Shown: positions 1-64,000 of the stretch, piece by piece
Numbering within the stretch: the stretch's first letter is position 1
Layout of the letters: each line of letters begins with the position of its first letter
From: Thuidium tamariscinum
Lineage: Eukaryota > Streptophyta > Bryopsida > Hypnales > Thuidiaceae
Assembly: GCA_947034885.2 (NCBI GenBank)
Contig: OX344753.2
Span: 10,974,001-11,038,000, forward strand
DNA length: 64,000 bases
Direction of reading: 5' to 3'
Program-made: the position numbers and the translations under genes
The notes under the pieces: model-generated
The model's input: the letters and a program-made list of their open reading frames with translations, nothing else
The model's database searches: none
Told to the model about the DNA's origin: nothing

Positions 1-348
1 AATGATTTGAAATTTTTTGATCATGTAGCCAACTTGCCTTGGAGAATGAATCCAAAGAAGCACTACCATTTTGGACTCTTTTTCATGCAAATGTGAGCTT
101 GTAAAGTGCAGCTGCCCAGATTTTCGCAGTGATAAAAAAATGATTTTTGTAACTTTGAACACTAATATCTTGTAATCCAGACGGTAAAAATGTCTGAAAT
201 TTTTTCCTCATCTTCTCAAACTTGAATACTACAAGATCCTACGGTTATATGTGTCCAAAAACAATATTTTTCAAATATTTGGTACTTGTGTTAGAAATGG
301 TAGTTTTGGAGGGTTTTTGGTGAAAACATAGTCAAAGAACTTTAGGGG
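1..348 (+). mobile_element. TTAA-flanked element, copy 1 (right part only)
   Basis: Right-hand part of the element seen complete at 951-1897; the left part lies outside the window. The two copies match closely from the AATGATTTGAAA stretch (1 here, about 1551 in copy 2) to the terminal CTTTAGGGG. The next bases are TTAA (349-352), the expected target duplication. No reading frame of note. The element sits against an arm of a different MITE (356-590), so it probably inserted into that MITE. Confidence 0.75.
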
Positions 349-355
349 TTAACTA

Positions 356-590
356 ATTTACACATCAAAGCATCTATTATCTTGAGATTTGGCACTTCTC
401 TAGTTTTCCTAGTACTTAGAGAATTTTTCTATAAATTTCCTTTAGTGGTTACCTTTGTCTTAAAGGTGTATCATTATTCATGTTTTTAATATTTAAAGAA
501 ATTAGTTTTTAAATTTGAAAGTACTCCCCAAAAAATCATGAGAACTACTAAAAACGCAACAAAATTGATAAGTGTTTCTTGCTATCATCC
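356..590. mobile_element. Arm of the 4-bp-TSD MITE family, interrupted copy
   Basis: This stretch matches the right arm of the complete family member at 7487-8216: the 'cttagagaatttttctat' block, 'gtactcc..aaaaatca', 'cgcaacaaaat', then the terminus AAGTGTTTCTTGCTATCATCC. The left arm is missing, because the TTAA element ending at 348 lies where it should be. No coding capacity. Confidence 0.65.
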
Positions 591-946
591 TATTCAATTT
601 TTTCTAATTTGTCATACCCTAGGTTAGTAGATAAGTTAGGTTATAGAAAATTTTAGTATTGTTATGAGTACTAAAACAATGATTTTCACTCAAATTTTTG
701 GAAGCCATCATATTATAAATCTATAATATTTAGTTCACAACTACTTATTGAAGTTTTTTTCTAAAAATGATCTTTATCTTACTTATAAATGCAAATAAAG
801 CTTTGTTGGGCATAACCAATTACAACTAGGTATTCTAAACATGATCTAGGGTATTGCAAGACAAAACAAATATTTTAAGAGGTTTAATTCCAATTTAAAG
901 AAGGAAATCAAAATTTTAATTGAAAAAATGAGTATATAGAAGGTGT
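591..946. other. AT-rich spacer, nothing recognised
   Basis: AT-rich sequence between two transposon copies. I see no open frame, RNA gene or repeat structure in it. Confidence 0.6.
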
Positions 947-950
947 TTAA

Positions 951-1897
951 TCCCTAAAGGATCAATGTGGCTTTTTTGGCAACATAACTATTTCAAGCAG
1001 GTATGTATAACTAGAGAATTTCATATTTTGGGACCAAATTTTAATAGAAGTTGTAGATAAGGAATATCTTTAAAGCCCCAAATTTTTTGTGATTTTTGAT
1101 TACATGGTTAAAAAGTTATTGCACAATATGTTGTTTATTACTCAACTAGGGCAGTTTGGGCAGTTTGGACAGTTTGGACAAATAAAAAAAATCACTTGTT
1201 TTGAAAACAAAAATTCGAAATTGGTTTTATAGATTTATATATACGTGGAAAGCTTTGAATCATTCCATTTGGACTAATGAGTCAAAAGTTGTAAAGAGTT
1301 TTATTATAAGGGAAGTTATGGATTCTCTACTCTAAATTAAACTTTGAAGTCCTTTATTTTACTCAATTTTCAATATTTTTGAAAAAAAATGAAAACATTG
1401 GGTGTAGACTGTTTATTACAACATTTGAACCATTAAGATTGGCAAGTTTCAATTTCACAAATAAATTCTTAACAATTTAGTATTTTGAATCATTTTTTAC
1501 TGCTTTTTAGTTTTTACTTACTATTTTTTTCCTATATATTGTCCAATTCCAAATGATTTGAAAATTTTCAAGCATGTAGCTAACTTACCTTGGAGAATGA
1601 ATCCAAAGAAGCACTACCATTTTGGACTTTTTTTCATGCAAATGTGAGCTTGTAAGTGTAGCTGCCCGGATTTTCGCAATGGTAAGAAAAGGATTTTGTA
1701 ACTTCGAACACTAATATCTTGTAATCCACATAGTAGAAATTTCTGAAATTTCTTCCTCATCTTTTCAAACAAGCATACTACAAGATCCTATGGTTACATG
1801 TATCTAAAAATTATGTTTTAAAAATATTTGATACTTGTGTTAGAAATGGCAATTTTGGAGGGATTTTGGTGAAAATATAGTCAAAGAACCTTAGGGG
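951..1897 (+). mobile_element. TTAA-flanked non-autonomous element, copy 2
   Basis: A 947-bp element bounded by TTAA on both sides (947-950 and 1898-1901), with short terminal inverted repeats TCCCTAAAGG and CCTTAGGGG. The same sequence occurs inverted at 29406-30351 (946 bp), as a right-hand part at 1-348, and as a decayed copy from 48373. Internal landmarks shared by the copies are a run of 'gggcagtttgg' motifs, the phrase 'gaatcattccatt', and 'gcagctgcccggattttcgca'. There is no long ORF, so any transposase must be supplied in trans. TTAA duplication with termini beginning CCC is the piggyBac pattern; Sola3 also uses TTAA, so the superfamily is an inference. Confidence 0.8.
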
Positions 1898-1901
1898 TTA
1901 A

Positions 1902-2875
1902 TAAGACTTTCATTTTTTATCATCTAAAAATATCTAAAGATCTATCAAACTCTATAGTATAATCTCTTCTCTATTAACTTCTTAAAAATGATTTATTTAA
2001 ATTAAAAAATATGTAAAGATTTTCACTATTTCTAGCAATTAGATGAAATATCTATTTTCATGAAAATTTTCACTATGCATAACTTCTGGAGTAAATATAT
2101 TTTAGCCTCAATTTCCCAGAAAATACTACTTGTAGTTTTTGATCTACTATTTATCCATATTTCATTTTTTTAATTATTTTTTTCCAAAACTTATAGTATT
2201 GAGGGTCCTAATCTCCTAGAAATGCAACATAATCAATAAGGGTTTGACCTTTAAAAGATGGACCTATTACCTCTTTGCCTATCACTCAATTTGTTACCAT
2301 TTTCGAAGCAGATATGCCTGAAATTTAAATTTAAAAAAATTCAGACATAAAAGTACATGTCTTCTATACTTCACAAAAAAAATTAGATTTTTTTGAAAAT
2401 TTTTGAAGAAAAAATGAAGAAAAATCATATCAAATAGAAAATTATTTCAAAAAGTCTGAAAATTTCACCTTGTGTATACATTATAGTGACAAACATCATG
2501 GTGAAAACTTAATTTCCATTTACTTCTATAAATAGGACACAATGGACATTAAAAATGCAGCCAAAGTTCAAAAAGCAATAAAATAATTATTTTTACAAAT
2601 TTTTACAAAATCTCAATTGGAATAGAAACTGGAGCAGAGGACCTTCATTTCATTGGTTGGGCTCAAACTCAAAAAATGTCATTTTCAAGGAGAAATTTCA
2701 GATTTAATCAATTTCTCAAAATACATTAAAATGGCAAATTTTGCCATCCGTCTTCCCTAATTACTTCTAAACTACATGAAAATAAACATTAGGCAAACTA
2801 AATATTCAACTGAAGACTCTTTACAAATTACAACTCAGTTGACATGAAAGATCATTAAAATAAAAGTGAATGAAA
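1902..2875. other. AT-rich intergenic DNA, nothing recognised
   Basis: About 970 bp of AT-rich sequence with many A and T runs. I found no protein-like frame, inverted repeat or RNA gene. Confidence 0.6.
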
Positions 2876-3434
2876 AAACTACTGTTGAGGTCTTCTTGGA
2901 ACCCTGCAAAGCCTGCCGAACGCCACAGAATGTCGCCGGCCTCACTTACGGGTTAATATATGCTTTCACTCAACAATGCTTACATGTAAAGATCAGATGA
3001 AACCAAAGCCATCAAACAACATTAAATTTGCCATATCATCATCCCCATGGCAAACAACTTTCCTTCCTAACTTTGCATCACAATAAGATCCTCGATCTTC
3101 AGTACAGTTAATCATCTACTCTTCAACCAAATAATGGGCATGAGGTGTTTGGTTGGGCCTCATGTTTTCCAACCTTGCACAATCATCTCTGCAGTCTGCA
3201 CAGATTTCCTAAATCTTTCCAGGGTTCAAACAACCATGGAATACAAACTGTGTTCTAGCTGAAAGAGCGCCAATGGTCAAGTGCAAGTTGAATCGATCTG
3301 CGGCACATTTTTTTTATTGTATCCATGACAGAAACGGTTGTAACTTGTGCACTGACCAATAGTCTAGAAGCCAAACCATTTTCTGATTACCTCCGGAAGT
3401 TCCAACTTCCAACCGCTCCGTTGCATCGTCACTA

Positions 3435-3629
3435 CACAGGGAGTTCATATTGGGTTCCGGGTGTTACTTTTCACTGAGTCTCACATTTCCCACTGAGCTT
3501 TAAAAAGGTAATACCTGTAAAAACTTTACTGTTTACAGGAATTTCGGACACATGTCGCACCCACTCATACACGGGAAATATGAGACTCAACGGGAAGTAA
3601 CACACGGAACTCAATGCGAGCTCCCAGTG
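3435..3629. mobile_element. Small MITE-like inverted repeat (195 bp)
   Basis: Ends CACAGGGAG and CTCCCAGTG are inverted copies, and the similarity continues inward for about 60 bp on each side (left '..gggttccgggtgttactt', right inverse '..gagttccgtgtgttactt'). The spacer is short and AT-rich and nothing is coding. I could not find a clear target duplication, so the superfamily is open; the CA..GGG ends would fit hAT. Confidence 0.6.
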
Positions 3630-3649
3630 TGAAGAATGTCACTTAATTA

Positions 3650-4573
3650 TATGTGTAACTTCTGTAAAGACGGTTTTCCTGCTTCCATCTCTTGCCCAGC
3701 TGTTAGACCTCCAATGTCACGTTCCAGATTCAACGTAAACCAACCGATCAAACTGTGAGTGAATTGAGATCAGTTTGATCAAGTCTAAATTGTACGTGAA
3801 AAATGACATTGTAGATCTAAGAGCCCGGCCAGAGATGGATTATCACTTCACTTGGTTGCAGGTTGTTGATCGAAGAATACTCCCCGTATCGTATGGAGAG
3901 ACCGTATCTTCTGTCAAGACGGTTTCAATGCCAGCTTCCATATCTGTCCCAGCTGTTAGACCTCCAATGTCACGATTGCAGATTCAACGTAAACCGATCA
4001 AACTGTAAGTGAATTGAGATCAGTTTGGTCAAGTCTAAGGGCCTGCTCACGCTTTGGCTGCCTAAGTCGAGAGACCGTGGGATTGAGAGGCCTTCGGCTG
4101 GCCGTAGTGTGAAGCCTCCAAAGCGCAAGTCCAAAATCCAAACCTTGACAATGAACTCCCACGACCTTTCAACTTAGGGGGCTAAAGCGTGAACTTTCCA
4201 TAAATTGTACCTGGCAACATGACATTGTAGATCTAATAGCCAGGGCAGAGATGGAGTATTACTTCATTTGGTTGCAGCTTGCCGATCGAAGAATTATAGA
4301 ATACTCCTTTGCATCGTATGCAAAGACCGTATCTTTTATAAAGACGGTTTTAATTCCAGCTTCCATATCTGACCTAGCTGTTAGACCTCCAATGTCACGT
4401 TCCAGATTCAACGTAAACCGATCAAACTGATCAAACTGTAAGTGAATCAGTTTGGTCTAGTCTAAATTGTACGTGGCAATATGACATTGTAGATCTAATA
4501 GCCAGGGCAGAGATGGACCATCACTTCATTGTGCTGCAGGTTGCCGATCGAAGAATACTCCCCGCATCGTATG
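3650..4573 (+). repeat. Tandem repeat, ~250-bp unit, about three copies
   Basis: The anchor AAGACGGTTT recurs at 3666, 3916 and 4341. Each is followed by a 'gcttccat' phrase, then CAGCTGTTAGACCTCCAATG, a CCGATCAAACTG phrase, a 'gacattgtagatct' phrase and a 'gatcgaagaatactcc' phrase. The first interval is 250 bp. The second is longer because a 162-bp MITE with its 3-bp duplication lies inside it. Copies differ by scattered substitutions and small indels, so the array is not recent. Short open frames across it are by-products of the repeat. Confidence 0.85.
4039..4200. mobile_element. Tourist/PIF-Harbinger-like MITE
   Basis: A 162-bp insertion inside one unit of the tandem repeat. Its left end GGGCCTGCTCACGCTTTGG is an imperfect inverse of its right end (..TAAAGCGTGAACTTTCCA), and the similarity runs inward about 44 bp to GTGGGA/TCCCAC. 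It is flanked by TAA (4036-4038) and TAA (4201-4203). The other units read straight through as 'gtctaaattgtacgtg' (near 3783 and 4457), giving an empty-site comparison that supports a 3-bp TAA duplication. TAA/TTA targets with GGG/GGCC-type ends are characteristic of PIF-Harbinger Tourist MITEs. Confidence 0.8.
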
Positions 4574-5171
4574 TTTCCATGTGCGCCAATGTTCGTCCAT
4601 CTGTGCACAATAAGAATGCTGGCACGTTAGTCACAGGCACTCGTAAAGATCCAACGGTGTTCCATTACATATAACAATCTCAAAATGATCAAATTAAGAG
4701 AGTAAACCCCATTTGTGCAATTGTGCCTCACTGAGGGAGATCTTTACATTTCAAACTTTTAACTCAAATATGGTGAGATAGGCACATCGCAGTAACAGGG
4801 TGTCCTATCCGATAATCATTTTCAACCGATCTCTAAATACGAAACTTCAGGGCAATTGAGAATCAGAACATTTGACAGTAAATAAATCACAACATAGCAG
4901 TCTGAAGAAGAATCATCGACATCTGTACAGCATTTAATTAGTGTATAACGTCACGTTTCAAAAAACACGAATATGTAGCATTTTGTGCATGACTTTTCAA
5001 GCATATGAAAAACATAAAAGAGATTGAACCATCTGCTGTAGTACCTGCAAATGCACACTTGTTGACTTGTTATTCATGGCGGTTTACTTACAGTAGCTTA
5101 CACACTGCATCAGCCGTTTCTCTTTCAACGAGAGCCTGTACACAGAACTGCATCAATCACAAACCTGCACT

Positions 5172-5378
5172 TTACATGGCATAGACCAGGGCCCCGAAGT
5201 CAGGGCCTGGGACCCTGGGAGGCTGGGACCCAGGAACACTGGGACCGAAATATCTAAGATTCTCACATAAATCTCTCCTCATGCATGCTTCATTCAACCT
5301 CCTAGATAGTAGTGGAATATATTGCTGATCTTCCGGAAACAAATTTGCAAACCTGTGTAAGTCGAGCTGATATGACAT
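5172..5378 (-). CDS. Unrecognised 68-residue open frame, doubtful
   Basis: An ATG-initiated frame of 68 codons on the minus strand, downstream of the minus-strand TATA box near 6104. The first half (to about residue 44) has mixed, protein-like composition with several acidic, basic and Leu residues. The C-terminal part is Pro/Gly-rich and arises from repeated CCCAGG motifs in the DNA, which weakens the case. The ATG lies directly after a polypurine 'gaacacgagg' context with no clear start signal. I recognise no family. It could be an exon piece, a small peptide on a noncoding transcript, or chance. Confidence 0.15.
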   Translation of the reverse strand: MSYQLDLHRFANLFPEDQQYIPLLSRRLNEACMRRDLCENLRYFGPSVPGSQPPRVPGPDFGALVYAM

Positions 5379-6103
5379 CCTCGTGTTCCGAACATCTGAT
5401 CAGTTTTAACAAACAAGAAAGATCTGTCTACAATCCAGCACCACCATGCAGAACCGTCGACTAGCTTTTACCTTCACATTCTACTGACTGCTGTACTCTG
5501 AAACTGAAAAGCAAACCCTAATTTAGAGGGCAGAGTTCATACATATATACAGGGTTAGACAAAGCAAGGGTTCATACGCACAAGGGTTAGACAAAGGTTC
5601 ATGCTTGCAAGCCACGATTATGCACTTACTTGTGGACAGCAACTAGATTCTTCACACTAGCGAGAACGCTATCTACGAAAACACATTAATTAACAACGTT
5701 AGTACTCCGTACTACCTAGAACGTACAGATGTTGCTTTTTATTCACCATATTCATCTTGGTACATGTATTGATCAGGGACTGAATGTTAACACTGTGTCA
5801 CTCAAAAAGAAGTCTGTTTGAAATGAAAACGAAGAACGGCACGGTCGCTCGCTCGCAACCACTACTGGTCCAAGGCAAGCTAGCATCCGCAGATCGAAGG
5901 TTGTCTGTCCGGAAGTCAATTAAGAAGAAGTTGACAGAAAGTAGAAAGTCGTGAAAACTCGCGCGTACTGATCAAATTGGCTTCACATATACAGCGAAAA
6001 TACTTCGCTCTCTCGCTCGCTCTGTTTGCTCTCGTCGTCGTTGCAGGGCTCAAGGCTTACGCAGAGATGCCGTAGTGCAGGGACTCAACCCAACCCAATC
6101 CCC

Positions 6104-6113
6104 CTATTTATAT
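6104..6113 (-). promoter_or_regulatory. TATA box, minus strand
   Basis: The minus strand reads ATATAAATAG inside a GC-balanced context (GGTCGATATAAATAGGGGG), which matches the plant TATA consensus. Upstream on the same strand is an ACGT-core motif (GTACGTGC). Downstream is GA/CT-rich leader-like sequence without an early usable ATG: the first ATG is followed at once by TGA. Expected transcription start is about 30 bp downstream, near 6075. The transcript would run leftward through 5639, where a GTAAGTG donor-like site occurs. No coding region can be assigned to it. Confidence 0.4.
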
Positions 6114-7095
6114 CGACCCGCACGTACCCTCCCAGTCTGACGCGACGCGACTTTCCGGAGGTGATGAACGAAGAAACAAGAAAAGCTTAGCCTTCGTCAG
6201 ATTTTATCCATCTTGTTTAGTACCGTCAAAGCTCAAACCATTCCATTGTTCCCAACCAGTTAATTTTTCATGCACCTCCACAAGCTACTAACAGTCTCTG
6301 CATCCAAACCTCAATGTCCGTACCCAAGCTAAGGAACGAAAGACTTTTCAACTAACTTACAGTCGTGGAACGCGTCTTGAATCAACAGTTGATTAAGAAG
6401 GAGTTCTCTTCCTCATTGCAAGACAGACAAATGAACGAAGTGAACCCTCGAAGCGAACTCCCAAGAACGTACTAGACTCCAAAGAAACAGACTTGAAGTG
6501 CCAAGTTGAGTGAAACTCCCTCTAGTAGCTTAGGCCCCACAGGGCACTTACCAATGGCCTAGCTACAACACTAACGGGTAACCACCAAATTAAAACCATG
6601 ATGTAACAATTTAAGCAAATAGACAGTTAGCACTACTCCGATCCCTTGCTACGCACACAATATCAGCCAAAGCTCGATTTGCACATTGACATATCGGCAC
6701 GCACGCTCCACTCAAATCTCCAGCGGCGGGCGTCCGCGTTGGATCAGTCGGAACCCCCGCACACCAAGAGCTTGCAAATGCTTGCTTGCTCAACTTCAGT
6801 GCTGGAGGTCTCAGAACTCGACCTATCGATGCATGAAGTTGGTGAAGAACTGAAGACGAACCCTCTAAGAAGCTAATCTAAGAGCACTTGCAAGCTGCGC
6901 ATGAGCTCCCACACAGTGAAGACCCTGCGCAAGCTTGGAACTAGAGCTGCAGAGCGCGGGATGTTGGCGAAGGAAGGAGCCCTGCCATGGAGGGCAGACG
7001 GTCTAGTGCCCCAGAATGGGAATTGCATCTATCGCATAAGCTTATATAGCAAAGCGAACCTCAGCTGGGTTGGGATTTACAGGCTCCTCACTCCT

Positions 7096-7207
7096 GGCTT
7101 ACTACCAATTTGTGGCTTACTACCAACTTACTAACTTGGGTTGGGATGTAAGTTAGACTCGTGGCTTACTACCAACTTATGGCTTACTACCAACTTACTA
7201 ACTTAGT
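7096..7207 (+). repeat. Short irregular tandem repeat
   Basis: The phrase GGCTTACTACCAACTTA and variants occur four times, partly followed by CTAACTTGG or CTAACTTAG, with units of about 20-45 bp. No function is visible. Confidence 0.7.
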
Positions 7208-7486
7208 GCAACGCCTACGCAGATAAAGATGTCTTGGCAGCCTACTCACTCAATGGAGGAGATATGAGAGATTACCATAGTAAATGTATACATATTTGAG
7301 TGTCATGCTCTTTAGATTGGAGAATTCTTGTTTCATGGTGAAATTCAAGTGGGCTTGTTCTCATGATACATTGATACCAGAGGGCCACGCAGATTTGAGG
7401 ATGGGGAGGAGTGCCACTTGTCACCTAGTTATTGGTTGGAGTCAACATCAAGGATTCAAATATAGTGTTTGGGAACTTGGAATAGA

Positions 7487-8216
7487 GGGTGATTGCAAGA
7501 AACACTTGTCCTATTTTGTGTCACACTACGTGTGCTGATCTATTTTTTGGCCATAACTTTTGTGTTTTGGCTCCGATTGACTCAAGATTTTTAAGGAAGG
7601 TAATCATAACTGTCATAAACCTTCCCTAATTTTTTCATAATTTTCAAAAATAATTTACTATCCAAAAATAGACCCCAATTGGATGTCACACTTGGCAGTT
7701 TAGGGTTTTTTACTTTTTAGTACTATATGGAGTACCTTTTTTTAATGATTTTAAGATGAAATTTGGATGAGATGGTCTTCTAATAGACTTCTAGCTTTCC
7801 AGGGAAGGATTTTTAAAAATAGTTAATTTTATGTGGTGTGGAGGTCTATAAAGTGAACTTCCTTCTGCTTGTATTTTGAAACATATAAAATATTATTTTG
7901 GTGGGTTTTTTTGTGAATGACCATCTCTATAAAGTTGTTGAAAATGGCCACTTTTTATTTTTTGAAAATATCTATTTTTACTATTTTTCCTTAATTAAAA
8001 CATGAAGGTATATATTTTCTGGAGGTTTGGCACTTTTCAAGTTCTCCTACTTAGAGAATTTTTCTATCCATTTCCTTCGGTGAAAACCTTCATTTTAGAG
8101 GTATATACACTATTCGTATTTTTCAAATTTTTAAAAAATTAATTTTCTAATTTTAAAGTACTCCCAAAAAATCAGCCAAACGCAACAAAATCGGCAGGTG
8201 TTTCTTGCAATCACCC
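7487..8216. mobile_element. 4-bp-TSD MITE family, complete copy
   Basis: A 730-bp element with ends GGGTGATTGCAAGAAACAC and its inverse GTGTTTCTTGCAATCACCC. Similarity between arms extends inward for hundreds of bases (for example 'tgtcacactacg' left, 'cgcaacaaaatcgg' right, and the GAGAATTTTTCTAT block found in most members). It is flanked by TAGA on both sides (7483-7486 and 8217-8220). There is no ORF able to encode a transposase. Related copies in this window lie at 9056, 12054, 16570, 32746, 59639 and 63075, plus the arm at 356-590. The superfamily is not identified. Confidence 0.85.
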
Positions 8217-8220
8217 TAGA

Positions 8221-9051
8221 TCTATGTGTGGAAATTAAAGTTGATATGATATGAAAACATGTGATGATGAGTTGTAAACATTGGTATCATTCTATTGTAA
8301 CTAGTAACTATGGAATCTATAAATGTAGTACAATAGAATGATGGCATTTTCAAATCAATCATGGTTACTTTAATATCAAGTGACATTGAGAGTAAGTTTT
8401 GCATATTGTTGGCAAAGATGTAAGATAGGGACTTTCAAAGCCACCACTCTTTATTGCAAATTTTCATAGTTATTATTAGGCTCATTAATTTTTTTAATTT
8501 CCAAATTGGCAATAGAATTATAGATTTTGGCATACTAAAAAAGTATTTCAATTTGATATTCCATACAAAAATAATGAAGGGTCAAAATTTTCTCTAGGTG
8601 TTCAAAAACTTCACTATCTAGAGTAGATATTTTGTAATTAGATGTACATCTAATGAACATTGTGTTTTTAGATCAATGGCACATTTAGAGGTCCCTACCT
8701 TACACCATATAGACACCTTAAATTATACATAAAATTGATTTTGAGTTCATGCTTTTGTCACCTAATTATTGATTGGAAAATGAAAAAAGTTGATGTTTGA
8801 TATTTGTGGCATAAAATGAGATCATAGTATGGAGCATTGGAAGAGTATTGTTACACCTATGATCCATGAATAAGATGATCAAATTAGCCCTTTGAATTAA
8901 AATTTCATACTAGAAGATTATTATAAGGCAATATCCTTTGGTATCACTTGTTGCCTCTTTGTATCTATATAGATAATAAATTAATAATTGCACATCAAAT
9001 CCACATTGAAATAGTAATTTTTAGATAATGCCTCATGTCTTTGGTATCTAG
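8221..9051. other. AT-rich spacer, nothing recognised
   Basis: AT-rich sequence between two MITE copies. A short local inverted repeat surrounds 'tcattctattg..caatagaatga' near 8290-8340. No gene is evident. Confidence 0.55.
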
Positions 9052-9055
9052 TTCT

Positions 9056-9796
9056 AGGGGACGGCAAGAAACACCTATTGACTTTGTTGCATTCTCATGT
9101 TTAGTACTCCTGAATGCTTAATTTTTTATAGAACTTCAAATTAGAATTTAAAATTTAAAATATAAATAAAAACAATTCTAATGTAGACACATATAAGAAG
9201 ATTGTATCCTAAAAAGATAAAGCATAGAAAAATTCCCGAAGTAGGAAAACTAATGAAGTGCTCAATTTCAAGAAAATAGATGCTTCAATGTTTTAATTTG
9301 TAAAAAATAGGGAAAAAAATTCAAATTCTATTTGAAAAACAATATTTTATAAAAATTATATAGAAATGATTGTTTGCCAAAAGAACGACCATAATAATAC
9401 TTTACAAATTTCAAAATTCAAGTAGAGAAGAATTCACTTTGTAGACTTCTATACAACCAATTATCTATTTTAAGAATCCCTTAAAAAAATAGTAGAAAGT
9501 CTACTCACTAGAAGTCCATTCGCTTTGAATTTTTGCACCAAATTTGTTTTGAAGTATATTGATTATTTCTAATACTATCCAAAAATTGGCAAGTATTACA
9601 AAAATTGGGGGCTGTTTTGAGATGGTTAAATATTCTTGAAAATGAAAAAAAAAAAAAAAAAATAGCTAAAGTGTATGATAGTCATGAATATCTTACTTGT
9701 GATTCTTGAATCATTGGAACTAGAACACAAAAATTATGGTAGAAAAACAAATCACCATGTAAGAATGTAGGGTGTGACAAAGAAGTGCAATCATCC
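9056..9796. mobile_element. 4-bp-TSD MITE family, diverged copy
   Basis: Left end AGGGGACGGCAAGAAACACC aligns base for base in length with the family terminus; the right end reads GTGCAATCATCC. The internal block 'gaaaaattcccgaagtagg' and the 'ttttaatttgtaaaaaatag' phrase match the other members. It is flanked by TTCT at 9052-9055 and 9797-9800, again a 4-bp duplication. It is older than the 7487 copy judging by terminal substitutions. Confidence 0.75.
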
Positions 9797-9800
9797 TTCT

Positions 9801-12049
9801 CTTATTAGTGAAGACATGGCTTTGTCTAAATATGCATGTAGAGCTATAGAAGTTGTTCAAATTAGAAAATTATTTTTGACAAAGAGGTGTGTACAATTGC
9901 CCTAACTTCCTAATGCATATAGGACAATATTCTCATCTTACCATTTGGCAACTATATAGCGTTTCATATCTAGGATCATTTGTCTTTTTTAACTTTACTC
10001 CTATTCTTCACATTTGGAGTAGTTTGATCATAGTTTAAGAGAATTATGTAAAGCATTACAATCTTTGTATATTTTCTATATTTCTTTAATGAATTAATTA
10101 ATACATCCTTTGTATTGATCACTCTTCATTTCAAACTTTGAAAACTTTTTATCTAGATGTAAAACTCTTCTACTTTGATATAAACTATTTTGGCCTTGTT
10201 TTAGAGAGCTCACATCACGTTTGTTCAATATTATTTTAATCTAGTTTTTACTATCATGTTGGTTTTGAAGTAATAGGTAATTTAAAACTAAAGAAGGAGT
10301 CAAGTTTTGAAAAACTAGAACTCAGGCCATTTTACAAAGAACTATTTAGAGAAAAGAATATTAATAGTGATGCATTGGAGAAGGAGTGTGTCAACTGCTT
10401 CTTTGTCTTTTGGAGCCTTTTCCAATCTCTATTTAGTCCCTACTAATCTCTATTTTGTCTAGATTCCTTAATTGGCTTCTTATTTTATTTTTATAAATAA
10501 GATAATTAGAATCATGTGAATTTTGTTGATTGTGAATACATTTTATATTGGATTTGAAAATTGAAGTAATCAGAAATTACTAAATGGACTTTAGATGAAA
10601 CTATCAAATGGAAAAATGTAGATGAGGATATAGGGTGGATCTATAGGATGGAAATGAATCAATCAAACAAACCTAAAGTAATTATCTCCTTGAATGGTAC
10701 AAGACTTCCATTGGTGAAGTAACTATTGTTCATCTATTGGAATTACAAACACCTATAAGAAAGCAAAATCAAGACCACATATAAAGCGGTAAATACCAAT
10801 GATTAGGATGCTTCAAGAAGAAAACAAATCTTTTGAACAAAGTTTTCTAAAAATCATATTTATCAGATGGTAAGGATATTTTTGATATCTTTCAACTACA
10901 TATAGAATCAAAGTATACTAAGCTAGTATCCACAACACTAGATTGCAAACCTTGAAATGTGAGCCTATAAGCCTTGAGCCTTGGTTTGAGTAGATGTAGT
11001 ACCCTACAACCATTGAAGGTGCATATAACATACATATCTATAACATAGCAACTTGATGATTATAGAAGGTGCCTATAACATAGTAGCCTAGGTTTTTAGG
11101 CATATGGACTAAAGATCTTAAATTCACATCCTTGCAACCTTCTATTAAGTATCTAGCTCTATATGGTGCTTACAAGGATGTAATACAAGCCATAAAAGAA
11201 TTAAAAATGTTGATAAGATCGATTTGTACCTCTTAGTAGCCAATATCCCTTTGTATCTGCTCATTACAACCCTTGGTAGCTTAATTGTACATGATGTTTG
11301 ATAGTGAGTTCCTTTTGAAGACATTATCTTTGATATGTACTATAGTTATTCATTTAGAGCCACCAATTTCTAAATGATTGATAATAGACATTCAAATTTG
11401 GATCTATTATAGGGCACATGTTGGTCTCTTTTGTATCTTATTTTCTTTGTTGATATAGGTCTCTTCATGTGAAGAATCACAATTAATGAAATTATGCATG
11501 TTGAAGAATCATTGGTATCAAAGAGGTGTGTGTAGTTAGTCTAAGTCTAGTAGATAGAACATCTAGTCTATAGATGCTAATAAGAAACTCTACGAAAATC
11601 ATGTGAAAAAATTAATGCTCAACAATTACTTTGGAGAAAAGTAAATAAATGAATAAATTTGATGCAAAATCTTTAAAATTATAATTTAGTTATAAAATTC
11701 ATTTTAATAATTCCAACATGAATTGGGAATAGTTAGTTAATTCAAAACTTTAAATGAAGACCACTAAATCACTTAGGCTCAGGTACAATTGGTAGTTGTT
11801 TTGTGACTTACTAGCAAATTCTTCATGGAATTAAGACCAAAATAATATAAACTTCTATATCAATAAGTGGCTAATATATTTGTCAAAGCAATATCAATTG
11901 TATAAAAAACACAACAATCAAACATTGTTTTGAAGTAAATATAAGTTAAGAATTTGACTTAGAGTTCATTCTTTAATTTAGATTTGAAATTATATCAATA
12001 AAGAATTTATTTAGACTATTATTGACTAATACCATTTTTTGTCTTGTCA
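9801..12049. other. AT-rich intergenic DNA with weak repeat similarity
   Basis: No gene is recognised. A stretch at about 10940-11095 ('caacactag', 'tgtgagcctataagccttgagcc', then repeated 'tataacata' and 'gaaggtgc' phrases) resembles the interior and left end of the 237-bp element at 26199-26435, so a decayed relative is likely there. A faintly protein-like plus-strand stretch near 10620-10725 has no start and quickly meets stops. Confidence 0.5.
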
Positions 12050-12053
12050 CTTA

Positions 12054-12786
12054 GGGTCGTTGCAAGAAACACCATGCAAAAAGCGTAGCATTTTCAAACG
12101 TAGTCTTTTTTTTTTGGGGAGTACTTTAAAATTAGAAAAACAAGTTTTAAAAGAACTGAAAAATATGTTTCATGTATAAACCTTTAAGAAGAAGGTACCC
12201 TAGAAATGAAAGGCATAGGAAAAATCTCTAAGTAGGAAATCCAGAAAAGTGCAAAATCTCATGAAAATTAGTACTTCCACATTTTAATTTGTAAAAAATA
12301 GGAAAATCAATTTTAAGAAAAACTGAAAATTGGCCATTTGAGGAAAGTTTATTTTGATGAGATTTGACCAAAAGAACGATCTTAGAACCATCATCAATGT
12401 TCAAAAATTGCGTGCCACGGGAAAAAATTTGTACTCATGTGGAGGACATAAAAAAACATATTTTTAGAGTTTTATTTGGAATTTATAGGTTTTACACCTA
12501 TGCAAATAGACCATGAAAGTTTAGTCTTCAAATCATTAAATTTAGACACTGCGAACGTAATGATAACCATAACCATAATTTTGTGACAGCTCAACGAAAA
12601 TGTTTTTTAAATATAAAATGATTTTTTTTAATTTCTGAAAAATAAGGGATCTAATAAACTTCAAATTAGGTATTTTCAATAAAAATTTCATGTTCATTGG
12701 ACTTAATCTCCAAAAGTTATAGTGGAAAACAAAAAAGTGATTCGCATTGTGACACGAAATAGGACCGGTGTTTCTTGCAATGACCC
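12054..12786. mobile_element. 4-bp-TSD MITE family, complete copy
   Basis: A 733-bp member with ends GGGTCGTTGCAAGAAACACC and the inverse GGTGTTTCTTGCAATGACCC. It is flanked by CTTA at 12050-12053 and 12787-12790. Both arms carry the family blocks ('ggggagtactttaaaatta' and 'gaaaaatctctaagtagg' on the left, 'ggtgtttcttgcaatgac' on the right). Non-coding. Confidence 0.85.
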
Positions 12787-12790
12787 CTTA

Positions 12791-15167
12791 TTAGAAAATA
12801 ATATCACACATAAAAGGTATTGTGCAATAGTCTAAATATTTTTGCTTGTCAAACCTCATTTTGAAGTCAATATAAATTAAGAATTTTATAGTTTTGATAG
12901 TTCACTCAAGGTTCAAAATTAAGACCAATAAAACATTTAGTTATAATACTATTGGTATAAATAATTGTCTTGTTACTTATTAACAAATTGTATAAAAAAT
13001 AAAGACCAAAGTGATATGAATTATATGAATTATATGAATTTTTTATAGTATAATTGGCTTGTCATTTCAATATGAAGTAAAAGAATATAACTTTCAAACT
13101 TCTTTTTCATGTTAGATACATGAATTAAAAGTCAAACAAGTAGCTCATGCAAGACTCAAAATTAAGACCGATGAGCATTTAACTAATGGATTCTTTGTAC
13201 CAATGGTACTAGTAATTGTCTTGTCACTTATTAGCAATTTTTACATGGAATTAAATCCAAAATAATGTACATCCATGATTTGGTACATGATGTAATTTTC
13301 TTGCTTATATACAATTAACTATAAATTATATACTTTAATACATTCCTATGCATTATTACTACTACTAGTGTGCCATGTACTATTGCCAAAGTCAAAATAA
13401 AAATAAAAATAATTTCTAATTTTAAAAAATAAAATAAAAACTCGAAAATCTATAATTTTCACACTATAGGTCTGAGCACAACAAAACAAAGCTCATGCAA
13501 TTTTTTGACAATACCAAAACACAATTAGGGGACATATAGTATAGAAGATTTCAACATAACAAACAAAATAGAAAAATAAATTCTTAAAAAAAATAAATTA
13601 AAGTATAGATAACACTTCAAAGACAAACTTGTGGCCATAAAAATCATGCATTTTGATATCATGTGGCATCATCTACTTTGAATAAGCCAAATATATTCAT
13701 TGGAGATGAATAGTTGCACTTTAATATGTCCTACAAAGAAAGGTTCTCTGTCATTCATTGTACACAAAATGTCCCTTGATGTTTGAGGGATGAAATACAA
13801 ACAATACTTTATTTTCTGTATTATCTTTTGAAATCAATGTAAATAAAAAAGGTGACATTGTAACATCTTTGAAGACAATGCCATGTTTAGATTTAAAACA
13901 ATGTAGAAATCTACCTTTGAAGTGTAAAATCAATATATTGATCTGATATTTTGGAAGATGAAATAAAATAATTACAAATTTAAGTATTTTTTATCCCTTA
14001 AGTAGTTTCTATATTTATTAAATGATCGGTCAATGATATTTCATGATTTAAAAAATATATACAAGTGTGACTTACTGACAAAGTACACCTTAGAAATACT
14101 ACAACCAATTGTATCCACATTGAAATTTACAGTATGATCTTAACATCATATGCATATAAATAAACCAATCAATATCAATTAATAATTAATGTTTATAAAT
14201 TAAAGATTCTTTAATATCAGATGATTGGTTATTTATTAGTAGACTTTAGATGAATATAATTGACATGCGATGAAAGATAAAATTTCAAATAAAATATTAG
14301 AAATATAAATTTTTATTTTTAATATTTTTTGTAATTATTAAATTAATTTTAAAAGAAAAATGAAAAAAAAGAATTTCTGCCAGGGCTTACACCCTTGGTT
14401 CTGAATGTACTAGTTCCTTTATCAATGGAATTTGTCCATTTTAAATTAAAAATTAAAAAATTAAAAAAAAACTTAAAAGATTTATTTTTATATAACTAGA
14501 AACATATATTTTTTGAGATTGAATATACATTCAACTTCAAATTATAGGATTTACACAAGGAAATTTACACGTGGCATTTAAATGTTGAACAATTAGATGA
14601 GTTTCTAAGGATGAAAAAATAGAAATATTTATTATTATATTATTATATATTTATTATATAAAACATATTTTTTGTTATTGAAACGTTGAAGACTTAAAGT
14701 TGCTAACTTGCTAAGTGGCAAAAGTAATGTTTTTAGTTTTATATACTCAACATTCTTTGCAAATGCTTGAAGTGAATTTATCATATTGTACATTTGATTA
14801 TTAGGCAAATTCTTTATTTTGATGAAATGTTCAATTCATTTGTAAATACACATGCACTACTTACTCAGTTTGCACAAGAATCAATAGCTTAGCCAATGAA
14901 ATTAATGATTTTTATTCAAAAAGAGCTTAATAATAAACCGCACTTTTCTATAATTTGCAAAGAATATAATATTCTTAAAGTTGTGAGGACATTAAGTCTC
15001 CAATATCATTTTCATTCCTTGTATCTATGACAAACCAATTTCAAAATCTAATTTCAAAAACTTTTTGTTGAGTCCTTAAAATCCCAAAAGAATCAAAAAT
15101 AGTCATTCTAACCATATAATTATGAATATCATGAAAGTAGGTCAAATCTGGAACTTCATGTAAATTA
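12791..15167. other. AT-rich intergenic DNA, nothing recognised
   Basis: More than 2 kb of strongly AT-rich sequence with many A/T homopolymers. Weak direct repeats such as 'aattatatgaattatatgaatt' near 13020 and 'tcttgtcacttattagcaa' (12970, 13220) are visible. No protein-like frame or RNA gene. Confidence 0.55.
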
Positions 15168-15635
15168 GTATTTGGATGCAGCGGTGCTATTCTGTGAGCT
15201 TGCGAGTGTAAGCTTGTGAGCATAGAGCATGAATTCTGTGAGCAGGGAATTCTAGAACTACAAAATATAGAGTAGAACTTAAATTATTAGACTAAAAAGC
15301 TAATATCCTTGCATTTTTGGTAAAATTTTCAATTAATTCTTAAATTTTAGAATTTTTGTTAACAGTCCTACGACTATGTGCCTATGATCGTGGATATCTA
15401 CTATTTGTAATAGAGTTGATATTTTACTAAATGGACATAGTTTTGTAGATTTGCATCGTGGAAAAAATTCGTAGAAGTGTTAATGGTGAATAATGATAGA
15501 AAGGAGACTATATTCAAAATTCCATCAACAATCAGTGTTTGATCAAAGCAAAAATGATACTCCTACAACAATATATATAACTCAAGTTTGAAGTCTTTTA
15601 GGGTCAATTTTAAACACTCATAGATCCTTAGACTT

Positions 15636-16099
15636 CTAGATATGTTGTAGATCCTTTTCTGGAATGTTGATGATACCAGCCCTAATGAAGAGGTGCTTTA
15701 CTTCATCAAAACTGAAGCTTGGAGTATGAATGAATTTGTCTTCAACAAGATTCATCTTGCAGAAGTACCAAGATAAACAATAAAGATGTTTGTAGTTTAT
15801 ATACTGATGGCGCCCTCCAATTGCTAAAAAAATCATGTTTACAAAATTAGGACATGTACATTGCAAGTACAAATCAAGTGTGATTTGATCAACTTTGTGT
15901 TTGGGCTCCATTCTAGATTAAAGGATTATAATGGCTCCAAGTCCAAGAAAGGGAAGCATAGTTATTCCTAAAAAAATTTCCCTTGACATTCCCAACGCTT
16001 TTCCATTTATTGCGATGCTCTATAGTAGGAGTATTTGTAATACATCTGATGGGCTTGTTTCTTCTAGTAGTAGAATATCTGCATCTATGGAAATAGACT
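15636..16099 (-). pseudogene. Decayed unrecognised gene fragment
   Basis: Minus-strand sequence with protein-like composition in two frames. From about 16099 down to 15920 one frame reads a leucine-rich, acidic-then-hydrophobic stretch (starting DADILLLEETSPSDVLQ) with internal stops. After a frame change, an ATG frame at 15911-15636 gives 91 residues containing a C-T-C-P motif, a YINYKHLYC stretch and a charged, helix-like C-terminus. I recognise no family. A SWIM finger (CxC..CxH) was considered because of the CxC, but the second half does not fit. It lies just inside the left end of the 6.9-kb element and points outward, so it may be a remnant of that element's own gene or a captured host gene. 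Confidence 0.4.
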
Positions 16100-16372
16100 A
16101 TAAAAAAAACTGCTTCATAAACATTGAACATTGTGAATAAGTATTAAGGAGATATAGGTAGTTGATCTTAGAGTTGAAAACCGGACTCTTATAATAGAAA
16201 TGTTTCTTGGTGAGTCATATTAGTACTTGTCAATACGGACCAAACGTTTGGTACTTGAGGCCAATCAATTATCCAACGCACTTTGAGCCTTGAAAACATC
16301 ACTAAATATCATATGGGCATTTGATATACTAATAATTTAAATTTTAGAGAATCTTTGCTAGTAACCAAGTAT

Positions 16373-18095
16373 AGCTATGATTTTGATCAAGTCTTTATAG
16401 ACATTGCCTTCCTCTCAAAGCCTAAGGGAGCATTTATGTGGACCTTCTTTGATCAAGTCCGTGTGGACATTGCCCTCCCCTTGGAGCCTAAGGGAGCGTC
16501 CATGTGGACCCTCTTTGATTACGTCTGTGTAGACATTGCCCTCCTTTCAGAGCCTAAAAGAGTGTCCACGGGTGAATGCAAGAAACACTTAAAGCCTTTT
16601 GTCACACCCTAGTTTTTTACTTTTTTTTTTGCCATAACTTTTGTGTTTTAACTCCAAATGATTCCAAATTTATAGGAAAGATACTTGCAGCTATTATGTA
16701 TCTATAATGAATTTTGGAGATTTTTCGAAAATAATTTATTATTTTTAAATAGCCCCGAAAATTTCTCATAGTACTCAATTTAGGGTTTCTTAGCACCATT
16801 TATCTTCTAAAAAACGAATTTTGACCTAAAATTTGGATAGAATGGTTTCTTATTAGACTTATAGCTATTTCCCTAAGGAATTCTAAAAATACTTATTTTA
16901 AAGTGTTGTAGAAGTCCACAAAGAGAGCTTCATTTTGCATTTTTTTCCAAAGGTATAAAACATTATTTTGGTGAGTTTTTTGGTCAAATCTTGTCACCAA
17001 AATTTTTGGTGAGTTTCAAGTTTTGTATTTTTATTTTTATTTTTTAAAAATAATCCTATTTTTTAAAAATTAAAATGTCACAAGTTGTATTTTCTTCATC
17101 GGAATTCTATGAGAATTCTATGTCCAAAGTTCCAGTGAAGAAAACACAACTTGTGACATTTTAATTTGTAAAAAATAGGATTTATTTTTAAAAAATACAT
17201 AAAAATATGATATTTGTAAAAACTTTTTGGTGATGATATTTGACTAAAAAACTCACCAAAATAATGTTTTATACCTTTGGAAAAAATGCAAAATGAAGCT
17301 CTCTTTGTGGACTTTTACAACACATAAAAATAGATATTTTTAGAATTCCTTTGGGCATTAGCTATAAGTCTATTAAGAGACCATCCTCTCCAAATTTTAG
17401 ATCAAAATTCATTTTTTTGGAGATACGGGGTGCTAAAAACCTTTAAATCAAGTATTGTGAGAAATTTTTGGGGCTATTTAAAAATAATAAATTATTTTTG
17501 AAAAATATGAAAAATTCATTATAGATACATAATAGCTATGAGTAGCTTCTATATAAATTTTGGATCATTTGGAACTAAAACACAAAAGTTATGGCTAAAA
17601 TAAAAATAAAAAAACTAGGGTGTGACGAAACGCAACAAATAGTACAAGTGTTTCTTGCATTTACCCCTGTGTGGACACTCTTTGATCAAGTCCATGTAGA
17701 CATTGCCCTCCCCTTGAAGCCTAAGGGAGCGTATGTGTGAACCATCTTTAATCAAGTCCGTGTAGACATTTCCCTCCCCTCGGAACCTAAGGGAACATCT
17801 GTGTGGAACTATGGACCCTCTTGATTACATCTGTGTGGACATTGTCCTCCCTTCAAAGCCTAAAGGAGTGTCTGTGTGGACCCTCTTTGATTGTGTCTGT
17901 GTAGACATTGTCCTCCCCTTAGAACCTAAGGAAGTGTCCGTGTGGACCCTCTTTGATCAAGTCTATATAGACATTGCCCTCCCCTCAAAGCCTAAGGGAA
18001 CATCCATAAGGATCATCTTTGATCAAGTCCGTGTAGACATTGCCCTCCCCTCAGAGCCTAAGGGAGCGTTTGTGTGGACCTTCTTTGATCAAAAG
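16373..18095 (+). repeat. 66-bp (22-codon) minisatellite, about ten units, split by a MITE
   Basis: GATCAAGTC-type anchors start at 16385, 16451 and 16517, then after a 1097-bp insertion at 17684, 17750, 17823, 17889, 17955, 18021 and 18087. The spacing is 66 bp except one 73-bp unit. Each unit reads GATCAAGTC, a GTGTAGACATTGCCCTCCC phrase, a CCTAAGGGAGCGT phrase and a GTGTGGACCCTCTTT phrase. Because 66 is divisible by three, plus-strand frames give a 22-residue repeat of the type FDQVRVDIALPSEPKG. The frame is broken by the MITE, by a TGA in the unit starting at 17684 and by the 7-nt length change, so no intact protein exists now. Whether it was ever translated is unknown. Confidence 0.85.
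16570..17666. mobile_element. 4-bp-TSD MITE family, 1.1-kb palindromic copy
   Basis: Inserted within a 66-bp minisatellite unit. Ends are GGGTGAATGCAAGAAACACTT and AAGTGTTTCTTGCATTTACCC. The two ~530-bp arms are inverted copies over nearly their whole length, meeting around 17110, so the single strand could fold into one long hairpin. The interrupted unit has 53 bp before and 17 bp after the insertion. That totals 70, exactly 4 more than the 66-bp unit, which independently shows a 4-bp target duplication; the duplicated bases have since diverged (CCAC left, CTGT right, unit consensus CCGT). No coding capacity. Confidence 0.9.
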
Positions 18096-19420
18096 ATTTT
18101 GTATATATTGGGATTTGTAAAATAACTAATAGTTTAGTGTTTATATGCATTTTTTAATTCCTAAATATATATTAAGAATTTGATAAGCTAATTTATGTCT
18201 CAAGATGAGGCACAATATCCATTGTTGAGATTAAATTGGAATTTCATACTTTATCTATGTTCGAGTTCTAATAGCTCTAGGAACTGCCTTTTATAAATTA
18301 CTAAATTCTTTTTGGTGAACTGATTCGTTGTACAGTGATCAATATTTCTGATATGAGTATTGAGTTTTTAATGAGAGGTTGTAGTTTTATAATTACTCTT
18401 CCTTCTACTAATCAGTCCTCTCAGCAGCGAGGACTCAGTGGAATTGGTTCGGTTTTGATGCTAACATTCTAGTATTCATAAGCAAATGGTTGTTTAAAAT
18501 AGTTTTTAGTTTTCTTCTTGATAGTAGAAACTAACATATATCACTCAAAATGATCAATTCTAATCAACAACAACAAATGAAGGACAAGGTCTTGGCCTCG
18601 AGACTTGTCTTACACCTTTAGGGTATTGAGTATGAATTTAATTTATTCTAATGTGTAAATACAAAAAATTATCATTAAATTTCTTTATATCACAAATGTA
18701 TTTTTAAGTGGTAGCTTTTATAAATTGCATAGTCTAAGAGCTACAAGAGACCATGTTAATAAAGAGATTTGTTCTTGTTTACAAATTTAAACTGAGTTTT
18801 CATGAGTGAGATTTGTTTTGTTTCATTACCATTTTCTTGAACTAGTAGGAGTCTTCCCTTGACACTGAGAGGAGGGAATTCAAGGTGTAGACTAGAACTA
18901 TCTATACATGACCATTTGATTGATTCCCCATTATAACTATGCTTTGTAGAGGAATTTAAGTATTTAACACAAGGCCTTCACTCATTCTAGTAAAATTAGT
19001 ATAATTTTTTTAATAACAATTTTGAATGCCTTTTCCTCTGTTTATGTTAAGGTGGCATCTAGATGCCTTATTTAAAATGTTTATATTTAAACAAGAGAGT
19101 GTTTAAATTCAAAGTTTGGAGAATTCTTCAATTGTTAAATTATATGTGCTTTTTGGTTGAATCAAACTCTTGAAAAAGGATCTCTTCTATTAGAGCCGAG
19201 AGGTCCCCTTCATGGATATTATTTTGATGTGTGTATAAATGATTCAAAGGAATTTGGTATTGAAACTACATTATAACACCATTTTCTTACTTTATCAAAG
19301 CTTCTTTAATGCTTTCAAGAGTTACAATACTTAAGTAGTGTAATTTCTAATGTTTTTGTTGGATATTGTTTTGGGAGATTGCTCCTCAATAAAATCCTCC
19401 TAAACCTAGTACTATGGAAA
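18096..19420. other. AT-rich segment inside the 6.9-kb element
   Basis: Between the minisatellite and the right-hand gene remnant. No clear frame or repeat. It may contain further decayed coding sequence of the same remnant, but I could not trace it. Confidence 0.45.
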
Positions 19421-21632
19421 AGGTAGACATTACTATTTACTAGAGAGAATGATATGGAAGCAGACATTGCCATAGAGAAAAATAAACAAGCAGAGGTGAT
19501 TGGACAAAAAGACATGGAAATGTCCGAAATTCAAGATGAGATGTAGATTGACAATGAGTATATTACTAAGGATGCTTTGAGGAAATCCTAGAAAGTAAAC
19601 TCTGTAGCTTTCATTGTCAATTTACAATTGAAACCTCATTTGATTTTACACCTCATGATTCCCCTATGTTGAATGATTGTGATGCCCATGGTTAAACCAA
19701 CGTTGTGGTACAATCTTATTAAATTGGAGAATGAGTACGTAAATAGATATAGAGATGGTTCAGCACTCTTCTATGTTTATGTTACTAACGAGCAAGGTGA
19801 TTTATTTGTTACTAACAAGAAGGGCACACCTCATGATTCATTTATCTTTACAAGTACTTTAAATTCAAACTGTTGATTAAGGGAGCTATAGAAAAACGAG
19901 ACCTTTTGCCTTTTCAAGAAACTTGGTTCAATGTATTGTCAAAGAATTACATGTTTTAAGTCTTCAAATGAAGTGGTGGACAAGTGCATACCTAAAATCT
20001 GGTGCTTGGTATTTAAATTGTCCACTAGAGTTTATTCTAACTGGTAATAGAGGAGCACCTTAAGCACTCCATTAACTTTCATCAAGTTGTATCCAAATTC
20101 AATGAATTTGTTGGTCTAAATGATGATGCTAAAGCCAAAGCCATGAAGAAATGAAATGAATTATATAAGAAGATAGTATTAAAGAACTCTGAGGCAATAG
20201 ATAAGGTAAAGGAGAGAGTGATGAAGAAGACAAAGAAATAAGAGGATTCAGAGAAGGCAGTTGCAACTGCCAAATCAAAGGAAAAGGTATCCAAATAAAA
20301 ACCTCTACCTCCATCTATGAAAGATGAGGGATCACAGCACCAACAGTCAAATTCTTGTGGCACTAAACAAAATGTTGAGTATATGTTTTTGAACGAAGAT
20401 GGCATGATACATGGCCCTTCACTAGTAGAGTTTCTTAGTGAATTGGAGATTACCATCAATGAGTTCATTGAAAACTATTTCCTTATGACTATACAAGATG
20501 ATCTTTTACTACAAGTGTACCACAATATTGTACAATTCATTGATAAGGTCTGTAATACACCATTATCTATAATAATTTTCAAAGTTTAATTTCATTCTTT
20601 TATTGTGTTTTTGAGTGAATATGTGAAATATTCTGCAGTACAAAGGGTCTAAAGAGCGATTTTTTAAAAGAATTAAAAGTGACAAGCCTTGCTTGGACCT
20701 AATGATTGCGGACATGCCTGAGGGTCTTCTAGTTCCAAACTTGTTTTCACCTCCTATTGTTGTTCTAAAGTAGAATATGGACTTTGCTACTTGGCTTCAA
20801 GAGATTTTTGAATTTGCAAATGGTCACCTTCATCACGATGGAGCTCTTGTCATCATTTATTCTTGGAATACCAAAATTAGAGCCAACATTTCTAGATATG
20901 CAGCGTCTTACAACTTTCAAAAGAAGAATGATTGGTGGGGAATGAGTCGGCTTCATCTTGCGTCACCTATTTTTTCTTTTTCCATAGTATGCTAATATCA
21001 ACTTTACCTTTCGTGATTTTTACAAATTCAATGCTTTGAGAGTTTCAATCATGTATGTTTATTTTTGTTAATTATACAGGGTAAGCATTGAGAATGATTG
21101 GTTGTCAATGTAATGTCATTAAATATCTATGTTGTTGTTTTCAAAGTTTATAAAGTCTTTTGAAGTCTTTGGAAGTCTTTTTTCATATTTTGGAACTAAT
21201 TGCTTTCATAAACTCAACAATTAGGAGCACTTCCGACGCTTTCAAATGATCTAGATATAGCGGATGTTTAAATTCCTCATATTGTGAAGAAATCTCGTTT
21301 CAATAAGTAAGTCTATACTCATCTTGCATATTTTTTTGGAAATGTAGATATATAGCTAAGCCATTTCATTTACATATTGGTTTTTCTTTTGTATAAAGAT
21401 GCATAACATACTTTATATATTTTTAATAAAAAAATTTGTACTATCAGCATGATTTCTAAGCACATCACTAATTGGCCATTCTTCACTTTATCCAGATTTT
21501 TTCCAAGCTCAAAGAAGTCCTATATACTACTTCCAAATGCAACAACTTTAGCATTAGCTTTCGCATTAGAGCAAGATATTCCTATAAAAGAAAAGCGTAG
21601 AACTTTAGATCCTAGAGTTTTGTAGTATGTAG
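19421..21632 (+). pseudogene. Decayed multi-exon gene, possible adenine-methyltransferase-like domain
   Basis: Long plus-strand stretches read as protein but are interrupted by stops and frame changes. In order: an acidic/Lys-rich segment (about 19440-19560), a frame at 19673-19876, a WYLNCPLEFILTGNRG-type segment near 20010-20060, a Lys-rich segment with three in-frame stops (20080-20310), a clean frame from 20317, and further coding-like blocks at 21225-21306 and 21460-21622. A good intron is visible at 20548-20638: GATAAG|GT..TGCAG|TAC, phase 0, 91 bp, joining two in-phase coding stretches. After it comes LDLMIADMPEGLL, then HHDGALVIIYS and NDWWGMSRL. The IADMPEG site resembles a degenerate DPPY motif of N6-adenine methyltransferases; that assignment is a weak inference. 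No intact product is possible. Confidence 0.5.
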
Positions 21633-22107
21633 AGTTGTAGACGTGACACCTATAAAGTTAGAGGACACATCATCGGCTAGCAGTAGTAGTCATTCTCAAT
21701 CTATGTACATCATCTATTTGATTCTATTTTTTTAATATTTTAATTGTTCATTTTTGTTTCTAATACAATGCATGTTTTCTTATGTATTTTGCATAGTAAT
21801 GGCTCTACATCTAAAAATCTTAAGTTGCAAACTACCTTCTTTTTTAATATTTATCACTTAAAGATGAAATTTTATTTATGATATGATAAAATTTTATTGA
21901 AGTTATGTTTTTGTATTTAAATTCTACTCTTCTATTTTTATAAAGTATATAGTCATAGGTTCCTCATCAAATTTTAACCAAATCTTCTATGCAATCAAAG
22001 TTCACGGTCATAGGGTACCACTCTAATTTTCACCAAAAAAATTGTGGGCTCATAGGCTCACAATGCAAGCTCACAGGCTCATAGAATAGCAACCATATAC
22101 TTGGATG

Positions 22108-24447
22108 TTAGAAATCTCATATTGCAACAAATGGCACAAGGCTAACAAAATTCCAAGATGTACAAAATCTTAAAATATCATAATGTATACTAAAAATGCG
22201 TTAATAATACACTAGAATACCAAAAAATGCTAATATTTGATATTATACTAGTGCCTAATTATTAGAAAAGATATGCAAATGTTACAAACATATGTTGTTT
22301 TCAAAGTTAGATCATAATGTCAATGTTTAGATATTTGAATTGACCTTCTAATGTTACAATAACTAATATAAACATAAATCAATGCTAGTGGTGAACTATA
22401 AGTATTAGCCTACATCATGAATTGTGTCTTTCTATCTTTGAAATTCATCATGATCTTAAGAAATATTGTATGCACATTGTCTAGCAAAGGTTTGAATGTC
22501 TTATTTAATATCTTCTTTTGCTTCCTTAGAAAAATGTTGTTTTGATCTTTATAAGGTTGTTAACTCAAAGAGCTTATTGACTAGTGCACAAACATTTCAT
22601 TCATATGCCTTGCAATACATAAAATTTACTTTGAGGTACATAGCTAGAATAGTAACTAAATGTAATATACCATAGCATTTTAATCAAATAAATTCCTACA
22701 ATTTTTATAATTGGAATCTTGTAGATTCAATAATTAGCCTTGAGATCTTGAATTTCAAATTTTATTCTTGTTTTTTCTAGTTAAGCTAGTTAAGTCACTA
22801 ATTGGATGTTAACTAAACAATGCAAAAAAATAAAATAAATTGAAATGAATATAGTTGTGTGTGAACTTGTATGAATGTGGTTGCTAGTTTAGATTTTGAT
22901 AGTTAGTTTGAAACAAGTTGTTTGTGAAAATTAAAAGGCCATGTTAGAAGTTGGCTTGACAATTGTTTCAAGTCTCATAGGTTATAGAAGTCTCATTTTG
23001 TTTTTCATCCAATACTAGGATGAATATGTAAGTTTTGATTTAAATTAATTGTCATAAGACGGTTGGTATTTTTGAATTTTTGAAATGATCAAATGTTACA
23101 TGCGTATGTATCTATCTATAGTAGGCAATAAATAAAGGGATGTGTACATACCATGGATCATGGACCTACAACTACCCTTCACCTTAGGTTTGGGTCCTCT
23201 AACTAGGAAGTAGGCTAATGGTAGGATTTAAGGAACAAATGGACAATTAATTAGTCAACTATCAATGTCATTTGTTAATTTTCCATTAAGAAATTTTAGG
23301 GGGGCAAATTGATGAGCAAATTTTGTTAGAATTTGGTCAAGAGTTAGAGTAGAGGGGTTGTTTTTAATTATATCTATTGTCCATTATGAATCCTCAAACT
23401 TAAAGTATGGAATAGTTTGAAGATGAGAGTTTGACTACTCATTGTCAAAACTTATTAATTGTTTTTGTGGTAAAATTTTAGACCTCATTTAAGCATAATA
23501 GTATAATTTCTCTAGAAAATTTTGAACTAATTTAGAAAAGTTGAAAAATAAAGATGAATTTCATCTCTTATAATCCATTTGAGATTTCAAGCCTCCAATA
23601 AAAAAAAATGCCACATTTTACTACTCCTAAACTTTTGAATTTTCAAAATTAATAATGGCCATCATGAGGGAAAAAAATGGCCACAAGAAGACAAAGCAAA
23701 ACATAGGGAGATTCATACCAAGATTCAAAGATCTCACAAAAGATCTTCCAAGGTTATTATCCAAAGAATGATCTCCTAAATTTTTTGTTTAGAATTCGTT
23801 GAATGGTGTAGAAGTAGTTAAATATGACATAAAAATTATGGGATGAGGATGTTCAAAAAAAATTTCCTTCCAATCCTTCTTTGAAATTTATCCATAACTT
23901 TTGATTGGACGTTCAAACTATCAAATGGATTTTGAAGATAAAATTAATCTAAACTTCCCAACTTCTCTTAGTTTAGAATTTTATAGACGAAATTACTCAA
24001 TTATCCTTAAATGATATCTAAAATCCTACTTTAAATACAATTCCTACTTTTGACTTAATCATGAGTGGTTGAGCTCCAACTAATTCAAATTTATATATCC
24101 CACATGGGTTATTCTAGCTCCTACCACCCCAAATGTATATAAAGAGATATTCTTCTCAATTGAGGATTACAAAATAGGTGAAAATGATTTTGAAACAATG
24201 TGAACTAGTTCTCAATGAACTAAAAGTTAGATTCTTTATAGTTTCATTTTAGAGTGAGAAAACTATCCAATTGCATATCCTTCCATGGCGCCTCTTCTTG
24301 GCCCAACCACTATATGGATGCCTTTAGCCTTCCTACTATGTGAGGAAGGTGGATGAAGGAGGTCAAACTCTAAGTTTTCAATTGTGCACAATAGATTAGG
24401 AATAAACCATATGCACAAGTGAATCCATTTTCCAAAGGTTGCCCAAA
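22108..24447. other. AT-rich intergenic DNA, nothing recognised
   Basis: About 2.3 kb with no protein-like frame. A phrase at about 23560-23600 ('tccatttgagatttcaag') recurs inside the CACTA-like element to the right, so a decayed relative may start before 24448. A plus-strand TATAAAGAG-like phrase at about 24136 has no gene following it. Confidence 0.5.
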
Positions 24448-25501
24448 CACTACTAGAAAATGATGTCCAAATCAACAAAAAATCAACAAATTTTTGTTAA
24501 TTTGGGTACTGTATCGACCGTTTTCACAAAATTTTGTTGATTTGGCACTAGTTAACAAATAAGTGTTAAATGTTTTGTTGATTTGGGTAGTGCAATGTCC
24601 AAATCAAAAAAAAATTTAACACTTATTTTTTAACTAGGAATTTCAAAAGTTTCATATAAGTTTCTTCATTTGTGCAATGTCTAAATAACCGTGCTTGAAA
24701 TTTTATGCAAAAACAAATGCTTCTTCCCAAGTCAATCATTCAAAATTCAGTGTTTTTGAACATCAGCAGACTTTGGTGGCCATTTTTGCATAGTAAAACA
24801 GCTTTTTTGAGAAAACTTTAAACTAATGAAAGTTGAAAAATAAAATTATCTTTCATCTCCAAAAATCCGTTTGAGATTTCAAGTTTCCAATCAAAAGTTA
24901 TGGACAAAAATCAGAGAAGGATTAAAGAGGACATTGTATTTGACATTTTAAGAAACCTTCTCTGAATTATATCCATAACTTTTTATTGGAGACTTGAAAT
25001 CTCAAACGGATTTTTTTAAATGAAAGTTTGTTGTATATGACAACTTTTATTAGTTGAAAATTTTCTATGTGTAAACGGCCACCAAAGTCAGCTGATTTTA
25101 ACATAACAAAGACAAACTAAAAGGAAGAAGTAGCTAAATTAATTCTAATTCCACTCTAGATGACTTGTGGCTTTGCATGTTGTAGTGGTTTAAGACTTTG
25201 GACCTCAACCTTGAGGTCCAAGGTTCAAACCTTGTAGCCGGCGGCCTGCCCGCATGGTGGGGTTGCCTACGTGGCTTGACTTTGCTGACGTGGCATTTGC
25301 CACGTGGCAGATTTTGATTGGTCCAAAAAATTTTATGTTTTCAAATTTTTCTCATGAATGTCCAAATTAACAAAAAAATGAACAAGCAAATCAACACTTC
25401 TCTGTTCTCATATGTCCGGGACAACACGTCCAAATCAACAAAACATATCAACAATTTTCTGTTAAATTTTTGTTGATCTGGACACGATTTTTCTAGTAGT
25501 G
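24448..25501. mobile_element. CACTA-like non-autonomous element
   Basis: A 1054-bp segment beginning CACTACTAGAAAA and ending TTTTTCTAGTAGTG, an inverted terminal pair typical of CACTA (En/Spm) elements. Subterminal regions carry repeated 'tccaaatcaacaaaa' and 'tttttgttgat' phrases in inverted order, the usual transposase-binding pattern of that superfamily. Long internal blocks are also inverted relative to each other ('atccgtttgagatttcaag' versus 'cttgaaatctcaaacggat'). No transposase frame. The expected 3-bp duplication is not obvious (AAA left, TTA right). Confidence 0.65.
25177..25236 (+). other. tRNA-like (SINE-head-like) sequence inside the CACTA-like element
   Basis: The stretch contains TAGTGGTTTAAGAC, which resembles a pol III A box region, and GGTTCAAACC, close to the B box consensus, spaced about 40 bp apart. 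Between them GGACCTCAA-CC-TTGAGGTCC forms a perfect 9-bp hairpin. No complete tRNA cloverleaf can be drawn: there is no matching acceptor stem or CCA. I take it as a tRNA-derived remnant such as a SINE head, or chance. Confidence 0.3.
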
Positions 25502-26198
25502 TTAAAGCCTTAGTTTATCTAAATATTACTCACAAAGATCTTCTAAATTCTATAGGAAGTAAAAGATTATTTTTCCAAGCTTTTTTTGAGAACTTTTAAA
25601 GCATTTGTATATCTTTTTATTCACCATTTGGATTTCCAAGTTTCAATATTATGTGGTGGCAAATGTTCTCAAAAAATAATATTGTGTATTTTGAACTTTT
25701 AGACATTGTTACATTTATTTACAAGATTTTTTGGATATCCCTTCCATCTTTGGGGGGGCTTGAAGTTATTTTAAAGATATGACTAAAACTAAAATCATGT
25801 TGAGTTTGATAGATTTTAAAGTTTAAAATTTGTAGTGCATAAACTTACCGCAATGAATGCTCAAAGGCATTTAAAGTTGTTGGGCACAATGAAAAAATGG
25901 AAAAAAATAAAAAAATTCTCTTCAAATGCTCATATCTTTCAGTTATAATGGTCAAATGTCACAAAAAATTTACCAATTATTCTTCTAGAAGTCTACTACA
26001 AAATTCTATGATTAGATTTTTTTTAATATTTTTTCTAAAATTTTGATGAGCGCATCAGCGCAACAATAGGAGCAATGTTGATTGTTTTTTCACAAAAAAA
26101 TGGCTTTAGGTCCTTAGGAGTTATATTCATAGCTTTTGATTGGCATTAAATTCAACATGAAATTATACAAGCAACCATCTAATCATGGTCCATCAAAG
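25502..26198. other. AT-rich spacer, nothing recognised
   Basis: About 700 bp of AT-rich DNA. No gene, no clear repeat. Confidence 0.55.
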
Positions 26199-26435
26199 GA
26201 ACGGTGCTAGTATGTGAGCATGAAAGTGTGAGCATGTGAGCCTTGAGCATATAGATAAGTATGTATATGCAACCATTTGAAGGTGTTTATAACATAAACA
26301 CCTATAATATAGGTGCTTATAGCATATATACACTATTAACATAGAAGGTTACTATAATATAGACACTTATATCATAGATGTATAGTCTTCTAGGCTCACA
26401 AGTTTACACTTTTATGCTCATATAATAGCAACCCT
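26199..26435. mobile_element. Short relative of the 6.9-kb element family (237 bp)
   Basis: Left end GAACGGTGCTAGTATGTGAG and right end ..TATAATAGCAACCCT match the termini of the 15179-22096 and 49105-49938 elements, including five bases after ATAGCA. Subterminal GTGAGC and GCTCAC motifs are present. The interior is built of repeated 'tataacata' and 'gtgcttata' phrases shared with a decayed stretch near 11000-11090. I could not find a matching 11-bp duplication, so the copy may be old or a recombinant. Confidence 0.6.
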
Positions 26436-27153
26436 CAATGACCATAGTTGTTTAGAATCCCAAACAAGATGGTTGTTTCAAATAGAATGGGAGTAATCCA
26501 CCAAATGTGCATAGTTGTTTTGAATCCAAGACAAGATCTGTACTTCAAAGAGTCAATTGAGATTGAAAAAAATACTAATCCAAGAAAATGCCCACTTATT
26601 ATTATTAGACATCTTTTGACAAAATTATATCTACCAAACATTAAATCAAGTCAATATCAATTGTCTCCATCTACAAGATTTGAAGTTGATCGATGAAGGT
26701 GTAACTCTATTATGCTACTAGAGGTTGGTGGATAGTAAGAGGACAATTGCTACCAAGGATAGAATGCTCCAAGTGATGGTAAAAGAGCAACTTGGCAAAT
26801 GGAATATCAATAGATTGAGGGTGACAGAATGGCATTGTATTAGACTAGTACAAAAGAAGTGAAAAAATGGCTTTGGAATCCAAAAAATGTCTCAAGGCAA
26901 ATGATATGGCAAAAAGTTGTTGACTTAGAGGTTGATAGGTGGCAAAAAACACATGGCACCTTAAGAGGCCAATGATTGATGGCATAGACACCGTACTCTT
27001 GGTTACCATAGGAGGCTAAGGCATTTGATGGACAATTTTTGACAATACATTGCATGGGTAAACAATGAGTCTCAAATAGTTGAACATATAATTGTTCATC
27101 ATGAGGCTATTTCTACTCGATTCTCTTAAGGTTCCCTTTATTTGTGTCAAAAA
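26436..27153. other. Intergenic, weak coding-like texture only
   Basis: A plus-strand stretch at about 26700-26900 has balanced composition and reads briefly as a Lys/Arg-rich peptide, but it has no start, meets stops and matches nothing I know. Otherwise AT-rich. Confidence 0.4.
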
Positions 27154-27345
27154 AATAATATAATATAATATAATATAATATAATATAATATAATATAATA
27201 TAATATAATATAATATAATATAATATAATATAATATAATATAATATAATATAATATAATATAATATAATATAATATAATATAATATAATATAATATAATA
27301 TAATATAATATAATATAATATAATATAATATAATATAATATAAAA
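27154..27345. repeat. TAATA pentanucleotide microsatellite, ~38 units
   Basis: Nearly perfect repetition of the 5-bp unit TAATA over about 190 bp, ending in AATATAAAACAATA. The purity indicates recent expansion by slippage. Open frames across it encode only Tyr/Ile/Leu repeats and are artefacts of the repeat. Confidence 0.97.
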
Positions 27346-29401
27346 CAATATAAAATCCCAATGACAAGTAGCTAGGTACAAATTAGAATAATCTTAAGGC
27401 AATTTTCATTCATATTTATCTCATGATGTAGAGTACAGAAAATCTCATTTTTGTCTAACTTGTTTGTTTTTACATGTGAGAGATGTTGGAAGCATCTTCA
27501 ACATACACAAATTTGTATGCATGGACATTTTGAATTCAATGCTAAGTTATTATTCAATTGATGATTGTACTATTTATCAAAATATATCATTAATGGCTTT
27601 AAAGTCCAAGGATTTTAAAGATTATAAAAAATTTAGAATTTGTTTCATTCTAGATCCAAACCATTACCTAATACACAATACTAAAGCAATGTTTTTCTAT
27701 ACATCACTAAATCCTAAACCAATTCAAGCTTTGTTCTATTGAAGTATAAAAGTGTCTAAATTTTAAGTATTGAAAACTATAAACACATGAATTATAAATT
27801 TAGAAACTAATAAGTTAAAAATTTATAAAATAAAAATTTTAAAGTTTAAAACATTATGATTTTTAGGTTTGTAATAAACATATTTGTACTATTAAGACAA
27901 CTATTGCATCTAGCCTTAATTGTGAGCTATTTCCCAATTTCCATATCCTATATATAGATAGTTGTATTTCTAACCACCCTACTTAATTCACATACTTATT
28001 TAAATCCTTAAATTTCAATTGTTGGTGAATTGAGAAATTTATGAAGCTAACATTTGTGTACTACAATACACCTACAGTTTTTGGCACATTTGCATTATTT
28101 TAAGTATTTTGAAAACTTCACTACAAAATCAAAATTGAATTTGAAGATAAAGTAAAAGATTTTTGTAAGCTAAAATATGTAACTAAAGGTTTATCCAAGG
28201 TATATAGAAGGTCTAAATTGAAAATATTTATAAAAATATCCCTACATGATCAAAATGAGAATCTTTCAAAAAAATTAGTTTTTCATCAGACAATGCATCA
28301 TACACACAAATACACACAATTCACTTATTTCATTAATTATAAATTTGTAAGTATTTTCAAAAACATTTACATAAATAATTAGAATCACTGAGATTTTTTT
28401 TCATGTTCATATAATTTCAGGATTTATTCTTTTTTTCATTACATTCTTTAAAGTTTAAACAATTCTTCACGTGTTGAAAATAATATTTTTTTCATTTTTC
28501 ATTTTTATGAATGTGCAGTCCATAAAATTATAAAGAAGATATGTATTGTCTTGATATCATAAACAAAGATCATGATTTGGCTTTAGTTTGATGGAATAGA
28601 TTTGTTTAATACAAATTATAATACAAAAATGGACATCTTTAGTACAAAACTAGTACAATTGAGTATTTTATGGCTTGATGCACTTCATGTATATAATAAA
28701 AGTTGGATGCACACTACAATATAGATATTTTATATATTTAATATAATTATGGTTCATTGCTATACCTTTCTTATAATAATTGTATGAAGTTCTACTTACA
28801 ATCTTTGAGGTAATGATATTTTAAAATTCTATAAGCCTTTTGCAATAAAGGATTATTTGTAGTAGCAATATCATATTCAAATTTGTAAGGTCCAAATTTT
28901 GATCACCTAAATTTATTTCATAGTGTCAAAAGCAAAAGAAATAACAAAAACCTTTTAGTACTTTTGTATTACCAAAGAGGTCTCTTTCTCCCAATTGATT
29001 GCATGATTTCTTCCAATCTTCCTCTCTTTGAAGTTTCTACTATTATTAAATATTAATCAATTGTAGATTTGGTCATGGCTTTTAAAATATTATTGTAAAA
29101 GAAATTATTTAAAAAAATTTAAGTATTCAATCATATAAATGGCCTTTATAAAAATTCAAAAATTTAATCTCTGCTTTGTGTTGTTCAAGCATTATAATCT
29201 CCTAATTGAAATAATGAGTGATGGTGAAAATTTACACATATGAATTATAGCAAGAATAGAATCTCTCTCAATGATGAAATTTTGAATAAATTGATTATTT
29301 GGGTAAAATATAAGATTATCTTAAATGAGCCTTCTATTCTAAAAAAAGTTTACATCATATCTTAATATTCACTCTTGCATTGATTTTTTTCAATGTCTTG
29401 T
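27346..29401. other. AT-rich intergenic DNA, nothing recognised
   Basis: About 2 kb of AT-rich sequence. A 92-codon frame at 27464-27742 has no recognisable domain and unremarkable composition. No repeats beyond short A/T runs. Confidence 0.5.
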
Positions 29402-29405
29402 TTAA

Positions 29406-30351
29406 CCCCTAAAGGTTTTTGACTATGTTTTCACCAAAAATGCTCTAAAACTGCCATTTCTAATACAAGTGCAAATTATTTTTTTAAAACACATTTTTTA
29501 CTCATGTAACCATACGATCTTGTAGTAAGGTGGTTTGTAAACATGTGGAAAAAATTTCAGAAATTTCCACTATGTAGATTGCAAGATATAAGCATTTGAA
29601 TTGACAAAAATTGTTTTTTTATCCCTGCGAAAATCCGGGCAGCTGCACTTCACAAGGTCACATTTGTGTGAAAAAAAATTCAAAATGGTGGTTACCCTTT
29701 GAATTCAAACTTCAATGCAAGTTGGCTACATTCTCAAAAAATTTCAAACCATTTGGAATTGTACAACATATAGGAAAGAATAAGTAAGTAGAAAGAAGTA
29801 AAAAATGAGCCAAAATACTAAATTGTGAACATTTTATTCATGGAATTGAAAATTTTCAATCCCAATGGTTAAAATGTTGTAATAAACAATCTACACCTTC
29901 TGTTTTTATTTTTTTCCAAAAATATGAAAAATTGAATTAAATGAAGAATTTCAAACTTTTTTTGTACTGTAGAGATTTTGTAATTGGCCGCAAACTACCC
30001 CAAACTCAAAATCTTCATAACTTTTGACTCATTGATCGGAATGGATTGATTCAAAGCTTCCCATGTTTGTATAAACCTAAAGAAACAATGTGAAATTTCA
30101 CTTTTAAAAAAAAAGTTTTTTTGAAGAAGTTTTTTCAGCTGCCCGGGTTGCCCGCCGAGTAAAGAAAACAACATATCATGCCATAACTTTTTAATTGTGA
30201 AGTCAAAAGTTATGAAAATTGTTGGGCCTTAAAGCTACTCCTTGGGCACACATTGTATCAAAATTTCAAAGAAAAAAAATAAAAATTCCATCCGTAGTGA
30301 GCTGCCCAAAAAATTTATAATCTCAAAAAACGTTTTTTAAGGCTTTAGGGG
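29406..30351 (-). mobile_element. TTAA-flanked non-autonomous element, copy 3 (inverted)
   Basis: A 946-bp element flanked by TTAA (29402-29405 and 30352-30355), with terminal inverted repeats CCCCTAAAGG and CCTAAAG-type inverse (..GGCTTTAGGGG). Read on the minus strand it aligns along its length with copy 2 (951-1897): 'gggcagctcactacgg', 'gaatcaatccattccgat', 'ggtgtagattgtttattac' and 'gcagctgcccggattttcgca'. It preserves better termini than copy 2 (CCCC rather than TCCC). Non-coding. Confidence 0.85.
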
Positions 30352-30355
30352 TTAA

Positions 30356-32741
30356 ATAAATAATTGCCAATTTTTATAATGAATGTTTAAAATTTATTCC
30401 ATTGACAACTTTTAAGTTGAAATTCATTTTATTGCATTGACTTACATATGACTTATATGGTTCAAATTTTCATGAACTATATTGTCTCTTTCTAAAGTTG
30501 CATGTGAGACTTCATACAAAAAAAGAATCTACATAATCCATCTATATAATTTGTTACATAATCTATCATGAGTAAGAATTTGTTACTAAAAATTTTCTCT
30601 GGTGCTTTTTTGGTCTACATTCAGAGTCTCTTGAAGTTATTTTGTTATTTTTTATATTGTATTTTTTTGGATAAGATATGATATCTATTTTGCAATGATA
30701 TTTTAGTTGTCAAGATTTATAAAACATGCCACATAGCGTTTTGGTAAATTGAATTTAGCTAGTGCCTCTTTTTATTAAAATCATGGTGTGAAGAGAGTTT
30801 ATGCATTCAATTATATATTGATCCATGAATCAAGTGATGTTTTTGGTGACAATGATCCTTGGGGTCCATTTATAGTTTTCTACAATGATTAATGAAGGCT
30901 TTAATTTGAGCTAAAAAAATATAAATCCATATAATTTTGGCTCATTTCAATGATTTTTTTTGCACCCCAACATCCATATTCTAATTTCTATATGACAATG
31001 TATTGATAACTTGAAATTTTTGTCTCCAAAATCTCTAGTAGACAAAATGAAGTCTAAAACCTTTAGTTGATTGCCACATATAGTGAAGAAAGCAATAATT
31101 CTATAGTTATTATTTGTACTTTATTTATATCATTGATAATAGAAAATGAACTTCAATAAAAAAAATTCAAATGTAAAAAATATATTTTATAATAATAATT
31201 CATACTATACTTCATACCAAAGTTCCATTTGTATGAGTAAAATTATGCTTAAAGCAATATAATGAAAACCCTAGCAATGAATTATTCTTAAAACATTAGA
31301 ATAATATCATTGCAAAAAATATATAGTGACCAATAATTAGAATCAACTATAAACAATAAATGAATAGACCAAACTAATTATTAATTTTAAATTTTCGAAT
31401 ACCTTTCAATATTGATGAAATAATCAAAATGCATTTCAAAGCTTATAAGAATATATTTTGTACTGGAATTGTTTTCAACTCATAGAAATACCACTAATTA
31501 CAAATTGAAGATTTCAAAATGTAAAAATTATAAATTTAAATAGATGAAAAAATTTGGCTATATTAATATATAGATTTAAATTGTCTTGCCTACTAAACAT
31601 TAAACAAAATCCAAAACCACTTAAAATTTGATAAGAAGATTCTATATGTATAAAAGTATAAATCATAAATAGCCCTAACTATAAGGTTCTTGTTGAAATA
31701 GTATTTTATAAAAATTCACTTTTCATCTACTTTGATCACCTAGCTTCATTTCTATCATTTGGTGCAAATTATTTGCATTTTTCTTTTTGTATTCAAATGA
31801 TTTTTAAGTCTCTTTATTCCTTCATTTGCAATTGCAATTTTTAAAGTTATTTAAATGAAATAAATTTGACATGTTGGTAGTTGAAGGCTTTAATATTTTA
31901 ATTAGTATAAAACTTATCTAACACCACAATAAAGTTATATTGAGGTTTAGAAAGGAATAAGTTAGTGAGTTTTGGTATCACCCAACAAGGAGTTTAATTA
32001 GTGTTAGGGAATGTTAGACCAAAATTCCCCCAATTCAAATATGATAGACTATATTTTTAAAACTTTGAATGTGCCTGGTTGCTCGTAATGTAGTAAAAAG
32101 AGTTGGCATTGTAGAACTAGAATGTGGAGTTGGAGTTAGGAGGGTTAGAATGACCAATCCTTTTTCTTAAAGAGCATAGGCCTGGATTGTTCCACTTTCA
32201 AATAAATGTCTACCTTTTATCACATAAAATTAATCAACTTTTTGCTAGAAACTGTCTAATTATATTTTAAATATAGATGAAGTTTCCAAAATTGGATGAA
32301 AAAGTATATGAACATAATTTCAAAGTATTTTTTTGTTTAAAGGTTGGATGAATTTGGAAGTAAAGTACTTCACTAAATTTTGAATAATTGAAATTTTGCA
32401 AATTTTGCAAAAAATATAAACCACTCCTTCTATTTTTGAAAAAAATTGTATTTCTTTTATATTTTATAGAAAAAATATAGGTCTTATTCAAAAAAACTAT
32501 TGAGGTAGTAAGAAATATACTTTAGTTAGAATTGATTTGAAAGTTACTTCTATATAACTTCAATGGATACCATTTGCAAGTTCTATACACATTAAAAGGC
32601 CAATCATTATTTGACAATCTTAAGGGACATTTAGAGTACCCAATTGCAACTGTGTAAAGAAATTAAAAAACCACATTCCAATCCTTTTGATAAGAAGAGT
32701 TTACACTTAGGGACAAAAATCGGAACCTATATATTTTTGTT
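30356..32741. other. AT-rich intergenic DNA, nothing recognised
   Basis: About 2.4 kb of AT-rich sequence. A 74-codon minus frame at 32267-32491 is Phe/Asn/Lys-rich, as expected from AT-rich DNA, and is not supported as a gene. Confidence 0.55.
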
Positions 32742-32745
32742 GGAT

Positions 32746-33444
32746 TAGCAATTGCAAGAATCACTTCTACTATTTATTCGATTTTTTTAATTGTATTTAG
32801 TATTTCTTTTTGAATACTTTAAATTTAGAAAGAAACAAAATTCAATATTATATTGCTAACGTATATACCTTTAGAATGAAGATAACCTTCACAGAAAAAG
32901 CATTGGAAAATTCTCTAAGTAGTAGACTAAAAAAGTGCCAAATCTGAAGGAAAGAGACGCTTTAATGTCTTTGTTGATTAAAAATAGAAAAAAATTAAAT
33001 AAAAAATTAAATTTTTTTCATCTATAAGAACTTTGTAGGAATGGTCATTCACGAGAAAACCCACAAAAATAATATTTTACATGTTTTAATGTGCTAGTTG
33101 AATGAAGCTCATTTTGTAGATTTTTTTCACCACATAAAACAAGTTATTCTTGAAATTACTTTGGACAATAGTTACAAGTCTATTAGAAGACCATCCCTTC
33201 TAAATTTGAGCTCTAAATTCATTTCTTTGGGGTACTATTTTGCTAAAAAAAGAATTTGTATATTGTGATATAAAATTGAGGGCTATTTTTTAAAATTTCA
33301 AAAAAATTAGACAAGGTGTATATTAGTCATGAATACTTTTTTCAAAAACTCAATCTTGAATTATTTGGAGAAAGAATACAAAATTTGTAGCCAAAAAATA
33401 GTGATGTGCGATAGAAAATAGTTAAGTATTTGTTGCAATTACCC
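32746..33444. mobile_element. 4-bp-TSD MITE family, diverged copy
   Basis: About 700 bp. The left end is decayed (TAGCAATTGCAAGAATCAC) and the right end reads TTGTTGCAATTACCC. Internal family blocks are clear: 'gaaaattctctaagtag', 'cccacaaaaataatatttta', 'agaccatcccttctaaattt'. Flanks GGAT (32742-32745) and GGGT (33445-33448) differ at one base, compatible with a 4-bp duplication. Confidence 0.7.
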
Positions 33445-33448
33445 GGGT

Positions 33449-35236
33449 CACCTTTAATGGTTTTTTGATTACTAGAGATGAAGTTGATTATAAAAAATAT
33501 GAAAATTTCTGTAATCTATTGTTTTATAGTAGAAAAAAAGTTGAGTAAAATAAAATATAATGCGTCTTAGTATGTACAACGGGCATAAAGACAACAATGA
33601 ATCATCTCACCTTATTACATGCATATACTACACGCATAGGTGACTTTTCACGACAAAAATGACAACCTTGACAAAGAGTCAAAGGTTGTGGTTGAAGTCA
33701 AAGAAAGAAAGTTACAATTACTCTACTTTGTGGTAACCTTGGTCAAATAATCAATTGTTTTATACACTTTTACACTACTATAAAAAGAACTGAATCAAGA
33801 ACCTACCAAATTGATTAGGTCCTTCAAAGATTGAATATCAATAGTTCATTGTACTTTGATTCTCTCCTCTACATTACCAAAATAAAGCTCTCCTTGAAAT
33901 TTTAGTAAAATCTAAGCTAGAAAATATATTGGTTGATTTGTTGTTAGTAAGAAACAAATCTATTACTCCTAAAATTTGTGAAAATTAATTTAGATTTTAT
34001 TGGAGAGATTTTAAATAGTAATTAAATCAACTAGTAAATTTGATAAAATCATCAAATTTGGATTCATATAGGAAAAAGAGGTTAAAAAAAAAGGAAAAAA
34101 CAAATTTAATTAAAGTATCCTCTTTTTTAATCTTTATTATTGTTATCAATAGAACTAATTCTTAGGCATTGCATTCTAAATTTCTACCCTCAACTTAGAG
34201 ACTCTTCATCAATCAAATGTTTAATTTTAATAGATCTTTTGAAACTATTAAATGTACGTATTACTCCATGATTTTAATTATATAAACATTGCTAAACATT
34301 CAAAGAGTCACAAAGTATTTCTCTAATTGGATGATGTAAGACTTGTCAAAAAAATATTCTATGTTTAGATGAAGAAAAGTCATAGAAAAGAATTTAACTT
34401 TTTAGTTAATTAGTAGAATTGCTATATTTTACTTTCATTTTCATTGGTTGAAATTACAATATCCTTATATAATCATTTTGCATTCAATAGAAATATGTGT
34501 TGTTTGATGGATGTATTAATGAATGAGAATAATTGAATAAACAAGACAAATTCAATTTGATTTCATAAGTTCAAGATTTTAAGAAATAAGATGACTAAAG
34601 AAGCAAGAAAACTTAAACCACTCAAAACTATATTAGCTCTAGTTTGGAGTGATTCAAAACCAAACGGGATATGAGGTCTCTTTTTGTTTAGTCTCATTTT
34701 AGCTTTGAAAAGATTTGGTAAATGCCCAAGTACTTGGGATGTTCCAGTAGAGTTGTTTTTTCTTTCTCTTACTTTAAAATAAATAAATTGACACTACTAC
34801 AAGACGTTTTTACTGCAAGAATCCACCCTATTCTAGTTTGATGTTTGTAACGACAATAACTAGGAAGGTTAATTTTTAGACCAGTTTTAACGATGTCAAG
34901 TGAGAGATGACAAGAATGGTTCATTGAGGACAAATGAGGTTCATGCTCTTTTCATATTACCAATTTGCAGATTGCATAAATTGTTAACTTAAAAAAAACC
35001 CTGTAAAATTCAAATTTAAATCAACATGTGAGAGCATGGCACAATCTTTGCTACAGTGTTTGTAGCTTTAGACTCTGTTTGAATTTAACATGCAAAAATC
35101 ATTTTTATTTCATTTTCCATACATTAAAGCGTGCAACTAAATTATTTTGTAGAGAGTATAATGGTAGAAGGGGACCACCAATTTCCACCAATTATTCAAA
35201 TATGCACATTGACAGATCAATCTAAACATTCATCAT
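33449..35236. other. Intergenic, downstream of the kinase gene
   Basis: AT-rich DNA between a MITE and the 3' end of the kinase gene. A plus-strand TATAAAAAG motif at about 33780 looks like a TATA box but is followed by no usable frame. CACTACTACAAG at 34791 resembles one CACTA terminus without a partner end. No gene is recognised. Confidence 0.5.
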
Positions 35237-36120
35237 TTATACTATTATCCTCCTAGAATTAAAGGGATTCCACCCACTTTCCATTAACTTGATTTCTTCT
35301 AACCTACATGACATTTCTAGAATCCAAGGATGATGCAAAACCTCCAATGGATTCAAACGTTTGTTAACATTGCGTGTCAACATTTTTTGAATGAGATCTT
35401 TGGCACCCTTTGAAATGTGTGGCCATGGATTCTCCGCAAACAAATCTTCGCCCTTCGCAATTTCTTCATACACATCTGCAAATGTATAACCACCAAAAGG
35501 AGCATGTGTTGTTAAGAGAGCATAGAGTACCACTCCAAGGCTCCAAATGTCCGCTTTAGGTCCATAGGTGCCTCTTATGACTTCGGGAGCCGTATATGGT
35601 GGAGTCCCAACCACATCTTTCAATATTTCACCAGACTCAAAAAGTTGAGCCAATCCAAAATCAATCATTTTGATGGGTGAACCTTTGCCTAACAACAAGT
35701 TTTCAAGTTTCAAGTCCTATGCACTATGCCAAATCTATGGCAAGCATCAATAGCACTAGCAATTTCTTTGATTATTTGAGCGGCACTTGGCTCATCAAAA
35801 ATACCATTTTGAAGCATATAATCAAAGATTGAGCCTCCTTCACATAGCTCCATTACTATGTATACATAATCATCGTCTTCCAAAACATCTTTGAGGGCCA
35901 CTATATTTGGGTGTTCATTAAGATTGATCAACCTTAAGATGTTAATTTCACGTGTAACCATTTCATATTGTTTTTGTGAGACAAGGTTGCTCTTTGATAA
36001 GCATTTGCATGCATAACATTTGTTGGTTCTAATTTGGGTGCACAAATATGTCACACCAAAAGCACCCGCCCCCAATTGCTTGCCTTTAGTATAAAAGTCC
36101 GTGAATTTGATTGTGTCCAT
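35237..36120 (-). pseudogene. CDPK/CaMK-like Ser/Thr protein kinase, one-base frameshift
   Basis: Intronless kinase-domain gene of 294 codons if the frame is restored. It starts at the ATG at 36120-36118 (context ACAATGG). Visible elements: glycine loop LGAGAFGVTY (residues 16-25), ATP-binding Lys in YACK (39), MELCEGG hinge region, HRDLKLEN catalytic loop (134-141), DFG (154-156), GTPPYTAPE activation segment (172-180), DIWSLG (191-196) and the NKRLNPLEVLHHPWI end of the domain. The sequence is closest to plant calcium-dependent kinases, but there are no EF hands or autoinhibitory segment, so it is a kinase-only form, comparable in length to PEP-carboxylase kinases. The defect is exactly at HRD: the DNA reads CATAGGACTTGAAA, one G short, giving HRT-stop in one frame and DLKLEN in the next. 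Everything else is intact, so the break is recent or a sequence error. Confidence 0.85.
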
Positions 36121-36185
36121 TGTGAAAAGAAACAATTGACAAGTTCATGAAAGCAAAAATAGAAGAATAATAATGTAGAGCCTTG

Positions 36186-36195
36186 CTATTTATAG
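36186..36195 (-). promoter_or_regulatory. TATA box of the kinase gene
   Basis: The minus strand reads CTATAAATAG, a perfect plant TATA box, 66 bp upstream of the kinase ATG. A start site about 30 bp downstream (near 36158) would leave a leader of about 40 nt without upstream ATG other than TCATGAAC, which is quickly closed. Confidence 0.7.
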
Positions 36196-36239
36196 TTGAG
36201 TTGTGTGTCTTTTACTTTGACCTATTTTCCATCTATCTT

Positions 36240-36812
36240 TTATGTTTGTTTGTTTTCATTTAGTTTTTACTTTATTCTAGTTTTCATTTTGTTTTCATTT
36301 TGTTTTCCATTAGTTTTTACTTTGTTTTAGTTTTGATTTAGCTTTTACATTGATCTAGTTTTCATTTAGCTTTAATGTTGATTTATTTTTTATTTTTTAA
36401 AACAAATCTTACTTGTATGTAGATTTTAGTTCTATTTGACTTTCAATTAGCTTCTATTTTTTTATTTTGATTAGAGACTTCTCTAGTGTACCTTGTACCT
36501 TTGCCACAATCCAAATAAAAGTAAAAATCATTTCTTTGAATTGTAATTTGTAAGAACTTTGAAATTCAATATTTTTTATGCTTGAAGGAATGCAAAGGCT
36601 CAAGATCGTGGCATATAGGCATACAATATGAAAATTACTTTTTCTTCAAAATAAGGTATAATTTAATTCAAATTTTTGTTCCTAAAAACTTTGAAATTCA
36701 AAAACTTCCACACCATAGGTCTAAATGCTACAAAACAAAGTCCTTGTGCCGAGTCTTGTGTAGACCTAATACTGTACTTTAAAACTCACTCAAAACACCC
36801 ATTTCTCTACTA
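36240..36812. other. Upstream region of the kinase with TTTTCATTTAG-type repeats
   Basis: Between about 36250 and 36400 the plus strand repeats short phrases such as GTTTTCATTTTG, TTAGTTTTTACTTT and GTTTTCATTTAGC with a period of roughly 20-25 bp. On the gene's strand this is an A-rich tract with AAACTAAAA/GAAAAC phrases. The rest to 36812 is AT-rich with no recognisable feature. The repeats may be part of the promoter or simply decayed low-complexity DNA. Confidence 0.45.
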
Positions 36813-37644
36813 AAGTATCTTTAAAAAAATGAAAAACTTTGTTTGTAAATGAATGACTAAAAGTTCTATATTGCAAGAAAATGTTACTTGGTCTTTTAGG
36901 AGTTAAAGGTGAAAAAAACACAAAATGAATCAAGTCCTACAATTCCATAGTTTTCCATGATAAACCACATATTTGTTTTGAAACAAAGTGAATAGTGGGC
37001 AAATTTTATATTTATCCATATGACAAATTTGTATTGCAATAGAACTTCTCTAAAGAGCTAGGCAAGACTGGTTTGACACATTTCATTATAGAAGTTTATT
37101 ACATTGGAGAGGGGCATTTACATTCATGAGCTTTTTATATGAGTTGGGCCAAGATTGGCAATGAGTGAGAGGTTTATTACCATAGAGAGTGTTTTTATGA
37201 GAAGTTCCACTATTCCGCAACATCAAATTCAATTCCATCAAAATGCACCTACCCCCCAAATTCATTAGGGGTAGTCACACCTCCTCTGAAAAATAAAACT
37301 CTATAAAGTTGGAGAAATTGGCAAGAGAAAAGAGGAGCCAATGGCAAGCCATTCTACACAAAGGAAGTGTCACATCCTTTTTTGTTGTTGTTTAGAACAA
37401 TTCTTGGAGAATGTGATGTAAAGTTGAATGGGAGCTTTGGAAGTCATACACAACCAATGAAGCCAAAAGTTACCTTGAGAACTTCCTCAAGAACATTTCT
37501 TCATCTTTGGAGAAGAAGAAACTACATTTTGCTTTTCGAGGGATTAGAGTTGTGCTTGCTACAAACCACCAACAAGAAAATGCCATGTGTAAATTCTTTG
37601 CGAAATGCAACTATGGTGAAAGAATGTGTGAAGACCCCTAATAT

Positions 37645-38320
37645 CCAAAGCTAAATCTTCGAGTCTCCAAGATATCTTGTAGTTCCCATACCCTAAGATA
37701 TGATTTTTTTACAGTGCTACAATAGCGTATTGTATTAGGGCTCTCCAAAGTTAAATCTATGACTCTTTAAGATATCTTGTAGTTCCCATGCCCTAAGATA
37801 TGAGTTTTTTTGACGGTCCTAGAGTAGCATACTGTATTGCAACTCTCCAAAGCTAAATCTTTGACTCTCCAAGATATCTTGTAATTCCCATACCCTAAGA
37901 TATGATTTTTTTTTGATGGTGCTACAATAGAGTATTGTACAAGGGCTCTCCAAAGTTAAATCTTTGACTCTCTAAGATATCTTGTAGTTCCCATGTCCTA
38001 AGATATGAGTTTTTTTGACGGTCCTAGAGTAGCATACTGTATTGCAACTCTCCAAAGCTAAATCTTTGAATCTCCAAGATATCTTGTAGTTCCCATGTCT
38101 TAAGATATGAATTTTTTTTGACGGTGCTACAACTCCAAAGCTAAATCTATAGCTTTCCAAGATATCTTTTAGTTCCCGTGTCCTAATATATGAGATTTTT
38201 TTTGACGGTGCTACAGTAGTGTACCTCTCCAAAGCTAAATCTACAAATTCCCAAGATATCTTTTAATTCCCGTGCCCTAAGACATGAGATTTTTGACGGT
38301 GCTCCAGTACAGCGGAGTCT
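37645..38320 (+). repeat. Left-arm tandem array, ~100-bp unit, 7 copies
   Basis: GATATCTT anchors at 37671, 37771, 37873, 37976, 38078, 38161 and 38255 give spacings of 83-103 bp. A unit contains 'ctccaaagctaaatct', 'ccaagatatcttgtagttcc', 'cctaagatatga' and 'gacggtgctac'. The same unit occurs inverted in the right arm (40600-41160). Short frames here are by-products. Confidence 0.9.
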
Positions 38321-38453
38321 TATCAGCCTTGGGGTCCCTCCCCTCTCATCACTCAAGCTGCTGCTGAGCCTCTCGCTTTCAGTGGCAGAGTCCGTCACGG
38401 GGTCCGCCTGCCTTTGATAATAAGTTCGCAGCACTTCTGCCTCGCTGACTCAG

Positions 38454-40397
38454 TACACCCCCCGCTATTTACGGGCACTTTTCTGTGATTGAAAGGATGC
38501 AACCGGTCAAGTACCCACTGAAAAAAGCCTGGTTGATTTAGGAAATGCAGGACGGTAAATCCTACCAACGAAGGTGACCCCAGCACGGTAATATGGGGGT
38601 TTTCCAGGGTAAAAGTGAAAACAAAGCCCCTTATTTTGTGCTAAGTCCAGGGTATGTTCCAGACTTGACATGGCAAATATGATTTCAAATATGAATTCAG
38701 GATTTGAAAAAACATATATATTTGTGAAAAATAAAAAAAATCCATGCATTTTCTTCCAAGGTAAATCCACTCGCTAGGCCCACCTTTGTTGGTAGGATTT
38801 AATGTCATGTGGAGGAAGGTCAGGGTGAAGTGGCCCCCTTGCTTGCTCACTCCAAGTAATTTTAGGGGTGTAAGTAAAGCAAAAAGCCCCCTATTTTGTG
38901 CTTATCTAATTTATCTTGGACACACCTCCTAGCTAATTGGGAGCCTCTGATTGCAAAAAAATAAATTTTGCTGAAAATCAAAAATCCCAGTTGCCGGAGC
39001 GAGGGGGTCAGGCCTGGAGGAAGGACTTCCGCCCGAAAATTTTCCGAACACTGCCCGTGCCGGCCGGGCTGCCGGGCTGCCGACATGCAGATCTATTCCA
39101 GAGATATTGAAGGGGAGATATTTCCCCCAAAGCACTCCAGGCCTTTCAGGGGGCCACCCAGTCCCGTCCCAGTCCCATCCCAGTCCCAGTCCGTGAGCCC
39201 GTCCTTGGCAGGTCATGGTTGTCAACTTTAATCTCCCCCAATCCAAGCGCATGCACTTGATGGTCGGTCGGTCGGTCCGTTGCCCAGGACATGAAACAGA
39301 CACGGCAGCGTTAAATCATACCATCAAAGGTGGGCCCGGCAGGCTGGATTTACCCAGGGAAAACGCTGAATTTTTTTTTATTTTTTTATTTTTTTTATTT
39401 TTTCAAATTCAGAATTCAGAATCAGAGACCCCAAATCAGCCAGGAGTACCCCAAACATACCAAAAAACCGGGCAGGGAGAACTGACCCCCTCGCTCGGCC
39501 ACTTGGGTAAAACGCTGTAATTTTTTTTTTTCACACAAATTTGTTTTTGCAAATTTTGAATTCATATTTGCGATCAGAGACCGCAAATTAGCTAGGGGGT
39601 GTCGAAAGTAGGGGTGATCACGGCCCAAACTAGGGGGCTTTTTGTTTTGATTGCACCTCTGGTAAAACATGGTAAGGCCGAGCGAGGGGGCCAATCCACC
39701 CAGATCAAATCACCCAACACAAATATAAGGTAGGTACACCTAAAAGCGCCCTGTTCCTAAAAGCGCCATCTACAGTGCATATACGTTTTCGAAATCAGTC
39801 ATGTTCACAGACTGTAGATGGCGCTTTCAGAAACAGACTTTGACTGTTAATAACTTTTGCATACGGTATCCAAATCCTACGTTCCTTGGTGCGTTGGAAC
39901 ATGCTTTCACTTGCCAACAAGGCTGAATGAAAATTTGAACTAATTTATAGCAGGAACTAGGCTTAGTATGAATAAGTGGCGCTTTTGGGTGTACCTACCT
40001 TAAACCCCAAACCCTTGTCAACCCCTAGTAAAATGAGATTTAGCCCCACTGGGCCCACCTTCTATGGTATCATTGGTATGATTTACCGTTCTGCCGCCCT
40101 GATGAGCCCTGGTGAAGGGACTGGTGGCTCCAAGGCCTTCTGGGGAGCTTGTGGCTGAGAAGGCTCCAGACGGAACCTGTGGCTCCCATTCCACGACCAC
40201 ACTTGTGGCTGAGAATCGACTCCTATCCAAACCCACGCAAACTTGAGGCTCACATTCCACGTCCACGCTTGTGGCTGAAATTCACTCCGACCTTGGCTGA
40301 GACTCGGAGAGAGAGAGAGAGGTTCAGCGGCAACCAGGTCGTGCCATGTGTCCCGGTGGGGTCCGCGTTTCTCTCGTGTCGCTGCTTTTCCTTTCCT
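38454..40397. other. GC-rich core of the foldback structure
   Basis: This ~1.9-kb spacer is far richer in G+C than its surroundings. A phrase of the type GGTAAATC..TACCA..AAGGTGGGCC occurs four times in alternating orientation (about 38548, 38790 inverse, 39320, 40060 inverse). A second phrase pair, 'ccccctattttgtgctt' with 'gcctctgattgcaaaaa' (38880-38960), returns inverted at about 39550-39650. Short tandem tracts include CAGTCCC repeats near 39165, GGTC repeats near 39262, GA repeats near 40305 and CAGC/CAGT repeats near 40425. It also carries the MITE at 39728-40000. Several open frames of 60-155 codons overlap on both strands, Arg/Pro-rich as expected from GC-rich repeats. I do not support any as a gene. 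Confidence 0.6.
39728..40000. mobile_element. TA-flanked MITE (273 bp), Tc1/mariner-type
   Basis: Ends AGGTAGGTACACCTAAAAGC and the inverse GCTTTTGGGTGTACCTACCT form a near-perfect terminal inverted repeat of about 24 bp, flanked by TA (39726-39727) and TA (40001-40002). A second, internal pair is 'gcgccatctacagt' with 'actgtagatggcgc' (about 39763 and 39811). TA duplication and small size fit a Stowaway/mariner-type MITE. It lies in the core of the foldback structure. Confidence 0.8.
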
Positions 40398-40599
40398 GAC
40401 TCAGCGAGGGACGCACCGAGTCAGCCAGTCAGCCAGTCAGCGAGCCAGCCAGAAGTGCTGCTAACTTGTACTCCGTATTCTGATAAGTTAGGCGGACCGC
40501 GGGCGGACCCCGTGACGGACTCTGCCAGCGAAAGCGAGAGGCTCAGCAGCAGCTTGAGGGACCCCAAGGCTGATAAGACTCCGCTGTACCGTAGCACCG

Positions 40600-41160
40600 T
40601 CAACAAAATCTCATAGAGATCTAAGGCCATGGGAAGTACAAGATGTCTTGGAGAGTCGTAGATTTAGCTTTGGACAGTTGTAGTACAATACACTACTGTA
40701 GCACCGTCAACAAAATCTCATATCCAAGGGCATGGGAAGTACAAGATGTCTTGGAGAGTCGTAGATTTAGCTTTGGACAGTTGTGGTACAATACGCTACT
40801 GTAGCACCGTCAAAAAAAATCTCATATTCAAGGACATGGGAAGTACAAGATGTCTTGGAGACTCGTAGATTTTAGCTTTGGAGAGTTGTGGTACAATACG
40901 CTATTGTAGCACCGTCAAAAAAATCTCATATTCAAGGACATGGGAAGTACAAGATATCTTAGAGAGTCATAGATTTAGTTTTGGAGAGTTGTGGTACAGT
41001 ACACTACTGTAGCACCATCAGAAAAATCTCATATCTTAAGGCATGGGAACTACAAGATATCTTAGAGAGTCATAGATTTAGTTTTGAAGAGCCTATAGCA
41101 CACTATTGTAGCACTGTCAAAAAATCCCATATCTTAGGGCATGGGAACTACTCCAATTCC
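40600..41160 (-). repeat. Right-arm tandem array, ~104-bp unit, 5-6 copies
   Basis: AGATGTC/AGATATC anchors at 40641, 40744, 40848, 40952 and 41055 are spaced 103-104 bp. Each unit has 'gtagcaccgtcaa', 'aaatctcata', 'catgggaagtacaagat' and 'gatttagctttgga', the inverse complement of the left-arm units. Spacing is more regular here than in the left arm, suggesting separate homogenisation of each array. Confidence 0.9.
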
Positions 41161-41680
41161 TTGATAATCAAAATGTCATTTCTTCTCCTCTAGCGATGAA
41201 GAAACATTCTTGAAGAATAATTTCATGAAGAAACTTTTGGTTAACTTTCATTGGTTGTGTGTGACTTGCAAAGTTGAAAGCTTCCATTCAACTTTATATT
41301 GCATTCTTCAAGAATTGTTCCAAACAACAACAAAAAGGGATGAGATACCTCCTTCATGTAGAATGGCTTGCCATTGGCTCCTCTTTTCTCTTGCCAATTT
41401 CTCCAACTTCATAGAATTTTGTTTTTTGGAGGAGGTGTGACTACCCCTAATGAATGTGAGGGGTAGGTGCATTTTGATGGAGTTGAGTTTGAGGTTGGGA
41501 AATTGTGGAATTCCTCATAAAAATACTCTCTAAGGTAATAAACCTCTCACTCATTGCTAGTCTTGTCCCAGCTCACAAAAAAAGCTCATGAATGTAAATG
41601 TCCCTCTCCAATGTAATAAACTTCTACAATGAAATGTATCAAACCTATCTTACCTAGCTCTTTATAGAAACTCTATTGTA

Positions 41681-43063
41681 CAGTGGGGTACCAATCAAAA
41701 TGTCGTTTTCGCATCCGCAGTGAGAAAAATTTCGGTACTGCCAACTTTGGAAGCCTCCCGCGAGCTCAAAAATTGGTATTTTACCACGAAATTTTTACCA
41801 CAGCATAATCTTTAAGTTAAATATATGTATGCCAAATTTCAAGGCCAAAAGACTCACCAAAAAAAAGATATTCAAAATCTACCAACATGGGTAGTGGTGA
41901 GAAACATTTCACTACTTTCAACTTTGACACCTTCCTAAGGATTGAGTTTTTTTTCTTTTTCCATGAAACAATATATAGGTTTTTAATATGTATAAAAAAT
42001 TTCAAGGTAAAAGAATTTTTTTTTAAGAAGATATTTGAAATCTCCCAACAAGTGTAGTTTTGAGAAAATTTTCACAATTTCCAACTTTGACACCCTCCCA
42101 AGGGCTGAAAAATTGGTTTCTTACCATGAATTTTTTTTTGTGAAGTCATATCTATGTTGATAATATGTGCTCCAAATTTCAAGTTCAAATGAATTACCAA
42201 AAAAAAGATATACATAATCTCCCAACATGTGTAGTTGTGAGAAAATTTTCACTATTGTTGACTTTGACACCCTCCCAAGGGCTGAAAATTTGTCTATTTA
42301 ACATGAATTTTTTTGAATAAGATCAGCTTTATGTTGATAATATATGTTCCAAATTTCAAGTTCAAAACACTTACCCAAAAAAAGATATTCAAAATCTCTC
42401 AACATGTGTAGTTGTGAGGTTGAGTTTTTACATTCGTGTCAAACTTTGCTCCACAAAATAACACTATACTAAGGGCTCAAAAACTCCTCCTCACAACTAC
42501 ACATGTTGGGAGACTTTGTATATCTTTTTTTTGGTAATTCATTTGAACTTGAAATTTGGATCACATATTATCAACATAGATATGACTTCACAAAAAAAAA
42601 TTCATGGTAAAAAACCAATTTTTCAGCCCTTGGGAGGGTGTCAAAGTTGAAAATTGTGAAAATTTTCTCAAAACTACACTTGTTGGGAGATTTCAAATAT
42701 CTTCTTAAAAAAAAATTCTTTACCTTGAAATTTTTTATACATATTAAAAACCTATATATTGTTTCATGAAAAAAATTTCATGGCAAAAGAAAAAAAACTC
42801 AATCCTTAGGAAGGTGTCAAAGTTGAAAGTAGTGAAATGTTTCTCACCACTACCCATGTTGGTAGATTTTGAATAACTTTTTTTTTCTGAGTCTTTTGGC
42901 CTTGAAATTTGGCATACATATAGTTAACTTAAAGATTATGCTGTGGTAAAAATTTCGTGGTAAAATACCAATTTTTGAGCTCGCGGAAGGCTTCCAAAGT
43001 TGGCAGTACCGAAATTTTTCTCATTGCGGATGCGAAAACGACATTTTGATTGGTACCCCACTG
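41681..43063. mobile_element. Tc1/mariner-type palindromic element (1383 bp) nested in the foldback arm
   Basis: Starts CAGTGGGGTACCAATCAAAA and ends with the exact inverse, flanked by TA (41679-41680 and 43064-43065). The two arms are inverted copies throughout and meet near 42420-42480. Each arm is built from 163-177-bp tandem units: GAGAAA anchors lie at 41722, 41899, 42062 and 42239, and the right arm seems one unit shorter. CAGTG termini with TA duplication are typical of Tc1/mariner. The other arm of the surrounding foldback reads uninterrupted through this point ('ttctattgcaatacaaattt'), giving an empty site. No transposase frame, so it depends on one elsewhere. Confidence 0.9.
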
Positions 43064-43283
43064 TAATACAAATTTGTCATATGGATAAATATAAAATTTG
43101 CCTACTATTTCTTTTGTTTCAAAACAAATATGTGGTTTATCATAAAGAACTCTAGGATTGTAGGACTTGATTCATTTTGTGCTTTTTACCCTTAATTTTC
43201 AAAGGACCAAGTAGCATTTTCTAGAAATGTAGCATTTTGAGCATCCATTTATAAACAAAGTTTTTCATTTTGAAATTAGTATA

Positions 43284-43497
43284 TGTTGAGATAAGATAAC
43301 GATCCTAGTTAACTTAGGTTAAGTGAGACTTAGGATAAGATAAGAGTAGATCTCACTACTAGTGACACTACTAGTGACACTACTAGTGATACTTCCTATA
43401 TAAATGTATGATCATGTAACACTTATGATTATTACTTTGAGAACTTCTTATTTGCATTATATATTTTCTATGTCTATGCTCTGCTTCCTTCGCAACA
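43284..43497 (+). repeat. 5' LTR (214 bp)
   Basis: TGTTGAG..GCAACA. It contains three tandem copies of a 12-bp unit (CACTACTAGTGA) near 43353-43390, where the 3' LTR has two. It includes a TATATAAA box and should carry the element's promoter and start of R. Confidence 0.95.
43397..43404 (+). promoter_or_regulatory. TATA box in the 5' LTR
   Basis: TATATAAA, about 100 bp before the LTR end, is the likely core promoter of the retrotransposon. The same box is present in the 3' LTR at 48236-48243, where it could drive transcription into the right flank. Confidence 0.65.
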
Positions 43498-43512
43498 CGT
43501 TATCAGCACGAT
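43498..43512 (+). promoter_or_regulatory. Presumed primer-binding site
   Basis: The bases directly after the 5' LTR, CGTTATCAGCACGAT, occupy the position where a tRNA primer anneals to start minus-strand synthesis. The sequence is not the common TGGTATCAGAGC form complementary to initiator Met-tRNA; which tRNA or tRNA fragment is used cannot be told by eye. Confidence 0.5.
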
Positions 43513-43579
43513 TTGTCTCTCGTTTTGCTATTCTCTTTTTCTCTTTTCTTTTTTGCTATTGTCTTTAGCTACGATAGCT

Positions 43580-46500
43580 ATGGCGGATAAGAAGTCAGCG
43601 CGGGAGAGTAGCTCCCGGGTACAACCACTTTTGTTTGATGCTCTTGAAGCCGATGGTAGCAATTACATGGAGTGGAGTATAGATGTGAAAGCGTACTTTT
43701 ATTCGGAGGAGTTGGACGATGCGATCGATGATGAACCAGAGGCGGATTTTCCAATGTCATCCAAGTGGAAAGCTTTGCTTGTTCTTCGCCGCCACCTTCA
43801 CACCTCTCTTCGACAGCAATACATCCAAGTTGACAACCCGGCGGAGCTATGGCGTCAACTTCATGCTCGGTTTTATCATGAACGCACTATCTTTCTTCCC
43901 CAAGCTCGAAATGATTGGATTGCTCTTCGTGTTCTTGATTTCCCTGATTTCCTTTCCTTCAATGCTGAATTGCATCGTATTACTGCTCAACTTCGTCTTT
44001 GTGGAGATAGGATTACAGATAGGGAGCTCATAGATAAAACCCTATCCACTTTTCCTCCGGCTTCTGCCCTCTTAGCTCAGCAGTATAGGAATATGAAGTT
44101 TACGACACATTCCGAACTAATGTCTTATCTCTTGCTTGCTGAAAAACAGCAACAGCTTCTACTTAAAAACGCAGAAGCAAAACCCGCTCGAGAGGCTCAC
44201 ACTTCTGAGATCTCGAGGCAACAACCACGAGGAACAAGGAAACAACAACAACGGTTGCCAAATCGGCAACACCCTAGAGATAAATCAAACTCTTATAGAC
44301 CCTCCTCTAATAGAGTCTCTCGATACTCAGATCGTTTTTCTAATCGTGATTATCGCTCTTCTCAATTGAATGATAGATCTTCTGATAGAACCCTCGATAG
44401 GAAGTCATCTTTTTCATGTGACGATCGTACTTGTCACAAGTGTGGCCGTAAAGGGCATATTGCTCGATACTGCCGCACTCCTGAGTACTACGTTAGTATG
44501 TACAAAGAGTTAGAGAAGTTTAGAAATGAAAAGAGAGAGGCTCATTCGCTCGACGCTCCTTCCTCTTCCAATGTAAATATCAAAAATTACATGGTGCATA
44601 TCTCTAAAGAGTTAGCTCCTACAGATATAGCTCTTATCGATAGTGCCACGACACATACAATTCTTAGAGATCTGAAATATTTCACGTTTGCTAGCCGTGA
44701 TAGAACCTGGCAGACTTGTGATATCGTCACAATTGCTGGAAGTCGGAACTTTCGGTTCCGAGAGGGCCAGGCAACTATAGTATTGCCTGGGGGGACCCCC
44801 CTCGTGTGTGAAAAAGCAATGTATGCCCCTGATGCCCCCCGGAGCCTGATCAGCTACCGTGATTTACGGGCTAATAGGATGGATGTCTCCACTGCATTGG
44901 ATGACCATAAAGAAGTATTGGAACTCAGGCAAGGTCAGCAACTCCTTGCCACCGCTAACGCAGGAGTTACTGGCCTATACGAGTTATTGATAAGCCCTCC
45001 TAAGGAGTCAGCTTTCCACTTCTCTACTTCGGTAGGAGATGATGAAGAGTACCGGGAACTCAGGCAAGGCCGACAGTCCCTTGCCACTGCGAAAGCAAGA
45101 GTCGATGGACTAGTATGTGAGAGCAACTCTGCTTTGATACCCCCCTCTACAGCTAAGACTGGATTGTGGCATAGTCGGTTGGGCCATCCAGGCACCACTA
45201 TGTTGAGGAGGATGTTACCTTTGTTGGAAGGACACAATTTGTACACCAGTGATGCTGACAAGGTTGGGAGCTGCGCGGCATGTTCACAAGGAAAGCTTAT
45301 TAAGCGCCCTTCACATTGGAAGCTACCAACGGAACTCCCTCCTATGTTACAGCGTCTACAAGGTGATGTATGCGGACCAATTACTCCATCTTCTGGACCA
45401 TTTCGATATTTTCTTGTGCTTGTTGATGCTTCAGGCAAACACTCGGAGGTATCCCTGCTTAGCACCCGAAACATGGTGTTTTCAAAGCTTCTAGCTATGA
45501 TTATTAAGTTTCGGACTCATCATCTGGACTATCCTGTGAAGAGTTTGAGGATGGACAATGCCCAAGAATTTCGCTCTCATGCCTTTGAGGATTATTGTAC
45601 TGCTAATGGGATTTCACTTACATACTCTGTCCCATATGAACATTCACAAAATGGATTGGCGGAGGCATATATCAAGAAGATTCAACTCATCACTCGGCCT
45701 TTATTGATCCATGCCAAGTTGCCTCCTACAATGTGGGGACATGCAGTTCTACATGCAGCTACATTACTCAGGTTTCGTCCTACCTTGCTCAATACTCAGT
45801 CTTCTTTCGAGTTAATATCTGGACGTGTCCCCAATGTTTTCCATTTTCGTGTATTTGGCTGTAGAGTATGGATTCCAGTTTCTGAACCTCATAGGAAAAC
45901 GATAGGTAGTCACCGTCAGGAAGGGATCTATATTGGTTTTGATTCCCCTAGCATCATTCGATATGTTTCACCTTCATCAGGCACTCTCCTACGTGCTAGA
46001 TTTTCCAATTGTCATTTTGAAGAGTATAGTTTCCCTTCTCTACCCAATGTCAAGTCCCCTGCTTTAGATTTTTGGGCACCTGAAACCATCATTCAAAACC
46101 CTGACCCCCGCACAGCCTTAGCTGAGTCTGAGGTCAAGAAACTTATTCATTTACAATCCCTTGCAGACAAACTACCAGATGGCTTTAGTGATGGTCCCCG
46201 AATTACTCGAAATCCTCTCCCTGGCACAGGACTTATCCCCATTAGTGTCATTCCTTCTAAGCGTACGATTGATCCTACTGCTTCTATATCTAAGAAACCT
46301 CGCCCTCATCATGTCACCTTATATAGTGATGCACTTTTCTCACCTGATGATAATTCACAATTTTCTTCTTTCCCTGAAGATGGTTCATCCGTGACCGCCT
46401 TCATTACTCGGATACTTAGTGATGATCCTGATCCACTCACGTTAGATGAAGCAAAATCTAGCCCTGACTGGCCAAAGTGGCAAGTTGCACTTGCTGCCGA

Positions 46501-48043
46501 ATATTCTTCCCTTAGAAAACATGAAGTCTTTGGTCCTTTGTTGACCAACCTTCCTACTAAACCCATAGGATACAAGTTGATTTTTACTCGGAAACGTAAT
46601 ACCCAAGGACAAATAGTCCGATTCAAAGTACGATTAGTGGCTCAAGGATTCAATCAACGTCCTGGCATTGATTTTACCTTTACTTATTCTCCTGTTATGG
46701 ATGCCACTACCTTTAGATATCTACTTGGCCTAGCTGTACAACATTCTTTGGAAACCACGCTTCTAGATGTTGTGACAGCTTACCTTTATGGAAATTTAGA
46801 TGCCACAATTTATATAAGGCCTCCTCCTGATTTCTTGCCTACGCCCCCTTCGGCTGATTCTTCGGGCAAGTATTCTGGCCTCAAGCTACAATGAGCTCTT
46901 TATGGATTAAAACAAGCAGGTCGCATGTGGTATAAACATTTGAGAGATTTCTTGCTATACCACAAGTTCCGGCACGACCCTACCCTTCCGTGTATATTCA
47001 CTTTGAAGGATGCTCACGGATTTGTGATAATTGCCATTTATGTTGATGATCTCAACCTTATAGGTACGCCCTCCACTTGCCACCAAACGGTAACATTACT
47101 AACAATTCATTTTGAAATGAAACTACTTGGCCGCACTTCTTTTTGTCTTGGTTTAGAGATTACACATTTGCCCAATGGAAGTATATTTCTTCACCAAACT
47201 GCGTATACTCAACGGTTGCTCAAGAATTTCAAGATGGACCAAGCAAATCCTTTATCTGCTCCCATGATCGGTCGAAGCAAGACAAATGATGACCCATACC
47301 GACCTTGCGAGGAGGAGGAGGAGGTATATGATAGCAAACGGTACCTCACAGCAGTCGGAGCTTTGTTATATTTATCTACATATACTCGACCAGATATATC
47401 ATTTGCAACAAGCATGTTAGCTCGGCATAGTCAGAGGCCCACGATGCGACATTGGAATGGAGTCAAACATTTGTTTAGGTATCTTCGCGGAACAGAAGAC
47501 TTAGGACTTCATTATACAAAGACTGGACCATCAAATTTAGTTGGATATGCAGATGCTGGTTTCAAGTCAGATGAAAACACGGGCAAGTCCCAGACAGGTT
47601 ATATCTTCCTACGTAACAATGCACCCATATCATGGAAGTCTGTGAAGCAAACAGTGACTGCAACATCAACCAACCATGCGGAGTTAATCGCATTCCATGA
47701 AGCGACAAGAGAAGTAGTTTGGTTGCGGACAATTGACAAGATCATTTCAGATCAATGTGAACTCAGCCACAATACACAACCAACAACGATTTTTGAAGAT
47801 AATGCAGCATGTGTGGCGCAAGTTACAGGTGGATTCATCAAGGCTGATTGAACGAAGCACATTAGTCCACAAATCTTTGGATTTACCCAAGACCTTATTG
47901 AATCAGGAGAAATTGAAGTGAAGAAAGTTCAATCCTCCAACAATATTGCTGACATACTTACAAAGGCACTCCCTGCTTACACTCACAGACGATTGGTTCA
48001 AGAAGCTGGCATGAGATCTCTTCAAGATCTAGTTACACATTAG
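43580..48043 (+). pseudogene. Copia gag-pol polyprotein, two in-frame TGA codons
   Basis: One frame of 1488 codons. I start it at the first true ATG (MADKK..), since the frame upstream has no ATG. Domains with residue positions: gag N-terminal region (~1-250); CCHC zinc knuckle CHKCGRKGHIARYC (285-298); aspartic protease D354 in LIDSATTH; GAG-pre-integrase zinc region from H531 (LWHSRLGHPG..CAACSQGK); integrase D596, D659, E695 (D,D35E); reverse transcriptase with LLDVVTAYLYG and YVDD (1154-1157); RNase H beginning at D1325 (GYADAGF). TGA stops at codon 1105 (46892-46894, just before ALYGLKQ) and codon 1424 (47849-47851, in the RNase H region), both in the same frame as the rest. Each looks like CGA turned into TGA. 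Gag, protease and integrase are open; reverse transcriptase is cut in two, so the element is not autonomous unless the stops are read through. Confidence 0.95.
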
Positions 48044-48122
48044 GTTACGCTCTTTTTCTTTCTGTGAATTTTCCTTATAAAGGTTTTTGTCACAGTTAAG
48101 TTTTTTAATGAGGTAACCCAGG

Positions 48123-48134
48123 ATCGAGGAGGAG
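48123..48134 (+). promoter_or_regulatory. Polypurine tract before the 3' LTR
   Basis: ATCGAGGAGGAG ends immediately before TGTTGAG of the 3' LTR. The purine run GAGGAGGAG is the expected plus-strand priming site. Confidence 0.75.
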
Positions 48135-48336
48135 TGTTGAGATAAGATAACGATCCTAGTTAACTTAGGTTAAGTGAGACTTAGGATAAGATAAGAGTAG
48201 ATCTCACTACTAGTGACACTACTAGTGATACTTCCTATATAAATGTATGATCATGTAACACTTATGATTATTACTTTGAGAACTTCTTATTTGCATTATA
48301 TATTTTCTATGTCTATGCTCTGCTTCCTTCGCAACA
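48135..48336 (+). repeat. 3' LTR (202 bp)
   Basis: Identical by eye to the 5' LTR apart from lacking one 12-bp unit (two CACTACTAGTGA copies instead of three). Ends GCAACA, followed by the target duplication GTATA. Confidence 0.95.
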
Positions 48337-48372
48337 GTATACAACACCTAGTTGAAGAATATATAGCTCTAA

Positions 48373-48990
48373 CCCCTTACAAAACAATGTTTTGGGCAAT
48401 ATAGCAATTTTGGGGCACTTCACAATGAATGGAATTTTTACTTTATATCTTTGAAATTTTCACGTAATGTGTATTAAAGGATGATCTTGAACGTGAAATA
48501 ATTTTTATAACCTTTGACAACATGGTTTAAAAATTATTGTATAATATGTAGTTTTTCTTAGAGCCCAAGTAATTTGGGTAGCTAAAAAAAAATCACCTTT
48601 TCAAAAAATCAAAATTTGAAATTGATTTTCCTAGATTTTTAAATATATGGAAAATTTTGAATCATTCCATTTTGATTGATGAGATGAAAGTGCAAAGAGT
48701 TTTAGTTTGCGGGCAATTATAGAGTCTATACTCTAAAATCAACTTTGAAGTCCTCAATTTAACTCAATTTTCATTATATCTCGAAAAAATAAAAACAATC
48801 AGTATAGATTGTTTAGTACCACATTAAAATCATTTCAATTGGAATTTTTTAATTTTTTGATTAAATTCTCACCAACATCAAACTTAGTCACCATCCCTTC
48901 TTAGTCAAATTCTACTAAAACTTCATTTGGAATATGAACAATTTACCATTTTAAATTCATACTCTATTTCTTTCTACTTTCTACTGTCTA
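48373..48990 (+). mobile_element. TTAA-family element, copy 4 (truncated, decayed)
   Basis: Begins CTAACCCCTTAC, a decayed form of TTAA-CCCCTAAAG. It then follows the left two-thirds of copy 2: 'cctttgacaacatggtt', 'attgtataatatg', 'gaatcattccatttt', 'actctaaaatcaactttgaag', 'gtatagattgttta'. Similarity fades near 48990 and the right end is missing; the 49105 element starts shortly after. Confidence 0.65.
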
Positions 48991-49104
48991 TTCTTTTCAA
49001 ATATGAATGTAGATCATTTTTGTTGAAATTTTTTAATTTATTCCCAATGTATTTTCTTCAACATATTGTGAATAGTTGTAAGTTGAAGGATCTACACATT
49101 TTGG

Positions 49105-49938
49105 CAACGACGCTAGTTTGTGAGCCTAAAAGCATGAGCTTGTGAGTTGTGAGCGTAGGTTTCGTGAGCCCAAAGAATTAACCAAAAAAAACTGTGAATT
49201 TTTTAAGCCAAGTGAAAAAAAAGTGAAGTCATTTAAAAAAATCTATTTATAGTAAAATATCAGCTTCATGACCATGGACCTATGACCGTGGACCTATGAC
49301 CGTGGAAATGTGGTTAATGTATTTTAAAATTTCAAACCCTAATATCTCCAAAGGGCCTCTCAATACCTTCCAAAAAAAAAATTTGAATTTTTGAATTCTT
49401 TTTTGAGGTTAAAAATCCAGAATCCAACAAGAGGTTTTCTACGGTGATGGAGTCGTGAATTTTTTTTTTTCCAACTTTATCACCCTGAAATTGATCTCTC
49501 GGTATCGAGAGAAGGTTTTCAAGGGTGAAAAGTCGCAAAAAAAAATGAACTAGTAACATAGTCGGAAAAAAAAAAAAAAGTTGAAGAAAAATGAAAAAAA
49601 GAAGTTTTGAGAGCTCCAAAGCTCTCTACCTCCAAACCCCTTTCAATATCAAGAGGGATTTTGGAGGGTGATGGAGTTGCAAAAAAATTTGAAAGATAAA
49701 AAAAGGACTGAAAAAAAAATTGAAAAAAATTGAAAATTTTTTTTTTGAAAAAAAGAGTTTTGAAAGTCACAAATTTCAAATCTCATGAGGGGGATACTAG
49801 ATATAAAAATCCAAAATTCTTAAAGCACGGTAATAGGTCCATGCCCTAAAAATCACTAAAAATTTCACCAAAAATTCTAGGCTCATAAACTCACAAGCTC
49901 ATAGGCTCACACTCGCACTCTCAAAAAATAGCATCCCC
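49105..49938 (+). mobile_element. Short member of the 6.9-kb element family (834 bp, 11-bp TSD)
   Basis: Left end CAACGACGCTAGTTTGTGAG and right end ..CTCAAAAAATAGCATCCCC are inverted relatives and match the ends of 15179-22096. An exact 11-bp direct repeat ACACATTTTGG flanks it (49094-49104 and 49939-49949). Subterminal GTGAGC-type motifs and CCTATGACCGTG motifs occur about 160-190 bp from the left end and about 100 bp (inverse) from the right. The interior holds degenerate A- and T-rich repeats ('aaagggcctctcaatacc', 'gagaaggttttcaagggtg', 'cctttcaatatcaagaggg') and no coding sequence. It looks like a non-autonomous derivative. Confidence 0.85.
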
Positions 49939-49949
49939 ACACATTTTGG

Positions 49950-52900
49950 TGTAAAAGAAATAAAAGATGAAATCTAAATATTTTGGAAGAGTTGTGAATA
50001 CTTATTTTTAAAATCCAACCATTACGATCTTGCAATTAGTAAGGTTTCATACTTTGAAATTATAGGAGGTTTATTTTAAGATAATGACTAATGGATTCCA
50101 TGGTTGGATTGGTTAATGAATAAATACACATAAAGATTTTTGCATTGCTTTAGAGAGTTGTATCTTGAAGTAGTCTTGGACATCTGAACATTTGTAAAAG
50201 AATTTAAAGGGTTAATTAAAGATCTCTAATTCCAAAATTAGATTTAATTTTGTATAAGTGATCTTTGCCTTTATTTTCTTTATTATAATCTTCCAAATTT
50301 TATAAACCACAATAAATGAAAAATTTGAGTGTTTTTACTAGGAATGAACAAGGAAATGGTGTCTTTTAAGGTTTGATTGATTCCAATAAAAATTTATACA
50401 TAAGGCACACATTATACTCAAGTTATTTTAATTAAAGTGAGATGCATTAATTATTTGATTCTTAGTGCTTTTTCACCTAGAACAAATTCCTTCCAAAACT
50501 TCAATGACTTCAAGCTGAAGAAGATACCTTGTTCTTCTTCCAAAAGCCAATGAATAATAGGTAAAAAATAGTTTTAATAGAAAATGTTGTACAAAAAATT
50601 GGTGTGTCTCGTACTAATTGGACTAACTTCTATGTTGGTTTGGTGTTTCTTGTCAATTTGTACACCCCTCTACCTATCAAAATAATCAAATCAAAATATA
50701 ATTGCAATTATTGTTTAATTTTTTAAGCAATCAAGTATTTTTTGCATTATTCAAATAACAAATAGATAATCAAATTGTGTAGAATTATCATACTTTGAAA
50801 TGAGATAAGATTATTGATTTTTGTGAATTGTTTGAAATACTAGAATCCACCTAAGATACATGTAATCATGTATTCACACTTATTTTTCTCATCATGAATT
50901 TTTTACATATTCTAAGATATAATTTTCTTTAATATAATTTTGGAAAGCAAAAATTGCACTTTTAGGATGAATTGAAAAGATCTTTTTATTTTTGAAATTC
51001 AAGAGTCATGAACTTGCAATTAATTTTTTTAATAATGAAATGGTTAGAAAAAATGGATACTTTAGCAAGGTCTTCCCCAAAATATTAGAAATTAAGAATT
51101 AAGCATTATTTTAGAAAAAGGTGCCATAAGAGGATTTGTGGCCCCCAAGAATACTGTTTCAGGGGTGTTCCCAGAAACTGTTCCCACTGCTGCAGACTAG
51201 CCCCCTACTGGTCTGAATTTTTGAATTATTAAAATTTCAAAAAATTTCAAAAAATTTCAAAAAATTTCAGAATATTTAAAAAAGAAATAAAATGATTAAA
51301 AATAAATTTTTTTCAAGAAAATATTTTAAAATATTAAATAATTAATTAAATTAATTAATTAGTATTTTCTAACGTGGCAGTCGCTTGACCACATCAACAT
51401 TGTGTTCCTAGCGTTCCCATTGCATTCCCAGCGTTTGAGAACTCATAGTCTTGTAAACCAGCTGAAAATCCTCTAATGATTAGAGGAGTGAGTTGTTTGA
51501 AACAATAAAATAACTTTAGGGTTTAGAGAAATTTTATCCATATAACACATCTAGCTATTAGGTTTGGAAAAATTAAATATTAAATACCAAAAAACTGAAT
51601 GTTTTTGGAAATTGCTTTAAAAAGAGAGTTAAAAAGTATATAGAATAATGTTAGAAATGCCAATTATGAAAATTTCCAAATTGGCCACATGCAAAATTTT
51701 AGAATAATATATATTCATTTTTTTTAATGTTTTTTTTTTCTATCTTTTATTAATTATTCAACATAAGATTTTGACTTTGGTATTTGAATATCGTATTGTA
51801 GGCAACTAGCTTGATGAACACATCTTAGTCAAAGACTGTAAAAAACAAGAAAGTGGATTCAACATCCAATTTTTGATTTCCTAAATTTTTGATATATTCT
51901 TTATTCATTTTTTATAAAAATTTGGCAAGTTGCTCTATCCATATGTATCTCATATATCTTTACAAATCACTTAGTATTTTATTAGAGATGAAAAGGCAAG
52001 TGCCTTACACAAATGGGGAGGCAATGAGTAAAACAATTCATATAGGATATGTAAATTATGATATGAAAGAGCTCAACTATTCATAGTCAAGCCAAATGTA
52101 CTAATTGTTTTTACAGTTGCAATGCAAACCTCATCTAAGTATGGTAAAATAATATTTTCTTAAAATTTTAAAACTATTAACATATAGAAAATAAGTAGTT
52201 TTTTGTTAAATTTTTTTTTCTATAATTTGAAGTCTCTAATAAAAATTTATGGACAAATTTAGAAGAGGGTAGGAAAGAACACTATCACACATATTGTCTT
52301 GACAATTGTTTATAACTTTCTCTTAGAGACTCCAAATCACATATGGATTTTTCAAGTAAATTTATGTGTATTTTCTACTTTATACTATCCACTAAAAAGA
52401 TGCAAAGATGCATTACCTCTTGGTGTATTCCCCCCTCTCAAAATTACAAACTATTGATTTTAAATTAAAAAAACACTCTTCCTCCCAAATGAAGTCAATT
52501 TCTCAAAAAATCACATGCCACCAATCTTTGGAAGATTTAATCTGAGCTGCTCAAATACAAATTCAGAATAAAAATATGGATATTGTATTCACACAATATG
52601 TATATGGTATCAAGTATGGATATGATAAATATATTGTAGAAAATAAAAAATAGGATATAAATATAATATAGCTATGAATACAAGAATAGATATAGATATA
52701 GATATAGGTATGAGATACAATCAATATCCCATATTGATTGTCTTATGAATTGGTTCTCAAAATTATAAGGAGGATGTGGGAAGGTGGGATTGTGGGGTAG
52801 TTAATTTTAATTAATTTTTTGGGGGAATTGTCTTTTGGGTGGAAGTATGCCTCACTATCTATGGTGTTTACAAACCGTGTCTTCCCCCCTCCTTGCAAAG

Positions 52901-54265
52901 TACGAAAAGATTTTGGTGGCCGTTGATGGTTACCATCCACGGTGCACTGGAGCCCTCTTACCGATGAAAATATACTAATCAAAAGTTTTACAAATATATG
53001 ATTTAAGTTCAAAGGATGCACAGTCTTTCCTTAAGATTACTTGAATATTCAAATCCTTTTTAACATCTTCTTCCCTATTAGTACATGATCATTGCTCTTG
53101 CTTCAATTATTGTTGTTCTTGCTACTTAATGTAGAGTACATTTAAGTGATGAATATGAGTTCTTCTTTGTAATCATTAAAGAGAGTTCAAATGTCATGGC
53201 AATGATCCTCTGAACAAGCAATATTTGCAAGTACTATTTGAAGTTTTTAATTTTTGAAAGCTATTTTTAATGGAACATGCTAAGACCTATGAATTCTTAT
53301 TTTTTCTTATTGTGCAATAAGCCAACAACAGTAAGCTCTTTATAGAAGGAGACAAAGCAAACCAAAATTAAAAAAGCAGGCCAAAGATGAAACATAGGAC
53401 CTTCAGTGTTTCACTAAGTTGTTAGCTATTATATTCTTTTGGAAGAGCCAACTACATATTGTTTTGTATTTGCTTGAAATTCAGTAATTTTGATATCATT
53501 TTCGAATGTACAAAACCAACTTGATGCATGTAGAAAAAGATTTTGCACTACAATGTCATGTTAAGCAATTTGCATCACTATGTGTAGGATTTGGAGGTGA
53601 ATTAGAAGATTTAGGGTTTGGCAAGTTGTATCTCGATTTGTAAGCATGTTGATTCTTTTCAATTGAATTGTGGTAGAATGAAGTGGTTGTGAATTTTGAA
53701 TAAGGAATTTAGTATTAGAGTATGTTTGAAATTTTGAATGTTGACATTTTATGATAGTTGTATAATTATTATTATTTGATTGTCTTTATTATTCTTGTTG
53801 TTAATGCTTTTTTATTCACTTGTTTTTGTATTTATTATGCTTTCTTTGTCATTTGTAGACATTTACTATAAACAATCACTTACAAATTCATAGCTATTCA
53901 TGCAAATTCAACCATTGACAATCACATGCAATGTATATCATTCAACCACTAGGAATTCTACTTCATGAACTTCTATATCTACATAGTTGGCCAAATAATT
54001 TTTCTTTTCAAAGATTTATTGTCATAAATTTACTCATCAATAATTTGTTGATTGTGCAAGAATTAAACGATACAATCTTTTTTAAGTACGCGCATTTATC
54101 CACTAACAATACACACTAAATTAGCCCTACTTCCTTGATTCAATTTATATTACTTTTATTAATTCTTTAAATGTTTCTAAATTAAAAAAAGATTCAACCT
54201 TCAATTAAGAAACTCATTGATCCATTTGTAGTAGAATGATTGCCATTTCTTCATTTTTTTTTCTT
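49950..54265. other. AT-rich intergenic DNA, no gene recognised
   Basis: More than 4 kb without a supported gene. Minor features: a short CAG/CCC-rich stretch around 51140-51215, a 10-bp tandem repeat at 51231, ATAGATAT repeats near 52685, and a slightly GC-richer stretch at 52850-52960 with no frame of interest. A few minus and plus frames of 60-92 codons are Phe/Ile/Lys-rich, as expected from base composition. Confidence 0.5.
51231..51270 (+). repeat. AAAATTTCAA tandem repeat, 4 units
   Basis: Four tandem copies of the 10-bp unit AAAATTTCAA, the last ending in G. Low-complexity slippage product. Confidence 0.9.
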
Positions 54266-54270
54266 GTCTT

Positions 54271-54575
54271 CTAGTGTTTCTAGGCTTTTTGAGAAGCTAC
54301 CTACAAGATTTACTATTTCTCTAAAGTTTTGCTCTATCACATTAATAATTCTTTAGATATTAGCCTTTGAAGTTGAAAGTCTTGATCACCCTTGGCAACC
54401 AACACCCTTGCATTAGAATGCCCATTGTGTCTTTATTGTTGATTGCTTTCTAGTATGCCTAGGCTTTCTGAAAAGCTAGCTTTAAGATCTACCATCATTC
54501 TAAAATTTGGCTCCATTACCTTGAAGTTTCTTTAGATATTGACCCTTTGAAGTTGGTAGTCTTGGGTGCACTTTG
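54271..54575 (-). pseudogene. Duplicated coding-like remnant (~179-bp unit, two copies)
   Basis: CTAGTGTTTCTAGGCTTT at 54271 and CTAGTATGCCTAGGCTTT at 54450 begin two related blocks 179 bp apart. Similarity continues through 'gagaagcta', 'ctttagatatt' and 'tttgaagttg'. On the minus strand both blocks read as similar peptides with the pattern NF R..V.L..SFS.SL..LE, and both have TAA at the same upstream codon. Shared frame and shared stop suggest duplication of an already decayed or non-coding unit. No family recognised. Confidence 0.4.
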
Positions 54576-58620
<4,045 letters not shown>

Positions 58621-58624
58621 TTAA

Positions 58625-59192
58625 CCCTGGAGCGCACCGACGTCTAATTTTTGGACAATGAACAGATTCGAAATTATTTTTCTGTCTCATTACTGCTTGG
58701 ATGGAAGTCATCCTAATTTTTAGAAATTCTTTATGAAGTTTTTGTTCTATCCAAGGGTTGGATTTGGTATTTCTAAAGTATATAATATTTAAAAATTACA
58801 AATGTGGAAGTATGTCAAGTGGTTGACTTGCGTTGACTGTAGTTTGAAACCAAATTTGCAAAAATGAGGTCATAGAATTAAAGAACAAAAAGATTTCAAA
58901 AAATCACTATGTGAAGGGAAGCTCATTTCAAACCCACTCCAATAAGTTTTACTTGAAAAATGATAATATTTTGCTTGTAATTGAATTTTGAAGGAATTTT
59001 GAAATTTTTCTTTCAAAATTTATAGAAAAATATTGGTGAAAGCATTGGGGAATCTAACCGTACGGATGGAATCTAAAATTCAAAATTTGCAACTTTTGTG
59101 TGTATTAAAATCCCAAAATATTCTTCCAAATAGTACTTTATAATGATTTTTCCAAATCGTCAATTCTGGACATGATTTGAGATGCTCTAGGG
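58625..59192. mobile_element. Second TTAA-flanked element (568 bp)
   Basis: Starts CCCTGGAGCGCA and ends with the near-inverse GATGCTCTAGGG, flanked by TTAA (58621-58624 and 59193-59196). The interior is not related by eye to the 946-bp family, so this is a separate family or a distant branch. Short internal palindromes such as CCGTACGG are present, with no ORF. CCCTRGAGC termini at TTAA sites are again piggyBac-like. Confidence 0.7.
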
Positions 59193-59356
59193 TTAAGACT
59201 TGATTGTAAAGCCTTAATTTTAGATTGAGAATTGATTGTATCGCCTTCATTAGTCAAACCTAATAGCAAAGCCTTGATTAAGCTTGAGTAGAGTAAAATT
59301 CTAGAAAACCTCCCTTATTTTAGCCTTGTCAAATAAGATTTTGTAAAGCTTCCATC

Positions 59357-59637
59357 ATGTTGAGCTTGCAATGTGGTAAAGCAAGGAAGGCCATAGCTAC
59401 AATTAACAAAATATTTCCAATCACAATAAACCAAATCCTGAAAATTCTAAATGGGGAGAATGAAAGGGAAATTCAAGCAAAAAGAAAAGATTTCATCCAG
59501 GGTGTGATGAATCTGCCCTCAGCGTACCGTACTATAGAAGATTACAAATTGTTTGATTGGTGTGTATATTAATTTATGTGTCATTGGATTTCATCCTCAT
59601 TCCTTTTTTTAATATTGTAGGTTCATGAAGTATTACA
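59357..59637 (+). pseudogene. Unrecognised exon-like remnant cut by a MITE
   Basis: A 71-codon ATG frame (59357-59572) with mixed, protein-like composition: a Lys/Arg/Ile-rich start, a NGENEREIQAKRKDF stretch, then YRTIEDYKLFDW. Near its end is a donor-like site (GATTG|GTGTGT) and, after about 55 bp, an acceptor (ATATTGTAG|GTTCATG). Joined, the frame continues as DWFMKYYK. Directly there lies the MITE at 59639. Past the MITE the sequence resumes as GTTTGTAAGTCC, containing a possible donor. I recognise no family; it could be an old gene fragment. Confidence 0.3.
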
Positions 59638-59638
59638 A

Positions 59639-60358
59639 GGGTGATTGCAAGAAACACATGTACTATTTGTTGCATTTCCATGATTTTTTGGGGAGTACTT
59701 TAAAATTATAAAATTATTATTTTTTAATTTGAAAAATATGACTTATATATACACCTTTTAGACAAAGGTACCCAGGGAAGGAATTGCATAGAAAAATTCT
59801 CTAAGTAAGAGAACTTGAAAAGTGCCAAACCTCAAGAAAATACATACCTTCATGTTTTAATTAGGTAAAATTATTAAAATAAATATTTAGAAAAAATAAA
59901 AAGTGTCCATTTGCAACAATTTTATAGAAATGGTCATTCACCAAAAAACCCACCAAAATAATATTTTATATGTTTCAAAATATAAGCAGAATGGAGCTTA
60001 CTTTGTAGACCTCCACACTACATAAAATTAACTATTTCTGAAAATCCTTCCTTGGAGAGGTAGAAGTCTACTAGAAGACCATCTCATCCAAATTTCATCT
60101 CAAAATCATTAAAAAAAGGTACTCCATAGTACTAAAAAACCCTAAATTGTAAAGTGTGACATCCAATGGAGGGATATTTTTGGATAGTAAATTATTTTTG
60201 AAAATTATGAAAAAATTAGGGAAGGTTTATGATAGTTGTGAATACCTTACCTACAAATCTTGAGTCAATCAAAGCCAAAGCACAAAAGTTATGGCCAAAA
60301 AACAAATCAGCATGCAACGTGTGATACAAAATAGTACAAGTGTTTCTTGCAATCACCC
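59639..60358. mobile_element. 4-bp-TSD MITE family, complete copy
   Basis: A 720-bp element with near-consensus ends GGGTGATTGCAAGAAACACA and AGTGTTTCTTGCAATCACCC. It is flanked by ACAA at 59635-59638 and 60359-60362. Family blocks 'gaaaaattctctaagta', 'ccaccaaaataatattttata' and 'agaccatctcatccaaattt' are present in opposite orientation in the arms of the other copies. No ORF. It sits in or beside the exon-like remnant at 59357-59637. Confidence 0.88.
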
Positions 60359-60614
60359 ACAAGTTTGTAAGTCCAATTTTAAAAAGCTTCAAATTGAGAG
60401 GTTAGAAAATGAAATAAAGATCTACATATCTTAAAAAAAAAACATTTATGAATTTATTGATATGAAAAAAATTCCAATTTTTTTTATTTTTTTATTTTAA
60501 AATGTATTATAAAATTCTATTAAAAATAATAATTTAATGATGACTCTCAAACAATAGTTGTAAAATATGACTCATAGATTATATTCATATAGTTTTATCA
60601 ACTTGTATGTAAAC

Positions 60615-60910
60615 TAGGGGAGGACACTTCCTGTTTTTTAATAACCTACGTGCGGTGGAATATAGGGTACATTTAAATAATCTTAGGTAAAATTTATAAA
60701 AAATTTACATATAAAATAGGGGACATTAAAAAGGCAAAGTGTTTTAAAAATAAAATAGGGATGATAATATGGCTGATTTTTCTGCTTTATGGTAAAATAG
60801 GGGCTCTTTTAATGTTGCCAAGTAATGATTACAAGTAATTGATAGCCCCCCTAAAAATACCCCACCGCTGCACGTGGGTCCCCCAAATATACAAGAAGTG
60901 TCCTCCCCGG
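60615..60910. mobile_element. Mutator-like MITE (296 bp) with 10-bp TSD
   Basis: Flanked by the exact direct repeat GTATGTAAAC (60605-60614 and 60911-60920). Ends TAGGGGAGGACACTTCCTGT and the inverse ACAAGAAGTGTCCTCCCCGG match except at the outermost bases. Inner parts are related too ('acgtgcggtgg' versus 'ccaccgctgcacgt'). It is GC-richer at the ends than its surroundings. A 9-10-bp duplication with G-rich termini fits a MULE-derived MITE. The 63-codon minus frame across it is not supported. Confidence 0.85.
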
Positions 60911-60920
60911 GTATGTAAAC

Positions 60921-63074
60921 CAAGTTAACCAACATTTTCTATAATATTTGAAGTCAAAGAATGAAAATTTGTCTAAAATTGATTGTAAATTGAGTAATTG
61001 TGATCTTCACAAGAATTCTTTCTCTCTAATTCTAAAATGTTAAATTCTATTCACAGTGATTTTTGACGATTTTTATTTTATTTTTTATTCAAATCACTTT
61101 TTGAATTGAAAATAAATAAATTTTGATGCTAGAACTACCAATATCTTTTTAAATACAAAATATTTACAATGCAAAAATCTTCATAACCTACATCATAGAA
61201 ATATTAGAGAACTCAAACAAGGATCTTTAAATTTATGGATGAAAAAATACAATTTGTTTACTTGGATGAAAGGCTTAAGACTATCAGACCTTGTCCTCTA
61301 TGGTTTCAACATTTCAACATTTCAAATTTCTTTTATTAGATTGTACAAAAAAAGCAAAATCCTTATATTCATTCCTAAATAGACTAAATTTATACCATTG
61401 ATAATATAGAAAAGAAAGCAAGAAAGAAAGGAATAGAATTTTTCTAATTTAAAAATAAACTAAAAATTAATCATTATATCTATAATTTATATTTTCATTT
61501 TACAATGAGTTGTATAGAAATATAATTTTCTACAGGGATTTCATGCCCTTTGCAACTACAAAAATAAATCAAAATATAAATCCAAAACATCTTTTAGTTC
61601 ATCATTCTATTCAACATTTAGAAACCTTCCTTGATGTGATAAATCATGCATATTTTGAAAATAGGTGAATCCAATTTTTAGCAAAAATGTATTTCAAATT
61701 GTGAATTAAAATGTATAAAACATTTATACTCTAAAATGCATACCATAATGTTTGGGAGTAATATTTCCTATAAGAGGACCACTATATGGCTTTGCTTCAA
61801 ATGTAAAGAACAAGAATGTCTTTCTTGTTGGATGCATTACTCTATAAAAGAAACTACGGTATACCAAAATTAACATAAATTTTTTAAAGTCAAAAAGTAT
61901 ATTAAATATCCATAAAAATATATGTTTAGGTTTTAATTATACCAAATCATTCATTTATATAAATATTTTACACTTTCAAGTCAACTAGACTGAATCAAAC
62001 TTGGTAAGCTATACTTCTCATAAATTTGGCTTCAACACTCATTATTTGAGAAATCCAAATTAATGTTAGATAGAAGTGATTTTGAAAAATGATGAAATAT
62101 GGTGCATAGTACAAATACCACTTTTTAACAATTTTTTATTTATTTGGTGGAAATAAACCAATTTATTTTATTTTATTTTAGACTATGATGTAAGTGAGTA
62201 CATAATTACTTATATAAAACACTTCTACACATCCCAACCTCATAGGTTGAAGGCTTAATTTAAAGTAGCAAATTGGTCTCAATTGTATGAACATTTCAAG
62301 TTTACAAAACCTAATTATGTTCATCCCTTCTATTTTGTCATTCAATACTTTCCTACATTGTTCTTAATATAACCCCCCGAGTAATTAACCCCAAAAGTTC
62401 CATAATAAGCATCACTAAAAATAGTATCAAACTACCATTTTTAGTATAAAGAGTAAGAATGAATAAAACTAAGTATGATAGAAGGATAGATAAAATAACT
62501 AATAAAATAAGCAAATGTAGACATAATTTATGGTAGTAGAAGGCAAATCAAACATTTTCATAGGTGCATTGACAAAATTGATGACCATTGCAAATTTTTT
62601 GTAATTTTATCTCTTGAATAGAAAATACTAAAAATTTTGAAAGGTAAAAATTGAGCTTGCTAACCATGACAAATATGTAGAGTCATCCAATTCCAATCAT
62701 TCAAGAACTACTTTTGTGCTCATTGCTTCCTACTTTGTTCGGGACTTCGTTGCTCACTTATGTGTCATTAATTTATTGGTCCAAACCTTGAAAAAGTACA
62801 AAAATATGCATTCTAAGGAGAAAATGAAACTCCATTTTAACCTTGGTTGGGAATAGGGCACCCTATTGATTGTTGATGGGGCATTTGTGAGTAAAGGGTC
62901 CATCTACCATAATGATGCATATCTACACATAGGATCTTAAACTAAACTATTATTAAAAGAATTTACAAGAAGTTTAAGAACTTTGACCTTGTAGATTGTA
63001 AATTATTAATATTTAAAGAAAAAATAAGTACTTTTTTTGCACATTGCCATATTAGTTTATGAGACTCTAAATCT
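60921..63074. other. AT-rich intergenic DNA, nothing recognised
   Basis: About 2.15 kb of AT-rich sequence with no supported gene. TTAACCCC near 62387 recalls the TTAA-element terminus but has no continuing similarity that I can follow. Confidence 0.55.
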
Positions 63075-63775
63075 AAATGATTGCAAGAAACATTTGTCCT
63101 ACTTTTTGTCAACTTGGTCTTGAATAGTTTCTTTTCCCTCATAGTTTTTGTATTGTGTGTCCATTTTACATGAAATTTCAAATGAAGGTACTCATGGTAG
63201 TTGAAGATACATAATTTTTTTTTTTTCATTTTTCATAAATTAATCTACTATTAATCAACAATTCCAATTTGATGACTGCCTTAGCTAGTTTGGGGGGCTT
63301 TGATACTATTTTCGATCCAAAAAATGTAAATGTTGAAGCTCAAACTTGTAATATGAGGAATTCTAATAAAGGTATATAATCCCACACAAAGATTTTCTAA
63401 AAATAATAAACTATCCACCTTCTACTCAAGTGTAGTGAATACAATTTTTTTTCCAAAGATGAGAATGGTTGAAAGGGAGCATATTTAAGTTAGAAAAACA
63501 ACTTTTTATTTATTTTGAATTTTGAACTTTCTTACTATTTTCTAGAATCAAACATCAAATTGTCTATTTTCTTGGTATTTTCCATCGTGCTTTTTTTACA
63601 CATAGCTTTTAGAGATAAGTTTTCCTATGTCTAAAATTTTAGAGACATACTATTTTCAATGCTTTACAAACTATCCATATTTTATTTTATTTTTAGAAAC
63701 TATTTCAAAAGTTACAATAGTCACTAAAATATGTAATTTTGAGCCCAAAATGGTTGGGTTTTTTTGCAATGATCC
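63075..63775. mobile_element. 4-bp-TSD MITE family, diverged copy
   Basis: About 700 bp. Left end AAATGATTGCAAGAAACATT, right end GTTTTTTTGCAATGATCC. The internal arrangement is weaker than in other copies, but the spacing of the two ends and the 'tttgtcctactttttgtca' start match the family. Flanks ATCT and ATTC are poor matches, so this is an old copy. The 88-codon minus frame at 62963-63229 overlaps its end and is not supported. Confidence 0.6.
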
Positions 63776-64000
63776 ATTCGTATAATTTATAATATTTAAA
63801 GTATTTATTTTTAAATAAAAGTTTTGTGTGTTGGAGAAAAAAATTGAAAATTATAAAAAAAGAAAAATAAGTCATTCTTTAAAAATGATTTAGTAGAGGT
63901 AGATACAAGATGGATAGAAAACTCCAATTGTTAATGTCTCTAAGATGAATTAGAACACATCAATTTCTATGAAGAGATTTTTCTAGTAAGAAATCTAAGC

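Follow-up and report, generated by a model that had tools for sequence, protein, structure and literature searches.

A decayed 6.9-kb copy of a two-gene transposon family in a moss genome, with a transposase-like gene and an accessory ParB-like/methyltransferase gene

The 6.9-kb element described here lies in a 64,000-nucleotide stretch of moss DNA (the window) and is very probably a decayed copy of an abundant two-gene DNA transposon family of the cut-and-paste type, in which the left gene would mobilise the element and the protein of the second gene would protect or regulate it. The left gene would act on long and short forms alike through their common ends. The second protein may bind element DNA, perhaps at a subterminal motif; by modifying bases, or simply by covering the DNA, it could shield the element from host silencing or regulate its transposition, a role paralleled by the VANC proteins of the Arabidopsis VANDAL elements; we infer a self-marking or anti-silencing function for it. 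Coordinates are given in Table 1.

Table 1. Features of the long copy and of its short relatives in the window
Feature	Position	Strand	Basis or remark
Left target-site duplication, TATTTGGATG	15169..15178	.	9/10 identical to 22098-22107
Left terminal inverted repeat region (CAGCGGTGCTATTCTGTGAGC...)	15179..15248	+	85.7% identity over 70 bp to left end of copy A
Subterminal motif at the left, CCTATGATCGTG, differing from CCTATGACCGTG at one position	15381..15392	+	Element position 203; 189-211 in four full-length copies
Transposase-like gene remnant covering residues 973-1189 of copy A (C-terminal, with the SWIM-like CxC..CxH)	15639..16284	-	Two overlapping tblastn pieces
Tandem repeat of 66-bp period, from an insertion or expansion (seven 186-nt matches that overlap)	16383..18138	.	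Repeat search and self-BLAST
Inverted-repeat (fold-back) element interrupting the tandem repeat	16594-17630		Repeat search and self-BLAST
Accessory gene remnant, residues 49-128, start of ParB-like region	19559..19798	+	tblastn, 52.5% identity
Accessory gene remnant, residues 500-714	19846..20547	+	tblastn, 32% identity
Accessory gene remnant around methyltransferase motif IV, residues 707-825	20627..20971	+	tblastn, 50% identity, E 2e-55
Accessory gene remnant, C-terminal tail (residues 966-1056)	21230..21643	+	tblastn, 31% identity
Right subterminal motif, inverted	22003..22014	-	84 bp from right end
Right terminal inverted repeat	22070..22097	-	22-bp arms 86% complementary to 15185-15206; matches right end of copy A
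Right target-site duplication, TACTTGGATG	22098..22107	.	9/10 identical to the left one
Possible very short member, 237-bp form	26199..26436	+	Ends 80-82% alike over 41-49 bp
Duplication of the 834-bp copy, CACATTTTGG	49095-49104/49940-49949		
Short non-autonomous member, 834-bp form, tandem subterminal motifs	49105..49939	+	Other genomic copies

The sequence-only reading had placed the ends of the long copy at 15179 and 22096. Both locations were confirmed, and the right end was moved by one base to 22097 because a G follows ..CCC there in 18 of the 21 short copies whose ends were read (the 834-bp copy of the window and 20 others). The flanks agree, as had been reported, at 9 of 11 positions and differ by transitions alone; the target duplication, put at 11 bp, was corrected to 10 bp with 9 alike. 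The right end is 77-84% identical to that of copy A, a full-length copy of 13,993 bp, and, judged on the sequences, the likeness of the two ends to those of copy A is not due to chance. It is very improbable that the ends belong to two separate short elements lying 6.9 kb apart around unrelated sequence. Short family copies are frequent, the window carries others, and 35 of 3000 randomly paired sites, searched in free register, equalled the 9/10 duplication; against this, remnants of both genes lie between left- and right-type ends, collinear and in the family order, and the same pair of ends, with duplications, bounds four full-length copies. Separate elements were rejected on this collinearity, and the 15.2- and 22.1-kb ends are those of a single DNA transposon copy.

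The check for full-length copies proposed with the sequence-only reading was carried out on the same 363-Mb genome and returned copies of 13,993, 13,983, 12,355 and 13,076 bp with the same two ends; the four are surrounded by duplications of 10, 10, 9 and 9 bp. The contrary outcome named beforehand, in which the two ends would always lie in separate short elements, did not occur. Full-length relatives (12.4-14.0 kb) have matching ends, two divergent genes, GTGAGC-rich terminal inverted repeats and inverted subterminal CCTATGACCGTG motifs. The family is very common, with hundreds of candidate copies in the genome, and its spread appears recent from an identical 168-aa exon encoded at six places.

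The motif CCTATGACCGTG occurs 932 times genome-wide, against 6 occurrences of a reversed control. In copies A, B, D and F and in the long and 834-bp copies of the window, its distance is 175-211 bp from the left end and 84-103 bp from the right end, where it is inverted. The earlier observation of a motif farther from the left end than from the right held in both window elements. An extra right-side match lies at 35 bp in the 834-bp copy. There are one or two motifs per end, in tandem in some copies; the motif is confined to end-proximal parts in the four full-length copies, and a family-type end was present in 7 of 8 loci read around it.

The long copy of the window had been taken for the gene-bearing long form; it is indeed one element, but a derivative that has lost internal sequence and gained an insertion rather than the complete form. 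Its ends and gene order are collinear with the full-length copies. The coding remnants had been described as unlike a familiar transposase, which holds, yet one is a transposase-like tail (tblastn, 65% and 52% identity, E 4e-67) and the other an accessory ParB-like/DNA-methyltransferase gene, in which motif IV reads ADMPEG. By tblastn, residues 1-972 of the transposase-like protein, with the putative catalytic core, are absent from this copy, as are accessory residues 129-499, with the CDGNHR motif, and 826-965, the motif I exon. The 1.7-kb repeat block had no match longer than 22 bp among 38 loci searched. The CpG observed/expected ratio is 0.32, against 0.69-0.71 in the four full-length copies, and the surroundings are likewise CpG-poor. 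On its sequence, the window copy is old and decayed: the core of the transposase has gone, and so have important exons of the second gene.

The left gene product has 1189 aa, a D..D..CxxH pattern and a SWIM-like tail. It had no Pfam match at E 10 (HMMER filters drop most weak matches) and no NCBIfam match at E 1, and its first exon matched just two unrelated chains in PDB (E 0.8 and 1.2); its identity is therefore read from motifs, position and linkage, and the gene is termed transposase-like. CxC..CxH is found in copies A, B, D and F, with the first C changed in decayed copy C, and the SWIM profile PF04434 reached E 0.18 in copy B, below the cut-off. The MULE superfamily makes target duplications of about 8-11 bp, and the 9-10 bp duplications (the four long copies and 17 of 21 short copies, mostly 9-10 bp) fall within this range; the SWIM-like C-terminal motif and the D..D..CxxH pattern may be MULE-like, with D-D and D-C spacings of 65 and 30 against 67 and 37 in MULE. 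In contrast, the MULE profile PF10551 had no match to the left protein in Pfam at E 10, and none of the 33 proteins in this genome that do match PF10551 is nearer than 41.9 kb to one of the 150 transposase matches listed. Using hhalign against an alignment of five of these PF10551 proteins, a probability of 0.1 was obtained, a weak negative since the profiles are shallow (Neff about 1.4 and 1.6), and Smith-Waterman alignment to two of them gave z below 1. A canonical MULE by sequence is thus unsupported by Pfam, hhalign and Smith-Waterman comparison. Pfam holds a KDZ model, and a KDZ transposase is likewise unsupported, the whole left protein matching no Pfam family at E 10. The Sola superfamily, with a target duplication of 4 bp, is set apart from the 9-10 bp found here by duplication length alone. 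The uncatalogued transposase may represent a missing branch near the Mutator group.

The right gene has introns and long linkers and encodes at least 1080 aa, in which a ParB-like CDGNHR region precedes a DNA methyltransferase domain of the beta class; the product thus resembles DNA-modifying enzymes of bacteria. PF01555 (N6_N4_Mtase) matched copy A at E 3.5e-6 (27.6 bits, cut-off 26.7) and copy F, of a second subfamily, at 25.0 bits, below the cut-off. PDB profile matches were to DpnA (9e-7) and CcrM (3.6e-6) over positions 17-240, where alignment to CcrM places motif IV before motif I, as in the beta class; a PHROG methyltransferase matched at 8.6e-8. The ParB likeness consists of the short CDGNHR motif and weak matches to DUF1015 (0.0034), PHROG ParB (0.0075) and DndB (0.06-0.14), none of them from copy A, for which the unrelated DERM (0.018) is the best weak Pfam match. 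No ParB was found in the PDB profile search of the accessory protein, PDB searches run exon by exon were uninformative, and in IMG/VR 96 and 106 stretches fitted the patterns with none confirmed as a relative.

It is unlikely that the second gene is accidental cargo, host or bacterial, caught as in Pack-MULEs and without a role for the element. Plant transposons do capture gene fragments (PMC6431247), the function of the second protein is putative, and 52 of the 150 transposase matches listed have no divergent exon of the second gene. In the other 98 of those listed, the accessory gene lies divergently upstream of the transposase within 25 kb, even though the lists of accessory exons stop at 150 entries, and only 4 of the 150 show another arrangement alone; with positions redrawn 300 times, a mean of 2.4 and a maximum of 7 were paired. 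Pairing with an accessory exon was seen for 51 of the best 60 transposase matches. Among the 150 ParB-like exons listed, 55 are followed on their own strand by a methyltransferase exon, in 52 cases at a distance of 2.4-3.6 kb. The gene is also present across diverged subfamilies (ParB-like region 55% identical between copies A and F). For the accessory gene and the transposase exon, dN/dS was 0.18 and 0.13 in B-F, 0.19 and 0.13 in E-F, and 0.43 and 0.29 in B-E; the very close pair A-D gave 1.2 and 2.2 on few changes, and the methyltransferase part of B-F gave about 0.32, a weaker constraint than in the rest of the gene. These ratios indicate purifying selection on both genes in the informative comparisons, similar in B-F and E-F, and accidental cargo is disfavoured by linkage and selection.

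The catalytic (D/N/S)PP(Y/F/W) motif, DPPY, was found in 0 of 33 copies with a readable motif IV (34 loci examined), so methyltransferase activity may be lost; DxPE replaces it in 25 and other non-DPPY sequences in 8. In 21 of the 27 copies where motif I can be read, it is DCTAxxG, against DPFMGSG and DPFFGVG in DpnA and CcrM. These two departures count against a reading of the protein as an active DNA methyltransferase that would mark the element's own DNA at N6-adenine or N4-cytosine, which we regard as possible though rather doubtful; for it speak the beta-class domain order, the PF01555, CcrM and DpnA matches, and the proposal in PMC12477816 that algal two-domain proteins modify their own transposon. 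Equally tentative is a VANC-like factor, ParB-like and bound to DNA but catalytically dead, by which host 5mC silencing would be blocked or removed. The degenerate catalytic motif in a yet conserved protein fits such a factor, as do the enrichment, end-proximal position and inversion of the subterminal motif. VANDAL elements, as described in PMC5735166, code for the non-transposase protein VANC and carry a short motif in non-coding parts, which offers a functional parallel only; VANDAL21 has its motif in dense arrays, unlike the one or two near each end here, and binding to the motif is putative. The window copy, being CpG-poor, also tells against it, since silencing evidently succeeded in the long run. 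A more specific combination is rather unlikely as a whole: a land-plant lineage with an unrecognised transposase type would have kept a prokaryote-like ParB-methyltransferase with a rebuilt, probably non-canonical or non-catalytic DxPE site, loading at the subterminal motif and shielding or marking the element against 5mC silencing. If true, shielding or marking would explain the hundreds of candidate copies and the recent spread.

ParB-methyltransferase accessory genes have already been reported in a few algal transposons, with a role only proposed (PMC12477816, which also cites green and red algal transposons with such genes from Iyer 2011 and Petroll 2025). Sola1-1_Ec32 of the brown alga Ectocarpus is described there as a giant DNA transposon of 21.5 kb with a Sola-1 transposase and an accessory protein of 1104 aa with ParB-like and N4C/N6A DNA methyltransferase domains. 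Like it, the moss family is a giant element with a methyltransferase domain in an accessory protein encoded on the strand opposite the transposase; it differs in its green-plant host, 9-10 bp duplications, SWIM-like tail, lack of a transposase profile match and high copy number, and its motif IV reads DxPE. The same two domain types are joined in phage ParB-N6_N4_Mtase fusions (PMC12704722), from which the accessory protein differs in its more than 1000 aa, introns, long linkers, DxPE in place of DPPY and eukaryotic transposon. A tblastn search with the C-terminal domain gave phage methyltransferases, the strongest at E 1e-5; of the 80 records found down to E 1, none covered more than 80% of the query. 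DNA-modifying enzymes are also carried by DNMT retrotransposons and, as adenine methyltransferases, by DIRS elements (PMC5890265), and by the TET/JBP DNA transposons of fungi (PMC12730594); enzyme families and transposon classes other than those of the moss family are involved there. No land-plant or moss example of a ParB-methyltransferase transposon was found in the accessible open-licence literature, PMC12477816 being closest. What is new here is the probable moss host, the hundreds of candidate copies, the different transposase and the altered catalytic motif, DxPE being an unusual departure within a well-studied enzyme class. With a DNA-modifying-like gene beside a transposase-like gene, the family can be used to study what transposons gain from enzymes of this kind: whether the protein marks element DNA, shields it from cytosine methylation or aids transposition. 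The role becomes testable in an abundant, recently spreading plant family that keeps the gene under selection, has a defined motif and includes decayed copies as well as full-length ones.

A family with gene-bearing and short forms, as first proposed, was borne out, with the 237-bp piece only a possible member; neither a target duplication nor the subterminal motif was found in it. The 834-bp form was confirmed as a non-autonomous member, with 39 other copies at 87-91% identity over all or almost all of its length (of 665 candidates, 40 were scored, the window's own included). The exact 11-bp repeat reported around it is present but consists of a 10-bp duplication plus one matching base; a match over 11 bp was seen in 5 of the 21 copies read, this one among them. 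Judged against 420 mismatched pairs, 17 of the 21 have a duplication that exceeds the 95% level and the other 4 have none that does; in one register, 10 were exact at 10 bp and 4 at 9 bp.

The sequence at 15179-22097 is a single DNA transposon copy (the window copy), with GTGAGC-rich inverted repeats at its ends and the flanks TATTTGGATG and TACTTGGATG. The sequence-only reading had placed the 15.2- and 22.1-kb ends in a single element, and this was borne out by the same two ends, with duplications, on four full-length copies elsewhere in the genome (A, B, D and F, see table). It had also claimed a target duplication of 11 bp; the flanking repeat stands, and its length is best read as 10 bp on the basis of 21 short copies with both ends read. 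These were the window's copy, at 49105, of the 834-bp form, a short non-autonomous family member, and 20 more, picked by rank from the copies whose query match covered bases 1-834 (for this form 40 of 665 candidates were scored, of which 39, at 87-91%, were additional to the window's own). In one register, the duplication was exact over 10 bp in 10 of the 21 and exact over 9 bp in 4, and a match across 11 bp was seen in 5. A G followed the ..CCC of the right end in 18 of the 21. Judged against 420 mismatched pairs, the duplication exceeded the 95% level in 17 short copies and was not found above that level in the other 4.

Long relatives were collected by searching the 363-Mb assembly, almost all of which is in 11 large sequences, with a piece of the frame seen in the window (20774-20992), for which 150 matches were scored of 535 candidates. 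Stretches were read around eight of the 150 matches, and neighbouring stretches were added for six (copies A to F). For the left end of C and E, no match to the end pattern was found in the stretch examined. The subterminal motif CCTATGACCGTG (at most 2 mismatches) was confined to the vicinity of the ends in A, B, D and F, lying 189-211 bp from the left end and 101-103 bp from the right end, where it is inverted. The corresponding distances were 203 (left) and 84 (right) in the window copy, and 175 and 189 (left) and 103 (right) in the 834-bp copy, which has a further right-side match at 35. Exact CCTATGACCGTG occurs 932 times genome-wide and its reversed control 6 times, and a family-type end was found at 7 of 8 loci read around the motif.

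Element copies, genes and coding remnants of the window copy
Feature	Position	Strand	Size	Duplication	Basis
Copy A			13,993 bp	10 bp	both ends read
Copy B			12,355 bp	9 bp	both ends read
Copy D			13,983 bp	10 bp	both ends read
Copy F			13,076 bp	9 bp	both ends read
Gene 1, transposase-like	left half of element	-	two exons, 1189 aa in copy A
Gene 2, ParB-like/methyltransferase	right half of element	+	ten exons, at least 1080 aa in copy A (5'-most exon(s) outside model)
Window copy, transposase residues 973-1189	15639-16284	-			tblastn, copy A protein
Window copy, gene 2 residues 49-128, 500-714, 707-825, 966-1056	19559-21643	+			tblastn, copy A protein

The first exon of gene 1 is open in A, B, D, E and F and has 7 stops in C; the second, followed in five copies, is open in A, B and D, with one stop near the end in F and two in C. 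FDHVKR, GFMADSAQAN (one change in C) and CLxHW are conserved, giving a D..D..CxxH pattern, as is a C-terminal CTC..NCKH, the first C of which is altered in copy C. The gene 1 family is like Mutator-like elements (MULEs) in architecture and duplication length. No family was found for copy A in Pfam at E 10 or for gene 1 in NCBIfam at E 1, SWIM appeared under its cut-off in the second exon of copy B (E 0.18), and a first-exon profile matched only two unrelated PDB chains (E 0.8 and 1.2). Alignment to the genome's MULE proteins, five of them by hhalign and two by Smith-Waterman, gave nothing above chance, and the 33 canonical MULE matches in the genome lie at least 41.9 kb from every one of 150 scored transposase matches. 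Because of the lack of a Pfam or NCBIfam family and of an above-chance MULE alignment, the protein is termed transposase-like and not a proven MULE.

In approximate spliced alignments, gene 2 is open in A, D, E and F, with two stops in B and five in a partial copy (L046). Its C-terminal domain matched N6_N4_Mtase over the curated cut-off in copy A (E 3.5e-6) and slightly under it in copy F. The domain also matched a PHROG DNA methyltransferase (8.6e-8), a phage contig (1e-5) and, far under the cut-off, CcrM in NCBIfam (3.7e-4); a three-sequence profile gave matches spanning the domain to DpnA (9e-7) and CcrM (3.6e-6). DxPE aligns at the DPPY position. Motif IV was readable in 33 of 34 loci, the window's included (DMPE in 21, DVPE in 3, DCPE in 1, others in 8), and was DPPY in none of the 33; motif I was readable in 27 of the 34 and read DCTAxxG in 21 of these. 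The N-terminal region contains CDGNHR and gave only weak ParB-superfamily hits (DUF1015 0.0034, PHROG ParB-like 0.0075, DndB 0.06-0.14); its best weak Pfam match in copy A was an unrelated family, DERM (0.018), and a PDB profile search with this region returned no ParB.

The two genes belong together. Using 150 scored of 821 transposase candidates, a gene 2 exon was found divergently upstream, within 25 kb, at no fewer than 98 of the 150 matches, a lower bound since the gene 2 lists hold 150 of 535 and 150 of 613 candidates. The other 52 comprised 4 in another arrangement and 48 with none among the matches listed. For the 150 matches, 300 redraws of positions gave a mean of 2.4 pairs and a maximum of 7. 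Among the best 60 transposase matches at least 51 were paired. With stop-containing codons dropped, dN/dS for gene 2 and the transposase first exon, respectively, was 0.18 and 0.13 (B-F), 0.19 and 0.13 (E-F), 0.43 and 0.29 (B-E), and 1.2 and 2.2 in A-D, a very close pair with few changes; dS was saturated in distant pairs. Within gene 2, B-F dN/dS was 0.05 for the ParB-like part and 0.32 for the methyltransferase. An identical 168-aa exon is encoded at six or more places, copy F included, a sign of recent spread. As a separate observation, the two parts of gene 2 differ in their dS between B (L043/L048) and F (L045/L062), with about 0.85 for the ParB-like part and 0.10 for the methyltransferase part, a contrast suggestive of gene conversion or recombination between subfamilies.

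The gene 1 product would cut and paste the DNA lying between the ends and, judging from the common ends and duplications, its action on those ends would explain the gene-free short forms. Since gene 2 is maintained by selection, it probably serves the element. Its protein might modify element DNA or, with its catalytic motif altered, might be a DNA-bound shield against silencing, by analogy with VANC (excerpt of PMC5735166); the two are about equally likely. A 21.5-kb Sola-1 transposon of Ectocarpus encodes a 1104-aa ParB-like/DNA methyltransferase protein opposite to its transposase (excerpt of PMC12477816), so that, on that account, a transposon with such a gene is already known as a kind. 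The present family differs in its probable land-plant host, high copy number, 9-10 bp duplications and transposase outside profile libraries; as far as the listings of the literature searched show, these features are new, and so are the paired subterminal motif and the conserved change to DxPE. ParB-methyltransferase fusions of phages (excerpt of PMC12704722) combine the same two domain types as gene 2 and may be its ultimate relatives. Further related papers, likewise as excerpts, are PMC5890265, PMC6431247, PMC12695648 and PMC12730594.

The transposase core, CDGNHR exon and motif I exon were not found in the window copy by tblastn with the copy A proteins. Its CpG observed/expected is 0.32, close to the 0.21-0.26 of the surroundings, whereas the four full-length copies have 0.69-0.71 and their flanks 0.26-0.59. 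The low value would be as expected for a long-silenced copy. Between its genes lies a 1.7-kb tandem-repeat block with a fold-back element (16594-17630), whose arms are about 85% alike with TGTCACACCCTAG-like ends; related pieces occur in the window at about 7.5-8.2, 12.3, 33.1 and 59.6-60.4 kb. A Ty1-copia-like retrotransposon at 43412-47851 has two open frames, of 1160 aa and then 318 aa, with one stop between them. It is probably young, having a GC of 0.44 and a CpG observed/expected of 0.68, as compared with a CpG value of 0.21-0.26 for other window segments.

The light-harvesting protein encoded in the assembly matches plant chains, the best single-domain ones being 8htu and 7xqp, of the moss Physcomitrium, so a moss host is likely. 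On contig C6 (24.97-25.65 Mb), several copies with identical or near-identical scores for both genes lie about 200-230 kb apart, which suggests recent segmental or tandem duplication carrying the element. Contig C11 (17.5 Mb) makes up about 5% of the assembly but carries 37 of the 150 scored transposase matches and 29 of the 150 scored methyltransferase matches; it is a TE-rich chromosome, perhaps sex-linked or accessory.
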